Assembly: GCF_026625885.1 (NCBI RefSeq)
Contig: NZ_CP113068.1
Coordinates: forward strand, 4,588,001-4,652,000
DNA length: 64,000 nucleotides
Origin: Roseateles sp. SL47
Lineage (GTDB): Bacteria; Pseudomonadota; Gammaproteobacteria; Burkholderiales; Burkholderiaceae_C
Reading direction: 5' to 3'
Shown here: positions 1-64,000 of the stretch, piece after piece
Layout: every line of letters starts with the position of its first letter
Numbering within the stretch: position 1 is the first letter of the stretch
Translations under genes and position numbers: made by a program
The notes under the pieces: generated by a model
What the model saw: only the letters and a program-made list of their open reading frames with translations
What the model was told of the DNA's origin: nothing
Databases searched by the model: none

Positions 1-193
1 GTCCCGCCGCAGCCCGGGCTGGGCGGGTGACCTGTCCGAAGAACGGCTGCTTCACATCCTGCGGCATGCACGCGGCCGGTACGGCACCACGCTGGACTAT
101 CTGGAACGCGCCGTGAACTGCCTGCGGGACCATGGCATTCACGACAGGTCCCTGGAACATCAACTGGCGCTGGCGCGAGCCCACGGGCTCTGA
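1..193 (+). CDS. chaC: ChaC-family gamma-glutamylcyclotransferase, C-terminal fragment
   Basis: Only the last 63 codons are in the window, read from base 2 to the TGA at 191-193. The tail has the pattern typical of ChaC-like glutathione-specific gamma-glutamylcyclotransferases: GRYGTTLDYL, then VNCLRDHGIHD, then a terminal LEHQLALARAHGL. Family members cleave cytosolic glutathione to 5-oxoproline and Cys-Gly. The catalytic Glu and the nucleotide-independent core lie upstream of the window, so activity cannot be judged. The gene is convergent with the MocA-like gene, with only 30 bp between the two stops. The family call rests on the C-terminal motif alone. Confidence 0.75.
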   Translation, partial: SRRSPGWAGDLSEERLLHILRHARGRYGTTLDYLERAVNCLRDHGIHDRSLEHQLALARAHGL

Positions 194-206
194 GGGTTCA
201 TCAAGA

Positions 207-220
207 GCCCCTTGCGGGGC
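207..220. terminator. GC hairpin between convergent genes
   Basis: A perfect 5-bp stem, GCCCC-TTGC-GGGGC, lies in the 30-bp gap between the two convergent stop codons. No clear T-run follows on either strand, so it is a plausible but weak bidirectional terminator. Confidence 0.35.
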
Positions 221-223
221 CGC

Positions 224-892
224 TCAGTCCCCCACCCCACCGCCCGCGCGCTGCAGGCGGCTGCGCGCCGAGGCCGGTGTGGGCACGGCCGGGTGGACCG
301 ACAGCACCCGCTCCAGATCCTCCACCGTGTCCACATCCACCAGCACGCCGGGATCGTCCACATCCACGGCCTGGGCGGGAAAGCGGGCCAGCAGCTTGCG
401 GGCGCCCTCGTCGCCCTGCAGGGCGGTCAACTCCGAAAACAGCTCTGCACTGAACCCCACGGGGTGCCCCCGCTGGCCGTCATATTGCGCATAAGCAATC
501 GGGTCGTGCTCCAGGGCCCGTGCCACCGCCATCAGGCTGCTGGCCTGCAGCAGCGGCATGTCTGCCGGGACAATCAGCCAGCCCGGCGCGTCGCCCGTGG
601 CGGCCACACCCGCAGCAATCGAATGCCCCATGCCCACGGGTGCGGGCCGCCCTAGCCGGTCCTGCGCAGGCAGCACCAGCATGTCGCGCTCCGCCACATG
701 GTTCCTGACCAACGGGGCCAGGCTCTCGGAGGTCACCACCACGAAACGCAATCCGGTGGCCATCGTCTGGCGCAGGGTGTGAGCCAATACCGTTTCCCCA
801 CCCACCAACTGCTCGAGCTTGTGACCTTCGCCGCGAAAGCGTTGGCCACGTCCTGCCGCGAGCACGACGACAGCCGGTCGTCGCTGATTCAT
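224..892 (-). CDS. mocA: MocA/MobA-like molybdenum cofactor nucleotidyltransferase
   Basis: The predicted protein has 222 residues. It begins with the nucleotidyltransferase loop VVLAAGRGQRF (about residues 8-18), and has a central IVPADMPLL motif typical of MobA/MocA GT-A folds. The C-terminus carries GHPVGFSAELF and DVDDPGVLVDVDT. Family members attach CMP (or GMP) to molybdopterin before insertion into xanthine-dehydrogenase- or CO-dehydrogenase-type enzymes. The ATG at 892 was chosen because a GAAGGAAG Shine-Dalgarno sequence sits 6-7 bases upstream; the longer open frame has no such signal. No molybdoenzyme gene is next to it here, so the CTP versus GTP preference and the client enzyme are inferred only. 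Confidence 0.8.
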   Translation of the reverse strand: MNQRRPAVVVLAAGRGQRFRGEGHKLEQLVGGETVLAHTLRQTMATGLRFVVVTSESLAPLVRNHVAERDMLVLPAQDRLGRPAPVGMGHSIAAGVAATGDAPGWLIVPADMPLLQASSLMAVARALEHDPIAYAQYDGQRGHPVGFSAELFSELTALQGDEGARKLLARFPAQAVDVDDPGVLVDVDTVEDLERVLSVHPAVPTPASARSRLQRAGGGVGD

Positions 893-1038
893 GCGTACTT
901 CCTTCAGGTTGATTCCTCGCTGCGGCTGACTCTTGGCATGGTCAGTTGTGCTGAGCATGCCTGCCCTGGGCGCATCGTCACACCCGGAGTTTCACGACTG
1001 GGAGCTTTACCTAAGGATTCGCCCCATACTTCACCCTT

Positions 1039-1674
1039 ATGGACAAACTCGCAGACCTCCGAAAGAGCTACGAACGCGACGAGCTCGATGAAAACGCTTC
1101 GGCTTCAGAGCCCCTGGCGCAATTCCAGCAATGGCTGCGCCAGGCAATGGACGCCAAGATACCCGAACCCAATGCCATGACCCTGGCCACAGTGGGGTCG
1201 GATGGGCGACCTTCAACCCGTATCGTGCTCATCAAGGATATGGATGAGCGTGGCCTCGTCTGGTACACCAACTACAACAGCCGCAAGGGTCAGCAGCTGG
1301 CCCAGAACCCCTTTGCGGCGCTGCAGTTCCACTGGGTCGAGCTGGAACGGGTGGTGAGGATTGAAGGCCGCGTCGAGACCGTGGACGCGGCCCAGTCAGA
1401 CACCTATTTCGCGTCCCGCCCCCTGGATTCGCGCCTGGGCGCCTGGGCGTCGCCGCAAAGCCAGGTGATCAGCAGCCGCGCCGTGCTGGTGGCCAATGCC
1501 GCCAAGGCAGCGGCCCAGCACGGCCTGAACCCCAGCCGGCCGCCGCACTGGGGCGGCTACCGGCTGGTGCCGGACCGGTGGGAGTTCTGGCAGGGCCGCC
1601 GGTCACGCCTGCATGACCGGCTCTGCTACCGCCTGGCCGACGGGCAGTGGCTGCGAGAGCGCCTGGCGCCTTAG
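1039..1674 (+). CDS. pdxH: Pyridoxamine/pyridoxine 5'-phosphate oxidase
   Basis: The protein has 211 residues, the usual PdxH length. It makes pyridoxal 5'-phosphate from PMP or PNP in the cytosol using FMN. Visible signatures are [19 protein letters not shown] (FMN/substrate strand), [29 protein letters not shown], and the C-terminal [15 protein letters not shown] dimer domain. It is transcribed divergently from the MocA-like gene across about 146 bp and converges on the TonB receptor, overlapping its last 4 bp (TTAG, 1671-1674). PLP made here would serve GlyA and the aminotransferase further along. Confidence 0.96.
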
Positions 1675-4043
1675 AACTTCACCTGAACGCCGGTGAAGAT
1701 GCTGCGGCCCGGCAGCGGGGTCAGGTCGCGGATGGTGGCCACGCTGCTGGCGCTGTACGCCAGCTTGTTGGCCAGGTTGTCCAGCTTGACGTACCACATC
1801 GCGTCATAGCTGCCCAGGTCGAAATGGCGGGCCACATTCAAGCGCAGCGTGCCGTAGCCCGCCGTCGGTGTGTCCAGTTCAGGCACGCGGTTCTGACGCG
1901 CGGCACCCCGCACTTCCGCCTGCACCAGCCACGGCCCCCGCTCCGCCTGCAGCGACAAGGTGCCATGCAGCGGGGCCAGACGCGGCAGGGGCTCCCCGGT
2001 CAGGCGATTGGTGCCGCGCACCAGATCCACCGTCGTGCCCAGGGTCAGGTCCCAGCCCGCCACCGAGGGCAGCGGCTGACGCCCTTCCAGCTCCAGACCA
2101 TGCATCCGGGCCGGCACACCGCGATAGACATACACCGGGATGGACTCCGCTTGCCCCTCATCATTGGTTTCCGTCACCGTCTGACCATTGGCATCCATGG
2201 CGAGGAAGTTGGAGAAGCGGGTCTGATAGACCTGCAGGCTCCACTTCGCACCGTTCTGCTGCCAATGCAGGCCCAGGTCCACCGACTTGGCCTTTTCCAT
2301 GCGCAGCGATTGGTCGCCAATCTCAAACGCACCCGAGGCCACGTGGACGCCATTGGCGAACAGCTCATAGAAGGTCGGAGCGCGCTCCGAGCTGCTGGCG
2401 CTGCTCGACAGGCTGAAGCCACTGCCCAGATCCACGGCGCCTGACAGCGAGAAGCTGTTGGGGCTGAACCGCTTGGAGGTGGGTGCACCGAAACGTTCTT
2501 CGTCACCACCCGTGGACGACACCGTCACACGCTCCGACCGGGCACCTGCCTGCAGGCTCCACGGGCCGGACTTGAAGTTCTCGATCAGGAACAACGCGCC
2601 GGTGCGGGTGGTGGTGTTGGGCACCAGCGCCTCGTCGCCCAAGGCGGAGAAATCGCTGTTTTCCCATTGCCACCCCAGCACGCCCTGCAGCGGGCCCCAG
2701 GGCGTCTGGATGGCGGCATGCTGCGCTTCAATGCGGGCATCCTTGCCGTCCGACTGGAAGGTGGTGCCGACGGCACCATCCCCTTCAATCTCCTGGTGCT
2801 TGTAACGGCTGCTGGCGAATTGCCATTGCACACGCGCCAGGCCCGGGAACACATCGCGCCATTCGCCGGCGGTGGCAATGCGCTGGCGTTGCATCTCGAT
2901 GCGGGTATCCGGCTCCACGGTCACGCCGTAATTGTTGTGATAGTCCTCCACCGAGACGCCGGCATAACCGTCGGAGAAGAAGAACGATCCGCCCAGCGCG
3001 CCGCTGCGGCTGTGGCTGTCGGAGTTGCGCACATGCGTACCGGTGTTGCCCTCGCTGTCGGTGAAGCGCGGCACCCGCTGGTCATCGGCGTGGCGGTCGG
3101 CGGCATCCACATGCCAACCGAACTGCGACGTGCCCCCATCCAGCACGGCGGCGCCGCCGTATTCATTGGAAGCGCCCCCCAGGCGCACTTCGGCTGCGCC
3201 GTTGATGCCGGGCTGCGGCGCGCGGGGAATGCGGTTGTCCAGGGCGTTCACCACACCGCCAATGGCATTGCCACCGTACTGCAGGGCCGCCGCGCCGCGA
3301 AGCACTTCAATGCGGGTGAGCACCAGCGGATCCACCGGCAGCGCATGGTCGAAGCTGAGGCTCGACGCATCCACCGACGAGCCCGAATTGCTCAGCATCT
3401 TGACACGGTCCCCATCCAGGCCGCGCAGCGTCGGGCGGTTGCTGTTAGGACCGAAATAGGTCGAGCCCACGCCGGACATGTCTTCCAGCGTGTCCCCAAG
3501 GCTGGAGCCGCGCTTGAGTGTCAGCGCATCACCGCTGAGGGTCTGCACGGGAGCCACCAGGTCACGCAGGCCCAGTGGGTTGCCGGTGACAACCACCTGC
3601 TGGAGGCTCTGCTTCTGGCGGGGCTTGGTGGATGCCGTGCTGTCACCGGACGAAGCGCCTGGGCCACTGCTGCCGCCGGTGCTGGTGTTGGCGCTCGTGC
3701 TGGCGCTGGTGCTGGTGCCGTCAGCAGGAGACGAGTCTGCAGCGGCCCCAGCCCCGGGGGCTGCGGCGGCAACGGTCGACGAAGCGTTGGAAGACGAGTT
3801 GGAAGGCGCCTTGGACGACGCGTTCGAACTAGCGTTCGAAGAAACGGAAGACGAGGCGGATGCGCCAGCTGCCTCTGGCCTGGCGGCGTTGACGGGCGTG
3901 GATTGGGCCATGGCGGCGCCCCAACCCAGCGCGAGCACCAGGCTCAGGGCCTGCGCGACCGGCGACAGGTTCGGACGTGAGACGTCGCACGCCCCCAAGG
4001 AAGACAACGCGGTAGAGACCACAACCGGAGAATGCATGGACAT
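1671..4043 (-). CDS. TonB-dependent outer-membrane receptor, metal (ZnuD-like) type
   Basis: The protein has about 790 residues with a long signal region ending near [11 protein letters not shown] Ser/Ala/Asn-rich low-complexity stretch follows (about residues 30-110), then the plug domain: [56 protein letters not shown] 22-strand-type barrel ends in a terminal Phe (GVQVKF). The plug wording, with '[12 protein letters not shown]' and 'LDNRIP', is that of zinc/heavy-metal receptors related to ZnuD rather than siderophore receptors; this is a family-resemblance inference. The ATG at 4043 gives a sensible signal peptide with an AGAAAGAAAAAG-like ribosome site. Upstream on the same strand lies a small membrane protein often found beside such receptors. 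Substrate and Zur control are not proven. Confidence 0.85.
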
Positions 4044-4274
4044 GACTTTTTCTTTCTGGTTGGCGGCACGCGGACTCGGTCCGGCCTCATCCCTCGATGA
4101 AGATCGGAGCCAGGCAGGCATCGACCTCACACGCCCGCACATGGGCGATGGATCGACCTGAGGCGCCGCGGCGCCAAGGACACAACAGGTGGCGCTGAAC
4201 GCGGCGAGGCGTGGGCCGCGCAGTGATCAGCGAAGAACAGGAGGTGTGGAGGGCGTCAGCCGCAGGCCGCTCCA

Positions 4275-4292
4275 CCGTTGTTCACACAACGG
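4275..4292. repeat. Inverted repeat CCGTTGT-TCAC-ACAACGG
   Basis: A perfect 7-bp inverted repeat with a 4-base loop lies between the small membrane protein (ending 21 bp away) and the TonB receptor, about 230 bp upstream of the receptor start. It could be a transcription attenuator for the upstream gene or a repressor site for the receptor. There is no T-run, and it does not match a Fur or Zur consensus I can state with confidence. Confidence 0.35.
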
Positions 4293-4312
4293 CGGATGCA
4301 ACAGGGCTGATG

Positions 4313-4684
4313 TCATGCCGCAGGCGGCGCGCGAGCAAGCGCGCGCCAGACTTGCGCCACGGTGGCGCTGTGCGGGTGGGGTGTGGCCACCGGATGGTCC
4401 GGCAGCAATGCAGTCCAGGCGAGCGCCTGGGAGATGGGGCCCAGCGCGGTGCTGAGCTGATCGAGCAATTGGCAATCGCCACTGCCGGGCAGATGGCCCA
4501 GGGAGGACGGCTGGATGTCGTGGGCAGGGTTGGCCCCTGCCGCCCACGAGGACGCCAACAGCAAGCGCGGCGCCACACTGCCACCGTGTAACGCCCGGTG
4601 CACCAGCCCCAAGGCCTGAAAGCCCAGCAGCGACACCACGCACACCAGCACCCACCACCGCAGCACATGCGGCAGCGCAGGCAT
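4313..4684 (-). CDS. Small DUF2946-like membrane protein upstream of the TonB receptor
   Basis: The predicted product has about 123 residues and one hydrophobic N-terminal segment (RWWVLVCVVSLLGFQALGLVHRALHG). A GSGDCQLLDQLS motif follows, then an Arg/Ala/Pro-rich tail ending LARAPPAA. A signal-anchor plus 'GLVH..H', 'DC.L.DQL' and a terminal 'ARAPP' is the look of small unnamed proteins encoded beside zinc-type TonB receptors in Burkholderiales, so the association with the receptor is probably real. The role is unknown; periplasmic metal handling is a guess. The start is uncertain: ATG 4684 is used because it puts the hydrophobic segment at the N-terminus, but an in-frame ATG at 4753 would add 23 residues. 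Neither has a good ribosome site. Confidence 0.6.
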   Translation of the reverse strand: MPALPHVLRWWVLVCVVSLLGFQALGLVHRALHGGSVAPRLLLASSWAAGANPAHDIQPSSLGHLPGSGDCQLLDQLSTALGPISQALAWTALLPDHPVATPHPHSATVAQVWRALARAPPAA

Positions 4685-5191
4685 GCCGATGCAGATGCCG
4701 TTGCGGGCATGGTGCGGAGGAGACCGATGGGCGGCTGTGGGCGGGGCGAACATGGCAGCAGATCGAAGAAGCTGCGATTGTGCCTGTGCGCGGCGGGCGC
4801 TGTCTGAAGTCACCGGCCTCCGGTTGGGGGAGCCCCCCCTTCCGGGCGGAGGCCAATGACAAGTGGCGCCACGCTGCCCAAGGGTCGGCGCGGTGGCATG
4901 CGGTTGACGTGACTCGGGCGAAAACCGCCCTCCCCTCGCCGTGAAGGGGACCATCTGTGGCGTTTGCAGTACGGGACGGCCAAAACAGAGCGGGACGGCA
5001 AAGGCAACCGCCACAGCAGCGTCTGGCGCCCCTTCCCGCGTTGCGCTCACACGCCGCCAAGCGCGCCACCAGAGCTGGTACCTCCACCGGTTGCCGTCAC
5101 GGACCGGTCTTCAGCCGCCCGCCGTCAAGAAGCAGCCTCCATCAGCAGCCCTCAACAAGCAGCGCTCACCTCCGGCCCTCACGACTGGTGC
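4685..5191 (-). other. Noncoding 0.5-kb leader with strong hairpin
   Basis: No convincing gene is present. The stretch separates msrA from the small membrane gene. It contains a long nested hairpin at 4815-4854: an outer stem GGCCTCCG/CGGAGGCC and an inner GGGGG/CCCCC stem. The hairpin would lie in the transcript leader of the metal-receptor gene pair about 60-130 bases before the possible starts. It may be a regulatory leader, but I could not match it to a known riboswitch. Confidence 0.4.
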
Positions 5192-5785
5192 TCAGGCGGA
5201 ATCCGTCCGGACCAGTTCCTTGAACTTCTTCATGAACTTGTCCACCTTGGGCGCCACCACAAAAGCGCAATAGCCCTGCTCCGGATGGTTCTCGAAGTAG
5301 CGCTGGTGGTAGGCCTCGGCCGGCCAGTAGTTCTGCTCCGGCTGGACTTCCGTCACCACCTTGCCGCCATGGGCGTGATTGGCTTCATCCACCACCTGAC
5401 GGATCTCACCCAGCTGGTCCCCCCGGTGGTAGTAGATGCCGGAGCGGTACTGCGTGCCCACGTCCGCGCCCTGCCGGTTCAGCGTCGTCGGGTCGTGGAC
5501 GGCAAAGAACACCTGCAGCAATTCACCCAGGCTCACCACTGCCGGGTCGAAGCGCACGCGCACCACCTCGGCATGGCCCGTCTGGCCGGAACACACCTGC
5601 TCGTAATTCGGGTTCTGCAACGGGCCATTGGTGTAGCCTGATTCGACCGAGCGCACGCCCTTGACCTTCAGGAAGACGGCTTCCGTACACCAGAAGCATC
5701 CCCCTCCCAGGGTGATGACGTCCTCGGACTGGCCGGGGCCGCCGGGGGGGGGTGTCGAGCCGGGAGTGGGGGTCGCGGTGCTCAT
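5192..5785 (-). CDS. msrA: Peptide-methionine (S)-S-oxide reductase MsrA
   Basis: The protein has 197 residues. MsrA reduces methionine-S-sulfoxide in oxidised proteins with thioredoxin as electron donor. The catalytic motif GGGCFWCTEAVF puts the nucleophilic Cys at residue 30. Other signatures are GVRSVESGYTNG, GHAEVVRVRFDP, FFAVHDPTTLNRQGADVGTQYRS and the C-terminal EQGYCAFVVAPKVDKF. The ATG at 5785 follows GAAAGGACG at good spacing; an upstream in-frame extension lacks conservation. The Pro/Gly-rich first 20 residues are not a signal peptide, so the enzyme is probably cytosolic. It stands 60 bp downstream of the stop of the DUF748 gene on the same strand. Confidence 0.96.
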   Translation of the reverse strand: MSTATPTPGSTPPPGGPGQSEDVITLGGGCFWCTEAVFLKVKGVRSVESGYTNGPLQNPNYEQVCSGQTGHAEVVRVRFDPAVVSLGELLQVFFAVHDPTTLNRQGADVGTQYRSGIYYHRGDQLGEIRQVVDEANHAHGGKVVTEVQPEQNYWPAEAYHQRYFENHPEQGYCAFVVAPKVDKFMKKFKELVRTDSA

Positions 5786-5845
5786 CGCATCGTCCTTTCT
5801 TGCAGTGATCCAGGCCATATGGGGATGAAAACCCACAAGCCAAGG

Positions 5846-8800
5846 TCATTGGGTGCTGAGGGCCAGATCCACCTTGGGCTGCCAAGCCGGGCTGTCACTC
5901 CGGGCGCCGTCCTTGCTCTCATGCAGCTTGGGGGACGCCAGGAACATCCGCGCGTTGGGCACACCCTTGGTGATCAAGGCATCCCGCACGACCACCGATC
6001 GCTGCAGAGCCAGTTCGCGCATCTGCTCGTCGGTGACCGTATAGCTGTCCAGCAACAGTTCGCGCATCTCGGCGGCCGGGATGTCCTTGGCCAGCCCCAG
6101 CAGATTTCGGGGCTTGTTGGGCAGCTTGGCGTTCTCGTAGACGACCTTCAGCAGCCGCTGCCGCTGGACGTCGTCCAGGGTGATGGCGGTAGCAGTGGTG
6201 ATGGCGGTGGCGACAGCGGCACCAGCGGCGCCAGTGGCGCCACTGGCGGCATTGGGTAGAGCGACTGCAGTGGCAGAGGACGCGGCAGCTTCCGGCCCCT
6301 GCTGCCGGCGCAGCTCACGCCGCCGCTCGGCCACCATGGCCTCTTCCAGACGGACCGCCTGCGCCGCACGACGTTCACCCGCCGGATCCACCCAGCCGGT
6401 GATGCTGAGCTGCAGCGACGGTTTTTCTGCCAGCACCTTGGCCACCTGGCTCAACGCCTGATCCGTGGCTGGCGGCAGCGCCGCCGTGCCTGGGTTGAAC
6501 GACAGCTCGCTCATGTCCACCCCACCGCCTCCGGACAACAGCGAAAACGGCGCCGTCAGGGCCTTGGTCAGCAGATTGGTCAGCAGCTTCACCACCACCC
6601 CACCCACGCTGAACTCGGGGTCATTGATGGAGCCGCTGACCGGCAGGTTGATGTCGATGACGCCGTTGCTGTCCTTCAGCAAGGCCACGGCCAGGCGCAC
6701 CGGCAATTGGGTGGCGTCGGGGCTGTCGATGCGATCACCAAAGCTCAATTGGTTCAGAACGATCTTGTTTTCCGCCACCAGCTGGCCGCTCGGGTCAATG
6801 CGGTAGTGCACGCGGGAAGAGAGTTTTCCGCGCTCGATCGCGTAACCCGCGTACTTGCCGGCATAGGGCGACAGCGGGGCCAGCTCGATATCGGTCGCGC
6901 TGGCGGTAATGTCCAGCGCCAGCGGCGACCCACTGGGGTTGAGCTGACCGTTGATGTCCAGCAGCCCCGTCCCTGCCACCCGTCCACGCAATTGCAGCGG
7001 CGCCATGTCGGGCGAGCCGGCCGAGAAGCTGCCAAGCGTACCCGTCAGCTCGGTCAGCTGGGCGGTGTAGTTGGGTTTGACAAATCGGTCGGTGAAGTCG
7101 ACCCGGCCGGCATTGACCTGGGTTTCGCGGATGCTGAGACGCAGCGGAGGTGAGGCGGCGCCAGCAACCGCTCGAGCATTTGTGGCGGGCGCCGAACTGG
7201 CCGCCGCCACCAGCGGGGCCACCGGCGCCGAGGCCGCATGCGTTCCCGCCACGGCCTGCCCTTGTGAGGTCTGGCGCAGGTCGCGCAGGTTCAGCCGCCC
7301 CTGCTCGCTGATGATCAGCCGGGCATAGAACTCATCCAGGCTGGCCTGGCGGATGGCGATGTCCGGCACACCAGCCGGGGCCATCTGCAGCTTGAACCCG
7401 GACAGGCGCAAGGCCTGCCAACTCAACAGGTCTTCGGCCGATCGACGCCGACCTTCCTGCAAGCGCGCCTGACGTAGCCGCAGATCAGACAACTGCAGAT
7501 CGCCGCCCGCCTGCAATTGCGGCCCGGCGGGGAGCAGCGCCAGGCTCACATCGCCTTTGAAACTCCCCTCGGCCCGCTGCAGGTGGATGCCGATGGAGGG
7601 ATCCAGATAGGGGTCGGCCCAATGCAAGGGCAGGTGTTCCGCCTGCAAGCGGCCATTGAGGCGCACCGGGGCCAGGGCCACCTGGCCGTCCCACTGCAGC
7701 CGCGCGGCTTCGCGCAGATTGCGGCGCCTGGAATCGGGCCGGCGAGCCACCAGTGACACACGCACCGGTACGGCCTGGCGCAGTTGGCGGCCATCCCAGT
7801 CCAGGTGGGCCAGGCGCACCGAGAGGTCCTGAACACCGATGGGGCGCACCGGTTCATCGTCCAGAACATGCGTCAACTGGTCCATCAATTGGACCTGGCC
7901 GCCCTCCACGACCAACTCGGCCAGCCGGGCTCGCCAGGGAGCCGAGGCGGTGACCGGCGTTGGCGTTGGCGTTGGCGTTGGCGATGCTGCCTTGGGGCGC
8001 GACTCCATCGGATCGGTCAGCCTCAGCACAGGGCGCCCGGGGGGTTCTGGCCGAGCGCTTGCGCTGCCCGGCGTGGCGCTCACGGTCCAGTTGGCCCAGT
8101 TCCAGCGCCCGGCGCCATCCCGTGCCAGTTGCACCTGAGGCTGCTTCACCGTCAGGCGACCCAGCGTGATGTCCTGGCTGGCGGGCACCACGTCGACCTT
8201 GTCCAGGCTGGCATCAGCCAGGCTGACCACCGGATTGCGGCCTTCGCGCAGTTCCAGCGAGCTCAGCCGCAAGTCGCGCAGCCGCAGCTGGAGCTGCTCA
8301 CCCTGCGGGCTGGCTTTCACCTGGCCCTGCACGGCCAACTGCCCACTCAGGTCCAGCGGCGTCACGGTGTGGAGATAAGGGGCCAGCCAGGCCAGCGACA
8401 GTCGGTCCAGTTGCCAGTCCAGTGTCACACCTGCCGGACCGACCTGGCCCTTGGCCTTGATGTTGGCGGACTGCGGGGCGGCGGCTCGGGCCCCTGCTGC
8501 GGGCGTCGCCGTGGCCGCATTCCTGCTGGTGGCTGGCTTCAAGCCAAGGGGCGCAGGTGTGCCTGTTGCTGCAGCCGATGGTGTGGATGGCAGGCCCGCC
8601 GCCTGAAGCGTGGCCGACAGCTCCACCGGTGCGGCCTGCCGGGCCAGGGGCCAGTTGAGACCGTTGCCCTTGACATGGAGCCCGTCCAGCCGCCACTGGG
8701 CCGCAGGCGACACGGCGGCATCGTGGAGGGACACCTGCCCTTGCATCAGTTCCAGCCGCCGCAGTCCGAAGCGCCAAGCTGCGGGGGCGGACGACACGGC

Positions 8801-9973
8801 AGTTGTGGCACGAGCGGCCCCTGCCGAGTCCGCCGTTGATCCCGCCGTTGATGGGTTGCGGCCTCCACCCCCTTCCGGCATCGGCCACCCCAACCGACCT
8901 TGCGCATCCCGCGTCAAGCGCAACGCCGGTCCCTGCACCGTCAGCGCGTCCAGCAGCACCTGATGCTTGAGCGGCTGCACATCCGCCAGACCCACGGTCA
9001 GGCGCTTCCAACGCAGCCAGTCCTCCCAGCCGGCGTCTTGTCCCGTCTTTGCAGCCCCGGCACTACCGGGCGCCACCGCCTGACCGCCCTCATCCCGCCG
9101 CTGCAGCGCCAGGTCACGCAGCTCCGCCTCGCCACTGATCTTCAGCTCCGGCCCCTGTTCAAGCGGCTGCCGGAAATCCACCACCAGGTGAGCATCCAGC
9201 CATCCCGAAGCCAGACGCATCGGCAAGGCCTTTGGCCAGTAAGCGCGGTAGGTGGACAGATCCATCGCGTCCAGCTTGAATTCCAGGCGCGCGGTGCGGG
9301 TCCTGGCAAACGGCTGGGCCTGGGCTTGGGTGCTGAAAGCCACCCCATTGAGCTGCCCGGCCAGGTGCGGCTGCACCGTCACTTCCACATCCGTATCCAG
9401 GGTGGAGAGGAATGGCACGCCCAGTTGCAGGCCACTGAGGCGATGCGCCATGCCGGCCTGTCGGTCGTCGACCTGCACGTCGCCCTGCGTCAACTCGATG
9501 TTGTAGAGGGCCAGCGGCGGCTCCTTGTCAGACGCCTCCTGCGTGGGCGTGGAGGAACCCCGCAACCTCGCCAGGATGTCATCGACATTCGTGCGCCCCT
9601 CCCCCAACACAGCCAAGCGCACCTCCGGCCGGGTGATCCGCAGCGCAGAGAGGATCGGCGCGAAGTGCCACACCGAGCGCGGTGACAGCACCACCTCCAC
9701 CTGTTGAACGGCCAGCAGCGCAGGCGCTTGGGCGTCCGGCCCTGCGATCCGCACGCCGTCCAAGGTCAGCGCCAGCCGCCAGGGGCTGAAGTGCGCCGCC
9801 TCCAGCGACACGGTCCGGCCCAGTTGCTCGCTGGCCCACTTCCCCCCCTGGCGTTCAATCCAGAAGGGCAATGCTGCCCAGGTCAGCAGGAGCACCACCG
9901 CCAGGATCAGCACCAGCCCCAGCACAGCGCGAATCAGGCGCCGGGGCCATGTGGGTAAAGCAGCGAACAGCAC
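5846..9973 (-). CDS. Giant DUF748 / AsmA-like envelope protein
   Basis: The protein has 1375 residues. One N-terminal transmembrane helix (LIRAVLGLVLILAVVLLLTWAAL, about residues 13-35) anchors it, followed by AsmA-like beta-rich repeats. The first repeat contains RTVSLEAAHFSPWRLALTLDGVRI, and several more 'L.L.DL.L...R' units follow. Near residues 1120-1170 is the DUF748 core (INLPVSGSINDPEFSVGG), then an OmpA-like tail (LQLSITGWVDPAGERRAAQAVRLEEAMV). Proteins of this type are thought to bridge inner and outer membranes, as AsmA/TamB relatives do for lipids; the exact role of DUF748 proteins is not settled. The start is GTG at 9973. Low-complexity linkers, Ala/Thr/Pro-rich, separate repeats. 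It is divergent from the YdcF-like gene with 61 bp between them. Confidence 0.85.
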   Translation of the reverse strand: MLFAALPTWPRRLIRAVLGLVLILAVVLLLTWAALPFWIERQGGKWASEQLGRTVSLEAAHFSPWRLALTLDGVRIAGPDAQAPALLAVQQVEVVLSPRSVWHFAPILSALRITRPEVRLAVLGEGRTNVDDILARLRGSSTPTQEASDKEPPLALYNIELTQGDVQVDDRQAGMAHRLSGLQLGVPFLSTLDTDVEVTVQPHLAGQLNGVAFSTQAQAQPFARTRTARLEFKLDAMDLSTYRAYWPKALPMRLASGWLDAHLVVDFRQPLEQGPELKISGEAELRDLALQRRDEGGQAVAPGSAGAAKTGQDAGWEDWLRWKRLTVGLADVQPLKHQVLLDALTVQGPALRLTRDAQGRLGWPMPEGGGGRNPSTAGSTADSAGAARATTAVSSAPAAWRFGLRRLELMQGQVSLHDAAVSPAAQWRLDGLHVKGNGLNWPLARQAAPVELSATLQAAGLPSTPSAAATGTPAPLGLKPATSRNAATATPAAGARAAAPQSANIKAKGQVGPAGVTLDWQLDRLSLAWLAPYLHTVTPLDLSGQLAVQGQVKASPQGEQLQLRLRDLRLSSLELREGRNPVVSLADASLDKVDVVPASQDITLGRLTVKQPQVQLARDGAGRWNWANWTVSATPGSASARPEPPGRPVLRLTDPMESRPKAASPTPTPTPTPVTASAPWRARLAELVVEGGQVQLMDQLTHVLDDEPVRPIGVQDLSVRLAHLDWDGRQLRQAVPVRVSLVARRPDSRRRNLREAARLQWDGQVALAPVRLNGRLQAEHLPLHWADPYLDPSIGIHLQRAEGSFKGDVSLALLPAGPQLQAGGDLQLSDLRLRQARLQEGRRRSAEDLLSWQALRLSGFKLQMAPAGVPDIAIRQASLDEFYARLIISEQGRLNLRDLRQTSQGQAVAGTHAASAPVAPLVAAASSAPATNARAVAGAASPPLRLSIRETQVNAGRVDFTDRFVKPNYTAQLTELTGTLGSFSAGSPDMAPLQLRGRVAGTGLLDINGQLNPSGSPLALDITASATDIELAPLSPYAGKYAGYAIERGKLSSRVHYRIDPSGQLVAENKIVLNQLSFGDRIDSPDATQLPVRLAVALLKDSNGVIDINLPVSGSINDPEFSVGGVVVKLLTNLLTKALTAPFSLLSGGGGVDMSELSFNPGTAALPPATDQALSQVAKVLAEKPSLQLSITGWVDPAGERRAAQAVRLEEAMVAERRRELRRQQGPEAAASSATAVALPNAASGATGAAGAAVATAITTATAITLDDVQRQRLLKVVYENAKLPNKPRNLLGLAKDIPAAEMRELLLDSYTVTDEQMRELALQRSVVVRDALITKGVPNARMFLASPKLHESKDGARSDSPAWQPKVDLALSTQ
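7956..7983 (-). repeat. Hexamer microsatellite (GGCGTT)n inside the DUF748 gene
   Basis: About 4.7 perfect copies of GGCGTT on the plus strand encode a Thr-Pro repeat (PTPTPTPTPV) in a linker of the DUF748 protein. Because the unit is six bases, copy-number change would lengthen the linker without a frameshift, so it is not an on/off phase switch. Confidence 0.8.
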
Positions 9974-10034
9974 GTGACAGCCGATGGAGTCGTTGAAGGC
10001 CCGATTATGCTGGTGTGCTCAACACCGGACACCG

Positions 10035-10802
10035 ATGAACGAACTCATCCATAGCCTCGCTGCCTGGCTGCTCCCTCCCATGGGTGCGGTCCCCCTGCTT
10101 CTGATGGCCTGGTGGTGGCGGGTCCGGCGCGCCCGACTGGCCACCGGCCTGTTCATACTGGCCCTGGTGGGCTTGTGGGTGGGCAGCAGTGACATGGGCG
10201 CGCAATGGTTGCAGGACCGCCTGCTGGGTCGTTATGAGCCGCTGGCGCTGGAACGCCTGACACAGCGCCCGCCCGAGCAGACCGCCATCGTGGTGTTGGG
10301 AGCCGGCGGGCGGCTGATGGTGCCTGAATATCACTCCGCCCAGCTCAAGCCCCTGTCGATTGAAAGGCTGCGCTACGGCATCTGGCTGGCCCGCCAGTGC
10401 CACTGCCCCTTGCTATTTACCGGTGGCACGGGCCGCGCCGCCAAGCCGGGCCAGCCCAGCGAAGCCGCCTTGGCCGACCGACTGGCCCGCGAGCAGTTCG
10501 GATTCGAGCCCCGCTGGCTCGAAGACCGGGCCTTTGACACGCGGGAGAACGCGCTCTATAGCGCTCAGATGCTGCAGGGGACCGGCGTACGCCGGGTCCT
10601 CCTGGTCACCCATGACCTGCACATGCGGCGATCGCTGCGGGCCTTCCGGGCGGCGCTTCCGCCCGACATCGAGCTGATTCCGGCACCCATCGGCCTGAGC
10701 GGCGAAGGCCTGGAATGGCGCGATGCCCTGCCCTCGGCGGATGGGATCGCCCGTGCGCGTTATCTGGGCTATGAATGGCTCGGCTGGATCGCCGGCCACT
10801 GA
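10035..10802 (+). CDS. YdcF/ElyC-like DUF218 membrane protein
   Basis: The protein has 255 residues. Two N-terminal hydrophobic helices (about residues 6-28 and 34-50) precede a DUF218 domain with AIVVLGAGGRL, YGIWLARQCHCPLLFTGGTG, EAALADRLAREQFGF, DTRENALYSAQML and VLLVTHDLHMRRSLRAFR. This is the layout of the YdcF/SanA/ElyC group, linked to envelope and peptidoglycan-lipid homeostasis in enterobacteria; the biochemical activity is not established. The ATG at 10035 puts the first helix directly at the N-terminus; an in-frame extension to 9984 adds no recognisable sequence. It is divergent from the DUF748 gene, so both may share a control region of about 60 bp. Confidence 0.85.
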   Translation: MNELIHSLAAWLLPPMGAVPLLLMAWWWRVRRARLATGLFILALVGLWVGSSDMGAQWLQDRLLGRYEPLALERLTQRPPEQTAIVVLGAGGRLMVPEYHSAQLKPLSIERLRYGIWLARQCHCPLLFTGGTGRAAKPGQPSEAALADRLAREQFGFEPRWLEDRAFDTRENALYSAQMLQGTGVRRVLLVTHDLHMRRSLRAFRAALPPDIELIPAPIGLSGEGLEWRDALPSADGIARARYLGYEWLGWIAGH

Positions 10803-10836
10803 ATTCGCATCTCTATATAGAGTCCACAAAGAGAAA

Positions 10837-10872
10837 CCCCCTCCAGGCCGGAGATTCCGGACCAGGAAGGGG
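10837..10872 (-). terminator. Nested hairpin downstream of ubiD
   Basis: An outer CCCCxTCC/GGAxGGGG stem encloses a perfect CCGGA-GAT-TCCGG stem. Read on the minus strand it is followed by GTTTCTCTTT, giving a fair intrinsic terminator about 155 bp after the ubiD stop. On the plus strand (after the YdcF-like gene) no T-run follows. A perfect palindrome CTCTATATAGAG lies next to it at 10811-10822. Confidence 0.5.
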
Positions 10873-11026
10873 TGGGCGGACCAGCCGCCTTTGGGGCTCC
10901 GCAGCCATCTGCCGCAGGGCTCCTGGCGCGCAGTGACTGCGCCAGAGGAAATGCCTCGAAAGGCCCTACAAGCTTAGGTGGGGGCCTCCCCGCTTTCAAG
11001 GCGGCGGCGCCTGCCACCCCCGCAAA

Positions 11027-12580
11027 TCAGCCCCCGAACAAACGCTTATATAAATCTTGCGCGCGGGCTTTTTGCTCGGCCGGCATCTCGATCACCCGCC
11101 CCCATTCGCGGGACGTCTCACCGGCCCACTTGTTGGTGGCATCCAGACCCATCTTGCCGCCCAGGCCGCTGACCGGGGATGCAAAGTCGAGGTAGTCGAT
11201 CGGGGTGGACTCCACCAGCGTGGTATCCCGCGCCGGATCCATGCGGGTGGTGATGGCCCAGATCACGTCCTGCCAGCTGCGGATGTCCACATCCTCGTCC
11301 ACGATGACAATGAACTTCGTGTACATGAACTGGCGCAGATAGCTCCACAGGCCGAACATCAGCCGTTTCGCATGGCCGGGATACGCCTTGCGGATGGAGA
11401 TGACCGCCATCCGGTAGCTGCAGCCCTCCGGCGGCAGATAGAAGTCAACGATCTCCGGGAACTGCTTTTGCAGGATGGGCACGAACACCTCGTTCAGCGC
11501 CACCCCCAGCACGGCGGGCTCATCGGGCGGCTTGCCGGTGTAGGTGGAGTGATAGATGGCGCCCTCCCGCTGTGTGATGCGGTTCACTTCGAAGACCGGG
11601 AACCAATCCTGTTCGTTGTAATAACCCGTGTGGTCGCCAAACGGCCCTTCCAGCGCATGCAGGTAGCCGCCCTTTTCCTTGAGCGGCACGCCGTCTTCGC
11701 TGTGACCGGTAAAGCCTGGCTCCGCAGGCGGAATGCAGCCTTCCAGCACAAATTCAGCGCTGGCGGGCACCTGCAGCATGCGGCCGGCCTCCCCCACCTG
11801 GGTGTCCGCCAGTTCGGTGCGGGAGCCGCGCAGCAGGCCGGCAAACTGGTATTCGGACAGGGTGTCCGGCACCGGCGTGACGGCCCCCAGAATGGTGGCG
11901 GGGTCCGCCCCAAGCGCCACCACGATGGGGAACGCTTGTCCCGGATTTGCCAGTGCGAAGTCCCGGAAATCCAGGGCGCCGCCCCGGTGGGCCAGCCAGC
12001 GCATGATGAGCTGGCGCCGGCCAATGAGTTGCTGGCGATAAATCCCCAGGTTCTGGCGCAGCCGCGGTTGGGCGATCGACTGCGGCCCCCGGGTGACCAC
12101 CAGCCCCCAGGTCAGCAGCGGGCCGATGTCTCCTGGCCAGCAGGTCTGGATCGGCAGGCGCTTGAGATCCACGTCCGGCCCCTCCACCACCTGCTCCTGG
12201 CAGGGGGGACGGCGCACGACCGAGGGTTTCATGTCCCACAAGGCCTTGGCCATCTGGGCCAGGCGCCCCACGTCCTTCAATCCCCGAGGCGGTTCCGGCT
12301 CTTTGAGGCTGGCCAGCAGTTGTCCGACCTCCCTCAATTGAGTGGTCGACGCCGCGCCCATGCCCAAGGCCACCCGACGTGGGGTTCCAAACAGGTTGGC
12401 CAGCACCTTTGTGCGATAACCGCTCGGTTGTTCGAACAGCAGCGCGGGCCCTTCTGCCTTGAGCACCATGTCGCTGAGGGCCGTCATCTCCAGCACCGGA
12501 GACACCGGCTCGCCGACGCGACGCAGCTCTCCCATGCCTTCCAAAGCGCCGATAAAGTCACGCAAATCTCGATACTTCAT
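11027..12580 (-). CDS. ubiD: 4-hydroxy-3-polyprenylbenzoate decarboxylase UbiD
   Basis: The protein has 517 residues, normal for UbiD. It decarboxylates 4-hydroxy-3-polyprenylbenzoate in ubiquinone synthesis and needs the prenylated flavin made by UbiX. The sequence starts [22 protein letters not shown] and has [39 protein letters not shown] (prFMN-binding region), [21 protein letters not shown] (catalytic E..D..E region), and a C-terminal [18 protein letters not shown]. The ATG at 12580 is the only sensible start. It is divergent from the lytic transglycosylase. No ubiX lies nearby. Confidence 0.96.
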
Positions 12581-12613
12581 AACTAAAAGAAATTTAGAAG
12601 AGCCCCCATCAGC

Positions 12614-12641
12614 TTGACGGGTTATTTTTGGTCCCTAGAAT
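12614..12641 (+). promoter_or_regulatory. Strong sigma70-type promoter
   Basis: TTGACG (12614-12619), a 16-base spacer and TAGAAT (12636-12641) form one of the best housekeeping promoters in the window. The predicted start of transcription is near 12648, about 200 bases before the lytic transglycosylase ATG. The AT-rich spacer contrasts with the GC-rich surroundings. Confidence 0.7.
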
Positions 12642-12647
12642 CGCGCC

Positions 12648-12846
12648 CTGCCCTGCTTTCAGGGTAATCCCGGCCTTCGCTTTTGGGACAGCAAGGTCGG
12701 CCCGCTGCCAATGGACGCCGGAAGTCCAGTTGCCTCGTCTCTCTGCAGAGACGGATGAGGCTCAGGTCTGATCCGGCCCATTATCGCCACCCCTCGTGGG
12801 GGCCTCGTTGAGGGGCCTTTGCTGGGATGTCGGAGAAAGGAGTCGC
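12648..12846 (+). ncRNA. Structured ~200-nt leader or small RNA
   Basis: There is no open frame of note between the promoter and the ATG at 12847. The stretch is rich in local inverted repeats: CCCTG-CTTT-CAGGG near its 5' end, GCCTC/GAGGC enclosing CGTCTC/GAGACG in the middle, and CCCCTC/GAGGGG shortly before the ribosome site. Strong promoter, about 200 nt, high structure and the position between ubiD and a transglycosylase gene would fit either a stable small RNA (6S RNA is a candidate by size) or a regulatory 5' leader. I cannot align it to 6S RNA by eye, so the class stays open. Confidence 0.35.
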
Positions 12847-13710
12847 ATGACAGCGCGTTCGCATGTTCTTTCCCTCTCGCTCCAGGCGCGTTCTGCCCTG
12901 GTCTTGTTTGTCAAGGATATTGGCCAGGGTCTTCTGGTCGTCAGTCACAACACGCTCGCCCTGCTTGGATTTGCCGTTCTGGCCATCGGCATCGTGTTCG
13001 CCAGCCAGGCAGATCTCCGCCAGGACACCGAAAGCAAGGTGCTGGGCTGGCTGAATGCCCGCCATGAAGCCCGTGTGGAAGCCTCCGGTGATGTACTGGC
13101 CCTCATGGCCGAGCCGGACGCCATCAGCCGAGCCACTGCGGTAGACCCGAAGCAGCTCACCCACCAGCAGGCGGCGGTGGCGCAATATCTGGCGCGCCGC
13201 TACCGCGTGGCGCCGGAGCCGGTGAGCCGCCTGGTGAAGGAAGCCTGGGAGGTCGGGCAGCGCGCCCGCGTGGACCCCACGCTGATCCTGTCCATCATGG
13301 CCATTGAGTCGGGGTTCAACCCCTTCGCCCAAAGCTCGGTGGGCGCCCAGGGTCTGATGCAGGTGCTGACGCGCGTGCATGACGACAAGTACGAAGCCTT
13401 CGGCGGCAATCTGGCCGCGTTCGACCCCATCACCAACCTGCGGGTCGGCGTGCAGGTGCTGAAGGAGTGCATTCAGCGCGCGGGCAGCATCGAAGAAGGT
13501 CTGCGCCGTTATGTGGGCGCCGCCAATCTGCCGGACGACACCGGTTATGCCGCACGCGTGCTGGCTGAGCAGGACCTGCTGAAGATGGTGGTGGCCGGCC
13601 GCAATGTGTCGCCCAACGCACCTCGTCCGGCCCGCGAGCCGTCGTCGGCACCGCAACCCAGCCCTCCGAATGGAGAGCAGGTTGCCATGGTGAGCCACCC
13701 CACTCCCTGA
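12847..13710 (+). CDS. Membrane-anchored SLT-family lytic transglycosylase
   Basis: The protein has 287 residues. An N-terminal transmembrane segment (LLVVSHNTLALLGFAVLAIGIVF, about residues 29-51) places the catalytic domain in the periplasm. The SLT domain spans roughly residues 135-245, with the catalytic Glu at 154 in IMAIESGFNPFA, followed by GAQGLMQVLTRVHDDKY and NLRVGVQVLKECI. It cleaves peptidoglycan glycan strands, giving 1,6-anhydro ends. The C-terminal 35 residues are Pro/Ser-rich and probably disordered. The ATG at 12847 has a GGAGAAAGGAG ribosome site. A strong promoter and long leader lie upstream. Confidence 0.9.
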   Translation: MTARSHVLSLSLQARSALVLFVKDIGQGLLVVSHNTLALLGFAVLAIGIVFASQADLRQDTESKVLGWLNARHEARVEASGDVLALMAEPDAISRATAVDPKQLTHQQAAVAQYLARRYRVAPEPVSRLVKEAWEVGQRARVDPTLILSIMAIESGFNPFAQSSVGAQGLMQVLTRVHDDKYEAFGGNLAAFDPITNLRVGVQVLKECIQRAGSIEEGLRRYVGAANLPDDTGYAARVLAEQDLLKMVVAGRNVSPNAPRPAREPSSAPQPSPPNGEQVAMVSHPTP

Positions 13711-13764
13711 GCCCCGTGCGTGCCAGGCCCCTCGCCACAGTTGCGGCGGAGGTACACTTGGCGC

Positions 13765-13897
13765 TCGCGCAACTGGCGATGAGGCCGGGCAGCTACGCCG
13801 GGCCAAGGTGGGTCACCACCGGGGAGCGCGAACGACGTTGAATCCGTGACGGCCATGGCCGGGCGGGTTCTTCGTTGTCAGTGCCGTTCGCCTGGGC
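13765..13897 (+). promoter_or_regulatory. ZTP (pfl-type) riboswitch upstream of glyA
   Basis: The core elements of the ZMP/ZTP riboswitch are visible in order. P1 strand TCGCGC (13765-13770) is followed at once by AACTGGCG. A GGTGG-GTCA-CCACC hairpin comes next, then GGGGA and the other P1 strand GCGCGA (13826-13831). After a variable linker, the 3' domain carries CGCCTGGGC (13889-13897), the strand that forms the pseudoknot. P1 pairs perfectly over 6 bp. ZTP riboswitches sense the purine intermediate ZMP/ZTP, which accumulates under folate stress, and switch on one-carbon genes such as glyA. About 100 bases of expression platform separate it from the glyA ATG; its switching mechanism was not worked out. 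Confidence 0.8.
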
Positions 13898-13999
13898 CGC
13901 CACTCGCAGTTGCGCACGTCCGTCTGTTGTTTCCGACCTTGTTCCTGACGGGCGCTGCAGCCACTGCCACGCGGCGCCAACCCTTGAGCCGACACCATC

Positions 14000-15250
14000 A
14001 TGTTTGACCGCAATCAACACACCCTCGCCAACGTGGACGCGGAAGTCTTTGCCGCGATCCAGCAGGAAACCCAGCGCCAGGAAGATCACATCGAGCTGAT
14101 CGCTTCCGAGAACTACACCTCCCCGGCGGTGATGCAGGCGCAAGGCAGCCAGCTCACCAACAAGTACGCCGAAGGGTATCCGGGCAAGCGTTACTACGGC
14201 GGCTGCGAATATGTGGACATCGTCGAGCAGCTCGCCATCGACCGTCTGAAGCAATTGTTTGGTGCCGAATACGCCAACGTGCAACCCAATTCCGGCTCCC
14301 AGGCCAACCAGGGCGTGTTCTTCGCGCTGCTGCAGCCCGGCGACACCATCATGGGCATGAGCCTCGCCGAAGGCGGCCACCTGACCCACGGCATGCCGCT
14401 GAACATGAGCGGCAAGTGGTTCAACGTCATCAGCTACGGTCTCAACGACAAGGAAGAGATCGACTATGACGCGATGGAAGCCCTGGCCCGCGAGAAGAAG
14501 CCCAAGCTGATCATTGCTGGCGCCTCCGCCTATGCCCTGCGCATCGACTTCGAGCGCTTCTCCCGCATCGCCAAGGAAATCGGCGCCTACTTCATGGTGG
14601 ACATGGCCCACTATGCCGGCCTGATCGCCGCAGGTGTCTACCCCAACCCGCTGCCTTTTGCGGACGTGGTCACCTCCACCACGCACAAGAGCCTGCGTGG
14701 CCCTCGTGGCGGCATCATCCTGATGAACGACGAGGCGATTGCCAAGAAGATCAACTCGGCCATCTTCCCCGGCATCCAGGGCGGCCCGTTGATGCATGTC
14801 ATCGCCGGCAAGGCGGTGGCCTTCAAGGAAGCGCTGACGCCTGAATTCAAGGCCTACCAGCAACAAGTGGTGGCCAATGCCAAGGTGCTGGCCGAAACCC
14901 TGATCGAACGTGGCCTGCGCATCGTCTCCGGCCGGACCGAAAGCCATGTGATGCTGGTGGACCTGCGTCCCAAGGGCCTGACCGGCAAGGAAGCCGAGGC
15001 CATCTTGGGCGCCGCCCACATGACCTGCAACAAGAACGGCATCCCGAACGACCCGCAGAAGCCGATGGTCACCAGCGGCATCCGTCTGGGCACTCCGGCC
15101 ATGACCACGCGTGGTTTCAAGGAAGAACAGGCCCGCCAGACCGCCCACCTGATTGCCGACGTGCTGGACAACCCGCACGACGAGGCCAATCTGGCCAAGG
15201 TCCGCGCCCAAGTGGCCGAACTGGCTCGCCAGTTCCCGGTCTACCGCTGA
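14000..15250 (+). CDS. glyA: Serine hydroxymethyltransferase
   Basis: The protein has 416 residues, the standard length. It interconverts serine and glycine with tetrahydrofolate, supplying one-carbon units. Signatures are [41 protein letters not shown], the PLP lysine at residue 230 in [14 protein letters not shown], and [16 protein letters not shown] near the C-terminus. The start ATG at 14000 opens the conserved [10 protein letters not shown]-terminus. A ZTP-type riboswitch upstream suggests control by folate/purine status. It is followed after 10 bp by nrdR, so the two are probably cotranscribed. Confidence 0.98.
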
Positions 15251-15260
15251 GGCCGCGCGC

Positions 15261-15704
15261 ATGCGTTGCCCGTTCTGTGGCCATGGCGACACCCAGGTGT
15301 CGGAAACCCGTGAGTCCGACGAGGGTGACGTTGTGCGTCGGCGCCGCCGGTGCCACTCCTGCGACAAGCGCTTCACCACCTACGAGCGGGCCGACATCGC
15401 CCTTCCGATGGTGGTGAAGAAGGACGGCACACGGGCGGATTTTGATGCCTCCAAGCTGCGCGCATCGATGTCCCTGGCCCTGCGCAAGCGGCCGGTGAGC
15501 ATCGAGCAGATCGACGCCGCGCTGGAGCGCATCCAGGAGAAGCTGCTCACCAGCGGTGCGCGGGAAGTGGCCTCCACCAAGCTGGGCGAGCACGTGATGC
15601 GTGAACTCAAGAAGATCGACAAGGTGGCGTATGTGCGCTTCGCGTCGGTCTATCGCAGCTTTGAGGACGTGGATGAGTTCCGACAGTTGATTCGGGACAT
15701 CTGA
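15261..15704 (+). CDS. nrdR: Transcriptional repressor NrdR
   Basis: The protein has 147 residues. An N-terminal zinc ribbon (MRCPFCG with Cys3/Cys6, and [12 protein letters not shown] with the second Cys pair) is followed by an ATP-cone domain ([31 protein letters not shown]). NrdR binds boxes upstream of ribonucleotide reductase genes and represses them when dATP-loaded; none of its targets lie in this window. The ATG at 15261 is 10 bp after the glyA stop, a common betaproteobacterial pairing. A clear intrinsic terminator follows the gene. Confidence 0.97.
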
Positions 15705-15745
15705 ACGGCCTCGCGGCCTGCGCTTCTCTCCCTCCATCTGCAACA

Positions 15746-15774
15746 ACGGGCCTTCGGGCCCGTTTCGTTTTTGT
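15746..15774 (+). terminator. Intrinsic terminator after nrdR
   Basis: A stem ACGGGCC-TTCG-GGCCCGT (stable UUCG tetraloop) is followed by TTCGTTTTTG. This is the clearest rho-independent terminator in the window and ends the glyA-nrdR transcript before the minor-pilin operon. Confidence 0.92.
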
Positions 15775-15932
15775 GGGTGCGGGTGGTGGGTGCGGATGGG
15801 CACACGCCCCCGCTTCATGGGGCCCCCTGCCCCACCCTCAGGGCGAAGCGCGATGGCTGCCTGAATCCTAGAGTGAGGTCTGTGCCGCAGTGCCATCCGG
15901 CGGCGGCGTCCCCATTTCGAAAGGGCAGACCG

Positions 15933-16517
15933 ATGACCCCTCCGCACACGACCCTGCTCCGGCGCTGTAACACCCGCCCAACATGCCACGGCTTCACGCT
16001 GCTGGAAACCCTGGTGGTGGTGGCGCTGCTCGCGGCGCTGCTGGCCTTTGTGCTGCCGGCCGGCATCCAGTGGCAGCAGCGGCAGCGGCTCTGGCATGCT
16101 GCCGAGCAGGTGCTTAGCGACCTGTACCTGGCGCGTGGCGAGGCGCTGCACGGCGCCCGCAACATCATCTTTCGCATCATCCCTTCGGCCGCCGGCAGTT
16201 GCTATGTGGTCTTCAGCGGGCCGGTGAACGGCTGCAGCTGCAGTGTGGAAGGTCCCCCCAGTTGCGGCGGTGATGCACGACCGCTGAAAACCGCTCAATG
16301 GCCCCACCGTTCAGGTTTTCCGATGCTGATCACCAATGTGCCGTCGATGCTCTTCAGTGGCCGGCAGGGCACCGTGGCCCTCGCGGCCACGCTGCGCATC
16401 AGCATCGAGGACGTGGGGGAAGTGCGGCATGTCGTGGGCATCACGGGGCGCATTCGCAGTTGCTCTGCCGGGAAGTCTTTCATGCGCTGGGCCGCTTGCG
16501 AAGGAGCGGGGTCATGA
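15933..16517 (+). CDS. fimT: Minor pilin FimT/GspH-like
   Basis: The protein has 194 residues. The prepilin cleavage/methylation site is HG|FTLLETLVVVALLAALLAFVLPAG (about residues 20-44), which forms the N-terminal hydrophobic alpha helix. A GspH/FimT-type globular domain follows, with Cys-rich loops (CSCSVEGPPSC) probably holding a disulfide. FimT minor pilins sit at the type IVa pilus tip complex and in related bacteria bind DNA during natural transformation. ATG 15933 has a GAAAGGG ribosome site and gives a 21-residue leader. It is the first gene of a five-gene run whose members overlap by ATGA or sit within 14 bp. Confidence 0.85.
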   Translation: MTPPHTTLLRRCNTRPTCHGFTLLETLVVVALLAALLAFVLPAGIQWQQRQRLWHAAEQVLSDLYLARGEALHGARNIIFRIIPSAAGSCYVVFSGPVNGCSCSVEGPPSCGGDARPLKTAQWPHRSGFPMLITNVPSMLFSGRQGTVALAATLRISIEDVGEVRHVVGITGRIRSCSAGKSFMRWAACEGAGS

Positions 16518-16948
16518 CACGCGCCTTGCATCCCATCCCGATCGGATTCACCTTGCTGGAACTGATGCTGGCGCTGCTGCTGCTGGGCCTCCTCACCAGC
16601 GTGGCCCTGCCGGGCTACCGCAACCATTGGCTGAAAGCCCATCGGGCGGAAGCTGTGGAGGCACTGAACACCCTGCATCTGGCGCAAGAAGCGTTCCGGA
16701 CCCAACAGACCCGTTATGCCCAGAGCCTGACCGAGCTGATGGCGTCCGAGCTGTCCGCGCAGCAACGCTACCGGCTGCGTGTGCTCCAGGCGTCGGCGGA
16801 GGGCTACACGCTGGAAGCCGAGGCCTTGGGAGACCAGGTACAGGACCAGCACTGCCAGCGATTCAGGCTGGTTCAACAGCAGGGGCAGGTCAGCGTCTAC
16901 GGGCTGGGTGCCGGGCAGACCCTGTCGCCGAGTTGTTGGCCGCAGTGA
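16514..16948 (+). CDS. pilE: Type IV minor pilin, PilE-like
   Basis: The protein has 144 residues. It has a short leader and the prepilin site IG|FTLLELMLALLLLGLLTSVALPGYRNHW with Glu5, then a small pilin domain (AEAVEALNTLHLAQEAFRTQQTRYAQSL) and a C-terminal Cys pair. The layout is that of the PilE-type minor pilins found with fimT/pilV/pilW/pilX in Burkholderiales. The ATG at 16514 overlaps the fimT stop as ATGA, indicating translational coupling. A role in priming pilus assembly is inferred from the family. Confidence 0.85.
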   Translation: MTRALHPIPIGFTLLELMLALLLLGLLTSVALPGYRNHWLKAHRAEAVEALNTLHLAQEAFRTQQTRYAQSLTELMASELSAQQRYRLRVLQASAEGYTLEAEALGDQVQDQHCQRFRLVQQQGQVSVYGLGAGQTLSPSCWPQ

Positions 16949-16961
16949 GGAGGGGATGTCG

Positions 16962-17765
16962 ATGTTCAACTCCCCCTCGCACCAGGACTGCGCAGCCCGT
17001 GCGCGAAGCTGGCAGAGTGCGCCACGCGCGAAGCCACCACTGGCGGCCCGAATCTCCGCCTCTGCCGGCTTCACCCTCATCGAATTCATGGTCGGGCTCA
17101 CCATCGGCTTGGTGGTGGTGGCGGGCGCCTTGAGCTGGGCCGGCCAGAGTCTCGCGGCTCAGGTCCGCCAGCGCCGAAGCTGGCAACTGCATCAGGAGTT
17201 GCGGGCCATCGCCTCGCAATTGCAGATGGAATTGCGGCGTGCCGGCGCGCACGGGCGCCCCTCTCAGTTGGTGTGGCGCGCGGACAGGGGGGCCAGTGCC
17301 AATCCATTCACAGAGATCAGCGCAAGCGGTGGTGGGTGGAGCGGTGCATCCAGCGGCACCAGTAGCAGCGCTGGAAGCAGCGGGGGTAACCTCGGTAGCA
17401 GCGGCACGCTTCGTTTGAACCGGGCCCTGGACCGCGACATCACGCAGCCCGATGCCAGCACCGAGGTCACGTTTCGCTGGCTGGATGGCCGCCTGGACCA
17501 GACCATCGGCGGCCGCTTCCAACCGTGGACCGACCCGGCGCTGATGCAGATCAGCGGATTCTCTGCCTCGGTACACAGGGTGCCTCATCCCTTGGGGCCG
17601 CCCTGCGCACCCGCTGTGGAGACACGCACGGTGCAGGTTCTGCTGCAAGGGCAGTCCACACAAGACCCAAAGATTCAGCAGCAGTTGGGGCTGTCCGTCC
17701 ATGTGCGCAACGACCCTGCGCCCATCGCCTCCCCCGACCCCGCGCTTGCAGGAGGCTGCCCATGA
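16962..17765 (+). CDS. pilW: Minor pilin PilW
   Basis: The protein has 267 residues. An unusually long leader of about 28 residues ends at AG|FTLIEFMVGLTIGLVVVAGALSWAG, the prepilin helix. The globular part contains a Gly/Ser-rich loop (about residues 115-145) of low complexity and a Cys pair. PilW belongs to the minor-pilin complex that primes type IVa pili. Two in-frame ATGs compete: 16956 sits only 2 bases after AGGAGG, while 16962 has the ideal 8-base spacing, so 16962 is preferred. Confidence 0.82.
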   Translation: MFNSPSHQDCAARARSWQSAPRAKPPLAARISASAGFTLIEFMVGLTIGLVVVAGALSWAGQSLAAQVRQRRSWQLHQELRAIASQLQMELRRAGAHGRPSQLVWRADRGASANPFTEISASGGGWSGASSGTSSSAGSSGGNLGSSGTLRLNRALDRDITQPDASTEVTFRWLDGRLDQTIGGRFQPWTDPALMQISGFSASVHRVPHPLGPPCAPAVETRTVQVLLQGQSTQDPKIQQQLGLSVHVRNDPAPIASPDPALAGGCP

Positions 17766-18880
17766 CCCGCCAGCCCCAACGCGGCGCTTCCACCCTGCTG
17801 CTATGCAGCCTCCTGCTCATGGTGCTGGGGCTGGCCGGCCTGTGGAGTGCACGCCATCTGGGCGCGGCGCAGCGCATGGCCGCCACCGACCAACGAGCGG
17901 CAATGGCCGTTCAGGCGGCGGATGCCGGGCTGGCCTGGGCCAGCGCCATGCTCAATACCGGCCGCATCGACAACACCTGCCGACCGACCTTCAACAGCGG
18001 ACAGGATTTGCGTGAACGCGCCCTGCGCACTGATGCGAATGGACACCTCCTGCCCGCGCCGGGGCGCCCAGCCGTCGCGACCTGCATCAACATCGGTGCC
18101 CAGCGATGGGATTGCCGCTGCGACGGGCGCCTCCCCGACTCATCACCCTCACCCTTACCCTCATCCTCACCGTCTCAATCGCCCTCGCCCACCCCGGCGC
18201 CGCCCCGTGCCCCACAGCCCAGCTTTGCCATCCGCTTCACGGATACCGACACCCCTGGCCAACTGAGCCTCATCTCACGCGGGTGCAGCGAGCCCTCACC
18301 CGCCTGCGCCGATCCGGACCTTCCCCCGCCCGACAGCACCGGCCTTGCGGAACACAGCCAGCATCTCGCCCTGCTGAGTGCCCTGCGCCGGCCGCCCGCC
18401 AGCCCCCTGGTGGAGGGCAACAACGCCTTTGTTCGGGTCTTTGGCTACCCTTCCAGCCAATACCGCCTTCAACCCGCTCTGACGCGCCTGCGTTGCGGCG
18501 CCGACTGCGGACCGGAGTTGCGGCAGGCCTTTGCCCGGGGTCGCCGACTGATCTGGATCGACGGCAGCGTGACCCTTCGGGAAGCGCCGCCGATGCCCGC
18601 CTCCCAGGAGCCGGTGGTCCTGCTCGTGGATGGTCAACTGAACATCCAGACCGCCATGGACTTCTCCGGCGTTCTCTACGCCCGCAGCGGTATCCATTGG
18701 CAGCCACCTGTTGGCAGCCGTTCCCTGCTGAGAGGCGCAGTCATCACCGAGGGGCAACTCATCCGTCCAGCCGCACCAACGACCATCACACTGGAATGGG
18801 ATGCCGACCTGCTCAACCGCATCAGTCGGCAGATGGGCAGCTATCTGCCGGTGCCGGGTGGCTGGAGTACACGCCGATGA
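17762..18880 (+). CDS. pilX: Minor pilin PilX-like
   Basis: The protein has 372 residues. The N-terminus RGASTLLLCSLLLMVLGLAGLWSARHLGAAQR is the PilX_N type hydrophobic helix, lacking a classical Glu5 as PilX/GspK-like pilins do. The domain is much larger than a typical PilX. It holds a Ser-Pro-rich linker (about residues 122-145, from SSPSPLPSSSPSQS onward) that breaks the globular part in two. It overlaps pilW (ATGA at 17762-17765) and pilV (ATGA at 18877-18880). It probably belongs to the type IVa tip complex. Confidence 0.78.
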   Translation: MTRQPQRGASTLLLCSLLLMVLGLAGLWSARHLGAAQRMAATDQRAAMAVQAADAGLAWASAMLNTGRIDNTCRPTFNSGQDLRERALRTDANGHLLPAPGRPAVATCINIGAQRWDCRCDGRLPDSSPSPLPSSSPSQSPSPTPAPPRAPQPSFAIRFTDTDTPGQLSLISRGCSEPSPACADPDLPPPDSTGLAEHSQHLALLSALRRPPASPLVEGNNAFVRVFGYPSSQYRLQPALTRLRCGADCGPELRQAFARGRRLIWIDGSVTLREAPPMPASQEPVVLLVDGQLNIQTAMDFSGVLYARSGIHWQPPVGSRSLLRGAVITEGQLIRPAAPTTITLEWDADLLNRISRQMGSYLPVPGGWSTRR

Positions 18881-19344
18881 ACCCCATGCACCGCCAAGTC
18901 AGCCGCCCCCGCGCCTCTCAAGGGATCGCCCTCCTCGAAGCCCTGATCGCCGCCGCCTTGCTCGCCACCGGGGCGGCAGGTCTCGCCCGCCTGCACACCC
19001 GCCTGGCCTCGGCCAGCGATGAAGTCCGTCATCACAGTGAAGCCCTCTGGCTGGCGCAACAGGCGCTGGAGCAGGCACGAGGCCAGGCCTGGGAACTCAC
19101 TCAGCATTCCGCTGCTCGCTGGACAGGCGCTTCGGCCACGTTCGACATCCAGCGTCAAACCACGCCGGCAGCCCCCGACGGACAGCCCGCCCCTCAGTTG
19201 GACGACCCCTTCCCCTTGAACACCACCCAGGTCAGCGTCACCTGGACGGATCGCGCCGGCCAACGCCACATCCTGGAGCTGGAGACCCTGATCTCCTCGA
19301 ACAGCCCCTCCCTCATCACCTGGCTCACCCAGGCCGAAGGCTAG
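18877..19344 (+). CDS. pilV: Minor pilin PilV (type IVa)
   Basis: The protein has 155 residues. The prepilin site is QG|IALLEALIAAALLATGAAGLARLH with Glu5, followed by HSEALWLAQQALEQAR, as in PilV proteins. It is the last gene of the minor-pilin run; ribD starts 9 bp later, so read-through into the riboflavin genes is likely. The usual PilY1 adhesin gene is not found next to it. This PilV is a minor pilin of the type IVa kind, unrelated to the shufflon adhesin PilV of type IVb systems. Confidence 0.82.
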   Translation: MNPMHRQVSRPRASQGIALLEALIAAALLATGAAGLARLHTRLASASDEVRHHSEALWLAQQALEQARGQAWELTQHSAARWTGASATFDIQRQTTPAAPDGQPAPQLDDPFPLNTTQVSVTWTDRAGQRHILELETLISSNSPSLITWLTQAEG

Positions 19345-19353
19345 ACTTCCACC

Positions 19354-20517
19354 ATGCATTCCGATTCCTCCCCCACCGACCTCCCACTGTCCCCGCAGGA
19401 CCTGGACCTTCTCGCGGGCGCCCTGGCGCTGGCCGAGCAGGCCATCGGCCTGACCGACCCCAACCCTCGTGTCGGCTGCATCATCACCAACGCCCAGGGG
19501 AACGTCCTGGGCTCGGGTCACACCCAGGCCGCCGGCCAGGCCCATGCGGAGGTCATGGCGCTGCGGGACGTGCAGGCCCGCGGCCATGACGCCCGTGGCG
19601 CCACGGCCTACGTCACGCTGGAACCTTGCGCCCATCACGGCCGCACGCCGCCCTGCTGCGACGCCCTGGTGGCGGCCGGCATTGCCCGTGTGGTGGTGGC
19701 GCTTCGCGACCCCAACCCGCTCGTTGGAGGCCACGGCCTGGGCCGGCTTCGCGCAGCCGGTGTGCAGACCCATCTGCTGCCAGTCGATCACCCGGTGGCC
19801 GTGGCGGCCCGGGAATTGAACATCGGATTTCTCTCCCGCATGGAGCGCGGTCGTCCGTTCGTGCGGATGAAAATCGCCGCTTCGCTGGACGGTCGCACCG
19901 CCCTGCACAACGGCGTCAGCCAGTGGATCACCGGCCCCGAGGCCCGTGCGGACGGCCATGCCTGGCGTCGCCGTGCGGGTGCCGTCCTCACCGGCATCGG
20001 CACGGCCAAGGAAGACAACCCTCGCCTGGATGTGCGGGAAGTCCCCACCCACCTGCAACCTCAACGGGTGCTGGTCGATTCACGCCTGACCCTGTTCCCG
20101 GAGGCCCGCCTGCTGGACGCACCCGGCCACCTGTGGGTCTACCATGCACAGCCTGACGCAGGTGCGCTGGGCCAGGCGCTGATGGCGCGCGGCGCAGCGT
20201 TGATCTCGCTGCCCGACCCGCATGGCAAGGTTGACCTGACGGCGATGATCCAGGACCTGGGCCGGCGTGGCATCAATGAATTGCATCTGGAAGCCGGCAA
20301 CAAACTCAACGGCTCGCTGCTGCGCACCGGGTTGGTCGATGAGCTTCTGGTGTATCTCGCGCCCATGCTGTTGGGGGATGGCCGGGGCATGGTGGATCTG
20401 GGCCACCTGACCGCCCTGGACCAGGCGCCTCGTTACACCGTGGTCGATATGCGCCCAGTCGGGCAGGATATTCGCCTGCGTTTGCGCCCGGCTCCGCCGC
20501 AGACGCTGCAGCGGTAG
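19354..20517 (+). CDS. ribD: Riboflavin deaminase/reductase RibD
   Basis: The protein has 387 residues and is bifunctional. The N-terminal deaminase domain (about residues 15-150) has the zinc motifs GQAHAEVMAL and LEPCAHHGRTPPCCDAL. The C-terminal NADPH-dependent reductase domain starts near FVRMKIAASLDGRTAL. It turns the GTP cyclohydrolase product into 5-amino-6-ribitylamino-uracil phosphate in riboflavin synthesis. It stands 9 bp after pilV and 44 bp before ribBA. No FMN riboswitch is visible upstream. Confidence 0.96.
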   Translation: MHSDSSPTDLPLSPQDLDLLAGALALAEQAIGLTDPNPRVGCIITNAQGNVLGSGHTQAAGQAHAEVMALRDVQARGHDARGATAYVTLEPCAHHGRTPPCCDALVAAGIARVVVALRDPNPLVGGHGLGRLRAAGVQTHLLPVDHPVAVAARELNIGFLSRMERGRPFVRMKIAASLDGRTALHNGVSQWITGPEARADGHAWRRRAGAVLTGIGTAKEDNPRLDVREVPTHLQPQRVLVDSRLTLFPEARLLDAPGHLWVYHAQPDAGALGQALMARGAALISLPDPHGKVDLTAMIQDLGRRGINELHLEAGNKLNGSLLRTGLVDELLVYLAPMLLGDGRGMVDLGHLTALDQAPRYTVVDMRPVGQDIRLRLRPAPPQTLQR

Positions 20518-20561
20518 CCCCACCCCCGCCCAGTCCTGTCACGCCCGCCTACAATTGCGCC

Positions 20562-21656
20562 ATGCCTATTTCTCCGATTCCTGAGCTGGTGGCCGAACTG
20601 GCAGCCGGCCGCATGGTCATCCTGGTCGACGAAGAAGACCGTGAAAACGAGGGTGACCTTGTCCTTGCGGCCGACCATGTCACGCCCGAAGCCATCAACT
20701 TCATGGCCAAGTACGGCCGCGGCCTGATCTGCCTCACGCTCACCCGCGAGCGCTGCGAGCAGTTGCAGCTGCCGCCCATGGCCACCCGCAACGGCACCAA
20801 GCACGGCACCGCCTTCACCGTGTCGATCGAAGCGGCCACCGGCGTCACCACCGGCATCTCGGCGGCGGACCGCGCTCGTACCGTGCAGGCGGCCGTGGCC
20901 CGCAACGCCGTGCCGGCCGACCTGGTGCAGCCCGGCCACATCTTCCCGCTGCAGGCGCAAGATGGCGGCGTGCTGATGCGCGCGGGTCACACCGAAGCCG
21001 GTTGCGACCTCTCGCGCATGGCCGGCCTGACCCCTGCCGGCGTGATCTGCGAGATCATGAACGACGACGGCACCATGGCCCGCCTGCCGGATCTGGAAGT
21101 GTTCGCCGCGCAGCATGGTCTCAAGATCGGCACCATCGCCGACCTGATCGAATACCGCAGCCGCAATGAATCGCTGGTGCAACGCGTCACCCAGCGGGTG
21201 ATGGACACCCGCCAGGGCGCATTCAACTGCCACGTCTTCCGCGACCGCACCGGCGGGGTCCACATGGCCCTGGTGACGGGCGAATGGAAGCCGGAAGACG
21301 AGGTGCTGGTGCGCGTGCATGAACCCTTCTCCGCCCTGGATCTGCTGGAAGCCGGCCGCTGCGGCCACTCCTGGCCGCTGCCGGAAGCCCTGGCAGCCAT
21401 CCAGTCGCAAGGGCGCGGCGTGGCCGTGCTGCTGAACTGTGGTGAAGAACCGGACGGTCTGCTGGGCCGCCTGCAAGCGCCGCTGGGCGAAGAGGTCCGC
21501 CCTGCGGTGGACCTTCGCACCTACGGCGTCGGCGCGCAGATCCTGCGTGAGCTGGGCGTTCAGCGCATGAAGCTGCTGGGCAGCCCCCGCCGCATGCCCA
21601 GCATGACTGGCTATGGGCTGGAAGTGACCGGCTTCCAGGCCGCACAGAACTGCTGA
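20562..21656 (+). CDS. ribBA: DHBP synthase with degenerate GTP cyclohydrolase II domain (RibBA/RibBX type)
   Basis: The protein has 364 residues. The N-terminal half is a complete 3,4-dihydroxy-2-butanone-4-phosphate synthase: VILVDEEDRENEGDLVLAAD, TRERCEQLQLPPM, GHIFPLQAQDGGVLMRAGHTEAG. The C-terminal half has the length and order of GTP cyclohydrolase II but lacks the zinc-binding triad, which normally reads CxxGDxxxxxxCxC. The corresponding region here reads VRVHEPFSALDLLEAGRCGHSW. It is therefore probably a DHBP synthase only, as known for RibBX-type proteins of Burkholderiales, with a separate RibA elsewhere. It is followed by ribH after 12 bp. Confidence 0.93.
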   Translation: MPISPIPELVAELAAGRMVILVDEEDRENEGDLVLAADHVTPEAINFMAKYGRGLICLTLTRERCEQLQLPPMATRNGTKHGTAFTVSIEAATGVTTGISAADRARTVQAAVARNAVPADLVQPGHIFPLQAQDGGVLMRAGHTEAGCDLSRMAGLTPAGVICEIMNDDGTMARLPDLEVFAAQHGLKIGTIADLIEYRSRNESLVQRVTQRVMDTRQGAFNCHVFRDRTGGVHMALVTGEWKPEDEVLVRVHEPFSALDLLEAGRCGHSWPLPEALAAIQSQGRGVAVLLNCGEEPDGLLGRLQAPLGEEVRPAVDLRTYGVGAQILRELGVQRMKLLGSPRRMPSMTGYGLEVTGFQAAQNC

Positions 21657-21668
21657 GACGAGGTTTGC

Positions 21669-22133
21669 ATGCAAGGATCTGACAAGGGTCACACGACCAC
21701 TCTGAACGGCCAGGGCCTGCGCGTGGGCATCGTGCAGGCGCGGTTCAATGACACGCTCACCACCGCGCTGGCCAAAGCCTGCCTGAGCTCGCTCAAGCAG
21801 CACGGCGTGGCCGATGCCGACATCCGCCACGTCACGGTGCCGGGCGCACTGGAAGTGCCGGTGGCACTGCAAGCCATGGCCCGCAGCGGACGCTTCGACG
21901 CCCTGGTGGCGCTGGGCTGCATCATCCGTGGTGAAACCTACCACTTCGAATTGGTGGCCAATGAAAGCGGCGCTGGCGTCACCCGCCTGACGCTCGATCA
22001 TGGCCTGCCCATTGCCAATGCCATCCTGACCGTCGAGAACGAAGCCCAGGCCTGGGCGCGTACCGAGGAAAAGGGCCGCGATGCCGGCACCGTCGCGGTC
22101 GAAATGGCTCTGCTGCTGAAAGAACTCCAGTGA
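21669..22133 (+). CDS. ribH: 6,7-dimethyl-8-ribityllumazine synthase
   Basis: The protein has 154 residues. It condenses DHBP with the ribitylamino-pyrimidine to lumazine, the penultimate step to riboflavin. Visible motifs are [53 protein letters not shown] and [17 protein letters not shown]. The stop overlaps the nusB start as GTGA (22130-22133), as is usual for ribH-nusB. Confidence 0.97.
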
Positions 22134-22621
22134 CCTCCAAGGACAACCTCTCCAAACCCGCCCCCAAGCCGGGCGCCAAGCGTCCGGCCGTCAAGTCGGC
22201 CCGTCGCCGTGCGCGTGAGCATGCATTGCAAAGCGTCTACCAGTGGCTGCTGACGGGTGACGACCTGGGCGTCATTGATGCCCACACCCGCGAGCAGGAA
22301 GGCTTCGACAAGAGCGACCGGGGCCACTACGACAAGCTGTTCACCGGCGCCGTCGAAGAAGCCGCCTCGCTGGACGAAGTGCTGGCCCGCCATGCGGACC
22401 GCAAGACCACCGAGCTGTCGCCCATCGAACACGCCATCCTGATGCTGGGGGCCTACGAGCTCAAGCACTGCATCGACATCCCCTACAAGGTGGCCATCAA
22501 TGAGGCGGTCGAGCTGGCCAAGTCGTTTGGCGGCACCGACGGCCACAAGTACGTCAACGGCGTGCTGGACCGTGCCGCAGAAGACCTGCGCCCGGTCGAG
22601 GTGAAGGCCGCACGCGGCTGA
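22130..22621 (+). CDS. nusB: Transcription antitermination factor NusB
   Basis: The protein has 163 residues. NusB with S10 (NusE) binds boxA RNA and supports antitermination of rRNA operons. Motifs are [19 protein letters not shown] near the N-terminus, and [47 protein letters not shown] in the C-terminal helical core. Translation starts at a GTG overlapping the ribH stop (GTGA), implying coupling. The first 20 residues are basic and Pro/Lys-rich. Confidence 0.96.
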
Positions 22622-22634
22622 ACCACCAGCACCA

Positions 22635-22662
22635 CCTGCCCCACCCATCGGAACGGGGCAGG
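22635..22662 (+). terminator. Hairpin after nusB
   Basis: A perfect 8-bp stem CCTGCCCC/GGGGCAGG with a 12-base loop lies 13 bp after the nusB stop. It lacks a T-run, so it may stabilise the 3' end or be a weak terminator between nusB and the aminotransferase. Confidence 0.4.
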
Positions 22663-22786
22663 AAGCGGCTGCGGAAGGCCCGCAGCGTCTTGCTCGCCTT
22701 ATGATGCCTCCACGCTCATACCCCATGAGCCCGCATCGTCAGCGCGACTCCTGCTTGGACGATGTGGAGATGAGATCACCGCCGCC

Positions 22787-23995
22787 ATGTCGCACGCCAT
22801 CCACCTTGCCAGCCGCGTAGACCGCATCCAGCCCTTCTACGTCATGGAATGCGCCAAGCGCGCCGACGAGATTGCACGCTCCGCCGTCTGCGACCCGGGC
22901 CAGGGTGGCCGGCACATGATCTATCTGAACATCGGCGAACCGGACTTCGGTGCCAGTGCCGCTGTCCGCGAGGCGGCATCGCGCTTCACCGCCGCCGGTC
23001 AGGTGCCCTACACCCAGGCCACCGGCCTCGTGGCCCTGCGCCAGCGCCTGTCCGACTGGTACCGCAACACCCAGAACCTCAACATCGCGCCGGAGCGCAT
23101 CGTGATCACCGCCGGGGCGTCGGCGGCGTTGCAGCTCGCCTGCCTCGCCCTCTTCGAGCGTGGGGATGAAGTGCTCATGCCGGACCCCAGCTATCCGTGC
23201 AACCGGCATTTCGTTGCTGCGGTGGATGCCACCCCGGTCCTGCTGCCGGCGGGCGCCGATCAACGCTTCCAGCTGAACCTGGCCCAGGTGCAGCAGCACT
23301 GGACCGACCAGAGCCGCGGTGTGCTGCTGGCCTCGCCCAGCAACCCGACCGGCACTTCCATCGCCCCGGACGAACTCGCCCGCATCCATGCCTTTGTGCG
23401 CGAGCGCGGCGGCGTCACCGTGGTGGACGAGATCTACCAGGCCCTGAGTTATGACGACCGCTACCGCCGCAGCGCCCTGGCGCTGGGCGATGACGTGGTG
23501 TCCATCAACAGTTTCTCCAAATATTTCGGGATGACCGGCTGGCGTCTGGGCTGGCTGGTGCTGCCCGACAGCATGGTCTATCCGGTGGAGAAACTGGCCC
23601 AGAACCTCTACATCTGCCCGTCCACCATCGCCCAGAAGGCCGCGCTGGCCAACTTCGAGCCAGCATCACTGACCGAATTTGAACGCCGCCGCGACGAACT
23701 GCGCCGCCGTCGCGACATGGTTGTGCCCGCTCTGAACGCCATGGGCCTGCCCGTCCCGGTCCTGCCGGATGGCGCCTTTTATGCCTGGGCCGACGCTTCC
23801 GGCACCGGCCTGGGCAGTTGGGACCTCTGCATGGACCTCATGCAGCATGCCCAGGTGGCCCTCACCCCGGGCCGTGACTTTGGCCCGGCCTTCGGCGAGC
23901 GCTTCCTGCGCCTCTCGTTTGCCAGCAGCATGGACGATCTGCGTGAGGCCCTGGAGCGCATCCGTGTGCGCCTGGGCCAATTGACCTCCTCATGA
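22787..23995 (+). CDS. PLP-dependent class I/II aminotransferase
   Basis: The protein has 402 residues. The class I aminotransferase fold is clear: IYLNIGEPDFGASAAV, VPYTQATGLVALRQRLSDWY, ITAGASAALQLACLALFERGDEVLMPDPSYPCN, ASPSNPTGTSI, VVDEIYQAL, and the PLP-lysine motif SINSFSKYFGMTGWRLGW. A C-terminal FLRLSFASSMDDLREALERI contributes the substrate Arg region. Amino-donor specificity cannot be told from sequence. It overlaps ybgC by ATGA (23992-23995), so the two are translated together. Confidence 0.9.
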   Translation: MSHAIHLASRVDRIQPFYVMECAKRADEIARSAVCDPGQGGRHMIYLNIGEPDFGASAAVREAASRFTAAGQVPYTQATGLVALRQRLSDWYRNTQNLNIAPERIVITAGASAALQLACLALFERGDEVLMPDPSYPCNRHFVAAVDATPVLLPAGADQRFQLNLAQVQQHWTDQSRGVLLASPSNPTGTSIAPDELARIHAFVRERGGVTVVDEIYQALSYDDRYRRSALALGDDVVSINSFSKYFGMTGWRLGWLVLPDSMVYPVEKLAQNLYICPSTIAQKAALANFEPASLTEFERRRDELRRRRDMVVPALNAMGLPVPVLPDGAFYAWADASGTGLGSWDLCMDLMQHAQVALTPGRDFGPAFGERFLRLSFASSMDDLREALERIRVRLGQLTSS

Positions 23996-24441
23996 CCAGC
24001 ACTGCCCTCCTCGACCTGAATCTCACCAGCCAGATCCCGCACCTGCCGGCCTTCCAGCATGAGCTGCGCATCTACTGGGAAGACACCGACGCCGGTGGCG
24101 TGGTCTTTTATGCCAACTACCTGAAATTCATGGAGCGCGCCCGCACCGAATGGCTGCGCGCCCTGGGCTTTGAGCAGGAAGTGATGCGCCGTGATGAAGG
24201 GCTGATGTTTGTGGTCAGCGACACCGCCTTGCGCTACCTCGCACCCGCACGGCTGGACGACTGGCTGCGCGTCACCGTCCACCCCACCGAGATCGGCCGG
24301 GTCAGCCTCACCATCGACCAGCAGGTCTGGCGCGGTGAGACCCTGCTTACCGTCGGCCGTATCCGCATCGGCTGTGTGGATGCCGCCAGCCTCAAGCCGG
24401 CCAGGATCCCGGCACGTATCCTGCAATGCCTGCAGCGCTGA
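23992..24441 (+). CDS. ybgC: YbgC-type acyl-CoA thioesterase (Tol-Pal cluster)
   Basis: The protein has 149 residues. It is a hotdog-fold thioesterase with the active motif RIYWEDTDAGGVVFYANYLKFMERARTEWLRALGF, where the Asp is catalytic. YbgC hydrolyses short acyl-CoAs or acyl-ACP linked to phospholipid metabolism and is typically the first gene of tol-pal operons, as here. It is coupled to the aminotransferase by ATGA and precedes tolQ by 119 bp. Confidence 0.93.
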   Translation: MTSTALLDLNLTSQIPHLPAFQHELRIYWEDTDAGGVVFYANYLKFMERARTEWLRALGFEQEVMRRDEGLMFVVSDTALRYLAPARLDDWLRVTVHPTEIGRVSLTIDQQVWRGETLLTVGRIRIGCVDAASLKPARIPARILQCLQR

Positions 24442-24518
24442 AAGGGTTCAGCCAACATCCGGACACAGTACCGGTCGCATTTCGAGCAAAAATTACCCGT
24501 TTACAGACAGCCACCAGC

Positions 24519-24535
24519 GCCGACCTGGCGTCGGC
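24519..24535 (+). promoter_or_regulatory. Hairpin in the ybgC-tolQ gap
   Basis: GCCGAC-CTGGC-GTCGGC is a 6-bp stem located 26 bp before the tolQ ATG, followed by CCCCTTGTTG. It could be a weak attenuator or affect tolQ translation. The preceding AT-rich patch (about 24481-24505, AAAAATTACCC) may hold a promoter, but no clear -35/-10 pair was identified. Confidence 0.3.
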
Positions 24536-24560
24536 CCCTTGTTGACCTCACGCTGACTTC

Positions 24561-25253
24561 ATGAACCAAGACCTTTCCATCATCTCCCTGATCATGCATG
24601 CCAGCCTGACGGTGCAGCTGGTCATTGCCGCGCTGCTGCTGGTGTCGCTGGCCAGCTGGAGCGTCATCTTCAGCAAGCTGATCTCGCTGTCTCGCGTGAA
24701 GGCCCGCAACGAGGGCTTCGAGCATGAATTCTGGTCGGGCAAGAACCTCAACGACCTCTACAACAGCGTCTCCAACCACCAGGACGGGGCGCCGCTGGAG
24801 CGCATCTTCGCTTCCGGCATGCGCGAATTCCTGAAGCTGCGTGAACGCCGCGTGGTGGAGCCGACCGCCCTGCTGGACGGCGCCCGCCGCGCCATGCGAG
24901 CCAGCTTCCAGCGTGAACTGGATGCGATGGAATCCCACCTCTCCTTCCTGGCTTCGGTGGGTTCGGTCTCCCCGTATGTGGGCCTGTTCGGCACCATCTG
25001 GGGGATCATGCATGCCTTCGTCGGCCTGTCCAACCTGACCCAGGTCACGCTGGCCACCGTGGCCCCCGGCATTGCGGAAGCGCTGGTCGCTACCGCCATC
25101 GGCCTGTTTGCCGCCATCCCGGCCGTGCTGGCCTACAACCGTTTTGCCCGTCAGATCGACCGCAACGCCATCACGCTGGAAACCTTTATCGAAGAGTTCT
25201 CCAACATCCTGCAGCGCAATGCCGGCCAGCCGGCACCCGCCGCCGCCCGCTGA
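24561..25253 (+). CDS. tolQ: Tol-Pal proton channel subunit TolQ
   Basis: The protein has 230 residues. It has three transmembrane helices: residues ~17-38 (VQLVIAALLLVSLASWSVIFSK), ~135-158 and ~165-190. The ion-path signature is FLASVGSVSPYVGLFGTIWGIMHAF, followed by LATVAPGIAEALVATAIGLFAAIPAVLAYN, as in TolQ/ExbB. TolQ with TolR converts the proton gradient into pulling on TolA during cell constriction and outer-membrane maintenance. It is followed by tolR after 24 bp. Confidence 0.96.
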   Translation: MNQDLSIISLIMHASLTVQLVIAALLLVSLASWSVIFSKLISLSRVKARNEGFEHEFWSGKNLNDLYNSVSNHQDGAPLERIFASGMREFLKLRERRVVEPTALLDGARRAMRASFQRELDAMESHLSFLASVGSVSPYVGLFGTIWGIMHAFVGLSNLTQVTLATVAPGIAEALVATAIGLFAAIPAVLAYNRFARQIDRNAITLETFIEEFSNILQRNAGQPAPAAAR

Positions 25254-25277
25254 AGCTGACGCACGGAACACACCGCC

Positions 25278-25715
25278 ATGCCCGCGATGTCCTCCCGCAG
25301 CGGCTCCCGCCGCCGCACCATGAATGAAATCAACATGGTGCCCTTCATCGACGTGATGCTGGTCCTGCTCATCATCTTCATGGTGAGTGCGCCGCTGATC
25401 ACCACCGGCGTGGTGGACCTGCCCAGCGTCGGCACCAGCAAACAGCAGCCCGCCCATGTGATCCAGGTGGTCGTTGGCAAAGACGAGCAGTTGAAGATCA
25501 AGCTCGACGGCGACCAGGACCCGCAGCCCGTCCCCCTGAAGGCCCTCGCTGCCCGGGTCAAGGATGCCCAGGCGGGGGATGCCAACACCCCGGTGGTGAT
25601 CTCGGCCGACCGCAACGTGAAATACGAAGCGGTGGTCAAGACCATGGATGTGCTGCAACGCGCCGGCATCCAGCGTGTGGGTCTGTCGGTCAAGAACGGT
25701 CCGTCGGACAACTGA
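25278..25715 (+). CDS. tolR: Tol-Pal proton channel subunit TolR
   Basis: The protein has 145 residues. One transmembrane helix holds the proton-carrying Asp: MNEINMVPFIDVMLVLLIIFMVSAPLI. The periplasmic domain ends with VVISADRNVKYEAVVKTMDVLQRAGIQRVGLS, typical for TolR/ExbD. The start ATG at 25278 gives a basic N-terminus (SSRSGSRRRT). tolA follows after 6 bp. Confidence 0.96.
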   Translation: MPAMSSRSGSRRRTMNEINMVPFIDVMLVLLIIFMVSAPLITTGVVDLPSVGTSKQQPAHVIQVVVGKDEQLKIKLDGDQDPQPVPLKALAARVKDAQAGDANTPVVISADRNVKYEAVVKTMDVLQRAGIQRVGLSVKNGPSDN

Positions 25716-25721
25716 TCGCCC

Positions 25722-26645
25722 ATGAGCAGTCTTGTTTCCCGTTTCCCGATGGACCGCGACCCGCTGCGGCCGCCGCCCGCCCCCGGGCTGGGCCGCGGCG
25801 TGGTCTTTGCCCTGATCGCCCATGGGCTGCTGGTGCTGGCCCTGAGCCTGGGGGTGAGCTGGCGCTCGGCGCCGATCCCGGCGGCGGAGGCCGAGCTGTG
25901 GGCGTCGGTGCCGGTGGCCGCCGCGCCCAAGGAGCAATTGCCGCCCGAGGAAAGCCCGCCGCCCAGGCCCGAACCCCAGCCCGAGCCCGAGCCGCCCAAG
26001 CCTCAGCAGCCGACGCCGGAAGAGGTGCAGGCCCAGCGTGACGCGGAAATCGCCATCGCCAAGGCCAAGGAGCGCAAGCTGAAGGAAGAGCAGGAGCAGC
26101 GCGAGGCCGAGGACAAAAAGCGCAAGCTCGAACAGCAGAAGAAGGACGAGGCCGAGAAGCAGGACAAGCTGGAGCGCGACCGCAAGGAAAAGGAAGCCCA
26201 GGCCAAGAAGGACAAGGCTGAGCAGGCGGACAAGGCCAAGGCGGAGAAGGCTCGCAAGGACGCCGAGGCCCGGGCCGAGCAGGCGCGCCAGGAGAACCTG
26301 AAGCGCATCATGGGCATGGCCGGCGCGACCGGCGCGCCCAACGCCACGGGCACGGCGCAGAAGAGCGCGGGCCCGTCGGCCAACTACGCTGGCCGGATCA
26401 AGGCGCGGGTGAAGCCCAACATCGTCTATGCGGACCCCGGCGGCGCCGCCAATCCGGAAGCGGAGGTGGAAGTACGCTGCAGCCCGGACGGCACCATCAT
26501 CGCCCGGCGCATCGTGAAGTCCAGCGGCCTGCCGGACTATGACGCGGCCGTGCTGCGTGCGCTGGACAAGACGGAAGTGCTGCCCCGCGACACGGACGGC
26601 ACCGTGCCCCGCCTGATGGTGATCACGTTCCGCCCCCGCGAGTAG
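25722..26645 (+). CDS. tolA: Cell envelope integrity protein TolA
   Basis: The protein has 307 residues. An N-terminal inner-membrane helix (GVVFALIAHGLLVLALSLGVSW, about residues 27-48) precedes a Pro-rich patch (PPRPEPQPEPEPPKPQQP). A long Lys/Glu/Ala-rich coiled coil follows (about residues 105-195). The C-terminal TonB/TolA-like domain starts near NYAGRIKARVKPNIVYADPGG. It spans the periplasm and links TolQR to Pal and the outer membrane. No tolB or pal follows; the next gene, pcp, is convergent with a 6-bp gap. Confidence 0.94.
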   Translation: MSSLVSRFPMDRDPLRPPPAPGLGRGVVFALIAHGLLVLALSLGVSWRSAPIPAAEAELWASVPVAAAPKEQLPPEESPPPRPEPQPEPEPPKPQQPTPEEVQAQRDAEIAIAKAKERKLKEEQEQREAEDKKRKLEQQKKDEAEKQDKLERDRKEKEAQAKKDKAEQADKAKAEKARKDAEARAEQARQENLKRIMGMAGATGAPNATGTAQKSAGPSANYAGRIKARVKPNIVYADPGGAANPEAEVEVRCSPDGTIIARRIVKSSGLPDYDAAVLRALDKTEVLPRDTDGTVPRLMVITFRPRE

Positions 26646-26651
26646 GCGGGC

Positions 26652-27290
26652 TCAGTCCAACTGCCCCGCCCCCATCCGGATTTCCTGGCCGGTCAGCGCG
26701 GTGGCCAGGGCCAGCCGGGTGGCGGCCACCAGCGTCTCCAGCGGCAGGCTGGCAGCCCCGGGGTGATGGGCTGCCTGCTGCGGCAGATAGGGGATGTGCA
26801 TGAAGCCGCTGGGCACGCCCTGCCCCACCAGCCGGTGCTGCAAGCCGTAAAAGACGTGGTTGCAGACAAAGGTCCCGGCCGTCTGCGACACCGACGCCGG
26901 GTAACCGGCCGCCCGCAGGGCCGCCACCATGGCCTTGATCGGCAGCGTGCTGAAATAGGCGGCCGGGCCTTGCACCACCACCGGCTCGTCCACCGGCTGA
27001 GCGCCGGCATTGTCCGGAATGCGCGCATCGTCCACATTGATGGCCACGCGCTCCAGGGACAGGTCACACCGCCCGCCCGCCTGGCCCACGGCCAGCACCA
27101 CGGTCGGCCGGACCCGCACCAGCGCCTCGTCCAGCCGCTCCAGGGCCCTGCCAAACACACAAGGCAGCTGCACCGCCACCACCCGCGCATCGGCGATCAC
27201 CTCGCCGTTGAGGGCCTGGGCCAATTCCCAGGACGGATTGAGGACCTCGCCACCAAACGGTTCGAAGCCAGTGATCAGGATGTTCTTCAC
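26652..27290 (-). CDS. pcp: Pyrrolidone-carboxylate peptidase (pyroglutamyl peptidase I)
   Basis: The protein has 212 residues. It removes N-terminal pyroglutamate from peptides in the cytosol. The catalytic triad is visible: Glu80 in LSLERVAIN, Cys143 in [13 protein letters not shown], and His165 in [10 protein letters not shown]. The N-terminus [18 protein letters not shown] is canonical. The start is a GTG at 27290; a much longer upstream open frame in the same phase is only a GC-driven shadow of the GspE-like gene. It is interesting that ChaC, which makes 5-oxoproline, lies in the same window, but the two are not linked. Confidence 0.95.
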
Positions 27291-27410
27291 GGAACACAGT
27301 CTAGCGGGCCCTCCCAATACTTTTCCTCGTGATGCAAGCCCCACAAACGGGTTAGGCTTAGGCCTGAGGCGTCCCTTTGCCTTGTCAAGAACACCTGCGG
27401 AGACCGCTAC

Positions 27411-30002
27411 ATGTCCCACCCGTCCGTGCCACTGCAATGGCCCCACACCGAGCCGGGAGCGCTGCCCGAAGCCGATCAGCCGGCTTCCGTCGCGCCTGCA
27501 TCGGTGGGCCGCGGGGCTGTGCGTCGCAGTGCGGACAACGAGTTTGAATGGCCCACCCCGCCGTTCGCCGCCTACCCCCGCCCCAAGGCCCAGCTCGATC
27601 CGCTGGCCTGCGAAATCCTCGGCCTGAACGGTAGCCGCACGGTCGGCAAGGTCATCCTGATGGTGCCGCAGGAGCGGCTGGCGCAGGTGCTGGTGCCGCC
27701 GGCTCGCAACGCCATGCCCTTGAAGTTTTCGCAGTTCAAGGCGCTCAAGCTGCTGCATGCCATCGAGGTTCCGCCCCGTGACCCGTCGTCCTCGGTCAAC
27801 GACCCACTGTCGCTGGATCAGCGCCCGCGCAGCGAGTTCCGGCTGGTGTATCAAGGCGGTGAAGAATTCAAAGGCACCACCATCGGCCATGTGGAATCCG
27901 ATCTGGGCCTCTTCCTGTTCCCACCCGTCAGCGAAACCAGCGACTGGGTCCGCTGCATGTTTGTCCCGCGGGAGGTGCTGACCAGCTACGAGGTCGGTGA
28001 CCGCATCGGCGACCTGCTGGTGCGGGAGCAGGTGGCCACGCTGGATCAGGTGGAAGAAGCCGTGCAGGAACAGAAAGACCTGCGCGACCGCCGCGTGGGC
28101 GACATCCTGGTGGCCCAGCAGATTGTCAGCAGCGAACAGCTGATGCAGGCCATCGAACAACAGGCCAGGATGCCGATGGTGCGCATCGGCGAAGCGCTGC
28201 TGGCGCTGGAACTGGTCACGCAGGCTCAGCTGGACGAGGCGCTGGCCCAGCAGAAGAACGACCGTTCCGTGCCGCTGGGCGAACTGCTGGTGCGCAAAGG
28301 TGTGGTCACCCGCGCCCAATTGCAGTCGGCCCTGGCCCGCAAGATGGGCTATCCGCTGGTGGATGTGGATCATTTCGCCATGGAGCCGGATGCGGTGCGC
28401 AAGCTGCCGCTGTCGGTGGCGCGGCGGCTGGAGGTGCTACCGCTGGTGCTGCGCGACGGGCGCCTGATCGTCGCGATGGAAGATCCCACCCGGCGTGACT
28501 GCATCGACGAAGTGGAATTCATCACCCAGCTCAAGGTGGTGCCGGCGCTGGCGCGGGTGGGTTCACTGCAGTTTGCACTGCCCACGGCCTATGACCGCTT
28601 TGGCAACCAGGGCCCCGCCGGTCGAGACGCCGGCCTGCCGCCCCTGGGCATGGACTTCGAGCTGGACAGCTCGGACAAGCTGATCGAAACCCTGGAGCGC
28701 GAAGGCCAGGAGCAGGTGGCCCGGGAGGCCGCCCGCGAGGAAGAGCGCCCCATCGAACAGAGCGACAACTCGCTGGTCCGGCTGATCAACAGCATGATCA
28801 TCGACGCGCAGGCGCAGCATGTGTCGGACATCCACATCGAAACCTATCCTGGCAAGGAGAAGGTTCGCATCCGCTTCCGCAAGGACGGCGTGCTCCAGTC
28901 CCACCTGGAATTGCCGCACACCTACCGCAGCGCGCTGATTGCCCGGATCAAGATCATGTGCGACCTCGACATCTCCGAGCGCCGCAAACCGCAGGACGGC
29001 AAGATCAACTTTGCGCGCTTCTCCCCTCAGCATCCCATCGAGCTGCGGGTGGCCACCATTCCGACCAACAATGGCCTGGAAGACGTGGTGATGCGGATCC
29101 TGGCCTCGGCCAAGCCGATCCCGATGGAGAAGCTGGGCCTGTCGGACTACAACTTCGAGCAGCTCAAGGTGGCTTCGAGCCGCCCCTACGGCATGGTGCT
29201 GTGCGTGGGCCCGACCGGTTCCGGCAAAACCACGACGCTGCATTCGGTGCTGGCGCAGATCAACACGCCGGACCGCAAGGTCTGGACGGCCGAGGACCCG
29301 GTCGAAATCACGCAGGCCGGGCTGCGGCAGGTGCAGGTCAACCCCAAGATCGACTGGACCTTCGCCAAGGCGCTGAGAGCGTTCCTGCGGGCGGACCCGG
29401 ACGTGATCATGGTGGGTGAAATCCGGGATGAAGAAACCGCCGAGATTGCGGTGGAAGCCTCCCTCACCGGTCACCTGGTGCTGTCCACCCTGCACACCAA
29501 CAGCGCACCGGAAACCGTGACCCGTCTGCTGGACATGGGCATGGACCCCTTCAACTTCGCCGACTCGCTGCTGGCGGTGCTGGCCCAGCGGCTGGTACGC
29601 CGCCTCTGCCCAGCCTGCCGCAAGGCCGAGCCCATGCCGGAGGCCACGCTGAACGAGTTGCTGGACGACTATCTGCATGTGTTCTCCCCGGAGAACCGCC
29701 CGGCCCGCGAATCGGTGCTGGCCCAGTGGCAAGGCACCTATGGTCAGCCGGGTCTGCTGCACTATCACAGCCCGGGATGCGCCAAGTGTGACAACACCGG
29801 CTACAAGGGCCGCGCGGGTCTGCATGAGTTGCTGGTGGTTTCCCGCACCCTGCGCCGCCTGATCCAGACCGGGTCACGGGCCGAAGAACTGATGCATCAG
29901 GGCATGGCCGAAGGCATGCGGACCTTGCGCCAGGACGGGATTGCCAAGGTGCTGCAGGGGGTCACCACGCTGAGCGAGGTGCGGGCGACAAGCAATCAGT
30001 AA
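27411..30002 (+). CDS. GspE/PulE-family secretion/pilus ATPase, solitary
   Basis: The protein has 863 residues, longer than typical GspE or PilB (~560-600). Residues ~1-175 are a poorly recognised N-terminal region with [23 protein letters not shown]. Residues ~185-320 hold about three MshEN-like helical repeats ([57 protein letters not shown]). An N1/N2 domain follows, then the RecA-like ATPase. Walker A is G600-PTGSGKT, with the Asp box [19 protein letters not shown] and a tetra-Cys zinc motif (CPAC and CAKC). No secretin or GspF partner is adjacent, so its machine is unknown. It may serve a dispersed type IVa pilus or T2SS. Confidence 0.88.
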
Positions 30003-30026
30003 GGGGCTGGAGGGTTCGGCGGCCTG

Positions 30027-30560
30027 TCAGACCGGGGACGGCTGCACGGAGCCCTGCGGTGAAGCCGTCAGGTGGAACATCAGGTCGCCGGGGTCGTAGC
30101 TGTACAGTAAAGGCGCCTCCGCTTGCACCTGACGGTAGCCGGACCGAAGCAGCAGCGCCTGGCATCTTGTGTTGGCAGGAAGCGTCGTGGCCCAGAAGCT
30201 GCCCACGGCATGGGTGTTCTGAATCTCACGATGGAGCCAGGCCAGTGCCTCATTGGCATGGCCTTTGCCCCAGTGCTTCGGGCCCAACAAAAAAGCCACC
30301 TCGGCGATCGAGTCATGGAGCGTCGCCTCCAGGCGCCCGAGCATTTCATGGGTGGCTCCGTCACGCACGAGGAAATTCAGCCAATGTTCATTTGGGGCTG
30401 TCGGGCCTGGGCCCCGCAAGGCCCTCTCCCGGTCCCGAACGAAGTCTTCCCGCGACGGCAGCCCGCCGATGTGCTCGTAAACCTGCGGATGGCGAAGGCA
30501 AGCGGCAAGCTCAGAGAGATGATCTGCACGGAGTGGTTCGATGAGCAGGCGAGCCTTCAT
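30027..30560 (-). CDS. GNAT-family N-acetyltransferase
   Basis: The protein has 177 residues. It has the RimJ/RimL-like layout: LLIEPLRADHLSELAACLRHPQVYEHIGGLPS at the start, then VAFLLGPKHWGKGHANEALAWL, in which the acetyl-CoA-binding R/KxxGKGxA loop is seen, then LPANTRCQALLLRSGYRQVQ. The substrate is unknown. The ATG at 30560 has an AGGAACGACC ribosome site. It is the last gene of a minus-strand run from phosphomannomutase. Confidence 0.85.
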   Translation of the reverse strand: MKARLLIEPLRADHLSELAACLRHPQVYEHIGGLPSREDFVRDRERALRGPGPTAPNEHWLNFLVRDGATHEMLGRLEATLHDSIAEVAFLLGPKHWGKGHANEALAWLHREIQNTHAVGSFWATTLPANTRCQALLLRSGYRQVQAEAPLLYSYDPGDLMFHLTASPQGSVQPSPV

Positions 30561-30622
30561 GGTCGTTCCTGTGTGCAGCGCACAATGATCCTGGCTTGAT
30601 GGCAGCTGATGAACCGCTGGCG

Positions 30623-30922
30623 CTACTCGCCTCGGCCTTGAAGTGGGTCGAGGTGGCGGCGCCAATCATCGAACGACACGAAAGATTCCTCGTGTTCATC
30701 GTCGAAGTGGATCCAACCTCCACACGCGGTGCTCAACTCGGTCAGCCGGTTCAAGTGGTCGGAGGTCAGCGCCAGACGGCCGTAGGTGAAAGGCTTGTCC
30801 GGCAGCGCTTGCCAGAGCGCCACTTCCAATCCCTCCATCCAGCCCGCTGAAAAAGCGCTCTCAGACAGTTCCGACATGTAGTCCGCGAGTCTTTGCTGCG
30901 CTGGGGTCAGGCGTGTTGTCAT
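30623..30922 (-). CDS. Small conserved protein of unknown function
   Basis: The protein has 99 residues and is not recognised as a named family. It is soluble and acidic, with no membrane segment. Its look is N-terminal helices (LTPAQQRLADYMSELSESAFSAGWMEGLEVALWQAL), then FTYGRLALTSDHLNRLTELSTACGGWI, then an acidic tail HFDDEHEESFVSFDDWRRHLDP. It starts 8 bp after the waaA stop, so it is probably cotranscribed with waaA. Protein-like composition, a good start and tight spacing support a real gene. Confidence 0.7.
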   Translation of the reverse strand: MTTRLTPAQQRLADYMSELSESAFSAGWMEGLEVALWQALPDKPFTYGRLALTSDHLNRLTELSTACGGWIHFDDEHEESFVSFDDWRRHLDPLQGRGE

Positions 30923-30930
30923 GGACAGCC

Positions 30931-32277
30931 TCAGCGCATCAACCCGAGAATTCGCTCAGCCATTCGCCCTGCGGCTCCGCGATGCGCGGTCGCGAACTGC
31001 GTGGCCGCCATGGCCATACCTTCACGCCGCATGGGCCCGTCCAGCAGATCCAACGCTGTCTGCACCCCATGCTTCAGGTTATCCACCCGCAGCGCCGCTC
31101 CCGCCGCCAGAGACAAGGTCGCCGCCTCCGCAAAGTTGAAGGTGTGCGGCCCCATCAGCAGCGGCACCCCGCAGGCCGCCGCTTCGATCAGGTTCTGCCC
31201 GCCCAGCGGCTCGAAGCTGCCGCCCAGCAGCGCCACGTCCGCGAGCCCGTAATAAAGCGCCATCTCCCGCATTGAATCACCCAGCCAGACGTCGGCGGCT
31301 TGGTCCTGCGCGCTGGGGCCCTGCGCCCCGAAGGCACTGCGGCGCACCAACTGCAGACCGGCCTCTCGCGCCAGGCCCGCGACTTCGTCGAAACGTTGCG
31401 GATGCCGAGGCACGATCAGCAGCAGGGGCCGGAGCTCGTGCGATATCGGGGCCATCTGCGCATCCGCTCGACACACCGCTTGAGCCGCCAGTTGCGCCCG
31501 CCACTGCGCCAGCAGCGCTGCCTCTTCCCCCTCGCGGGAGACCGCCAGGAGCACAACCGGTCGGCCCAGGGCCGCACGCCAGGCACGTCCGCGCGACAGC
31601 AGCGCCTCGTCCGGCTGCAAATCGAACTTCAGGTTGCCACAGACCCGCACCTCCGGCACGCCAGCCTCGGTCAATCGCTCGCCATCTTCCCGGGTCTGTG
31701 CCAGCGCCAATCGCAGCGTACGCGCCGCCGGTGCCAGCAGCGCCTTGAATCGCTTGCCACGCCGCAGGCTGCGGGCCGACAGCCGGGCATTGGCCAACAC
31801 CATCGGCACGCCCGCCTCCGCCGCAGCATGCTGCAGATTGGGCCAGATCTCCGTTTCCATCAGCACGCCCACCGCAGGCCGGGTGGCCCGCAAAAAACGC
31901 CGGACGGCGCCGGGTGTGTCGAAGGGCAACCAGCGTTGCGTGTCCCCCGGGCGCAGCAGCGACTGGCCCGCCTCGCGGCCCGTGGCGGTGGTGTGGGTCA
32001 GCAGCAAGCGCAGGCCTGGTCGTTCCTGCCGCAGCCGCTCGATCAGCGGCGCCGCCGCGCGGGTCTCCCCCAGCGACACGGCATGCACCCACACCGACCC
32101 AGGCGGAAGGTCCGGACCGAAGCCGAAACGCTCCGGCAGATGGGCGCGGTAAAGCGGTTCGGCACGCCCCCGCCGCATCAGCCGCAGCAGATACAGCGGC
32201 GTCCCCAGCCGCAACACCGTACTGAAAAAACCGCGAGCCAGCCGCTCAGGCCAGGAATCACCAGGAGGCAGGGTCAT
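30931..32277 (-). CDS. waaA: 3-deoxy-D-manno-octulosonic acid (Kdo) transferase
   Basis: The protein has 448 residues. WaaA/KdtA adds Kdo from CMP-Kdo to lipid IVA at the cytosolic face of the inner membrane. An N-terminal anchor region is followed by the GT-B fold: GSVWVHAVSLGETRAAAPLIERL (acceptor side, with conserved Glu), PLLLIVPRHPQRFDEV, LGDSMREMALYYGLADVALLGGSFEPLGGQNLIEAAACGVPLLMGPHTFNF. The gene is 10 bp downstream of the phosphomannomutase/phosphoglucomutase gene, linking lipid A core assembly with sugar-phosphate supply. Confidence 0.96.
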   Translation of the reverse strand: MTLPPGDSWPERLARGFFSTVLRLGTPLYLLRLMRRGRAEPLYRAHLPERFGFGPDLPPGSVWVHAVSLGETRAAAPLIERLRQERPGLRLLLTHTTATGREAGQSLLRPGDTQRWLPFDTPGAVRRFLRATRPAVGVLMETEIWPNLQHAAAEAGVPMVLANARLSARSLRRGKRFKALLAPAARTLRLALAQTREDGERLTEAGVPEVRVCGNLKFDLQPDEALLSRGRAWRAALGRPVVLLAVSREGEEAALLAQWRAQLAAQAVCRADAQMAPISHELRPLLLIVPRHPQRFDEVAGLAREAGLQLVRRSAFGAQGPSAQDQAADVWLGDSMREMALYYGLADVALLGGSFEPLGGQNLIEAAACGVPLLMGPHTFNFAEAATLSLAAGAALRVDNLKHGVQTALDLLDGPMRREGMAMAATQFATAHRGAAGRMAERILGLMR

Positions 32278-32287
32278 GAGAGGCGGC

Positions 32288-33676
32288 TCAGTGGCCCGCC
32301 GTGAAGGTGATGTCCGGCTTCACCCGCTTGAGCTGGGCCAGCACTTCCTTCTGGATGCGCTCCAGCGCTTCCTGGGTGTGACCCTCGAAACGCAGGACCA
32401 GCACCGGGGTGGTGTTGGACGCGCGCACCAGGCCGAAGCCGTCGTCGTATTCCACGCGAATACCGTCGATGGTGATCACCTCCTTGGCATTCGGGAACTC
32501 GGCGATTTCCTTGAGCTTGGCCACCACGTCATGGTGCTCGCCCTCGGCGCACGGCACGTTCAGCTCCGGCGTGTTGACGCTGTTGGGCAGGTCGTTCAGC
32601 ACCTTGCTGGGGTCTGCGCTGCGCGAGAGGATTTCCAGCATGCGGGCCGCCGTGTACATGGCGTCGTCGAAACCGTACCAGCGCTCGGCAAAGAAGATAT
32701 GGCCGGACAGCTCTCCGGCCAGCGGCGCGCCGGTTTCCTTCAGCTTGGCCTTGGCCAGCGAGTGGCCGGTCATCCACATCAGCGGCTTGCCGCCGTGCTC
32801 TTCGATCCACGGGCCCAGGCGCTGCGAGCACTTCACGTCAAAGATGATTTCCGAGCCGGGCTTGCGTTTCAGGATGTCGGCGGCCAGCAGCATGATCTGG
32901 CGGTCCGGCATGATCATCGTGCCTTCCTTGGTGACAATGCCCAGGCGGTCCCCGTCACCGTCAAATGCCAGGCCCAGTTCGGCATCGGTGGCATGCACGA
33001 TGCGCTTGAGGTCTTCCAGGTTCTCGGGCCGAGACGGGTCCGGATGGTGGTTGGGGAAGTCACCGTCCACCTTGGAGAAGATGTCCACCACCTCGCAGCC
33101 CAGGGCGCGCAGGATGGCCGGCGCCGTCGCGCCGGGGATGCCGTTGCCGCTGTCCACCACGATCTTCATCGGGCGGGCCAGCTTGGCATCGGTGACGATG
33201 CGGTGGGTGTACTCGGCCACGATGTCCATCTGGCCGACTCGGCCCTGGCCGGTCTCATAGTCTTCGGCTTCGATGCGGCGCTTCAGGCCCTGAATCTGTT
33301 CCCCGTACACGGCGGCACCCTTGAGCACCATCTTGAAGCCGTTGTAATCCTTCGGGTTGTGGCTGCCCGTGACCTGGATGCCGGAATGGCAGCCATGTTT
33401 GCCACGGGTGGCGGCCACGTAATAGAGCATCGGGGTGGTGACCGCACCAATGTCCACCACATCCAGGCCGGTGGAGGTGAGGCCGCGGATCAGCGCTTCC
33501 ACCAGCCCCGGGCCGGAGAGGCGGCCGTCACGGCCAACGGCCACAGCGGTTTCACCGGCGAGCTTGGCCTCGGTGCCGAAGGCGCGGCCGAGGTGCTCGG
33601 CCAGTTCTTCGTTCAGGGTCTGACCCACCACACCGCGAATGTCATAGGCCTTGAAGATGGAAGCATGAACTTGCAT
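32288..33676 (-). CDS. Phosphomannomutase/phosphoglucomutase
   Basis: The protein has 462 residues and is AlgC/ManB-like. It interconverts mannose- or glucose-6-phosphate and the 1-phosphates, feeding LPS and exopolysaccharide sugars. Motifs are the N-terminal SIFKAYDIRG, the phospho-Ser at residue 105 in VTGSHNPKDYNG, the Mg loop LAFDGDGDRLGIV, GELSGHIFF (sugar selectivity) and the C-terminal phosphate loop VRASNTTPVLVLRFEG. The ATG at 33676 opens MQVHASIFKAYDIRG; the open frame continues 2 kb further upstream only as a shadow of alkA on the other strand. waaA follows. Confidence 0.95.
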   Translation of the reverse strand: MQVHASIFKAYDIRGVVGQTLNEELAEHLGRAFGTEAKLAGETAVAVGRDGRLSGPGLVEALIRGLTSTGLDVVDIGAVTTPMLYYVAATRGKHGCHSGIQVTGSHNPKDYNGFKMVLKGAAVYGEQIQGLKRRIEAEDYETGQGRVGQMDIVAEYTHRIVTDAKLARPMKIVVDSGNGIPGATAPAILRALGCEVVDIFSKVDGDFPNHHPDPSRPENLEDLKRIVHATDAELGLAFDGDGDRLGIVTKEGTMIMPDRQIMLLAADILKRKPGSEIIFDVKCSQRLGPWIEEHGGKPLMWMTGHSLAKAKLKETGAPLAGELSGHIFFAERWYGFDDAMYTAARMLEILSRSADPSKVLNDLPNSVNTPELNVPCAEGEHHDVVAKLKEIAEFPNAKEVITIDGIRVEYDDGFGLVRASNTTPVLVLRFEGHTQEALERIQKEVLAQLKRVKPDITFTAGH

Positions 33677-33907
33677 GAACGTCCCTGTAGAAATGGTGAT
33701 CGGACAACAAAACTGGGGCGGATTGTAGGCAGGAGAAATGAGCCTTCCGTGTAACCCGGGGTGATGAATCGCGTCCTCGGATCTCAAACCCGGCTGCAGC
33801 GGGGGCAAGAAGCGGGCCCGCCCCGCCACCGAGGCAGGCGAAGCCAACTGCCATGGGCTGTCAGGGACGTGTCCGAAAACGGCCAGCGTCGGGACGGGCG
33901 CCTCCCT

Positions 33908-35506
33908 ATGATGCAGTCCATGGCTTCCCCTCTCGACCCCCACCACTGCTACCCGGCCCTTCTGGCACGGGATGCGCGTTTTGACGGTCAGTGGTTCGTG
34001 GCGGTCAAGACCACCGGCATCTATTGCCGGCCGATCTGCCGGGTGCGGGCGCCCAAGATGGAAAACTGCCTGTTCTTCCCAACCGCCAGCCTGGCGGAGG
34101 CGGCGCGGTTCCGGCCCTGCCTGAAATGCCGCCCTGAATTGGCGCCTGCCGCCCGCCCATGGAGCGCCATGGATGCCAGCGAGGTGCTGGCGCGGGAGGC
34201 CGCCCGCTGGCTGGATGAATGCCGCCCGGAGGACGCCACCCTCCCCGCCCTGGCGGCCCATCTGGGCGTCAGCGAGCGGCACGTGCGGCGGGTGTTTACC
34301 GCCGTGCACGGGGTGGCGCCACTGCAATATCTGCAGACGCGCCGGTTGCTGCTGGCCAAACAGTTGCTCACCGACACCCGCTTGCCCATGGCCCAGGTGG
34401 CCCTGGCGGCCGGCTTTTCCAGCCTGCGGCGCTTCAATGCCGCTTTTGCCGACCACTATCGCCTCAGCCCAACGGCCCTGCGCGAAGGTCGCAGCGTGCG
34501 CCGGAGCAGCAACGACGGCGCAGACGCCTCCAACGTCCATGAATTGCGCCTGGAACTGCGCCCGCCCTATCAAACCACGGCCCTGCTGCAATTCCTGGCC
34601 GCCCGGGCCATCCCCGGCGTGGAGCAGGTGGATCTGGAGGCCCGAACCGTGGGCCGCAGTCTGCGCCTTTGCCAGACGGGTCAGGCCGATGTGCTGGGCT
34701 GGGTGGCGGTGCAGTTTCCGCTGGATGACGCCGAGCGTCCCCAGGTACGGCTGCAGCTGAGCGCATCGCTGTGGCCCCAGGTGGCTGCCCTCATGCCACG
34801 GCTGCGCCGCTGGCTGGATCTGGATGCCGACCCGCATGCGATTGCAGCGGCCTTGGGGGACAGCCTCGGCCCGTCGGCCCTGGGCCTGCGCCTGCCCGGC
34901 ACGTTGGATCGCTTTGAACTGGCTGTCCGTGCGGTGCTGGGTCAGCAGGTGACCGTGGCCGCAGCGCGCACCCTGGCCACCCGGCTCATGGCCCGCTTCG
35001 GGGAGCCCCTGCCGACTGAACTGGACGCGCCGGAAGGGGTCACCCATGCATTTCCTGCGGCGGCAACGCTGGCACACGCCGCTGTGGACGACATCGCTGG
35101 CCTGGGCATGCCAGGCCGCCGGGCCCAGGCGCTGATCCACCTGGCCCACCAATGGCCGGTGCTTGCATTTGCGCAGGGTCGCGGCGATGTGCAGGACACC
35201 CTTCAGGAACTGGCTGCGCTGCCGGGCCTGGGTCCCTGGACTGCCCACTACATGCTGATGCGCGGCTGGAGTTGGCCGGATGCCTTCCTGCCGGGAGACG
35301 TCATCCTGCGGCAACGGCTGGAAAGCCGGGCCGGCGCACCGCTTCGTCCAGCCGCCCTGGCGCAGGCTGCAGCGGTGTATGCCCCTTATCGCAGTTATGC
35401 GGTGCTCCAGCTCTGGCGAGAGGCATCCGTCCTGGGGCGGCCGAACCGCCCCCCTGCGCTCACCCCCACCAAGCTTCTCGCCCCCGTTCAGGAAGGATCC
35501 CCGTGA
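33908..35506 (+). CDS. alkA: Ada-like regulator fused to AlkA 3-methyladenine DNA glycosylase
   Basis: The protein has about 532 residues. The Ada zinc domain has Cys40, Cys44, Cys71 and Cys74 (TTGIYCRPICR...RPCLKCRP); Cys40 corresponds to the methylphosphotriester-accepting Cys of Ada. An AraC-type helix-turn-helix pair follows (about residues 95-195, LAAHLGVSERHVRRVF and ALAAGFSSLRRFNAAF). The AlkA_N and HhH-GPD glycosylase parts come last, with LPGLGPWTAHYMLMRGWSWPDAFLPGD, where the last Asp is catalytic. The fusion joins a sensor of alkylated DNA to base excision. The start is uncertain among ATGs at 33908, 33911 and 33920; none has a clear ribosome site. ogt overlaps the stop. Confidence 0.93.
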   Translation: MMQSMASPLDPHHCYPALLARDARFDGQWFVAVKTTGIYCRPICRVRAPKMENCLFFPTASLAEAARFRPCLKCRPELAPAARPWSAMDASEVLAREAARWLDECRPEDATLPALAAHLGVSERHVRRVFTAVHGVAPLQYLQTRRLLLAKQLLTDTRLPMAQVALAAGFSSLRRFNAAFADHYRLSPTALREGRSVRRSSNDGADASNVHELRLELRPPYQTTALLQFLAARAIPGVEQVDLEARTVGRSLRLCQTGQADVLGWVAVQFPLDDAERPQVRLQLSASLWPQVAALMPRLRRWLDLDADPHAIAAALGDSLGPSALGLRLPGTLDRFELAVRAVLGQQVTVAAARTLATRLMARFGEPLPTELDAPEGVTHAFPAAATLAHAAVDDIAGLGMPGRRAQALIHLAHQWPVLAFAQGRGDVQDTLQELAALPGLGPWTAHYMLMRGWSWPDAFLPGDVILRQRLESRAGAPLRPAALAQAAAVYAPYRSYAVLQLWREASVLGRPNRPPALTPTKLLAPVQEGSP

Positions 35507-36159
35507 TGTCCGCTGACACCTCCGCCTGCCAGACCGAGACCGACACCCCGCTGGGCCGCATGCTCTTTGCGCGCAATGGCCAGGGCCTGTGCGGCTTGTG
35601 GTTTGAAGGCCAGAAATATCACCCGGGCGCGCTGGCCGTGCCGCGCAGGGATCAGGACCCACTGCTGCGGCAGGCGGTCGCTGCGGTTCAGGCCTATTTC
35701 GCCGGACAACCGTTTGTGCCGCCGCCGCTGTCAGTGGCAGGGACGCCTTTCCAGCAGGCGGTCTGGTCGGCCCTGCTTCAGATCCCCACCGGCGTGACCT
35801 GCAGCTATGGGGACCTGGCCACCCGTCTGGGCCGACCGGAAGCGGTGCGGGCGGTGGCCGCAGCAGTGGGGCGAAATCCCTTGTCCTTGCTGGTGCCGTG
35901 CCACCGGGTGATGGGCGCCAATGGCCAGTTGACCGGTTACGCCGGGGGGCTGGAGCGCAAGCGGGCCTTGCTGGCGCTGGAGGCTCGCCTCAAGGCCACC
36001 GCCTTCACGCTGAGTTCCCCATCGCCCGCGGCTGCCGTTCCGCCAGCCACTGCGCTCGCAACAACCCGTGGTGCGGCCAAGCCCGCGCCGGACACCTCCC
36101 GTCGCCCCGTTGGCGCTACGGACTTGGCGACATCGCCGCTGCAAGGAGCAGGCGCTTGA
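35506..36159 (+). CDS. ogt: Methylated-DNA--protein-cysteine methyltransferase
   Basis: The protein has 217 residues. It transfers methyl groups from O6-methylguanine to its own Cys132 in LLVPCHRVMGANGQLTGYAGG; the helix-turn-helix GTPFQQAVWSALLQIPTGVTCSYGDLA is upstream of it. The ATG overlaps the alkA stop (TGATG), with AGGAAGGA as ribosome site. A C-terminal extension of about 45 residues beyond the usual end (Ala/Pro/Thr-rich) is unusual and probably disordered. Together with the Ada/AlkA fusion it forms a compact alkylation-repair pair, likely inducible by methylating agents. Confidence 0.94.
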   Translation: MSADTSACQTETDTPLGRMLFARNGQGLCGLWFEGQKYHPGALAVPRRDQDPLLRQAVAAVQAYFAGQPFVPPPLSVAGTPFQQAVWSALLQIPTGVTCSYGDLATRLGRPEAVRAVAAAVGRNPLSLLVPCHRVMGANGQLTGYAGGLERKRALLALEARLKATAFTLSSPSPAAAVPPATALATTRGAAKPAPDTSRRPVGATDLATSPLQGAGA

Positions 36160-37049
36160 AACAACGTGACCTGGTTGAATTGATTGTTCTGGCGGCCATC
36201 TGGGGCGCTTCCTTCCTGTTCATGCGCATCGCCGCCCCGGAGTTCGGACCGATTGCCACCGCATTTGTGCGGGTGGCCGGTGCCTCACTGCTGCTCGTGC
36301 CTCTGCTCACGCTGCGAGAAGGGCTCCAGGACCTGCGCCGTCACTGGCCAGGCCTGCTGCTGGTGGGCCTGCTCAACGGCGCCCTGCCCTTTGCACTGTT
36401 CAGTTTTGCGGCACTGTCCATCAATGCCGGCATGTCCAGCATCCTGAACGCCACCACGCCCATGTGGGGAGCGCTGGTGGCCTGGGTGTGGTTCGGGCAG
36501 CGACTGGATGGTTCCCGGCTGGTCGGGCTGGCGCTGGGTTTCGCCGGGGTCGTGCTGCTGGCCTGGGACAAAGCCTCGTTCAAACCTGGCGGCGGTGGCT
36601 TTGCCATTCTGGCCGTGCTGCTGGCGACCTTCAGCTACGGCATTGCCGCCAATGCGAGCAAACGCTACCTCAGCCAGGCCACCCCGCTGGCGGTCGCCAC
36701 CGGTAGTCAACTGGCGGCCGCGCTGCTGCTGGCCCTGCCCGCCTGGAGCCAGCAGCCGGTCCAACTGCCCTCCCTGCGTGCCTGGGGCGCGGTGGCTTTG
36801 CTGGCCCTGCTGTGCACCAGCCTGGCCTACATCCTGTTCTTCCGGCTGATGAAGCGGGTGGGCCCCACCAACACCATCGCAGTGACCTTCCTGATCCCGG
36901 TCTTTGCACTGCTGTGGGGCTTCCTGTTCCTGCACGAGACGCTCACCGCGTCGATGGCGATGGGGTGCCTGGTGGTGCTGCTGGGCACAGGGTTGGCGGT
37001 CGGCGTGCTGCGGCTGCCGATGCCACCGGTGACACGCCCGGCGAAGTGA
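36156..37049 (+). CDS. EamA/DMT-superfamily transporter
   Basis: The protein has 297 residues with ten predicted transmembrane helices in two EamA halves (ELIVLAAIWGASFLFMRIAAPEFGP begins half one; GFAILAVLLATFSYGIAANASKR begins half two). Signatures NATTPMWGALVAWVWFGQRLDG and PVFALLWGFLFLHETLTASM are typical DMT exporter helices. The start is TTG at 36156, overlapping the ogt stop as TTGA and preceded by AAGGAG at 8 bases. The substrate is unknown; metabolite export is the family norm. Coupling to ogt is clear, but a role in alkylation response is only suggested by position. Confidence 0.88.
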   Translation: MKQRDLVELIVLAAIWGASFLFMRIAAPEFGPIATAFVRVAGASLLLVPLLTLREGLQDLRRHWPGLLLVGLLNGALPFALFSFAALSINAGMSSILNATTPMWGALVAWVWFGQRLDGSRLVGLALGFAGVVLLAWDKASFKPGGGGFAILAVLLATFSYGIAANASKRYLSQATPLAVATGSQLAAALLLALPAWSQQPVQLPSLRAWGAVALLALLCTSLAYILFFRLMKRVGPTNTIAVTFLIPVFALLWGFLFLHETLTASMAMGCLVVLLGTGLAVGVLRLPMPPVTRPAK

Positions 37050-37154
37050 CGCTGGAGGGCGCGGTGAGGCCGGAGGGCGCAGGTCGGCGTCTTGTCGCCC
37101 CCTGCCGCACCGGCCTGCCGCAGCGCCGCGCCGGCCTGCCGGCGTGCCCCAGCA

Positions 37155-39496
<2,342 letters not shown>

Positions 39497-40174
39497 ATGA
39501 AACGAAACGCTTTTCCCCGTTCCCTGAAGGCCGAGGCATCCCGGCAAAAGGGCTACTCGCTGATCGAACTCTCGATTGCGCTGGCCATCATCTCCGTCGT
39601 CATCGTCGGCTCCCTGGTGGGGGTGCAACGCATCCTGGCCAACAACCGTGCCAACAACCTGCTGGCGGAAATTCCGCGCATCAATGCGGCATTGGTGGGC
39701 GCAGCGGTCAACAGCGGCGACTTCAGCCAGATCAACACCTTGCGGGCGGCCGCGCTGGGGGCGTTCTCGCCCACCACGGTCAAGTGGGATGCTTCCAACA
39801 CGAAGGTTGACGTCAGCAACGCCTTCGGCGGCAAGTTGTACATCCAGGGCAGCACGGCCAATTTTGATGGTGTCGATGGTGAAGACCGCGGCTACATCGT
39901 GGTGGCCACCGGCATCCCGAACGACATGTGCGCCACCGTGGTGAATGGTCTGGCCCCGCTGGCTCAAGTCATGTGGGTGACACCTGGCACCGCGAGCACC
40001 GGGTCAGGCTCGGGCGCAAGCACCAACTACGACACTCCGACGAACAACGCCAATCCAGGTGGCTTGGTCAAGGGTCCGTTGGCCAACGCCAGTGTTGACC
40101 TGACGAAACTGGCCGAAGAATGCCGCTCGGGCACGAGCAGCTCGCGCGAGATCCACGCCTTCGTCGCCATCTAA
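39497..40174 (+). CDS. pilS: Type IVb major pilin (PilS-like)
   Basis: The protein has 225 residues. The prepilin leader MKRNAFPRSLKAEASRQKG is cut before Tyr: KG|YSLIELSIALAIISVVIVG, with Glu5. Tyr at mature position 1, the 19-residue leader and a large C-terminal domain with one Cys pair (in NDMCATVV and EECRSG) match type IVb pilins such as PilS of plasmid R64. A Ser/Gly/Asn-rich loop (ASTGSGSGASTNYDTPTNNANPG) lies in the D-region, probably exposed on the filament. A ribosome site TAGGA precedes ATG 39497. It is the first gene of the operon and is followed by a hairpin that may lower downstream transcription, as expected for a major subunit. Confidence 0.85.
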   Translation: MKRNAFPRSLKAEASRQKGYSLIELSIALAIISVVIVGSLVGVQRILANNRANNLLAEIPRINAALVGAAVNSGDFSQINTLRAAALGAFSPTTVKWDASNTKVDVSNAFGGKLYIQGSTANFDGVDGEDRGYIVVATGIPNDMCATVVNGLAPLAQVMWVTPGTASTGSGSGASTNYDTPTNNANPGGLVKGPLANASVDLTKLAEECRSGTSSSREIHAFVAI

Positions 40175-40186
40175 GCCCCACCCAAT

Positions 40187-40228
40187 GCCCGGGCCCGCAT
40201 TGCGCGGCTCGGGCCTTGTTCCGTCTTT
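40187..40228 (+). terminator. Hairpin/attenuator between pilin and pilus-assembly genes
   Basis: GCCCGGGCC pairs with GGCTCGGGC (one G-U), with an inner CGC-ATT-GCG stem, followed by CTTGTTCCGTCTTT. It sits 13 bp after the pilin stop. A partial terminator here would give high pilin mRNA and lower expression of the assembly genes, a common pattern for major pilins. Confidence 0.6.
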
Positions 40229-40251
40229 AACGGCTTCCTCTACGGCTCGTC

Positions 40252-40815
40252 ATGAAAACACTCAGGCTGCTTCCGCTGTTCGTCCTGGGCCTGGTGGCCG
40301 GTGCCCAGGCCACAGCTGCGTCGCCCCCAACGGGCGCCTCACGCGCCGCCATGTCGTCTCCACCCACCGCGCCCGATCCCACGGCCAAAGTTTCGCGCCC
40401 CCCCATCTCCCCCCCTCCATCGGGCGGCGAGGTGTCCGGCTATGGTGAAGTCGAATGGGTCCGCACGCCCCGGGCTCAACCGCTGCCTGCACGCCCCGAG
40501 GGTGCCGATCAGGACAGCGTCCTGGCGAGCATGAGAGGCGAAGCCTCCTCTGAATGGACCGTGGAACTGTCCGACCACAGCTTCCGCCAGACCCTGCTGC
40601 GCTGGACCCGCATCGCCAACTGGCAACTGGTGTGGGAGGTGGATCGCGACTTCGCCATCGACGCGCAGGTCACCCTGAACGGCAACTTTCTGCAGGCCCT
40701 GGACCAGGCCATGACTTCACTGCGGGATACCGACTATCCGGTGCAAGCCCGCGTCAATCCTGACACCCGCGTGGTACGCGTGGTGCGCTACATGCTCGAC
40801 GGAGAACGGCGTTGA
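40252..40815 (+). CDS. TcpQ/PilL-like secretin-associated periplasmic protein
   Basis: The protein has 187 residues. A signal peptide (MKTLRLLPLFVLGLVAGAQATA) leads a Pro-rich spacer (about residues 25-95). The C-terminal TcpQ-type domain reads WTVELSDHSFRQTLLRWTRIANWQLVWEVDRDFAIDAQVTLNGNFLQALDQAM, close to the C-terminal domain of PilL in R64/PAPI-1 pili and TcpQ of the toxin-coregulated pilus. Such proteins bind and stabilise the secretin. It overlaps the secretin gene by TTGA, so the two products are made together. Confidence 0.8.
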   Translation: MKTLRLLPLFVLGLVAGAQATAASPPTGASRAAMSSPPTAPDPTAKVSRPPISPPPSGGEVSGYGEVEWVRTPRAQPLPARPEGADQDSVLASMRGEASSEWTVELSDHSFRQTLLRWTRIANWQLVWEVDRDFAIDAQVTLNGNFLQALDQAMTSLRDTDYPVQARVNPDTRVVRVVRYMLDGERR

Positions 40816-42566
40816 TCCGACCCCAACACACTGCCACAGCAGCCCCCCGAGTCCCTGCCATCATCCCGCGCGCCCTGGCCGGTGGGCCCGGGCGTCTGGC
40901 GCTGGCCCTGGGCTGCGTCCTTGCTTCGGGATGTGCGGTGCAGTCCGCCCACGTGGCCCAGCGAGACTACAGCAGCAACAAAGACCGTGCCGGCCAGTTC
41001 CAGGCGCAGGCACGTGAAGCTCAGCGCCTCCCCCCCATGGTGCAGGCCGACACCGTGCCCCGTTTCGCGCGGCACTCCATTCCCTTGCAACGCGCCGCCA
41101 CCTTACCCACCCACATCGGGCAGGTGACGCTGCGTTATCCCGGGCGTCACCCGCTGCCTACGGTGGCAGAGCTGATTTCCCGGTTGATTGACATTCCGGT
41201 CATCATGACGCCGGACGCGCTTTCAAACGCGGCGGACTACGCGCCCGGCGGCCTGGTGACCGCAGACGCCCCCTCCACCAGCGGCGCGACTTCCTCCCCA
41301 TCCCACCAGGCCATGGCCCAGCAGGCAGAGGCTGCCGGCGCGCTGGCCCTCGCCGTGCACCCCCGGGATCTGCAAAACACCCTGGAGCTGGACTATTCCG
41401 GCCCCTTGTCAGGCCTTTTGAATCAGGTGGCCACCCGGGCGGGTCTGCAGTGGGAATACAACGGCGGCAAGATCGTCTTCAGCCGCCTGGTCACCCGTTC
41501 CATCCTCGTCAAGGCCCTGCCCAACGGGCTCAAGACCAACGGCAGCTTCGACGTGTTCGGCGGCAGCAACAGCTCCGGTGCGGGTGGCGGCGCTGGCAGT
41601 TCCGGCGGATCCGGCAGCACGAGCAACGGCACCTTGACCATCGATTTCCAGACCGAAAGCGATTATTGGAGCGGTCTCAGGGAATCGCTCAAGGGCATGC
41701 TGTCTGCGCGCGCCAATTTGCAGGTGGACGCCCGGTCCGGCCTGGTCACCGTGACCGATGCCTTGAACAATGTCGAGCGGGTGGAAGCCTTCCTGCAAGA
41801 AGTCAACACCAGCCTGCTGCGCCAGGTGGTGCTGGAGGTGGAGGTGCTGCAGGTCAACCTCACCGACCAATTCAGCAATGGCATCAATTGGGAGGCCGTG
41901 CTCGGTAAGGTCAATGGCAACTCGCTGACCCTCACCAGCCCCCAAGGGCCCGGGGCGCTGTCGGGCAATACGCCCGGCTCCTTGTCCTTCCTGCTGGCCC
42001 CTTCCGCGTCGCGGCAATCCGCCAGCAAGCTGGTGGCCGACTCGCTGCAGGAATATGGCAAGGTGTCCACCGCGTATTCCAGCGTGGTCACCACCACCAA
42101 CCGCATGCCGGTGCCGGTGGGATCTTTGCAGACGCAGTCCTACGTTCGCCAGAGTACGGCGGCGGTCGTGAATGGCACCACCGGCGCCTCCACCGGGGGG
42201 TCGCTGGTACCCGGCTCGATCTCGACTGGCCTGGGTCTGATGATTCTCCCGGTCATCCTCGACTCCAACCGCGTGCTGCTGCAGACCGCCATGCAGGTCA
42301 GTGAACTGCGAGAAATCAAGGCATTTACCAGCGGCAGTGGCGCGACCGCGCAGTCCATCCAGTTGCCCAACACGGTGAGCTTCTCGTCACTGCAACGCAT
42401 CAGCGTCCCGGCGGGCCAAACCCTGGTGCTGGTGGGCTACGAACGCGAACAGGCACAACTGGACGACACCGATGTCATCCGCGGTCTGCTGCCCATCTCC
42501 AGGCGCGGGGGTCGGACCAAGCAGGGCACTGTCATCCTGATCACGCCCCGTCTCACCGATCGCTGA
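40812..42566 (+). CDS. pilN: Type IVb pilus secretin PilN (lipoprotein)
   Basis: The protein has 584 residues. A lipoprotein signal ends at LGCVLASGC, so Cys is lipidated and the ring goes to the outer membrane. N-domains (IGQVTLRYPGRHPLPTVAELISRLIDIPVIMTP) and a Gly/Ser-rich linker (GGSNSSGAGGGAGSSGGSGS) precede the secretin core: QVVLEVEVLQVNLTDQFSNGINWEAVLG, LQTQSYVRQSTAAVVNG, and the C-terminal VPAGQTLVLVGYEREQAQLDDTDVIRGL. This matches PilN of R64-type thin pili. The start is TTG at 40812, with GGAGAA five bases upstream, overlapping the previous stop (TTGA). Confidence 0.9.
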   Translation: MIRPQHTATAAPRVPAIIPRALAGGPGRLALALGCVLASGCAVQSAHVAQRDYSSNKDRAGQFQAQAREAQRLPPMVQADTVPRFARHSIPLQRAATLPTHIGQVTLRYPGRHPLPTVAELISRLIDIPVIMTPDALSNAADYAPGGLVTADAPSTSGATSSPSHQAMAQQAEAAGALALAVHPRDLQNTLELDYSGPLSGLLNQVATRAGLQWEYNGGKIVFSRLVTRSILVKALPNGLKTNGSFDVFGGSNSSGAGGGAGSSGGSGSTSNGTLTIDFQTESDYWSGLRESLKGMLSARANLQVDARSGLVTVTDALNNVERVEAFLQEVNTSLLRQVVLEVEVLQVNLTDQFSNGINWEAVLGKVNGNSLTLTSPQGPGALSGNTPGSLSFLLAPSASRQSASKLVADSLQEYGKVSTAYSSVVTTTNRMPVPVGSLQTQSYVRQSTAAVVNGTTGASTGGSLVPGSISTGLGLMILPVILDSNRVLLQTAMQVSELREIKAFTSGSGATAQSIQLPNTVSFSSLQRISVPAGQTLVLVGYEREQAQLDDTDVIRGLLPISRRGGRTKQGTVILITPRLTDR

Positions 42567-42579
42567 AGGGGAAGTTGTC

Positions 42580-44028
42580 ATGTCATCCATCCCTGGTTCC
42601 GGCTCCGCTGGCGCCTTCGGCCCCGGTGGCGGCCTCGACTTCTCCAGTGGCGACGCCTCGGGAGGCGCTCCCAACGCCGTGGCCAAAAGCTGCGTCATTG
42701 CGGGCACCCGTGTGATCTTTGAGCTGGAGTGGAGCCCCATCCAGGATCGGAGCGCGCCAGAAGCGGAATTCCAACGTGCCCGCAAGCTGGGTTACACCTT
42801 TGCCACGATGCTCCCGGACAAGAGCCTGGTGGGGCTGGCGCGTGGCTTGCAGCCGGGCCCTGGCCGCCCACATGCCGCCGTGGTCATGCTGATCGAACGC
42901 TTCTCCTCCGGTGGGGCAGAAGCCATCCTGCTCTCCGCCGGCAACCGGGTGGCGTTCATCGGTCTGATGGACCGTCGCCCGGTGCCGGGCTTTGACCGGC
43001 TGGTCAACGGGCTGGAAGCCGCCCTGGCCTTGCTCAAGGAGTTTCGGGACATTCACATCGACCAGGATGTGCGGGTGGCCACCGACCTGCGTGATGTGAT
43101 TCCCAACGGGGAAATGCTGCAGGTGCAAACCATCTTCGACATGCCAGAAAGCGGTTCGCTGGTACGTCCGTTGGTCAATCGCACGCTGCGTCGAACCGTT
43201 GTGGCGGGAGGACTCACCGCGCTACTGGTGGGATCGTCACTGGGCTACTTCCTCTGGGAGCAACACCAGACCCGGAAGGCCGCCGAGGAAGCAGCGCGGC
43301 TGGCTGCAGAAAACGATCCGAACCGGCTCTATGAAAAGGCCATTGCGCACATGCTGGCTCAGGCGGGCGTCCCCGGCAATGCGGTGCTGGACCGCTGGCG
43401 CACCTTGCTGAACCGCCTCCCGCTCAGCCGCGAAGGGTGGGCGTTGCAGCGCTTTCAATGCAGTCAGAACACGCGCGACTGCCAGGCCACCTGGAGCCGA
43501 AACTTCGGCAATTTCCACGACTTTCTCACCGAGCCCCCCACCGACAGTCGCTTTCCAAGGGTCACTCCCACCCCCAACAACGACCTGCTGGGTGCCGCCA
43601 TCACCACCCACCATCCCTGGGATGAACCAGAGCTGGACGGTCATGCAGCGGCTTCGTCATCAGCAGCGGCTTCCGCACCGCCAGCCGCACGCTTGGCCAC
43701 CTTGTCGCGGCGGGCCTTGCCGCTGGCCGATACGGCGACGCAGCAATGGGGAAGCCGATTGCAGGATGTGGCGCTGGTGGCGGGCAATGCCCAGGCCACC
43801 TCGCTCAAACCTTCCCGGCTCTTTGGCCCCTCCACAGTCACCGACTTGCAGGCGCTGAAGCAGCCCGTCGTCCAACTCGAGTGGCAGGTGACGGATGGTC
43901 TGTGGTCCCTGCCCTCGATCGACCTGCCGCCCTCGGCTGTTCCTGAATCGCTGACGGTGCAACTCAACGCCAGCCAGATCACCTACACCCTTACCGGACG
44001 CGTTTATGCAAAAGGCAAACTTTATTGA
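42580..44028 (+). CDS. pilO: Type IVb pilus accessory protein PilO2
   Basis: The protein has 482 residues. A cytosolic N-terminal half (actin-like/PilM-PilL type fold suggested by AVVMLIERFSSGGAEAILLSAGNRVAFIGLMDRRPVPGFDRL) is followed by one transmembrane helix (VVAGGLTALLVGSSLGYFLW, about residues 207-226). A periplasmic C-terminal domain follows, with an Ala/Ser-rich patch and VVQLEWQVTDGLWSLPS. This is the layout of PilO2-family proteins that couple the cytosolic ATPase to periplasmic parts in conjugation-type pili. ATG 42580 follows GAAGGGGAAG. It overlaps pilP by 23 bp. Confidence 0.83.
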   Translation: MSSIPGSGSAGAFGPGGGLDFSSGDASGGAPNAVAKSCVIAGTRVIFELEWSPIQDRSAPEAEFQRARKLGYTFATMLPDKSLVGLARGLQPGPGRPHAAVVMLIERFSSGGAEAILLSAGNRVAFIGLMDRRPVPGFDRLVNGLEAALALLKEFRDIHIDQDVRVATDLRDVIPNGEMLQVQTIFDMPESGSLVRPLVNRTLRRTVVAGGLTALLVGSSLGYFLWEQHQTRKAAEEAARLAAENDPNRLYEKAIAHMLAQAGVPGNAVLDRWRTLLNRLPLSREGWALQRFQCSQNTRDCQATWSRNFGNFHDFLTEPPTDSRFPRVTPTPNNDLLGAAITTHHPWDEPELDGHAAASSSAAASAPPAARLATLSRRALPLADTATQQWGSRLQDVALVAGNAQATSLKPSRLFGPSTVTDLQALKQPVVQLEWQVTDGLWSLPSIDLPPSAVPESLTVQLNASQITYTLTGRVYAKGKLY

Positions 44029-44848
44029 AATTCCGCATGGCCAGCCTTCGTTTCACGCCCACGTGGGCTGCGGCAACGGTGGCATGAGTGGCAGCAGGAG
44101 TCGCCGTACGGACGGCCGCATCACCCATGCCGCGCCTCGCGGCGCGATCGCCAGCCTGCTGGGCAGGCGCCGGGTGTGCAGCGTCGCCTCTTTCGCCGTC
44201 GCCGCCTCTTTCACAGTCGCCGCCTCGTTCGCCGTCTCTGTAGCCGCCGTCACCCCCGCCTGGGCCGCCGAGGATGACCACAGTGCAGCCGCATCGTCCA
44301 TGCAACAGATCATCGAGGCCGCACGGCGCAAAAAGGCGCAAGAGTTGGACACCGCCGCCCGCCGGCTGCTGGGCACGGACGCCATCCCCGCCGCGCCCAG
44401 CCCGGTGCCGCTCCCGCAGATGCCGCCCCCTTCGGCCCACGAATCCAAAACCGAAGAGATCCCACGGGTGTGGTCCCTCACCGGCGTGGGCCAACGGCTG
44501 GAAGCGGAGCTCTATTACCAAGGCCGCATCCACCGGGTGTCACTGTCGTCCGCCCCCTCGCCGCAAGTCGGCCCCTGGCGAGTACGGTCCATCACCCCCA
44601 CCGGTGTCACGGTCCAGCTCAACACCTCTGCACAGGGCAAGGGGCGGGCGCCTGCCTCCATGGTGCTCCCTCCCCCTGCCCGAGGCAGCACCCTCTCCGG
44701 CTACCCATTTCAACCAGGCGCCCCAGGGGCCGTTGGCGGGCCCTTGAGTCTTTCGCCGGGAAGTTCCGCCCTGCCGCCTTCCGCGTTCCGCGCCAGCCAA
44801 TTGCCGCTGGAGGCGCCCGTCGCCCTGGCATCCCAACAAGGGCGGTGA
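44006..44848 (+). CDS. pilP: Type IVb pilus biogenesis protein PilP
   Basis: The protein has up to 280 residues. A late hydrophobic segment (VASFAVAASFTVAASFAVSVAAVTPAWAA, about residues 52-80) is the export signal; the true start may therefore be the ATG at 44087 rather than 44006. The conserved PilP part reads IIEAARRKKAQELDTAARRLL, then EIPRVWSLTGVGQRLEAELYYQGRIHRVSLSS, WRVRSITPTGVTVQLNT, a compact beta domain. The tail is Pro/Gly/Ser-rich. PilP acts in the periplasm with PilO2 and the secretin. ATG 44006 overlaps pilO by 23 bp; pilQ starts 1 bp after its stop. Confidence 0.78.
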   Translation: MQKANFIEIPHGQPSFHAHVGCGNGGMSGSRSRRTDGRITHAAPRGAIASLLGRRRVCSVASFAVAASFTVAASFAVSVAAVTPAWAAEDDHSAAASSMQQIIEAARRKKAQELDTAARRLLGTDAIPAAPSPVPLPQMPPPSAHESKTEEIPRVWSLTGVGQRLEAELYYQGRIHRVSLSSAPSPQVGPWRVRSITPTGVTVQLNTSAQGKGRAPASMVLPPPARGSTLSGYPFQPGAPGAVGGPLSLSPGSSALPPSAFRASQLPLEAPVALASQQGR

Positions 44849-44849
44849 C

Positions 44850-46751
44850 ATGACAACGCCGGTGTCCGATTCGGATGCACTTCCGCGGGCAGTACCGCTG
44901 GTGCCGCAAGTCCCGCGCGTACCGCAAGTGCCGCACGTACCGCGCGGAGACTCAGCTCCTGCTCCGCCTGCCACCGCAAGCGCACCACCATCCGACGTCC
45001 CGACCGCCACGGCCGCCGCATCCATTGGCGCGGCCGGCAGCGCATTGCCTGCGGCAGGCCCGTCCCGCCACATCACCGACTACGCCCAGTTGCCGCCTTA
45101 CGACCGGGTGCTGTCGGTGGTGTCTGACAACGTCATGGCCGGCAGGGAGGAGCGCCAGGTGCGCGTCTCCCGCGACAAGGAAAGCCGCCTGATGGCACTG
45201 GCCCTGCCCGCCCAGCGCTTTCTTGTGCTCTCCACTGAAGAGGAACTCCGCAGCCCGGACTGGTACCACGTGGTGCAGGCCGGCAAGCGGCTCGGTTTCG
45301 AATTCACCGGCTTCTACACCGCCCCGCCGGAGATCTTCGAGCTGATTTCCTACCGCACCCAGCGGCGGGACGTCGGTGGCGAGACCGAGAGCGAAAGCGC
45401 CCGGGCCATCGAGACCATGGTGGCCAACTCATCGCCGCTGGAGTGGTTTCGCACCATCGTCCACCGCTGCGTGATTGCCGGCGCAAGTGATCTGCACCTG
45501 GAACTGCGCGGGGATATCGGCCGGGCGCGGGTTCGGCTGGACGGCCTGATGCGCACCCTCGGCAGCTTCCCGGCCCGTATCGTGATGGATGGCATCTCTG
45601 CCGCCTACACCGTGCTGGCCGAGGAAAACTCTCGCAGCGAAGTGGCCTTCAACGGCGGCGTTCCGCAGGGTGCCATGATCCCGCTGGACCTGCCGGACAT
45701 GCGGCTGACCCTGCGTTATCAGAGCCATCCGGCCGTTGGTGGCATGGACGTGGTGATGCGCATCCTGCGCTCCAACAATGCCGCCCATCTGCAGCAACTG
45801 ACCCTGGACCGTCTGGGTTACACCCCCTGGCAGGTGGAGCGACTGCATGACGCCCTGAGTTCCTCCTGGGGCGGGATCTTCGTTGCCGGCATCACCGGCT
45901 CCGGCAAGACCACCACGCTCAACACCATGCTGGCCTACCTGGCTCGCGAAGGCACACGCAAGCTGATCACCATCGAAGACCCGGTGGAGTACGAGTTGGC
46001 CGGCGCATCCCATCTCTCCATCCAGCGGGGTTCGCTGATGCCAGAAGCCGGTGCCAACCCCTTCCACGGCGCCATGCTGTCCTTTCTGCGCATGGACCCG
46101 GACGTGGGCCTGTTCGGCGAGATCCGCGATTCGCTGTCCGCCAACATGGCCCAGGTCGCCATCCAGACCGGGCACAAAATCCTCTCGACCGTGCATGCGA
46201 CCTCTGCCCTGGGCGTGATCAGCCGCTTGAATTCCCACATCGTGGGCCTTCAGCGGGACGACCTCTGCAGCCCGGAGTTCATTTCCGCCTTGGTCTATCA
46301 GGTCCTGGTGCCCCTCAATTGTGAGCACTGCAAGGTGGCGGCCCGTGAGGTGATGTCGGCGGAAGCACTGGCGGTGTACCAGCAAGGTTTCGGGATCGCG
46401 CCCGACCAGATTTTTTGCGCCAGCGACACCGGCTGCCCGCACTGCCGCAAACCGCTCATCGACTACAGCACCGGCCAACGCAACGGTACCCGCGGCATGA
46501 AGGTGGGTGCAGAGGTCATCGTGCCCGACCTGCGCTTGCTGGAACTGCTGCACCAACGGCGAGACCTTGACGCCAAGCGCTACTGGCGCAGCCGGCAGGT
46601 GACTCCCTTTACCGACCCCGACATGGACGGCAAGGAAGCCTGGGGGCATGTGCTCTATGACATTTCTCAAGGCCGCGTCGATCCCTTCTATTTCGAACGA
46701 ACCTTTGGCCGGGCATCCCTACTGGCCAAGTCCTTGCTCCAAGATCATTGA
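44850..46751 (+). CDS. pilQ: Type IVb pilus assembly ATPase PilQ (GspE family)
   Basis: The protein has 633 residues. The GspE/VirB11-type ATPase has Walker [12 protein letters not shown] at residues 347-354, an Asp box (TIEDPVEYELAGASHLSIQ), Walker B (MRMDPDVGLFGEIRD) and a His box (GHKILSTVHATSALG). A C-terminal zinc-type Cys cluster is present (CEHCKVAARE and CPHCRKP). The first 75 residues are Pro/Val/Ala-rich with a repeated VPQVPRVPQVPHVPR stretch of low complexity. The protein powers pilin assembly. This PilQ (R64 naming) is not the secretin PilQ of type IVa pili. It overlaps or abuts pilR. Confidence 0.9.
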   Translation: MTTPVSDSDALPRAVPLVPQVPRVPQVPHVPRGDSAPAPPATASAPPSDVPTATAAASIGAAGSALPAAGPSRHITDYAQLPPYDRVLSVVSDNVMAGREERQVRVSRDKESRLMALALPAQRFLVLSTEEELRSPDWYHVVQAGKRLGFEFTGFYTAPPEIFELISYRTQRRDVGGETESESARAIETMVANSSPLEWFRTIVHRCVIAGASDLHLELRGDIGRARVRLDGLMRTLGSFPARIVMDGISAAYTVLAEENSRSEVAFNGGVPQGAMIPLDLPDMRLTLRYQSHPAVGGMDVVMRILRSNNAAHLQQLTLDRLGYTPWQVERLHDALSSSWGGIFVAGITGSGKTTTLNTMLAYLAREGTRKLITIEDPVEYELAGASHLSIQRGSLMPEAGANPFHGAMLSFLRMDPDVGLFGEIRDSLSANMAQVAIQTGHKILSTVHATSALGVISRLNSHIVGLQRDDLCSPEFISALVYQVLVPLNCEHCKVAAREVMSAEALAVYQQGFGIAPDQIFCASDTGCPHCRKPLIDYSTGQRNGTRGMKVGAEVIVPDLRLLELLHQRRDLDAKRYWRSRQVTPFTDPDMDGKEAWGHVLYDISQGRVDPFYFERTFGRASLLAKSLLQDH

Positions 46752-46759
46752 TCGCCTCC

Positions 46760-47842
46760 ATGCAGATACTCGACTGGATCCTCTTCCACACGGCAGCTCG
46801 CCGCCTGAAGCAACGGCGCGCCGACTTCTATTACGACCTGGCGAGCGCACTGGAAGACAAGGTGCCTCTGTTCACCATCCTGCGCAAATACGAAGCGCGC
46901 AGCCGCGGCCGCTCGCGGGGGGACGCCCTGCTTTTCCGGCACATGCTGCGTGAGGCCATGGGCGGTTCGCTGTCGCAGGCCTTGATCGGTGTGGTGCCCA
47001 CGACGGAGCTGATCCTCATCGATGCCATCCAGGGCAGCGGAGACGCCGGCTTGTCACGGGGCTTGTACTTCCTCTCCGAAACGGTGGAGAAGGTCGACCG
47101 CATGTTCCGCACGGTCCGCAAGGCGGTGGTGTACCCCATCATCCTGATGGTCTTGTTTGCAGGCCTGTTGACGGGCTTCTCGCTATTTGCCGTGCCCATC
47201 CTGGCGGACCTGCTCCCGCCGGAGCGATGGCCAGCGCTGGGCAAGGTGCTGTATGCAGTTTCCTACGCCGTGAGTCACTACGGCATCCTGATGGCGCTGG
47301 CGCTCGTGGCCGGCCTGGTGGCGTTCGCACTCTCACTCTCCCGTTGGCAGGGGCATGTGCGGCGACGGCTGGACAAATGGGCCCCCTACAGTCTTTACCG
47401 GGACTTCGCAGGGGCCATGTTGATCGTCTCAATCTCCTCACTGATGCGCGCCGGGGTGTCCTTGCGCTCCTCGTTGGAACGGGCCGCGCGCTTCAGTTCC
47501 CCCTGGATGCGCTGGCACCTGCGCGAGATCCTGGCCCGCTTGTCGTCAGAGCAGTCCACCCAGTTCGGTCAGGCCTTCTCCACCGGTGTGCTGAACGGCT
47601 CGCTGGAAGACCGCGTACAGGATGCATCGGAACGACGGGACCCGATTGCGGCCTTCGTCAAGATTGGTGTGGGCTCGATCGACCGCATTGAGCGCAGCAT
47701 TCAGGAATCCGCCAGCCGCATGAATACCACGCTGATGGCCATGGCTGGCATTACGCTGGCCGGCATGATGGCCGGCTTTTTTGCCACCGCGTTCGAGATG
47801 CAGACCGGCATCCAGGCCCCGCCCACGGTGCAGTCACCATGA
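46760..47842 (+). CDS. pilR: Inner-membrane platform protein PilR (GspF family)
   Basis: The protein has about 360 residues. It has the GspF/PilC double-domain layout: AMGGSLSQALIGVVPTTELILIDAIQGSGDAGLSRGL, then three transmembrane helices (VYPIILMVLFAGLLTGFSLFAVP, about residues 122-145; YGILMALALVAGLVAFALSLS; and MNTTLMAMAGITLAGMMAGFFATAF near the C-terminus). It forms the platform on which PilQ drives pilin extraction. ATG 46760 is used. A TTG at 46748 would overlap the pilQ stop (TTGA) and add four residues; neither has a strong ribosome site. Confidence 0.87.
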   Translation: MQILDWILFHTAARRLKQRRADFYYDLASALEDKVPLFTILRKYEARSRGRSRGDALLFRHMLREAMGGSLSQALIGVVPTTELILIDAIQGSGDAGLSRGLYFLSETVEKVDRMFRTVRKAVVYPIILMVLFAGLLTGFSLFAVPILADLLPPERWPALGKVLYAVSYAVSHYGILMALALVAGLVAFALSLSRWQGHVRRRLDKWAPYSLYRDFAGAMLIVSISSLMRAGVSLRSSLERAARFSSPWMRWHLREILARLSSEQSTQFGQAFSTGVLNGSLEDRVQDASERRDPIAAFVKIGVGSIDRIERSIQESASRMNTTLMAMAGITLAGMMAGFFATAFEMQTGIQAPPTVQSP

Positions 47843-48624
47843 AGGCCCGTCGACACGGCCAGGTGCGGGTCACTCTGCGAGGGGCAGCGCAGGTCATGAC
47901 CCGCCGGCGGACTGCGCGCTTGCCCTGGCTGATCAACGTGCTGTTCACCGGCATGGGAACACTGGCATCCCAAGGGGTGATGGCGGCCCCTGAGACGCTC
48001 GTTGCGCGCTGGCCCTTGGCGACAACAGGGGCAACAGGGGTGACAGGCGCGACAGGGGCAACAGGAACGGCCGGAACGGCCGGAGCGACTGGGGTGGCCC
48101 GGCACGCACGTCCCTCAGGAACGCCCCAGACCGCCCGGGCTGCTGGCCGTTCCAGAACGGGCCCCACGCCAGGCACCTTGGTGTCCTCCCATCCCCCGGC
48201 TGCCCTGATCACCCCCACCATGTCCCACTGCTTCGAGTGGGCCTCTCAACGCTACGGCATGTCCGCGCTGTTGCTCCAGGCCATTGCCCAGCAGGAATCC
48301 GGACTGAATCCCAAGGCCCTCAACCGGAATAGCAATGGCTCGACCGATGTGGGGCTGATGCAGATCAACACGAGCTGGCTACCCACCTTGGCCCGGCATG
48401 GCATCCGTCCTGCCGATCTCTGGGACCCTTGCACCAACATCATGGTGGGCGCCTGGATCCTCGGCAGCAATCTGGTGCGGATGGGCCCCACGGTGGCCGC
48501 CCTGGGGGCTTACAACGCCCGTGACCCGGTCAAACGGGAGCGTTATGCCCGTCAGGTGCTGCAACGCTTGGGCCGGTTTGACCCCTCGCTGCGCCCCCCC
48601 CCGCAGCCCCCCTACAGCCGTTGA
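47839..48624 (+). CDS. PilT-type lytic transglycosylase with collagen-like spacer
   Basis: The protein has 261 residues. An N-terminal hydrophobic segment (INVLFTGMGTLASQGVMAA) exports it. Residues 64-87 are eight perfect Gly-X-Thr/Ala triplets, a collagen-like spacer. A Pro/Thr-rich stretch follows, then an SLT domain (about residues 130-250) with catalytic Glu in IAQQESGLNPKALNRNSNG, VGLMQINTSWLPTL and LGAYNARDPVKRERYARQVLQRL. In R64 and PAPI-1 pili the PilT muramidase opens peptidoglycan for the pilus. It overlaps pilR by ATGA and leads into the HerA-like ATPase gene. This is not the PilT retraction ATPase. Confidence 0.87.
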   Translation: MKARRHGQVRVTLRGAAQVMTRRRTARLPWLINVLFTGMGTLASQGVMAAPETLVARWPLATTGATGVTGATGATGTAGTAGATGVARHARPSGTPQTARAAGRSRTGPTPGTLVSSHPPAALITPTMSHCFEWASQRYGMSALLLQAIAQQESGLNPKALNRNSNGSTDVGLMQINTSWLPTLARHGIRPADLWDPCTNIMVGAWILGSNLVRMGPTVAALGAYNARDPVKRERYARQVLQRLGRFDPSLRPPPQPPYSR

Positions 48625-48650
48625 ATTCCCTCCCTTCTGCTCACCACTCC

Positions 48651-50600
48651 ATGCTCATTCACGCTGAAGACTTGCGGTCCAGCCACTGGCTCGGGCCAGT
48701 CGTGACCTTGTGTCACGAGCACGTGCTGGTCATTGCCAATCGTTCCCATTGGGACTCCCAGGCGGCGTTATGCCGGGGCGCGTTCTGTTTCATGACTGAG
48801 AGCCTGCAGCGCAGCCTCCCACACACCGTGGACCACCCTCCCACGCCTGACAGCGTGCATGCCGACCGTCTGCTGCTGTTGCGGCTGCTGGATTTCCCGG
48901 CCTGGCCAGACCCTGGCACCGCCCAGCGCGACCGCATCCAGGCCCTGCTGAGCCTGCCTCCCTCGGCACAGGACCCGCAGAGCCAGGTGATGCTGATCCG
49001 CTTCTCACTCCTGGGCAGCTACCACCTGGAGCCCTCGGACGACCCCGCCGTGAAGCCCTCCCCACGCTTCTCCGGCGAGCCCGGGCACCTGTTGCACGCG
49101 GACCGTTACGGGGCCTTCGCCCCGACGCCGCGCATGCAGGATTTCCTGATCAACGGCACGGTCACGCCACGGCATCGCATCCGATTCGGGCTGCTGCGCC
49201 ATGACGAATCTCAGGTCTATCGAGACAACGGCGTCACGAGTTCCCTGTCAATGCTGGACATCCGGGGCCGCCGCACTGCCATGTTCGGCAAGACCCGGCT
49301 TGGCAAATCCAATGTGGTGAAGCTGCTGGTGCAGGGCATGCTGGACGTCACGGCACAGAAGCGGGACGTCGGCCAGCTCATCTTTGATGTCAACGGCGAA
49401 TATGCCAACAGCAACCCGCAGGATGGGGTCGCCAACATCGGCGCGGTGTATGCCGACCGCTGCACCTTGTATTACCTCTCCGAAGCCAAGGCGGGCAGCC
49501 CCAACAGCAAGCTGCTGCGCTTCAACTTCCATGAGCGGCCAGAAGACGCCCTGAGCACCTTGCGGGAGCTGCTGCCCGCCGAAGTGGCAGACACCGACTA
49601 TGTGCGCCCGCTGCTGTCCTGCCGACTGCCGACGCTGCGTTTTGCGCCCGAAGAGCCCCCGGAAGTTGTGCAGCGCCGGCTGCGCAAGCTGATGACCTAC
49701 TGGACCGTCCTGCACCATGCAGGCTTTGAACATGATGAAGCGCGGCTGTCCGGGGTGCTCGCGTCCCTGGGTTACTCCCACCCGTTCACGCCAGGCTTTA
49801 ATCAGCAACTGCGCCTGTCGGCCTATCAGGCGGTGAACGGCACCACCGCGCCATCGCAGCCACGAACCTTCAATGAGATGGTGTCCGAGATCTCGCTCAT
49901 GCTGCGTTTCAGCCTGAGTTACCCCAACGATCCGGCCCTGCGTAAACAGGGCAGTTATCTCTTTGATTCGGACGAAGAGATCATGGCTCATTTCCTCTAT
50001 CCACACGCCGGCGCGGGCCCCTATGTACTGCGCCCGGCCACGCCGTTTCATTCGCCGCGCGTGGACAACTTCATCACCGAAGTCCTGGCCACCATCGACC
50101 AGGGCGGGACGGTGATCGTGGATCTGGGCAGCGCCAACGAACGCATCATTCGCTATTTTGCGAAGACCTTATCGGTCGCGGTGTTCCTGCAGCAGGAGGG
50201 CAAATTCGTGCGTAATGAAATGGACGGCCGTTATGTACAGATCTATTTCGAAGAAGCCCACATGATCTTCCCGCCCAATGCCGGCAACGTCATCGACGTG
50301 TATTCACGGTTTGCCAAGGAAGGCGCCAAGTTCAACATCGGCATCGTCTACTCGACGCAGTCACCGTCCACCATCAATCACGACCTGCTCGCCCAGACCG
50401 AGAACTTCTTCATCGGCCATCTGTCCAGCCAGCAGGAGGCTGCCATCCTCAGCACGGTGCAATATGCCTTCAAGGGCATGGAGCAGGACATCATGCGCAC
50501 TCGCACCCCGGGTTACATGCGCGCCCTCACCGCTTCGCACCGCTATCCGATCCCGGTCCAGGCCGCACGTTACGACGGCACGAGCCTGCTGATGGACTGA
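48651..50600 (+). CDS. HerA/VirB4-like P-loop ATPase at the end of the pilus operon
   Basis: The protein has about 650 residues. Residues ~1-190 form a poorly recognised N-terminal region. The ATPase core has Walker A G213-KTRLGKSN, LIFDVNGEYANSN (HerA-type motif after strand 2), a helical insertion (about residues 310-440), and Walker B YVQIYFEEAH with Glu534/Glu535. A sensor-like IVYSTQSPSTINHDLLAQTENFFIGHLSSQQEA follows. This is the DUF87/HerA-FtsK superfamily of ring ATPases that move DNA or protein. No such protein is part of the standard R64 pil set. It directly follows the muramidase; a TTG at 48621 would overlap that stop (TTGA). A role in DNA movement through or with the pilus is inference. 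Confidence 0.82.
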   Translation: MLIHAEDLRSSHWLGPVVTLCHEHVLVIANRSHWDSQAALCRGAFCFMTESLQRSLPHTVDHPPTPDSVHADRLLLLRLLDFPAWPDPGTAQRDRIQALLSLPPSAQDPQSQVMLIRFSLLGSYHLEPSDDPAVKPSPRFSGEPGHLLHADRYGAFAPTPRMQDFLINGTVTPRHRIRFGLLRHDESQVYRDNGVTSSLSMLDIRGRRTAMFGKTRLGKSNVVKLLVQGMLDVTAQKRDVGQLIFDVNGEYANSNPQDGVANIGAVYADRCTLYYLSEAKAGSPNSKLLRFNFHERPEDALSTLRELLPAEVADTDYVRPLLSCRLPTLRFAPEEPPEVVQRRLRKLMTYWTVLHHAGFEHDEARLSGVLASLGYSHPFTPGFNQQLRLSAYQAVNGTTAPSQPRTFNEMVSEISLMLRFSLSYPNDPALRKQGSYLFDSDEEIMAHFLYPHAGAGPYVLRPATPFHSPRVDNFITEVLATIDQGGTVIVDLGSANERIIRYFAKTLSVAVFLQQEGKFVRNEMDGRYVQIYFEEAHMIFPPNAGNVIDVYSRFAKEGAKFNIGIVYSTQSPSTINHDLLAQTENFFIGHLSSQQEAAILSTVQYAFKGMEQDIMRTRTPGYMRALTASHRYPIPVQAARYDGTSLLMD

Positions 50601-50603
50601 GGC

Positions 50604-51944
50604 TCAGTCCCGCTGGCTGGCGGGGCCCCGGTCTTTGTCTTTGTCTTTCTCTTTCGGCGACTGCACCCGGGCGATCATCACCTGGTCCACCCGGTGGCTG
50701 TCCACGTCCACCACCTCAAAGCGCCAGCCTTCCCACTCCACCACATCGGTACGTTTGGGAATGCGGCGCAACATCACCATCAGGAAACCGGCCAGCGTGT
50801 CGTATTGGCCCGGATGCGGGAAGTCGTCCAGGCCCAGCGAGCGCTGCACATCAGGGATCGGTGTGATGCCATCAGCCAGGAAGCTGCCATCATCCCGACG
50901 GATGATCTGCTGTTCTTCCTCATCGGTATGCACCAGGCTGCCCATGACGGTGGACATCACATCATTCAGCGTGATCACCCCCACCACCAGGCTGTATTCG
51001 TTCACGATGACCGCAAAGTCCTCATGCGCCTGGCGGAACTGGGTCAGCACCTCCGCCAGCGTCAGCCGATCAGGCACGATCAGCACCTTCTTGACCAGCG
51101 CCGGCTCCGCCCGCAGGCTGATGACCTCACCAAGCAGCACCCGCTGGAACAGGTCGGTGGCGTCCACATAACCGACCACCTGGTCGATGTCGTGCTCACA
51201 GACCAGATAGGTGGAGTGCGGGGAGTCCGCAATCCGCGTTCGCACCAGTGCCTCGTCATCGTCCAGCGCAAAGTAGACGATCCGCTCGCGGGAGGTCATG
51301 GCCGACTCCACCGTGCGGGTGTCCAGCTCAAAGATGTTTTCGATGACCTGCTGTTCCGCATCCGCCACCACACCCGCCTGATGCCCGGCTTCCGCCAGTG
51401 CCAGGATGTCCGCATGGGTGATGGTGTTGTCCGGCTTCATCGGGCGGCCCAGCAGGCGGAGCAAGACATCCGTCAACGCATTCAGGGCCCAGGCCACTGG
51501 CCGCAGCACCAGCGTCAGGAACAGCATGGGGCCGACCAGCACCATCGCCACCCGCTCCGGCTCGTTCATCGACAGGCGCTTGGGCAGCAGGTCGGCGAGC
51601 ACCACGAACATCATGGTGACGCAGCCAAAGGACAAGGCGAACGCCAGCCGCTGGGCGTTGTTGATCTCCATCCAAGGCCCCAGCACGGTTTCAAAGTGCG
51701 GCGTTAATGCACCTTCCCCCACCACACCGGCCAGGATGGCCAGCGTATTCACACCGATCTGCACCACGGTGAAGTAGTAGCCCGGATGTTCCTGGACCTT
51801 CAGCACCTGCCCCGCCCGGGCATCGCCCTCATCGGCCAGTTGTCGCAGCCGCAAACGGCGCGACGCAGCCAGGGACAACTCCGCCATCGAAAAAAAGGCG
51901 CTGGCGGCAATCAGCACGAAGATCAACAGGAGGCTGGAACTCAA
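50604..51944 (-). CDS. CorC/HlyC-type CNNM membrane protein with CBS pair
   Basis: The protein has 446 residues. The N-terminal DUF21/CNNM domain (about residues 1-190) has four hydrophobic segments: LLLIFVLIAASAFFSMAELSLAASR, TVVQIGVNTLAILAGVVGEG, LAFALSFGCVTMMFVVLADLLPKRLSM, and MLFLTLVLRPVAWALNAL. A CBS pair (about residues 210-335, MTSRERIVYFALDDDEALVRTRI and FAVIVNEYSLVVGVITLNDVMSTVMG) and a C-terminal CorC_HlyC domain (DDFPHPGQYDTLAGFLMVMLRRIPKRTDVVEWEGWRFEVVDVDSHRVDQVMIARV) follow. The family is linked to Mg/Co ion transport or its control. It converges on the pilus operon with only 3 bp between stops, and lies 84 bp downstream of sixA. Confidence 0.93.
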   Translation of the reverse strand: MSSSLLLIFVLIAASAFFSMAELSLAASRRLRLRQLADEGDARAGQVLKVQEHPGYYFTVVQIGVNTLAILAGVVGEGALTPHFETVLGPWMEINNAQRLAFALSFGCVTMMFVVLADLLPKRLSMNEPERVAMVLVGPMLFLTLVLRPVAWALNALTDVLLRLLGRPMKPDNTITHADILALAEAGHQAGVVADAEQQVIENIFELDTRTVESAMTSRERIVYFALDDDEALVRTRIADSPHSTYLVCEHDIDQVVGYVDATDLFQRVLLGEVISLRAEPALVKKVLIVPDRLTLAEVLTQFRQAHEDFAVIVNEYSLVVGVITLNDVMSTVMGSLVHTDEEEQQIIRRDDGSFLADGITPIPDVQRSLGLDDFPHPGQYDTLAGFLMVMLRRIPKRTDVVEWEGWRFEVVDVDSHRVDQVMIARVQSPKEKDKDKDRGPASQRD

Positions 51945-52028
51945 GGCGGCTTTCGATGTATGAACACCGCCAGTGTAGCGGGCGCCTTACTGCGCGCCAT
52001 GCCACAAGCAGGCAGACCTCCCCGAGAT

Positions 52029-52505
52029 TCACATCAGTTCGGGCGACTTGACTGCCCGAACCACCACGCCTGGGCGGTCGTGGCGCAGGTGCTCGCAGCG
52101 GATCCACCACAGGCCCGCCTTGTGGACACGCCAGGGCATGGCCTGCGCCAGCGGGATGCCGCCCACCAGATGCGCCAGCACCATGCCAAGCGTGGGTTGA
52201 TGCCCCACCACCACCACGGTCTGATCCGCATGCGGCCATCCGGCGGCATCGATCAGCGCCTGGGCGCCCTTTCGGGGGGCCAGGTCTTCCGCCAACTGGA
52301 TGTGTCGGCGCAAGTCCTGCACCGTTTGCCGGGTACGCACCGCCGGGCTGACCAGCACCTTCACGTCCTGCGGGAGGTGCTGGTTCAACCAGTCGGCCAT
52401 CCGCCCGGCCTGTCGTTCACCCTCGCGTGTCAACACCCGTGCCATGTCATCCATGCCCGGGCCGGGATCAACGGCTTGCGCGTGTCGCCACAAGATCAGA
52501 TCCAT
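52029..52505 (-). CDS. sixA: Phosphohistidine phosphatase SixA
   Basis: The protein has 158 residues and is a small histidine-phosphatase-superfamily member. The catalytic RHA motif is at the start (MDLILWRHAQAVDPG, nucleophile His8), with SPAVRTRQTVQDL and TVVVVGHQPTLGMVLAHLVGG giving the second catalytic His. SixA removes phosphate from phosphohistidines such as those on NPr/HPr-type proteins or phosphorelay Hpt domains. It is divergent from the hybrid histidine kinase (182-bp gap), so a functional link to that phosphorelay is possible but unproven. Confidence 0.93.
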   Translation of the reverse strand: MDLILWRHAQAVDPGPGMDDMARVLTREGERQAGRMADWLNQHLPQDVKVLVSPAVRTRQTVQDLRRHIQLAEDLAPRKGAQALIDAAGWPHADQTVVVVGHQPTLGMVLAHLVGGIPLAQAMPWRVHKAGLWWIRCEHLRHDRPGVVVRAVKSPELM

Positions 52506-52687
52506 TCAAACGCCCTTTTTGTCTCCCGACGGGTCTCCCGACCGACCACAGGCAATCCGCGCTCCTGCCCTCAGGGCCTGCGTCCCGCCCGAGCCCGCCG
52601 CCGCACGGGTCACCGTGATGGGAGGTGGCAGAACCCATCACCGCTTGTAGACTGCCCCAACAGCGATCCAGAAGGGAACCTGGCCGC

Positions 52688-55600
52688 ATGACCCCCCGCA
52701 CCATCTCTTCGGCCCCCCCTCAGGTGCTCGTGCCCGTGCCCGCGCCCTCGCCAGCACCCTCACCCTCGTTGTGGTCCTCCAGTGCAGGCTCGACGTCGTC
52801 GTTGGCCTCCGCCTCCCCCCATGGGATGCCGCCCACGTCAACGGCGGCCTGTTCCACCGACGGCGGCCCTCCTCCGGCCCCCGGCTTTTTGCGCGGTGGC
52901 GGCGAGATGGGCGCGCGCATGCGGGCGCACGACTGGTCGTGCTCCCCGCTGGGCCCTCCGGCTGGCTGGCCGCAATCCCTCAAGACCCTGATTCGGGTGA
53001 TGCTCGACTCGCGCTACGCCATGTGGATGGCCTGGTCGAGCGACATGACCTTTTTCTGCAATGACGCCTACCTGCCCACCTTGGGCCTCAAGCGGGACTG
53101 GGCCCTGGGCGCGCGCGCCGACAAGGTCTGGGAAGAAATCTGGCCGGACATCGGCCCCCGTATCCAACATGTTCTGACCCAGGCAGAAGCGACATGGGAT
53201 GAAGGCCTGTTGCTCTATCTGGAACGCAGCGGCTTCAAGGAGGAGAGTTATCACACCTTCTCCTACAGCCCGGTTTTTGACGACCACGACCGGGTGGCCG
53301 GCATGCTGTGTGTGGTCACCGAAGTCACCGAGCGGGTGATCGGTGAACGGCGCCTGCGGGTGCTGCGGGACCTGGCCGCCGGTGCCACGGGGTCCGAAGA
53401 TGTTCGCCACTGCTGCCAGCGGGCTCGTGAAGTACTGGCGGACTATCCGCTGGATGCGCCCCTGGCAGCGGTTTACCTGACCGACACCGACCAGCCGGTG
53501 GCCCGCCGTGTGGTGTCCACCGACCCGGCCATGGCCGCCCAGATCCCGGAGCAGTTTGCGCTGGATGCCCCACCCGGCGGCTGGCCGCTGGAGGCCTTGT
53601 ACCAGGAGCAGTCCCCGCAGGACCTGCCCGCCCTGGGCGCCTTGTCCATCCATCTGACCATGGAACCCTGGCCCGAACCGGTGCAGCAGGCGCTGCTGTT
53701 GCCGATCAAGGGCGCAGGCCCGGACCTCACCGGGTTCCTGGTGGTGGCCTGCAGCCCCCGTCGGCCGCTGGACGAGGGATACCGCAGCTTCCTGAATCTG
53801 GTGGCGGGGCAGTTGGCTGCCGCGCTGGCTGATGCGCAGGCCTATGAAGATGAACGCCGCCGCGCCGAAGCGCTGGCGGCCTTGGACCAGGCCAAGACGC
53901 ACTTCTTCTCGAATGTCAGCCATGAGTTCCGCACCCCGCTGACCTTGATGCTGGGTCCGCTGGAGGAACTGGTGGGCGGCCAGGGGCTGACCGAGACGCA
54001 GCGGCACCGGCTGGAACTGATTCACCGCAATGCCCACCGGCTGCAGCGGCTGGTCAATGCCCTGCTGGACTTTTCCCGATTGGAAGCCGGGCGCGCACAA
54101 GCGCATTTTGAGCCGGTGGATCTGGCGGTTTTGACCCGGGACATCGCCAGCACGTTCCGCTCCGCCATGGATCGGGCCGGGCTGGCATTCGAGGTCGACT
54201 GCCCACCGCTGGACCAGCCGGCGCACGTCGACCGGGACATGTGGGAGAAGATTCTTCTGAACCTTCTCTCCAACGCCTTCAAGTTCACGCTCAGCGGCAG
54301 CGTCTGTGTCCGCATGGGGCAGGAGGACCGGCAGGCGTGGCTGGAGGTGGCTGACACCGGCGTGGGCATCGCTCCTGACGAATTGCCCCGCCTGTTCGAG
54401 CGTTTCCATCGCATCGCCGGGGTGGAAGGACGCACCCATGAAGGATCGGGGATCGGACTGGCACTGGTGCAGGAATTGGTGAAGTTGCATGGCGGGCAGA
54501 TTGAAGCCACCAGCCAGCCAGGTGCCGGCACCACCTTCCGCATCGAACTGCCTCTGGGGGACGCTCATGTGCCGCCGGACCAGCGCAGGTCTGCGCCGCT
54601 GCCTGCACGGCCACAGACCCACGCCTCCGCCGCTCGGGCCTTTGTGGAAGAGGCCATGCGATGGTTGCCGGAGCCAACAGCCAAGCGCGAGCTGTCGGGA
54701 CGCCGGGGCATTGGGAACAGGGAGGCAGCGTCTGCGACAGCACCCACCGCTGCAGCCCCAGCCGCGCCAACCGCCGGCATGGAAGCCGGGCTCACACGCC
54801 AAAGGCGCACACCCTCCGGGTCCACGCCAGCCGATGTCACCGAGGCGGGTGTCAGAGACGCTGGCGCCAGCCCGCTGTCCCCGCAATCCCCGGAATCACC
54901 GCTGTCCCTGCAAACCCCGCTGTCCCTGCTGGACCCTCTGGACCTGCCGGTGACCGACCGTCGATTCGCCCCAACGTTCGGATCCCGCATCCTCCTGGCC
55001 GATGACAACGCCGACATGCGGGCTTATCTGCATGACCTGCTGGCCCCCTATTACGAGGTGGAGACGGTGCCGGACGGCCAGGCCGCCCTGGCGTCGGTCC
55101 GGCGAGAACCACCGGACCTGATCGTCAGCGACGTGATGATGCCGCGCCTGGACGGCATGGGTTTGCTGGCCGCCATTCGAGCGGACTCGGCCCTGCGAGC
55201 CACGCCTGTGGTGCTGCTCTCGGCCCGGGCCGGCGAAGAGGCCCGCATTGAAGGGCTGGATGCCGGTGCGGACGACTATCTGATCAAGCCGTTCTCCGCC
55301 CGGGAACTGCTGGCACGTTTGGGGGCGCTTCTGGAACTGCGGCACATGCGGCGGGAGGCCGAGGCCCTCTCGAAGCGCCGGACGGCCCAGTTTGAAACGC
55401 TGCTCAATGCCGCGCCGATCGGCGTCTTCCTGGTGCATGAGGTACAGGGACGGCTTCATCTTCGCGACGCCAATCCAACCGCCCGGGCCACCTTCGGCCA
55501 TCCGGACGATGACGTGGGCCGAGATTTCGAAGCCATGCTGAAACGCCAGTGGGGGCCCTCGCTGGGCGGCGACATCATTCGCAACTTCTGGTCCACATTA

Positions 55601-56890
55601 ACCACCGGCGAGAGCTACCACGCCCCGGAATTCATTGCGGAGCGCAACGATCGGGGCGGCCTGGAAGCCTATGAATGGGAAACCCACCGCATTCCGCTCC
55701 CGGAAGGCGGCCTGGGGGTGGTGTGTTATTTCCGGGAGATTTCCTCCCATGTCCAGGCCCGCCGGCGGCTGGAAGCAGCGGACCGCCAGAAAGACCAGTT
55801 CCTGGCGATGCTGGCGCACGAGCTGCGCAACCCCCTGGCACCCATCCGCAGCGCGGCCGATGTCCTGACCCGACTGGCGCTGCCGGATGCGCGCGGGCAA
55901 CGCATGGTGGAGATCGTCCGGCGCCAGGTGGCCACGCTCACACGGCTGGTGGATGATCTGCTGGATGTCTCCCGAATCACGCAGGGCCGGGTGCAACTGG
56001 AATACCAGCCGGTGGCCTTGATGGATGTGATGGCCCATGCGGTGGAAACGGTGGAACCACTCATGCGGGAACGCCAGCACCAGTTCAGCCTGTCCAGCGG
56101 ACGACCGTTGCGGGTGCTGGGCGACCAGGCCCGCCTGGTGCAATGTGTGGCAAACCTGCTGACCAATGCCGGGAAGTACACCGACCCGGGGGGGCAGATT
56201 CAACTGGCCCTGGAGGAAGACCAGGGGCGACGCGAAGCGCTCATTTCCGTCACCGACAACGGCATCGGCATTGCGCCGGAGTTGAAATCCCAGATGTTCG
56301 ACCTGTTTGTTCAGGGGGACCGCACACTGGACCGCTCCCAGGGTGGGCTTGGCATTGGCCTGTCGCTGGTCCGCCGGCTGGTGGAAATGCATCACGGCTC
56401 GGTGGCGGCCTTCAGCGATGGGCCAGGGCGGGGGGCGCGGTTCGAGCTGCGCCTGCCTCTGCTGGACCGGGACCTGGAGACCGATGCGGCACCGTCTGCA
56501 GCTCGGACCGCTCCCCGACGCATCCTGGTGGTGGACGACAACCAGGATGCTGCGGCCTCACTGGCAATGATGCTGGTGATGGAAGGCCATCAGGTCCATC
56601 AGGTGCATGGCGGTGTGGACGCCCTGCAGCATCTCGCCCGCCATCCGGTGGATGTCGCCCTGCTGGATATCGGATTGCCTGGCATGAGCGGTTATGAACT
56701 GGCCCGACGCATCCGTGCGGAACCTGCCTGGGCCGGCCTGCGCCTGATCGCCTTGACCGGTTATGGGCGCCAGGAGGACCGGGCGGCGGCCACTGAAGCG
56801 GGGTTTGATGCACATGTGGTGAAGCCGGCGGACCCTGCCGTGCTGTTCGCGACCATTGCCGGCGCCGCAGGCAAGCACAGCGCCCTGTGA
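52688..56890 (+). CDS. Hybrid sensor kinase with two kinase and two receiver modules
   Basis: The protein has 1400 residues. The order is: Pro/Ala-rich N-terminus; PAS-like domain (about 65-210, LDSRYAMWMAWSSDMTFFCNDAY); GAF-like region (220-390); HisKA with His412 (FFSNVSHEFRTPL); HATPase (VGIAPDELPRLFERF, GSGIGLALVQEL); a Pro/Ser/Ala-rich linker (640-755); REC with Asp815 (IVSDVMMPRLDG); PAS (900-1020); a second HisKA with His1044 (LAMLAHELRNPL); a second HATPase (NGIGIAPELKSQMFDLF); and REC with Asp1327 (ALLDIGLPG). No transmembrane helix is seen, so it is cytosolic. ATG 52688 follows GAAGGGAA. The ligand and output regulator are unknown. Confidence 0.92.
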   Translation: MTPRTISSAPPQVLVPVPAPSPAPSPSLWSSSAGSTSSLASASPHGMPPTSTAACSTDGGPPPAPGFLRGGGEMGARMRAHDWSCSPLGPPAGWPQSLKTLIRVMLDSRYAMWMAWSSDMTFFCNDAYLPTLGLKRDWALGARADKVWEEIWPDIGPRIQHVLTQAEATWDEGLLLYLERSGFKEESYHTFSYSPVFDDHDRVAGMLCVVTEVTERVIGERRLRVLRDLAAGATGSEDVRHCCQRAREVLADYPLDAPLAAVYLTDTDQPVARRVVSTDPAMAAQIPEQFALDAPPGGWPLEALYQEQSPQDLPALGALSIHLTMEPWPEPVQQALLLPIKGAGPDLTGFLVVACSPRRPLDEGYRSFLNLVAGQLAAALADAQAYEDERRRAEALAALDQAKTHFFSNVSHEFRTPLTLMLGPLEELVGGQGLTETQRHRLELIHRNAHRLQRLVNALLDFSRLEAGRAQAHFEPVDLAVLTRDIASTFRSAMDRAGLAFEVDCPPLDQPAHVDRDMWEKILLNLLSNAFKFTLSGSVCVRMGQEDRQAWLEVADTGVGIAPDELPRLFERFHRIAGVEGRTHEGSGIGLALVQELVKLHGGQIEATSQPGAGTTFRIELPLGDAHVPPDQRRSAPLPARPQTHASAARAFVEEAMRWLPEPTAKRELSGRRGIGNREAASATAPTAAAPAAPTAGMEAGLTRQRRTPSGSTPADVTEAGVRDAGASPLSPQSPESPLSLQTPLSLLDPLDLPVTDRRFAPTFGSRILLADDNADMRAYLHDLLAPYYEVETVPDGQAALASVRREPPDLIVSDVMMPRLDGMGLLAAIRADSALRATPVVLLSARAGEEARIEGLDAGADDYLIKPFSARELLARLGALLELRHMRREAEALSKRRTAQFETLLNAAPIGVFLVHEVQGRLHLRDANPTARATFGHPDDDVGRDFEAMLKRQWGPSLGGDIIRNFWSTLTTGESYHAPEFIAERNDRGGLEAYEWETHRIPLPEGGLGVVCYFREISSHVQARRRLEAADRQKDQFLAMLAHELRNPLAPIRSAADVLTRLALPDARGQRMVEIVRRQVATLTRLVDDLLDVSRITQGRVQLEYQPVALMDVMAHAVETVEPLMRERQHQFSLSSGRPLRVLGDQARLVQCVANLLTNAGKYTDPGGQIQLALEEDQGRREALISVTDNGIGIAPELKSQMFDLFVQGDRTLDRSQGGLGIGLSLVRRLVEMHHGSVAAFSDGPGRGARFELRLPLLDRDLETDAAPSAARTAPRRILVVDDNQDAAASLAMMLVMEGHQVHQVHGGVDALQHLARHPVDVALLDIGLPGMSGYELARRIRAEPAWAGLRLIALTGYGRQEDRAAATEAGFDAHVVKPADPAVLFATIAGAAGKHSAL

Positions 56891-57244
56891 TGCACGTTCT
56901 TGGGCGCCCCCCGGCCCGCCATCACCGGCCTTTCCCTAACTGCAAGCTCTTACAGTAGCTCGCCGGTACCGGTATCCCCACAATGGGCTGGCCCAGGGAG
57001 ACATCGCCAGATACAACGCTGACAACAAGGGCACGCGGACTGTACGACGGTCTGCAACAGTCATTGACGTCATTCCCCCTGCTCGCCCCCCTGCGCGGGA
57101 CGATGCAGCGGCACCCCGCTCCTTCAATCGGACAGGTTGGTCCTGACGGCCACCCGCGATTCAGGCGATAAGCGCCCGCTACGGCGGATTGCTCCAGCCA
57201 CGCTCCCCGGGTGATCTTCTCCATCATCACTGGAAGGTATCCAA
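56891..57244. other. 354-bp noncoding gap before the pectate lyase
   Basis: No gene is supported. The stretch holds an overlapping direct/inverted element CCGGTACCGG at 56963-56972 (two copies of CCGGTA in tandem). There is a TTGACG box near 57064 without a good -10, and a GGAAGGTATCC ribosome site just before the pectate lyase ATG. It likely contains the pectate lyase promoter and the 3' end of the kinase transcript. Confidence 0.4.
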
Positions 57245-58090
57245 ATGAACCGATTGATTGAACGACTGTCGTTCGGCGTGCTGCTGCATGCCGTGTTCGC
57301 CCTCGCGGCACTGTTCATGGCCGCCCAGGCCCAGGCCGCCCCGGGGGTGCGGACGGTGCCGAGCTGTACCAAGGTGAATGTCAGCGCCACCATCGAAGTG
57401 GCCGCCGGCGCCACCTGGGACGGCACGGCCGTCTATGGCAAATGGGTCTGCCTGGTGGGCACGGCCTCCAACATGAAAGGCACCCAGAGCGAAGGCCAGA
57501 TTCCGATGTTCAAGCTGAACAACGGTGCCACCGTGAAAAACGTCGTCATCGGCGACGGATCGCTGGGCACGGGCACCAATCTGGCGGCCGGCGGGGCGGA
57601 CGGTGTGCACTGCTACGGCGTTTGCAACATCACCAACGTCTACTGGGCCGACGTGGGCGAAGATGCCGCCACCGCCATCAAGCTCAGCGGCGTCACCAGC
57701 AAGCTGACCATCTCCGGCGGCGCAGCCTTCAAGGCGTCGGACAAGGTGTTCCAGCACAACGGCGACGGCACCTTGGTCATCTCCGACTTCTATGCCGACA
57801 ACGTGGGCAAGCTCTACCGCTCCTGCGGCAACTGCTCCACCCAGTACGCCCGCAAGGTCACCGTCTCCGGCGTGCGCCTGGGCACGATCAATTCGTCCGT
57901 GGTGGGGGTGAACAGCAGCTATGACAGCAAGTCCGGCATTTCCGGCCAGTACGACGTGGCCACCATCTCTGACCTGGTGTATTCAGGCTCCAAGACCAAG
58001 TGCGACACCTACGTCGGCACTGGCAAGGGCAGCGAGCCCGGCAAGGACACCAGCAGCAGCAACATCGCTCGCAGCTGCATCCTGAAGTGA
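57245..58090 (+). CDS. Secreted pectate lyase, polysaccharide lyase family 3
   Basis: The protein has 281 residues. A signal peptide ending AAQAQA|APG directs export. The PL3 right-handed beta-helix signatures are strong: PMFKLNNGATVKNVVIG, GGADGVHCYGVCNITNVYWADVGEDAATAIK, KASDKVFQHNGDGTLVISDFYADNVGKLYRSCGNC. The Asp/Glu residues in ADVGEDAA bind calcium, and Lys/Arg around KLYR act in catalysis. The enzyme cleaves polygalacturonate by beta-elimination, so the organism probably uses plant cell-wall pectin. Several Cys pairs suit an extracellular protein. GGAAGG precedes ATG 57245. An unknown membrane protein gene starts 4 bp after its stop. Confidence 0.92.
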   Translation: MNRLIERLSFGVLLHAVFALAALFMAAQAQAAPGVRTVPSCTKVNVSATIEVAAGATWDGTAVYGKWVCLVGTASNMKGTQSEGQIPMFKLNNGATVKNVVIGDGSLGTGTNLAAGGADGVHCYGVCNITNVYWADVGEDAATAIKLSGVTSKLTISGGAAFKASDKVFQHNGDGTLVISDFYADNVGKLYRSCGNCSTQYARKVTVSGVRLGTINSSVVGVNSSYDSKSGISGQYDVATISDLVYSGSKTKCDTYVGTGKGSEPGKDTSSSNIARSCILK

Positions 58091-58094
58091 CGTG

Positions 58095-59144
58095 ATGAAG
58101 CCCCCACGCGTGGCCCGGTCATGGCCTCCACCGCCCATGCCCATCGGCGAGAGCCGGTGGCAGCGCCGGGCCCGCATGGGGGCGTCCCCCAAACGCTGGC
58201 AGCGCCCCACGGCCCTGGCGGGACTCACAGGGCTAACGGCCGTGGCCCTGGCCCTCCTGGCTGGCGCTGCCTGGCTGGCTTGGGACGGTTTCCTGTCAGA
58301 AGCCCCTGTCCGACTGCACCCCGACGCGGTCGGCCCGTCGAATCGCAGCCCCTGGGCGCAGGCGGCCACCGCCACGGCCGTCGCGGAAGCTTCCGCCGAC
58401 CGCCCGCCGCCCACGGACACCACCACCTTGGCGCAGTGGCAGGCGCTATTGGCAGCCGAATGGGTGCGAGATGCTCAGCAGGCGTGGCGTCACGCCCTTC
58501 AGCTCGCCGCGCTGCGGCCAGCGTGGGCCGAGGCGCTCGTGCAACCGCTGCTGGAGCCTTTGTGGCAGCGGCGGGAGTTTGAAGGCATGCTCAACAGCCT
58601 CGACCAGACGCCAGGCCTTCCCGCCCAGTGGCGGGACACCTGGGCCTCCGCCACGCTCAGCCAGTGGACCCATTTTGCGCCGGCGCAAGCCGCCGCCTGG
58701 GCGTCCGCCCGCGCTCAGCGCGCCATGCCCGGTGCGGCCGAGGCGCTGGTGGCGGTCAATGATCGCTGGGCCCATCAGGATGCACGGTCAGCCACGATGT
58801 TTGCCAGCACCCTGCCCGGTATCACGGGTCAGGCGCTTCTGACCGAATCGCTGAGCCGCTGGCTGGCGCTGGATGGCACTGCCGCCCGATCATGGATCCG
58901 GACCCAAGGCACCAACGGAAGTCTGGATGCAGCCATTGCGCTGCATGCCACACAGGATGAATTGGCCCGTCAATCCCCGCAGGAAGCCATCGAGCTGGTC
59001 CGGCACATTGCGGACCCAGCGCGGCGCCAGCAGGCGCAATGGGCCCTGGCGCAGACCTTGCGGGACATCGATCCCAACCGGCAGGACCTGCTGGATCAGG
59101 CGCTGCAGGGCGCAGGGCCGACGCCGATGGAGCCCCTGCCCTGA
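58095..59144 (+). CDS. Unknown single-pass membrane protein with helical repeats
   Basis: The protein has 349 residues and no family is recognised. A basic N-terminus and one transmembrane helix (AGLTGLTAVALALLAGAAWLAWDGF, about residues 43-67) suggest an inner-membrane anchor with a periplasmic helical domain. That domain shows about 33-residue repeats with the pattern 'RWA..D..SA..FA..LPG...QALL.ESL.RWLALDG.AAR.W', and later 'LARQSPQEAIELVRHIADPARRQQAQWALAQTL', an alpha-solenoid look. ATG 58095 lies 4 bp after the pectate lyase stop; a GTG at 58092 is an alternative. It is probably cotranscribed with the lyase. Confidence 0.65.
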   Translation: MKPPRVARSWPPPPMPIGESRWQRRARMGASPKRWQRPTALAGLTGLTAVALALLAGAAWLAWDGFLSEAPVRLHPDAVGPSNRSPWAQAATATAVAEASADRPPPTDTTTLAQWQALLAAEWVRDAQQAWRHALQLAALRPAWAEALVQPLLEPLWQRREFEGMLNSLDQTPGLPAQWRDTWASATLSQWTHFAPAQAAAWASARAQRAMPGAAEALVAVNDRWAHQDARSATMFASTLPGITGQALLTESLSRWLALDGTAARSWIRTQGTNGSLDAAIALHATQDELARQSPQEAIELVRHIADPARRQQAQWALAQTLRDIDPNRQDLLDQALQGAGPTPMEPLP

Positions 59145-59150
59145 GTCTGA

Positions 59151-59184
59151 CCCACTGCGCCCCCCACTGCGCCCCCCACTGCGC
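59151..59184. repeat. 12-bp tandem repeat CCCACTGCGCCC, 2.8 copies
   Basis: Three head-to-tail copies (the last one truncated) of CCCACTGCGCCC lie 6 bp after the stop of the unknown membrane protein and about 60 bp before the end of zipA. They mark the zipA-side edge of the accessory block. No matching repeat is seen at the ligA side. Confidence 0.85.
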
Positions 59185-59246
59185 GAATCCAATGGCGGGG
59201 CCCGTTGCCGTCAGAAGGAGGCCCCCGCCGTGTGCGGGTCAGGCGC

Positions 59247-60326
59247 TCAGCTGAACAGCCGCCGTGCCACCGGCGACCCAGCCGCCAGGTCGCGCGCGGC
59301 CAGCGCCTTGTAGAGCGTTGCCAGCTCCTGGCCGATGGCCTGGAAGGCATGCAGGTTCAACACCTGCCCACGGTCATCACAGATATCGGCTTCGAAATCC
59401 CGCGCCAGTTGACGGGCGGATTCCTGCCAGACGGCAAACGGCTCCTGCGCCTCCGGCGTCTGCAGCACGTCCAGCGCCAGCGTCAGCTCGCGCAGCGACG
59501 AGGTGTGCGGGTCATCCGCCAACGCGGCCTGCGCATTGAACTGCAGGGCCAGCACCGGCGGAGCGCCCTCTTCCGGCGCCGGCAGCACCAGACGGCCGGG
59601 AATCGACCCGGGCACGAACCCATGGCGCAAGGCGCCCTGCTGCACAAAACCCAAGGTCCAGGCCGCGCCCTTGGCCCGCAGCTGCACCGCCAGCTGGGCG
59701 TCATGGCTGGCCGCAAACTGATCCAGCTCGCGGGCGCGGGCCACCACATCCAGCATGTCCGGGAACTCGACCATGGCGCCCAGGCCATCGGCAAAGCCCT
59801 GCACCTTCTGGATGAACTCCGAATATTCGATCTCGTTGAGCGCACCGCTGCGGTTGGCCATCTGCAACCCGGCCTGGAATTCCGAATACCGTTGGCCCGG
59901 CTGCGGAAGTTCCCAGTCGCCAGTGGCGGCATTCAAACCTTCGATCTGGAACGGCTTGGTCCCCGCCCTGCGGCTGCCCGGCAGATGCGACAAGGCCATC
60001 TCCCCGCTGACCGGTGTTTCCGGTGTGACGGTGGCCAGCGCGTCGATCAAGGCATCGATGCGGGTGGAGGTCTTGCGGGCGCGGGCCACGGCGGGCACGG
60101 TTTCATCCAGCGTGCGCAGGTCCGGCAGCGCGTCCGGCGAACTGCCATCCGCGTTGGCGGCGCCTGCGGCCAGGCTGGGCTCCTGCCGGTCCGCAGGCAC
60201 AGGCGCAGGGGCTGCCCGGCGCGGGCCGGCGCGCCGGGCGCTCCACCAGCCCTGGGCCAGCACGCCCACCAGCACCACGCCCCCCAGGGCCGCCAGCAAG
60301 GCGGTAAGGCTCCAGTCGGTCGTCAT
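59247..60326 (-). CDS. zipA: Cell division protein ZipA
   Basis: The protein has 359 residues. An N-terminal membrane anchor (LTALLAALGGVVLVGVLAQGWW, about residues 7-28) is followed by a Pro/Ala-rich flexible region. The C-terminal FtsZ-binding ZipA domain holds YSEFQAGLQMANRSGALNEIEYSEFIQKVQGFADGLGAMVEFPDMLDVVARARELDQFAASHDAQLAVQL. ZipA tethers FtsZ to the membrane at the division site. It lies 91 bp downstream of smc on the same strand, as in other betaproteobacteria; ligA, normally next, is displaced. Confidence 0.88.
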   Translation of the reverse strand: MTTDWSLTALLAALGGVVLVGVLAQGWWSARRAGPRRAAPAPVPADRQEPSLAAGAANADGSSPDALPDLRTLDETVPAVARARKTSTRIDALIDALATVTPETPVSGEMALSHLPGSRRAGTKPFQIEGLNAATGDWELPQPGQRYSEFQAGLQMANRSGALNEIEYSEFIQKVQGFADGLGAMVEFPDMLDVVARARELDQFAASHDAQLAVQLRAKGAAWTLGFVQQGALRHGFVPGSIPGRLVLPAPEEGAPPVLALQFNAQAALADDPHTSSLRELTLALDVLQTPEAQEPFAVWQESARQLARDFEADICDDRGQVLNLHAFQAIGQELATLYKALAARDLAAGSPVARRLFS

Positions 60327-60417
60327 TGGGTGATTGTCTCCGTCTCCCGAGCACCCGATGGCCTTGCTTCATCAGAAACTTCCAGGCTGGCCATTCGGGT
60401 CATCAGGTTCATCGCTC

Positions 60418-63400
60418 TCACTGCTCGGCCATTGCCAGCGCAGACTCCATGTCCACCGCCACGATCCGGGACACGCCCTGCTCCTGCATCGTCACGCCGA
60501 TGAGTTGCTTGGCCATCTCCATGGCAATCTTGTTGTGGGAGATGAACAGGAACTGCGTCACCTTGCTCATCTCCGCCACCAGACGGGCATAACGCTCGGT
60601 GTTGGCGTCGTCCAGCGGAGCGTCCACTTCGTCCAGCAGACAGAACGGGGCCGGATTGAGCTGGAAAATGGCAAACACCAGTGCAATCGCGGTGAGCGCT
60701 TTTTCGCCGCCGGAGAGCAGGTGGATGGTGCTGTTCTTCTTGCCTGGCGGCTGGGCCATGACCTGCACGCCGGCATCCAGGATCTCGTCGCCGGTCATCA
60801 CCAGCTTGGCCTGTCCCCCCCCGAACAGGCTGGGGAACATCCGCCCGAAATGCTCGTTGACCTGCTGGAAGGTGGTGCCCAGCAGATCGCGGGTTTCCAG
60901 GTCAATCTTGTGGATGGCGTCTTCCAGCGTGGTGATGGCGTTGGTCAGGTCCCCGTATTGGGAATCCAGAAAGGTCTTGCGCTCACGGGCGGCGCCCAGT
61001 TCGTCCAGCGCGGCCAGGTTGACGGCCCCCAGCGCGGCAATGTCGCGGTTGATGCGGTCGATCTCGCCCTGCAGCCCATAGAGCTTCACGCTGCCGTCTT
61101 CAAGGGTCTTGGCCAGGGCTTCCAGGTCCACCTGGGCCGCCACCAACTGCTCCATGAACTGCTGACCGCCGAGGGCGGCCGCCTGTTCATCCAGCTGCAG
61201 CCGGGTGATGCGCTCGCGCATCGGCTCCAGTGCCCGTTCAATGGTCAGGCGCTGTTCTTCGCCACGCTTAAGGCGCAGGCTCAGGTCGTCATAAGCCGCC
61301 CGCACCGTGGCCAGCGCAGCTTCACGTTCCATCTTCAGCGCCAGCGCATCTTGCAGGCCCGCCTGGGCAGCGGCGTCGTCCAGCTCCTCGCGCTCACGGC
61401 CCATGTTCTGGATGGTCTGCTCATTGACCTGCACCTGCTGGCGCGAGGTTTCGATGCTGCGTTGCAGTTCCCCGCGCTTGGCCGCCAGCGCACGGGCACT
61501 GAACACGGCTTCCTGGGCGCGGCGCTCCAGCACCCGCTGATGTTCGCGGGCTTCCGTCACCTTGCGCTCGGCCTGGATGACCGCTTCGTCCAGCTCGGCA
61601 TGGCGCTCCTGCGTGGTCGCCAGTTGCAGGTCCAGCTCTTCAAAGCGCGCTTCGCCTTCCATGCGGCGCTCCAGCAGGCCTTCCTGCTGGGCATCGATGT
61701 CGGCCAGTTCTTCATCCAGCTGGGTACGGCGGGCAACGGCGGCTTCGGTCTGCTGCGCCAAGCGCAGCAGTTCCACCTGCAGTTGATGCGCGCGGGCTTG
61801 CGTCTCGCTGGCCTCGCGGCGCAGCACGGCCAGGCGCTGGGCGGCCTCGGTGTAGGCCGCCTCGGCGCGGATGGCCTGGGCGCGGGCTTCGTCGCTGATC
61901 AGCGTCTGGGCGCGCTGCTCCAGCGAGAGTTGTTCGATCTCCTGCGCGCGGGCCAGCAGGCCGGCGGTCTCGCTGTCGGGGGCATAGAAGCTGACGGCGA
62001 ACTGGCTGACCGCATGGCCTTCACGGGTCATGATGACTTCACCGTGCGTCAGCTTGGGACGGTCGGCCAGGGCCTGGGCGATGGACTCGGCGGTGTAGAT
62101 GCCTTCCAGCCAATCGTTCATCAGGGCGCGCAGGCCGGCCGACTCCAGCTTGAGCAGATCGGTCAGCGGGGACAGCGCCCGGTGGGTGTTGCTGATCTCC
62201 GCCTGCGGCGCCGCATAAAACGCCAAGCGGGCGGGCGGCGGGTCCTGTACAAAGGCCTGCACCGTCTCCAGACGCCCCACCAACAAGGCGCCCATGCGCT
62301 CCCGCAAGGCTGCTTCCAGGGCGTTTTCCCAACCTTGGGTGATGTGCAGCTGCGTCCATAGCCCCTGCAGATCCTGCAGGCCGTGACGGGCCAGCCAGGG
62401 CTTGAGCTTGCCTTCGGTCTGCACCTTCTCCTGCAGCGCACGCAGTGCGGCGAGACGGGCGGCGATATCGGTCAGCCGGGCCGCCTGGCTCTGTGCTTCC
62501 TGCTGGGCGGCCTGGCGCTGTTCATCCGCCTGCGGCACGGCTTCGGCCAGTTCTGCGAGACGGGCGTCGGCCACGGCCTGCTGCTCGTCGGCGGCGGCGC
62601 TGAGGCGTTTGACCTCGTCCAGCTTGTCATGCTGGGGGGCGGCCAGCCCCTGACGCTCCTGGGCCAGGCGGTCGCGCCGGCTGCGCAGGCCCCGCAGCTG
62701 TTCATCGACGCTGCGGCTTTCGGCGGCCAGCACCTGGATCTGCTGCTGCACCTGGGCGACCTGGCCGCGTTGTTCGTTGGCGCGCGCCTGGGCCGCGCGC
62801 AACTGGTCTTCGACCTCGGGCAGCTTCATGGCCTGGTCTTCCGCCTGCGCGGCCAGAATTTCGCTCTGCTCCTCGGCCTGCGCCATCTGGCCAGCCACGT
62901 CATCCAGCTCGGCCTGCGCCTGCTCGGCCCGTTCCTGCCACTGCTGGTTCTGGGTCTGCAGCTCCACCAGACGCTGCTCCAGGCGTTGGCGCCCTTCCAC
63001 CACATAGCGAATGCGCTCTTCCAGCCGGCTTACCTCCAGCTGCGCGTCGGCCATGCGGCCCTGCGCGGCATGCAGGTCGTCACCGGCCGCGTAGTGGGCC
63101 TGGCGGATGGTTTCCAGCTCGGTTTCCAGATGGCGCAGTTCCGCCATGCGGGCTTCCAGCGCATTCACCGCCTCGGCATGTTCGGTCTTCACCCGCGTGG
63201 CTTCACCGGAGGCGTCCCGGTGCTTGAGGAACCACAGCTGATGCAGCTTGAGCGTGCCCTGGTCCTGCAGCGAGCGGTAGCTGGCGGCGATCTCCGCCTG
63301 ACGCTCCAGCTTTTCCAGATTGGTGTTGAGCTCGCGGAGGATGTCCTCCACCCGGGTCATGTTCTCGCGGGTGTCCTTGAGCCGGTGCTCCGTCTCACGG

Positions 63401-63930
63401 CGACGTTCCTTGTATTTGGAGACACCAGCGGCCTCCTCCAGGAACATGCGCAGTTCCTCGGGCTTGGACTCGATGATGCGGCTGATGGTGCCCTGGCCGA
63501 TGATGGCGTAGGCGCGCGGGCCCAGGCCGGTGCCCAGGAACACATCCTGCACATCCCGCCGGCGCACCGGCTGGTTGTTGATGAAGTAGCTGCTGGTGCC
63601 GTCACGCGTCAGCACCCGCTTGACCGCGATTTCGGTGAACTGGTTCCACTGGCCGCCCGCACGGGCGCTGGTGTTGTCGAACACCAGCTCCACACTGGAG
63701 CGGCTGGCCGGTTTGCGATTGCCGGACCCATTAAAGATCACATCCTGCATGGACTCGCCACGCAGTTCGCTGGCTTTGCTTTCGCCCAGCACCCAGCGCA
63801 CGGCATCCATGATGTTGGACTTGCCGCATCCATTGGGGCCGACCACACCCACCAACTGCCCGGGCAACTGGAAGTTGGTCGGGTCGGCAAAGGACTTGAA
63901 GCCCGAGAGCTTGATCGAGTTCAGTCGCAT
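60418..63930 (-). CDS. smc: Chromosome segregation ATPase SMC
   Basis: The protein has 1170 residues. Walker A GPNGCGKSNIMDAVRWVLGE lies near residues 32-51. A long coiled coil is broken by a hinge around residues 510-660 (GRLETVQAFVQDPPPARLAFY...). The ABC signature LSGGEKALTAIALVFAIF and Walker B PFCLLDEVDAPLDDAN come at the C-terminus. SMC with ScpAB organises and separates chromosomes. The start ATG 63930 opens MRLNSIKLSGFKSFADPT, the canonical N-terminus. Confidence 0.97.
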   Translation of the reverse strand: MRLNSIKLSGFKSFADPTNFQLPGQLVGVVGPNGCGKSNIMDAVRWVLGESKASELRGESMQDVIFNGSGNRKPASRSSVELVFDNTSARAGGQWNQFTEIAVKRVLTRDGTSSYFINNQPVRRRDVQDVFLGTGLGPRAYAIIGQGTISRIIESKPEELRMFLEEAAGVSKYKERRRETEHRLKDTRENMTRVEDILRELNTNLEKLERQAEIAASYRSLQDQGTLKLHQLWFLKHRDASGEATRVKTEHAEAVNALEARMAELRHLETELETIRQAHYAAGDDLHAAQGRMADAQLEVSRLEERIRYVVEGRQRLEQRLVELQTQNQQWQERAEQAQAELDDVAGQMAQAEEQSEILAAQAEDQAMKLPEVEDQLRAAQARANEQRGQVAQVQQQIQVLAAESRSVDEQLRGLRSRRDRLAQERQGLAAPQHDKLDEVKRLSAAADEQQAVADARLAELAEAVPQADEQRQAAQQEAQSQAARLTDIAARLAALRALQEKVQTEGKLKPWLARHGLQDLQGLWTQLHITQGWENALEAALRERMGALLVGRLETVQAFVQDPPPARLAFYAAPQAEISNTHRALSPLTDLLKLESAGLRALMNDWLEGIYTAESIAQALADRPKLTHGEVIMTREGHAVSQFAVSFYAPDSETAGLLARAQEIEQLSLEQRAQTLISDEARAQAIRAEAAYTEAAQRLAVLRREASETQARAHQLQVELLRLAQQTEAAVARRTQLDEELADIDAQQEGLLERRMEGEARFEELDLQLATTQERHAELDEAVIQAERKVTEAREHQRVLERRAQEAVFSARALAAKRGELQRSIETSRQQVQVNEQTIQNMGREREELDDAAAQAGLQDALALKMEREAALATVRAAYDDLSLRLKRGEEQRLTIERALEPMRERITRLQLDEQAAALGGQQFMEQLVAAQVDLEALAKTLEDGSVKLYGLQGEIDRINRDIAALGAVNLAALDELGAARERKTFLDSQYGDLTNAITTLEDAIHKIDLETRDLLGTTFQQVNEHFGRMFPSLFGGGQAKLVMTGDEILDAGVQVMAQPPGKKNSTIHLLSGGEKALTAIALVFAIFQLNPAPFCLLDEVDAPLDDANTERYARLVAEMSKVTQFLFISHNKIAMEMAKQLIGVTMQEQGVSRIVAVDMESALAMAEQ

Positions 63931-63972
63931 CGGGTCACAAAGTTCCCTAAGCCTTTGATTTGATTGCGGAAA

Positions 63973-63989
63973 CGCCCCTTGACGGGGCG
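63973..63989 (-). terminator. Hairpin upstream of smc
   Basis: CGCCCC-(5 nt)-GGGGCG is a perfect 6-bp stem; on the minus strand it is followed by TTTCC. It may terminate a minus-strand transcript entering from outside the window, with the smc promoter in the AT-richer 40 bases between it and the ATG. Confidence 0.45.
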
Positions 63990-64000
63990 CTTGATTTGCG

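Follow-up and report, generated by a model that had tools for sequence, protein, structure and literature searches.

What does an intact HerA-type ATPase do in a chromosomal type IVb pilus operon? The established roles of type IVb pili are adhesion and the stabilization of mating pairs, with DNA transport performed by a distinct type IV secretion system (T4SS); to our knowledge, none of these pili passes DNA itself. In Roseateles sp. SL47, a nine-gene plus-strand operon at positions 39497-50600 of the window (the entire 64,000-nucleotide stretch that was analyzed) combines a type IVb pilus gene set with such an ATPase.

The pilus operon and its distant components

The operon begins with the ATG of the pilin gene at 39497 and closes with the stop codon of herA at 50600. 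The first gene (39497-40174), delimited by its start codon, encodes a major type IVb pilin of 225 amino acids with a prepilin N-terminus, the cleavage site RQKG/YSLIEL, a match to PF07963 (E 3.8e-7, for the longer frame) and two cysteines, Cys 145 and Cys 209, that are invariant across 11 aligned sequences (alignment A5). Among known pilins, the A5 profile matched BfpA (E 1.3e-7), TcpA (3.3e-4) and PilS (0.0022). The next genes encode a TcpQ/PilL-like secretin partner (40252-40815; PF10671, E 2.7e-21) and the lipoprotein secretin PilN (40812-42566), which scored 251.7 bits against TIGR02520 (E 1.2e-74; below the cut-off of 287.65), matched BfpB in a profile comparison with E 5.5e-63, and contains a cysteine, Cys41, invariant across 11 aligned sequences (alignment A1). 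These are followed by a probable PilO (PAP_PilO; 42580-44028), with one hydrophobic segment in the hydropathy profile and 26.0 bits against PF06864 (E 5.3e-6; cut-off 26.7), and a PilP-like protein (44006-44848) with 25.1 bits against TIGR03021 (E 2.9e-5; below the cut-off of 34.65). The extension ATPase and the platform were both matched: PilQ (44850-46751) is of the GspE/PilB type (T2SSE, PF00437, E 1.6e-59), with PilF and BfpD as the nearest solved structures by sequence, and PilR (46748-47842) is a GspF-type inner-membrane platform (T2SSF, PF00482, E 2e-7). The product of pilT (47839-48624) is a lytic transglycosylase (SLT domain, PF01464, E 3.5e-20), not a retraction ATPase, and no PilT-type retraction ATPase was found in the operon by profile search. 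The terminal gene (48621-50600) encodes the HerA-type ATPase (DUF87; PF01935, E 1.3e-9), identified also by its Walker A and B motifs and structure model.

Two components, one of them a candidate, are encoded elsewhere. The A24 prepilin peptidase family matched a single protein genome-wide (C1:105308-106066). A PilV-like gene (C1:3908746-3910554) is located, at a conserved site, about 717 kb from the operon; its product has a prepilin-like N-terminus, its relatives occupy an operon position and it co-occurs with the pilus. We name it PilV because of position, N-terminus and co-occurrence. Assignment to the R64 Shufflon_N proteins was rejected given that Pfam Shufflon_N gave no match, and only the first 60 columns align with the second, Shufflon_N-type PilV of this genome (E 1.1e-4, probability 57). 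With this candidate, a PDB search yielded nothing beyond the N-termini of pilins (from E 0.0012 upward) and the phage tip protein J (E 0.043-0.44), and its structure model is poor (pLDDT 55).

Overall, the nine plus-strand pilus and ATPase genes of the original prediction were borne out at these limits, with profiles backing the names, and so was their tight packing behind the pilin gene (overlaps or less than about 30 bp): after an initial gap of 77 bp, the spacings are -4, 13, -23, 1, -4, -4 and -4 bp. The pilin, TcpQ and PilN/BfpB-type secretin profiles likewise supported the proposed chromosomal type IVb pilus and place it in the R64/BFP group. The predicted absence of a PilU peptidase gene from the operon holds, the sole A24 peptidase matched in the genome being encoded elsewhere, whereas that of PilV applies to the operon only, given the distant PilV-like gene.

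The HerA protein and its linkage to the pilus

The motor motifs of HerA are intact (Walker A, GKTRLGKSN; Walker B, YFEEAH), and its structure model (pLDDT 88) has the FtsK/HerA fold, with TdpA as the nearest solved structure; the other closest structures are SIR2- or DUF4297-HerA complexes, mostly titled as defense and several as anti-phage, these roles being taken from the PDB titles. Hydropathy analysis detected no hydrophobic segment in the protein and, judging from the relatives, the true start may be a Met codon 30 bp further in. In alignment A4 (without rows L005, L022, L026 and L028), conservation of the motor core equals that of HerA relatives with a nuclease-like neighbor, whereas the N-terminal domain has diverged.

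A nuclease-like gene adjoins HerA in 48 of the 63 non-pilus loci compared to 0 of the 17 pilus loci (two of which extend only a short way past herA, by 132 bp in L010 and 429 bp in L013), and the nearest sequence relatives of HerA reside in methylase-HerA-nuclease-like sets. We take this neighbor to be NurA-like from its position and a DGS motif, and presume a nuclease function. The query itself, the nuclease-like protein of L023, had no match in Pfam (E 0.01), PADLOC (0.1) or NCBIfam (1), those of L027 and L029 matched only an unrelated model (E 0.15-0.2), PDB searches gave no match below E 0.6, and the match to the L023 protein is only 21-30% identical in 38 of the 48 loci. No NurA-like gene was matched by profile search in the SL47 genome. 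A relocated partner was also sought with profile A6 over 16 genus genomes and rejected for these, the single match, in G318, adjoining a second, non-pilus HerA of this genome. Locus L031, where the pilus searches matched nothing, contains what appears by eye to be the decayed remnant of a pilus-type HerA.

Among 15 clade genomes found by PilN rather than by HerA, HerA adjoins the pilus in 10. Counted over all searches, pilus genes and HerA occur together in 18 genomes or bins other than SL47 (16 loci, G315 and G500), a recurrence beyond chance. Strong matches to pilus-type HerA are located 5.5-6.2 kb from PilN in 4/4 family-sample genomes and in 7/7 genus genomes. Furthermore, the HerA tree shares 14 of 16 splits with the PilN+Q+R tree, in a comparison from which the HerA-less rows, L012 and L141 were left out. 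The terminal ATPase originally flagged as non-standard, the most informative element of the locus, is an intact HerA that is co-inherited with the pilus and belongs to a family whose members elsewhere mostly adjoin a nuclease-like gene. The nine genes are not found in precisely this arrangement throughout: some members of the genus, forming one group, lack herA, and in G500 herA opens the operon, the linkage with the pilus being kept despite the changed order. The clade border was drawn by us, with G500 (506 bits) inside and G425 (382 bits, without HerA in its stretch) outside. G500 groups with the clade with support 100/100 in a tree without rows L005, L012 and L141; its HerA, found by tblastn because a wrong-strand ORF covered the gene in the ORF list (the remaining stretches were likewise examined by tblastn), shows no clear grouping with HerA proteins of the other pilus loci and, therefore, a single recruitment of HerA is not established. 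Another tree omitted L012 (a fragment) and L141 (truncated); in this tree and in the one that places G500, long branches come together and the letter composition of the HerA-less rows is unusual, which may inflate their branch. A further row set omitted L025, L028 and L031-L081. HerA served as the query that retrieved the majority of the outer loci (one scan, 80 of 84 kept), so that the scenario of an ancestral HerA lost once rests on the few members found by PilN. Judging from sequence comparison, HerA and the pilus have been co-inherited for long, which suggests that this pilus may handle DNA where cells touch, with none of the customary conjugation genes.

The pilus without HerA

HerA was not found in 5 of the 12 genus genomes carrying the clade PilN, although all five retain the pilus. 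In four of these, the pilus occupies the same site, with pilT abutting corC inside one contig; in the fifth, contig L141 ends inside pilO. The HerA-less genomes are draft assemblies with 2 to 190 contigs and a completeness of 96-100%, and an assembly gap was rejected as the cause of the absence in four of the five, given their pilT-corC junctions within single contigs. Relocation of HerA was rejected at E 1e-10, profile A2 giving no match at this threshold in G316, G319, G320, G321 and G323. Most pilus proteins change faster in the HerA-less genomes, with distance ratios of 1.5-1.7 for the secretin, platform, PilO and pilin, compared to 1.05-1.08 for LigA and CorC and 1.28 for PilQ; the pilin and PilV differ most. 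As one species group retains the pilus after losing HerA, this ATPase would contribute an additional function and would not be needed to build the pilus.

Weighing the possible roles of HerA

Our favored explanation, with a probability that we estimate at about 0.4, is a type IVb pilus encoded on the chromosome whose recruited HerA-type DNA translocase would act at cell contact, with a presumed DNA step. PilD would process the pilins, PilQ and PilR would build the fiber through the PilN secretin, the transglycosylase would open the wall, and PilV on the fiber would bind a surface or a partner cell. The HerA ring might dock through its changed N-terminal domain on the cytoplasmic side of the machine and thread double-stranded DNA, most likely, pushing it out or taking it in at cell contact, without a relaxase or T4SS. 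Several observations speak against this explanation: the operon is kept where HerA is lost, HerA has no hydrophobic segment, its closest solved structures mostly have defense titles, the G500 HerA does not clearly join the other pilus HerA proteins, L031 has a HerA remnant but no matched pilus gene, and in TP114 the transfer is performed by the T4SS. A more specific version, in which this would be a bacterial counterpart of the archaeal Ups/Ced system, that is, relaxase-free contact DNA exchange with a PilV-tipped type IVb pilus joining cells and a HerA ring recruited from the methylase/nuclease-like set pumping dsDNA, appears rather unlikely.

The defense titles among the nearest solved structures (TdpA and the SIR2- and DUF4297-HerA complexes, several titled anti-phage), the methylase-HerA-nuclease-like sets of the nearest relatives, and the concentration of differences in pilin and PilV where HerA is lost all favor a defense motor guarding the pilus, which would act, with a putative nuclease partner, on the DNA of any phage or plasmid that exploits the pilus as receptor or route. 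Defense genes, however, are typically fast-moving, unlike what the congruence of the HerA and pilus trees indicates, the operon has no recognized nuclease, the genome has no NurA-like match, and the N-terminal domain of HerA has changed, so that we regard this role as unlikely. Still less expected is a mechanical part, a second motor or an assembly or retraction factor no longer working on DNA: it would accord with the linkage, with the lack of a PilT-type retraction ATPase in the operon and with the increased divergence of the secretin, platform, PilO and pilin upon HerA loss, but the FtsK/HerA fold and a motor core as conserved as next to nuclease-like genes argue against it, as do the persistence of the pilus genes without HerA and the ratio of only 1.28 for PilQ, the would-be motor partner.

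The original prediction further proposed a domesticated conjugative pilus that lacks a relaxase or integrase: none was recognized by eye in the gene calls of the window and a 60 kb flank, and PF03432, the relaxase family searched, had 0 matches in the whole genome. Domestication itself is not shown, given that the 72,556 plasmid records examined lack a close member: HerA matched 5 records, none over 80% of its length, and the 2813 PilN matches were all below 60% identity (29.7% for the best-ranked). A conjugative ancestor is conceivable. The R64-type gene set would fit a former conjugative-element pilus that the chromosome kept for a new role, such as adhesion, with HerA incidental, and so would the G500 cluster, which is flanked by two near-identical tRNA-Leu copies at a distance of 30.3 kb from each other, contains transposase remnants and could be an old island. 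This reading is nevertheless improbable, considering the plasmid and relaxase searches and the tree congruence, which speaks against an incidental HerA. Least probable is an operon neighbor with a separate role in DNA repair or the chromosome, linked through co-expression only; the loss of HerA without loss of pilus genes and the HerA remnant of L031 fit such a role, but the constant 5.5-6.2 kb spacing from PilN and the linkage that survives the changed order in G500 do not.

If the DNA translocase reading is correct, a DNA motor has accompanied this clade of type IVb pili over a long evolutionary divergence, which would make DNA handling by a pilus outside mobile elements testable, with the natural HerA-less relatives that keep the pilus as a built-in comparison group. 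It would also illustrate the re-use of a motor that elsewhere sits beside a nuclease-like gene.

With the R64 gene set as the reference, the Roseateles pilus resembles the thin pilus of R64/TP114 (IncI) and BFP/TCP in pilin type, TcpQ/PilL, lipoprotein secretin, PilQ, PilR and PilT muramidase, and probably in PilO, PilP and a PilV-type minor pilin, and differs from them in the presence of HerA, the lack of a peptidase gene in the operon and the PilV-like gene far away. Unlike R64/TP114, it is chromosomal and lacks recognized conjugation genes; in TP114, the pilus is reported to stabilize mating pairs, and the T4SS performs the transfer (PMC9045228). No report of HerA in a type IVb pilus operon was found in the available portions of the literature, including PMC5797428, PMC5365140, PMC11868833, PMC6668835, PMC10853773 and PMC9045228, a survey mostly outside subscription papers.

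Unlike TdpA (PDB 8wet/8wfd) and the HerA motors solved with TdpB, NurA, SIR2 or DUF4297, the pilus HerA has no adjoining nuclease-like partner gene, has a diverged N-terminal domain and is encoded in a pilus operon. TdtA of the Thermus thermophilus element ICEth1, involved in transjugation, belongs, by its description, to the same FtsK/HerA superfamily, and its operon includes a NurA-family nuclease and a methylase, similarly to the non-pilus HerA relatives identified here; in contrast to the pilus HerA, TdtA is carried by an integrative element, outside a pilus operon, and keeps the NurA-type nuclease. In the Ups/Ced system of the archaeal Sulfolobales, a pilus and HerA-like ATPases serve chromosomal DNA exchange, and CedD combines a membrane segment with a VirB4-like N-terminal domain.

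The pilus operon and the parts predicted to be missing

The operon (39497-50600) is flanked by ligA (37155-39257, minus strand) and a CorC/hemolysin-type gene (50604-51944, minus strand), in bases 4588001-4652000 of a single-contig genome of 6.39 Mb; names like CorC, LigA and PurL were assigned by eye on translated sequences. Downstream of the pilin, the genes overlap or almost do so. In profile comparisons, the pilin is closest to BfpA, TcpA and PilS, the secretin to BfpB, and the extension ATPase to PilF and BfpD; TcpQ, a platform protein, an SLT muramidase and a DUF87/HerA protein were also identified by profiles, with PilO and PilP scoring slightly below the curated cut-offs. Judged by these matches, the operon encodes a complete-looking type IVb pilus, in line with the original prediction. 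Across positions 37155-63930, the pilus operon and the CorC-like, SixA-like and large hybrid sensor kinase genes separate ligA from genes that were judged by eye to be Smc-like and ZipA-like.

The predicted lack of PilU is qualified by the sole A24 peptidase protein of this genome (contig C1:105308-106066); a peptidase of the same type adjoins the pilus operon in Limnohabitans (locus L009) and in genome G500. The predicted lack of PilV holds for the operon but not for the genome, where a 603-aa PilV-like protein matching the operon PilV-like proteins of relatives is encoded at C1:3908746-3910554, ~717 kb away. Proteins with a prepilin-like N-terminus are encoded between pilR and herA in L009-L011, L013-L017 and L030, and downstream of herA in L007 and L008; the window operon and L002-L006 have no PilV-like gene at those positions. 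Altogether, 15 of 16 operon-bearing genomes match the 603-aa protein (E 0.001), off-operon in L002-L006 and within the operon in the remaining ten; L030 has no match at this threshold, yet contains a PilV-like ORF inside the operon. In the genus sample of 16 genomes, 12 encode PilN, and PilV matches (E 1e-10) occur in 11 of these 12 versus none of the four PilN-less genomes, counts that ignore relatedness. The seven strong matches (E <1e-27) are the seven HerA-bearing genomes and the four weak ones (E 1e-14 to 1e-16) HerA-less genomes, with an identical remote site in both, 0-1 gene from an LLM-type monooxygenase gene.

Two remote PilV-type genes lie in tandem in G315 (L129:7103-11738), and two downstream of herA in L008. 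The PilV-type proteins differ at the C-terminus: those of L011 and L013 contain collagen-like repeats, and that of L015 a discoidin-like domain (PF22633, below cut-off). Columns ~309-392 of the PilV profile A3 show weak similarity (E 0.043-0.44) to phage tip attachment protein J.

Linkage and loss of HerA

Among 299 family genomes, PilN of this clade (>790 bits; next best, 284) was found in four, including our own, and pilus-type HerA (>1000 bits) in the same four, where herA follows pilN at a distance of 5.5-6.1 kb on the same strand. No pilus match was found in the 16-kb stretches around two weaker family HerA proteins (218 and 145 bits). Among 399 order genomes, G500 (506 bits) encodes a 48.5% identical HerA as the first gene of its operon (herA, three pilins, tcpQ, pilN, pilO, pilP, pilQ, pilR, pilV, small ORF, pilT, peptidase). 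HerA was not found in the stretches examined around the pilus cluster of G425 (382 bits), the more distant clusters of G114, G367 and G411, or the second clusters of our genome and G324. The HerA and PilN+Q+R trees have 14 of 16 splits in common (r 0.894; 0 of 2000 permutations), indicating co-inheritance. A fragmented HerA, of pilus type by eye, lies at L031:10001-11569, with pilus genes unmatched across the 21.5-kb locus.

The second, HerA-less type IVb cluster of our genome (C1:1750456-1761233; L092:7457-18234) includes a separate Shufflon_N PilV and a separate SLT gene and adjoins genes resembling a type III secretion system (by eye; neighbours in L093); G324 has a cluster of the same kind (L142).

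Five genus members (G316, G319, G320, G321, G323) encode clade PilN at 670-705 bits, with no HerA found at E 1e-10. In four, the operon is retained gene for gene at the ligA/corC site, or beside corC on a short contig (L140), and pilT abuts corC; the fifth operon is interrupted by a contig end. The four loci group as a single clade (100) nested inside HerA-bearing loci, with the HerA-bearing genus members as sister group (93; 94/95). This tentatively suggests one loss, the outer loci having been found with HerA as query. Relative to the distance between the two HerA-bearing groups (simple distances), ratios for the HerA-less group are as expected for the housekeeping proteins LigA (1.05) and CorC (1.08), while those of pilus proteins are raised: PilN 1.70, PilR 1.62, PilO 1.61, pilin 1.50, TcpQ 1.39, PilP 1.34 and PilQ 1.28, with PilT at 1.01; pilin and PilP are near saturation, and the HerA-less rows have an odd letter make-up. 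HerA loss thus accompanies altered constraint on channel, platform and fibre, an association compatible with either direction of cause.

Origin of the clade and a proposed role for HerA

A conjugative ancestor of the clade is possible. No close member was found among 72,556 plasmid records, and no PF03432 relaxase in our genome, in a search where Lactococcus alone was positive among 14 control genomes. In G500, two near-identical tRNA-Leu(CAG) copies (145 bp, 96.6%; L147:13-157 and L143:19335-19478), flank the HerA-pilus cluster at a spacing of 30.3 kb, together with transposase remnants and genes that look RHS-like by eye; scans of other pilus loci found no tRNA. The tRNA copies and transposase remnants hint at past mobility, and the cluster is possibly an old genomic island.

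Because some species keep the pilus without HerA, this ATPase probably contributes an extra function and is not needed to build the pilus. Its long linkage to the pilus, surviving a change of gene order, together with an intact DNA-motor core, a changed docking domain and the absence of a nuclease-like neighbour, favours a DNA translocase working with the pilus, to which the changed domain would dock. Roles in defence or in mechanics are possible alternatives.

Sets of D12 adenine methylase, HerA and a NurA-like protein recur in diverse bacteria (L018-L026, L028, L029); the NurA-like gene was seen in 9 of these 11 loci, L025 and L028 being too short or unmatched. L027, from an archaeal bin, holds the HerA and NurA-like genes but no methylase gene. 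No model from Pfam, NCBIfam or PADLOC matched the partner protein of L023.

Denise et al. 2019 (PMC6668835) state that T4bP had until then been described in Gammaproteobacteria only and extend them to Acidithiobacillia and Nitrospirae, which suggests to us that little work has been done on the betaproteobacterial clade. For DNA transport by HerA-type ATPases, the precedents are TdtA of Thermus, able to drive chromosomal DNA donation (PMC5365140), and CedD, which acts in DNA import (PMC11868833).
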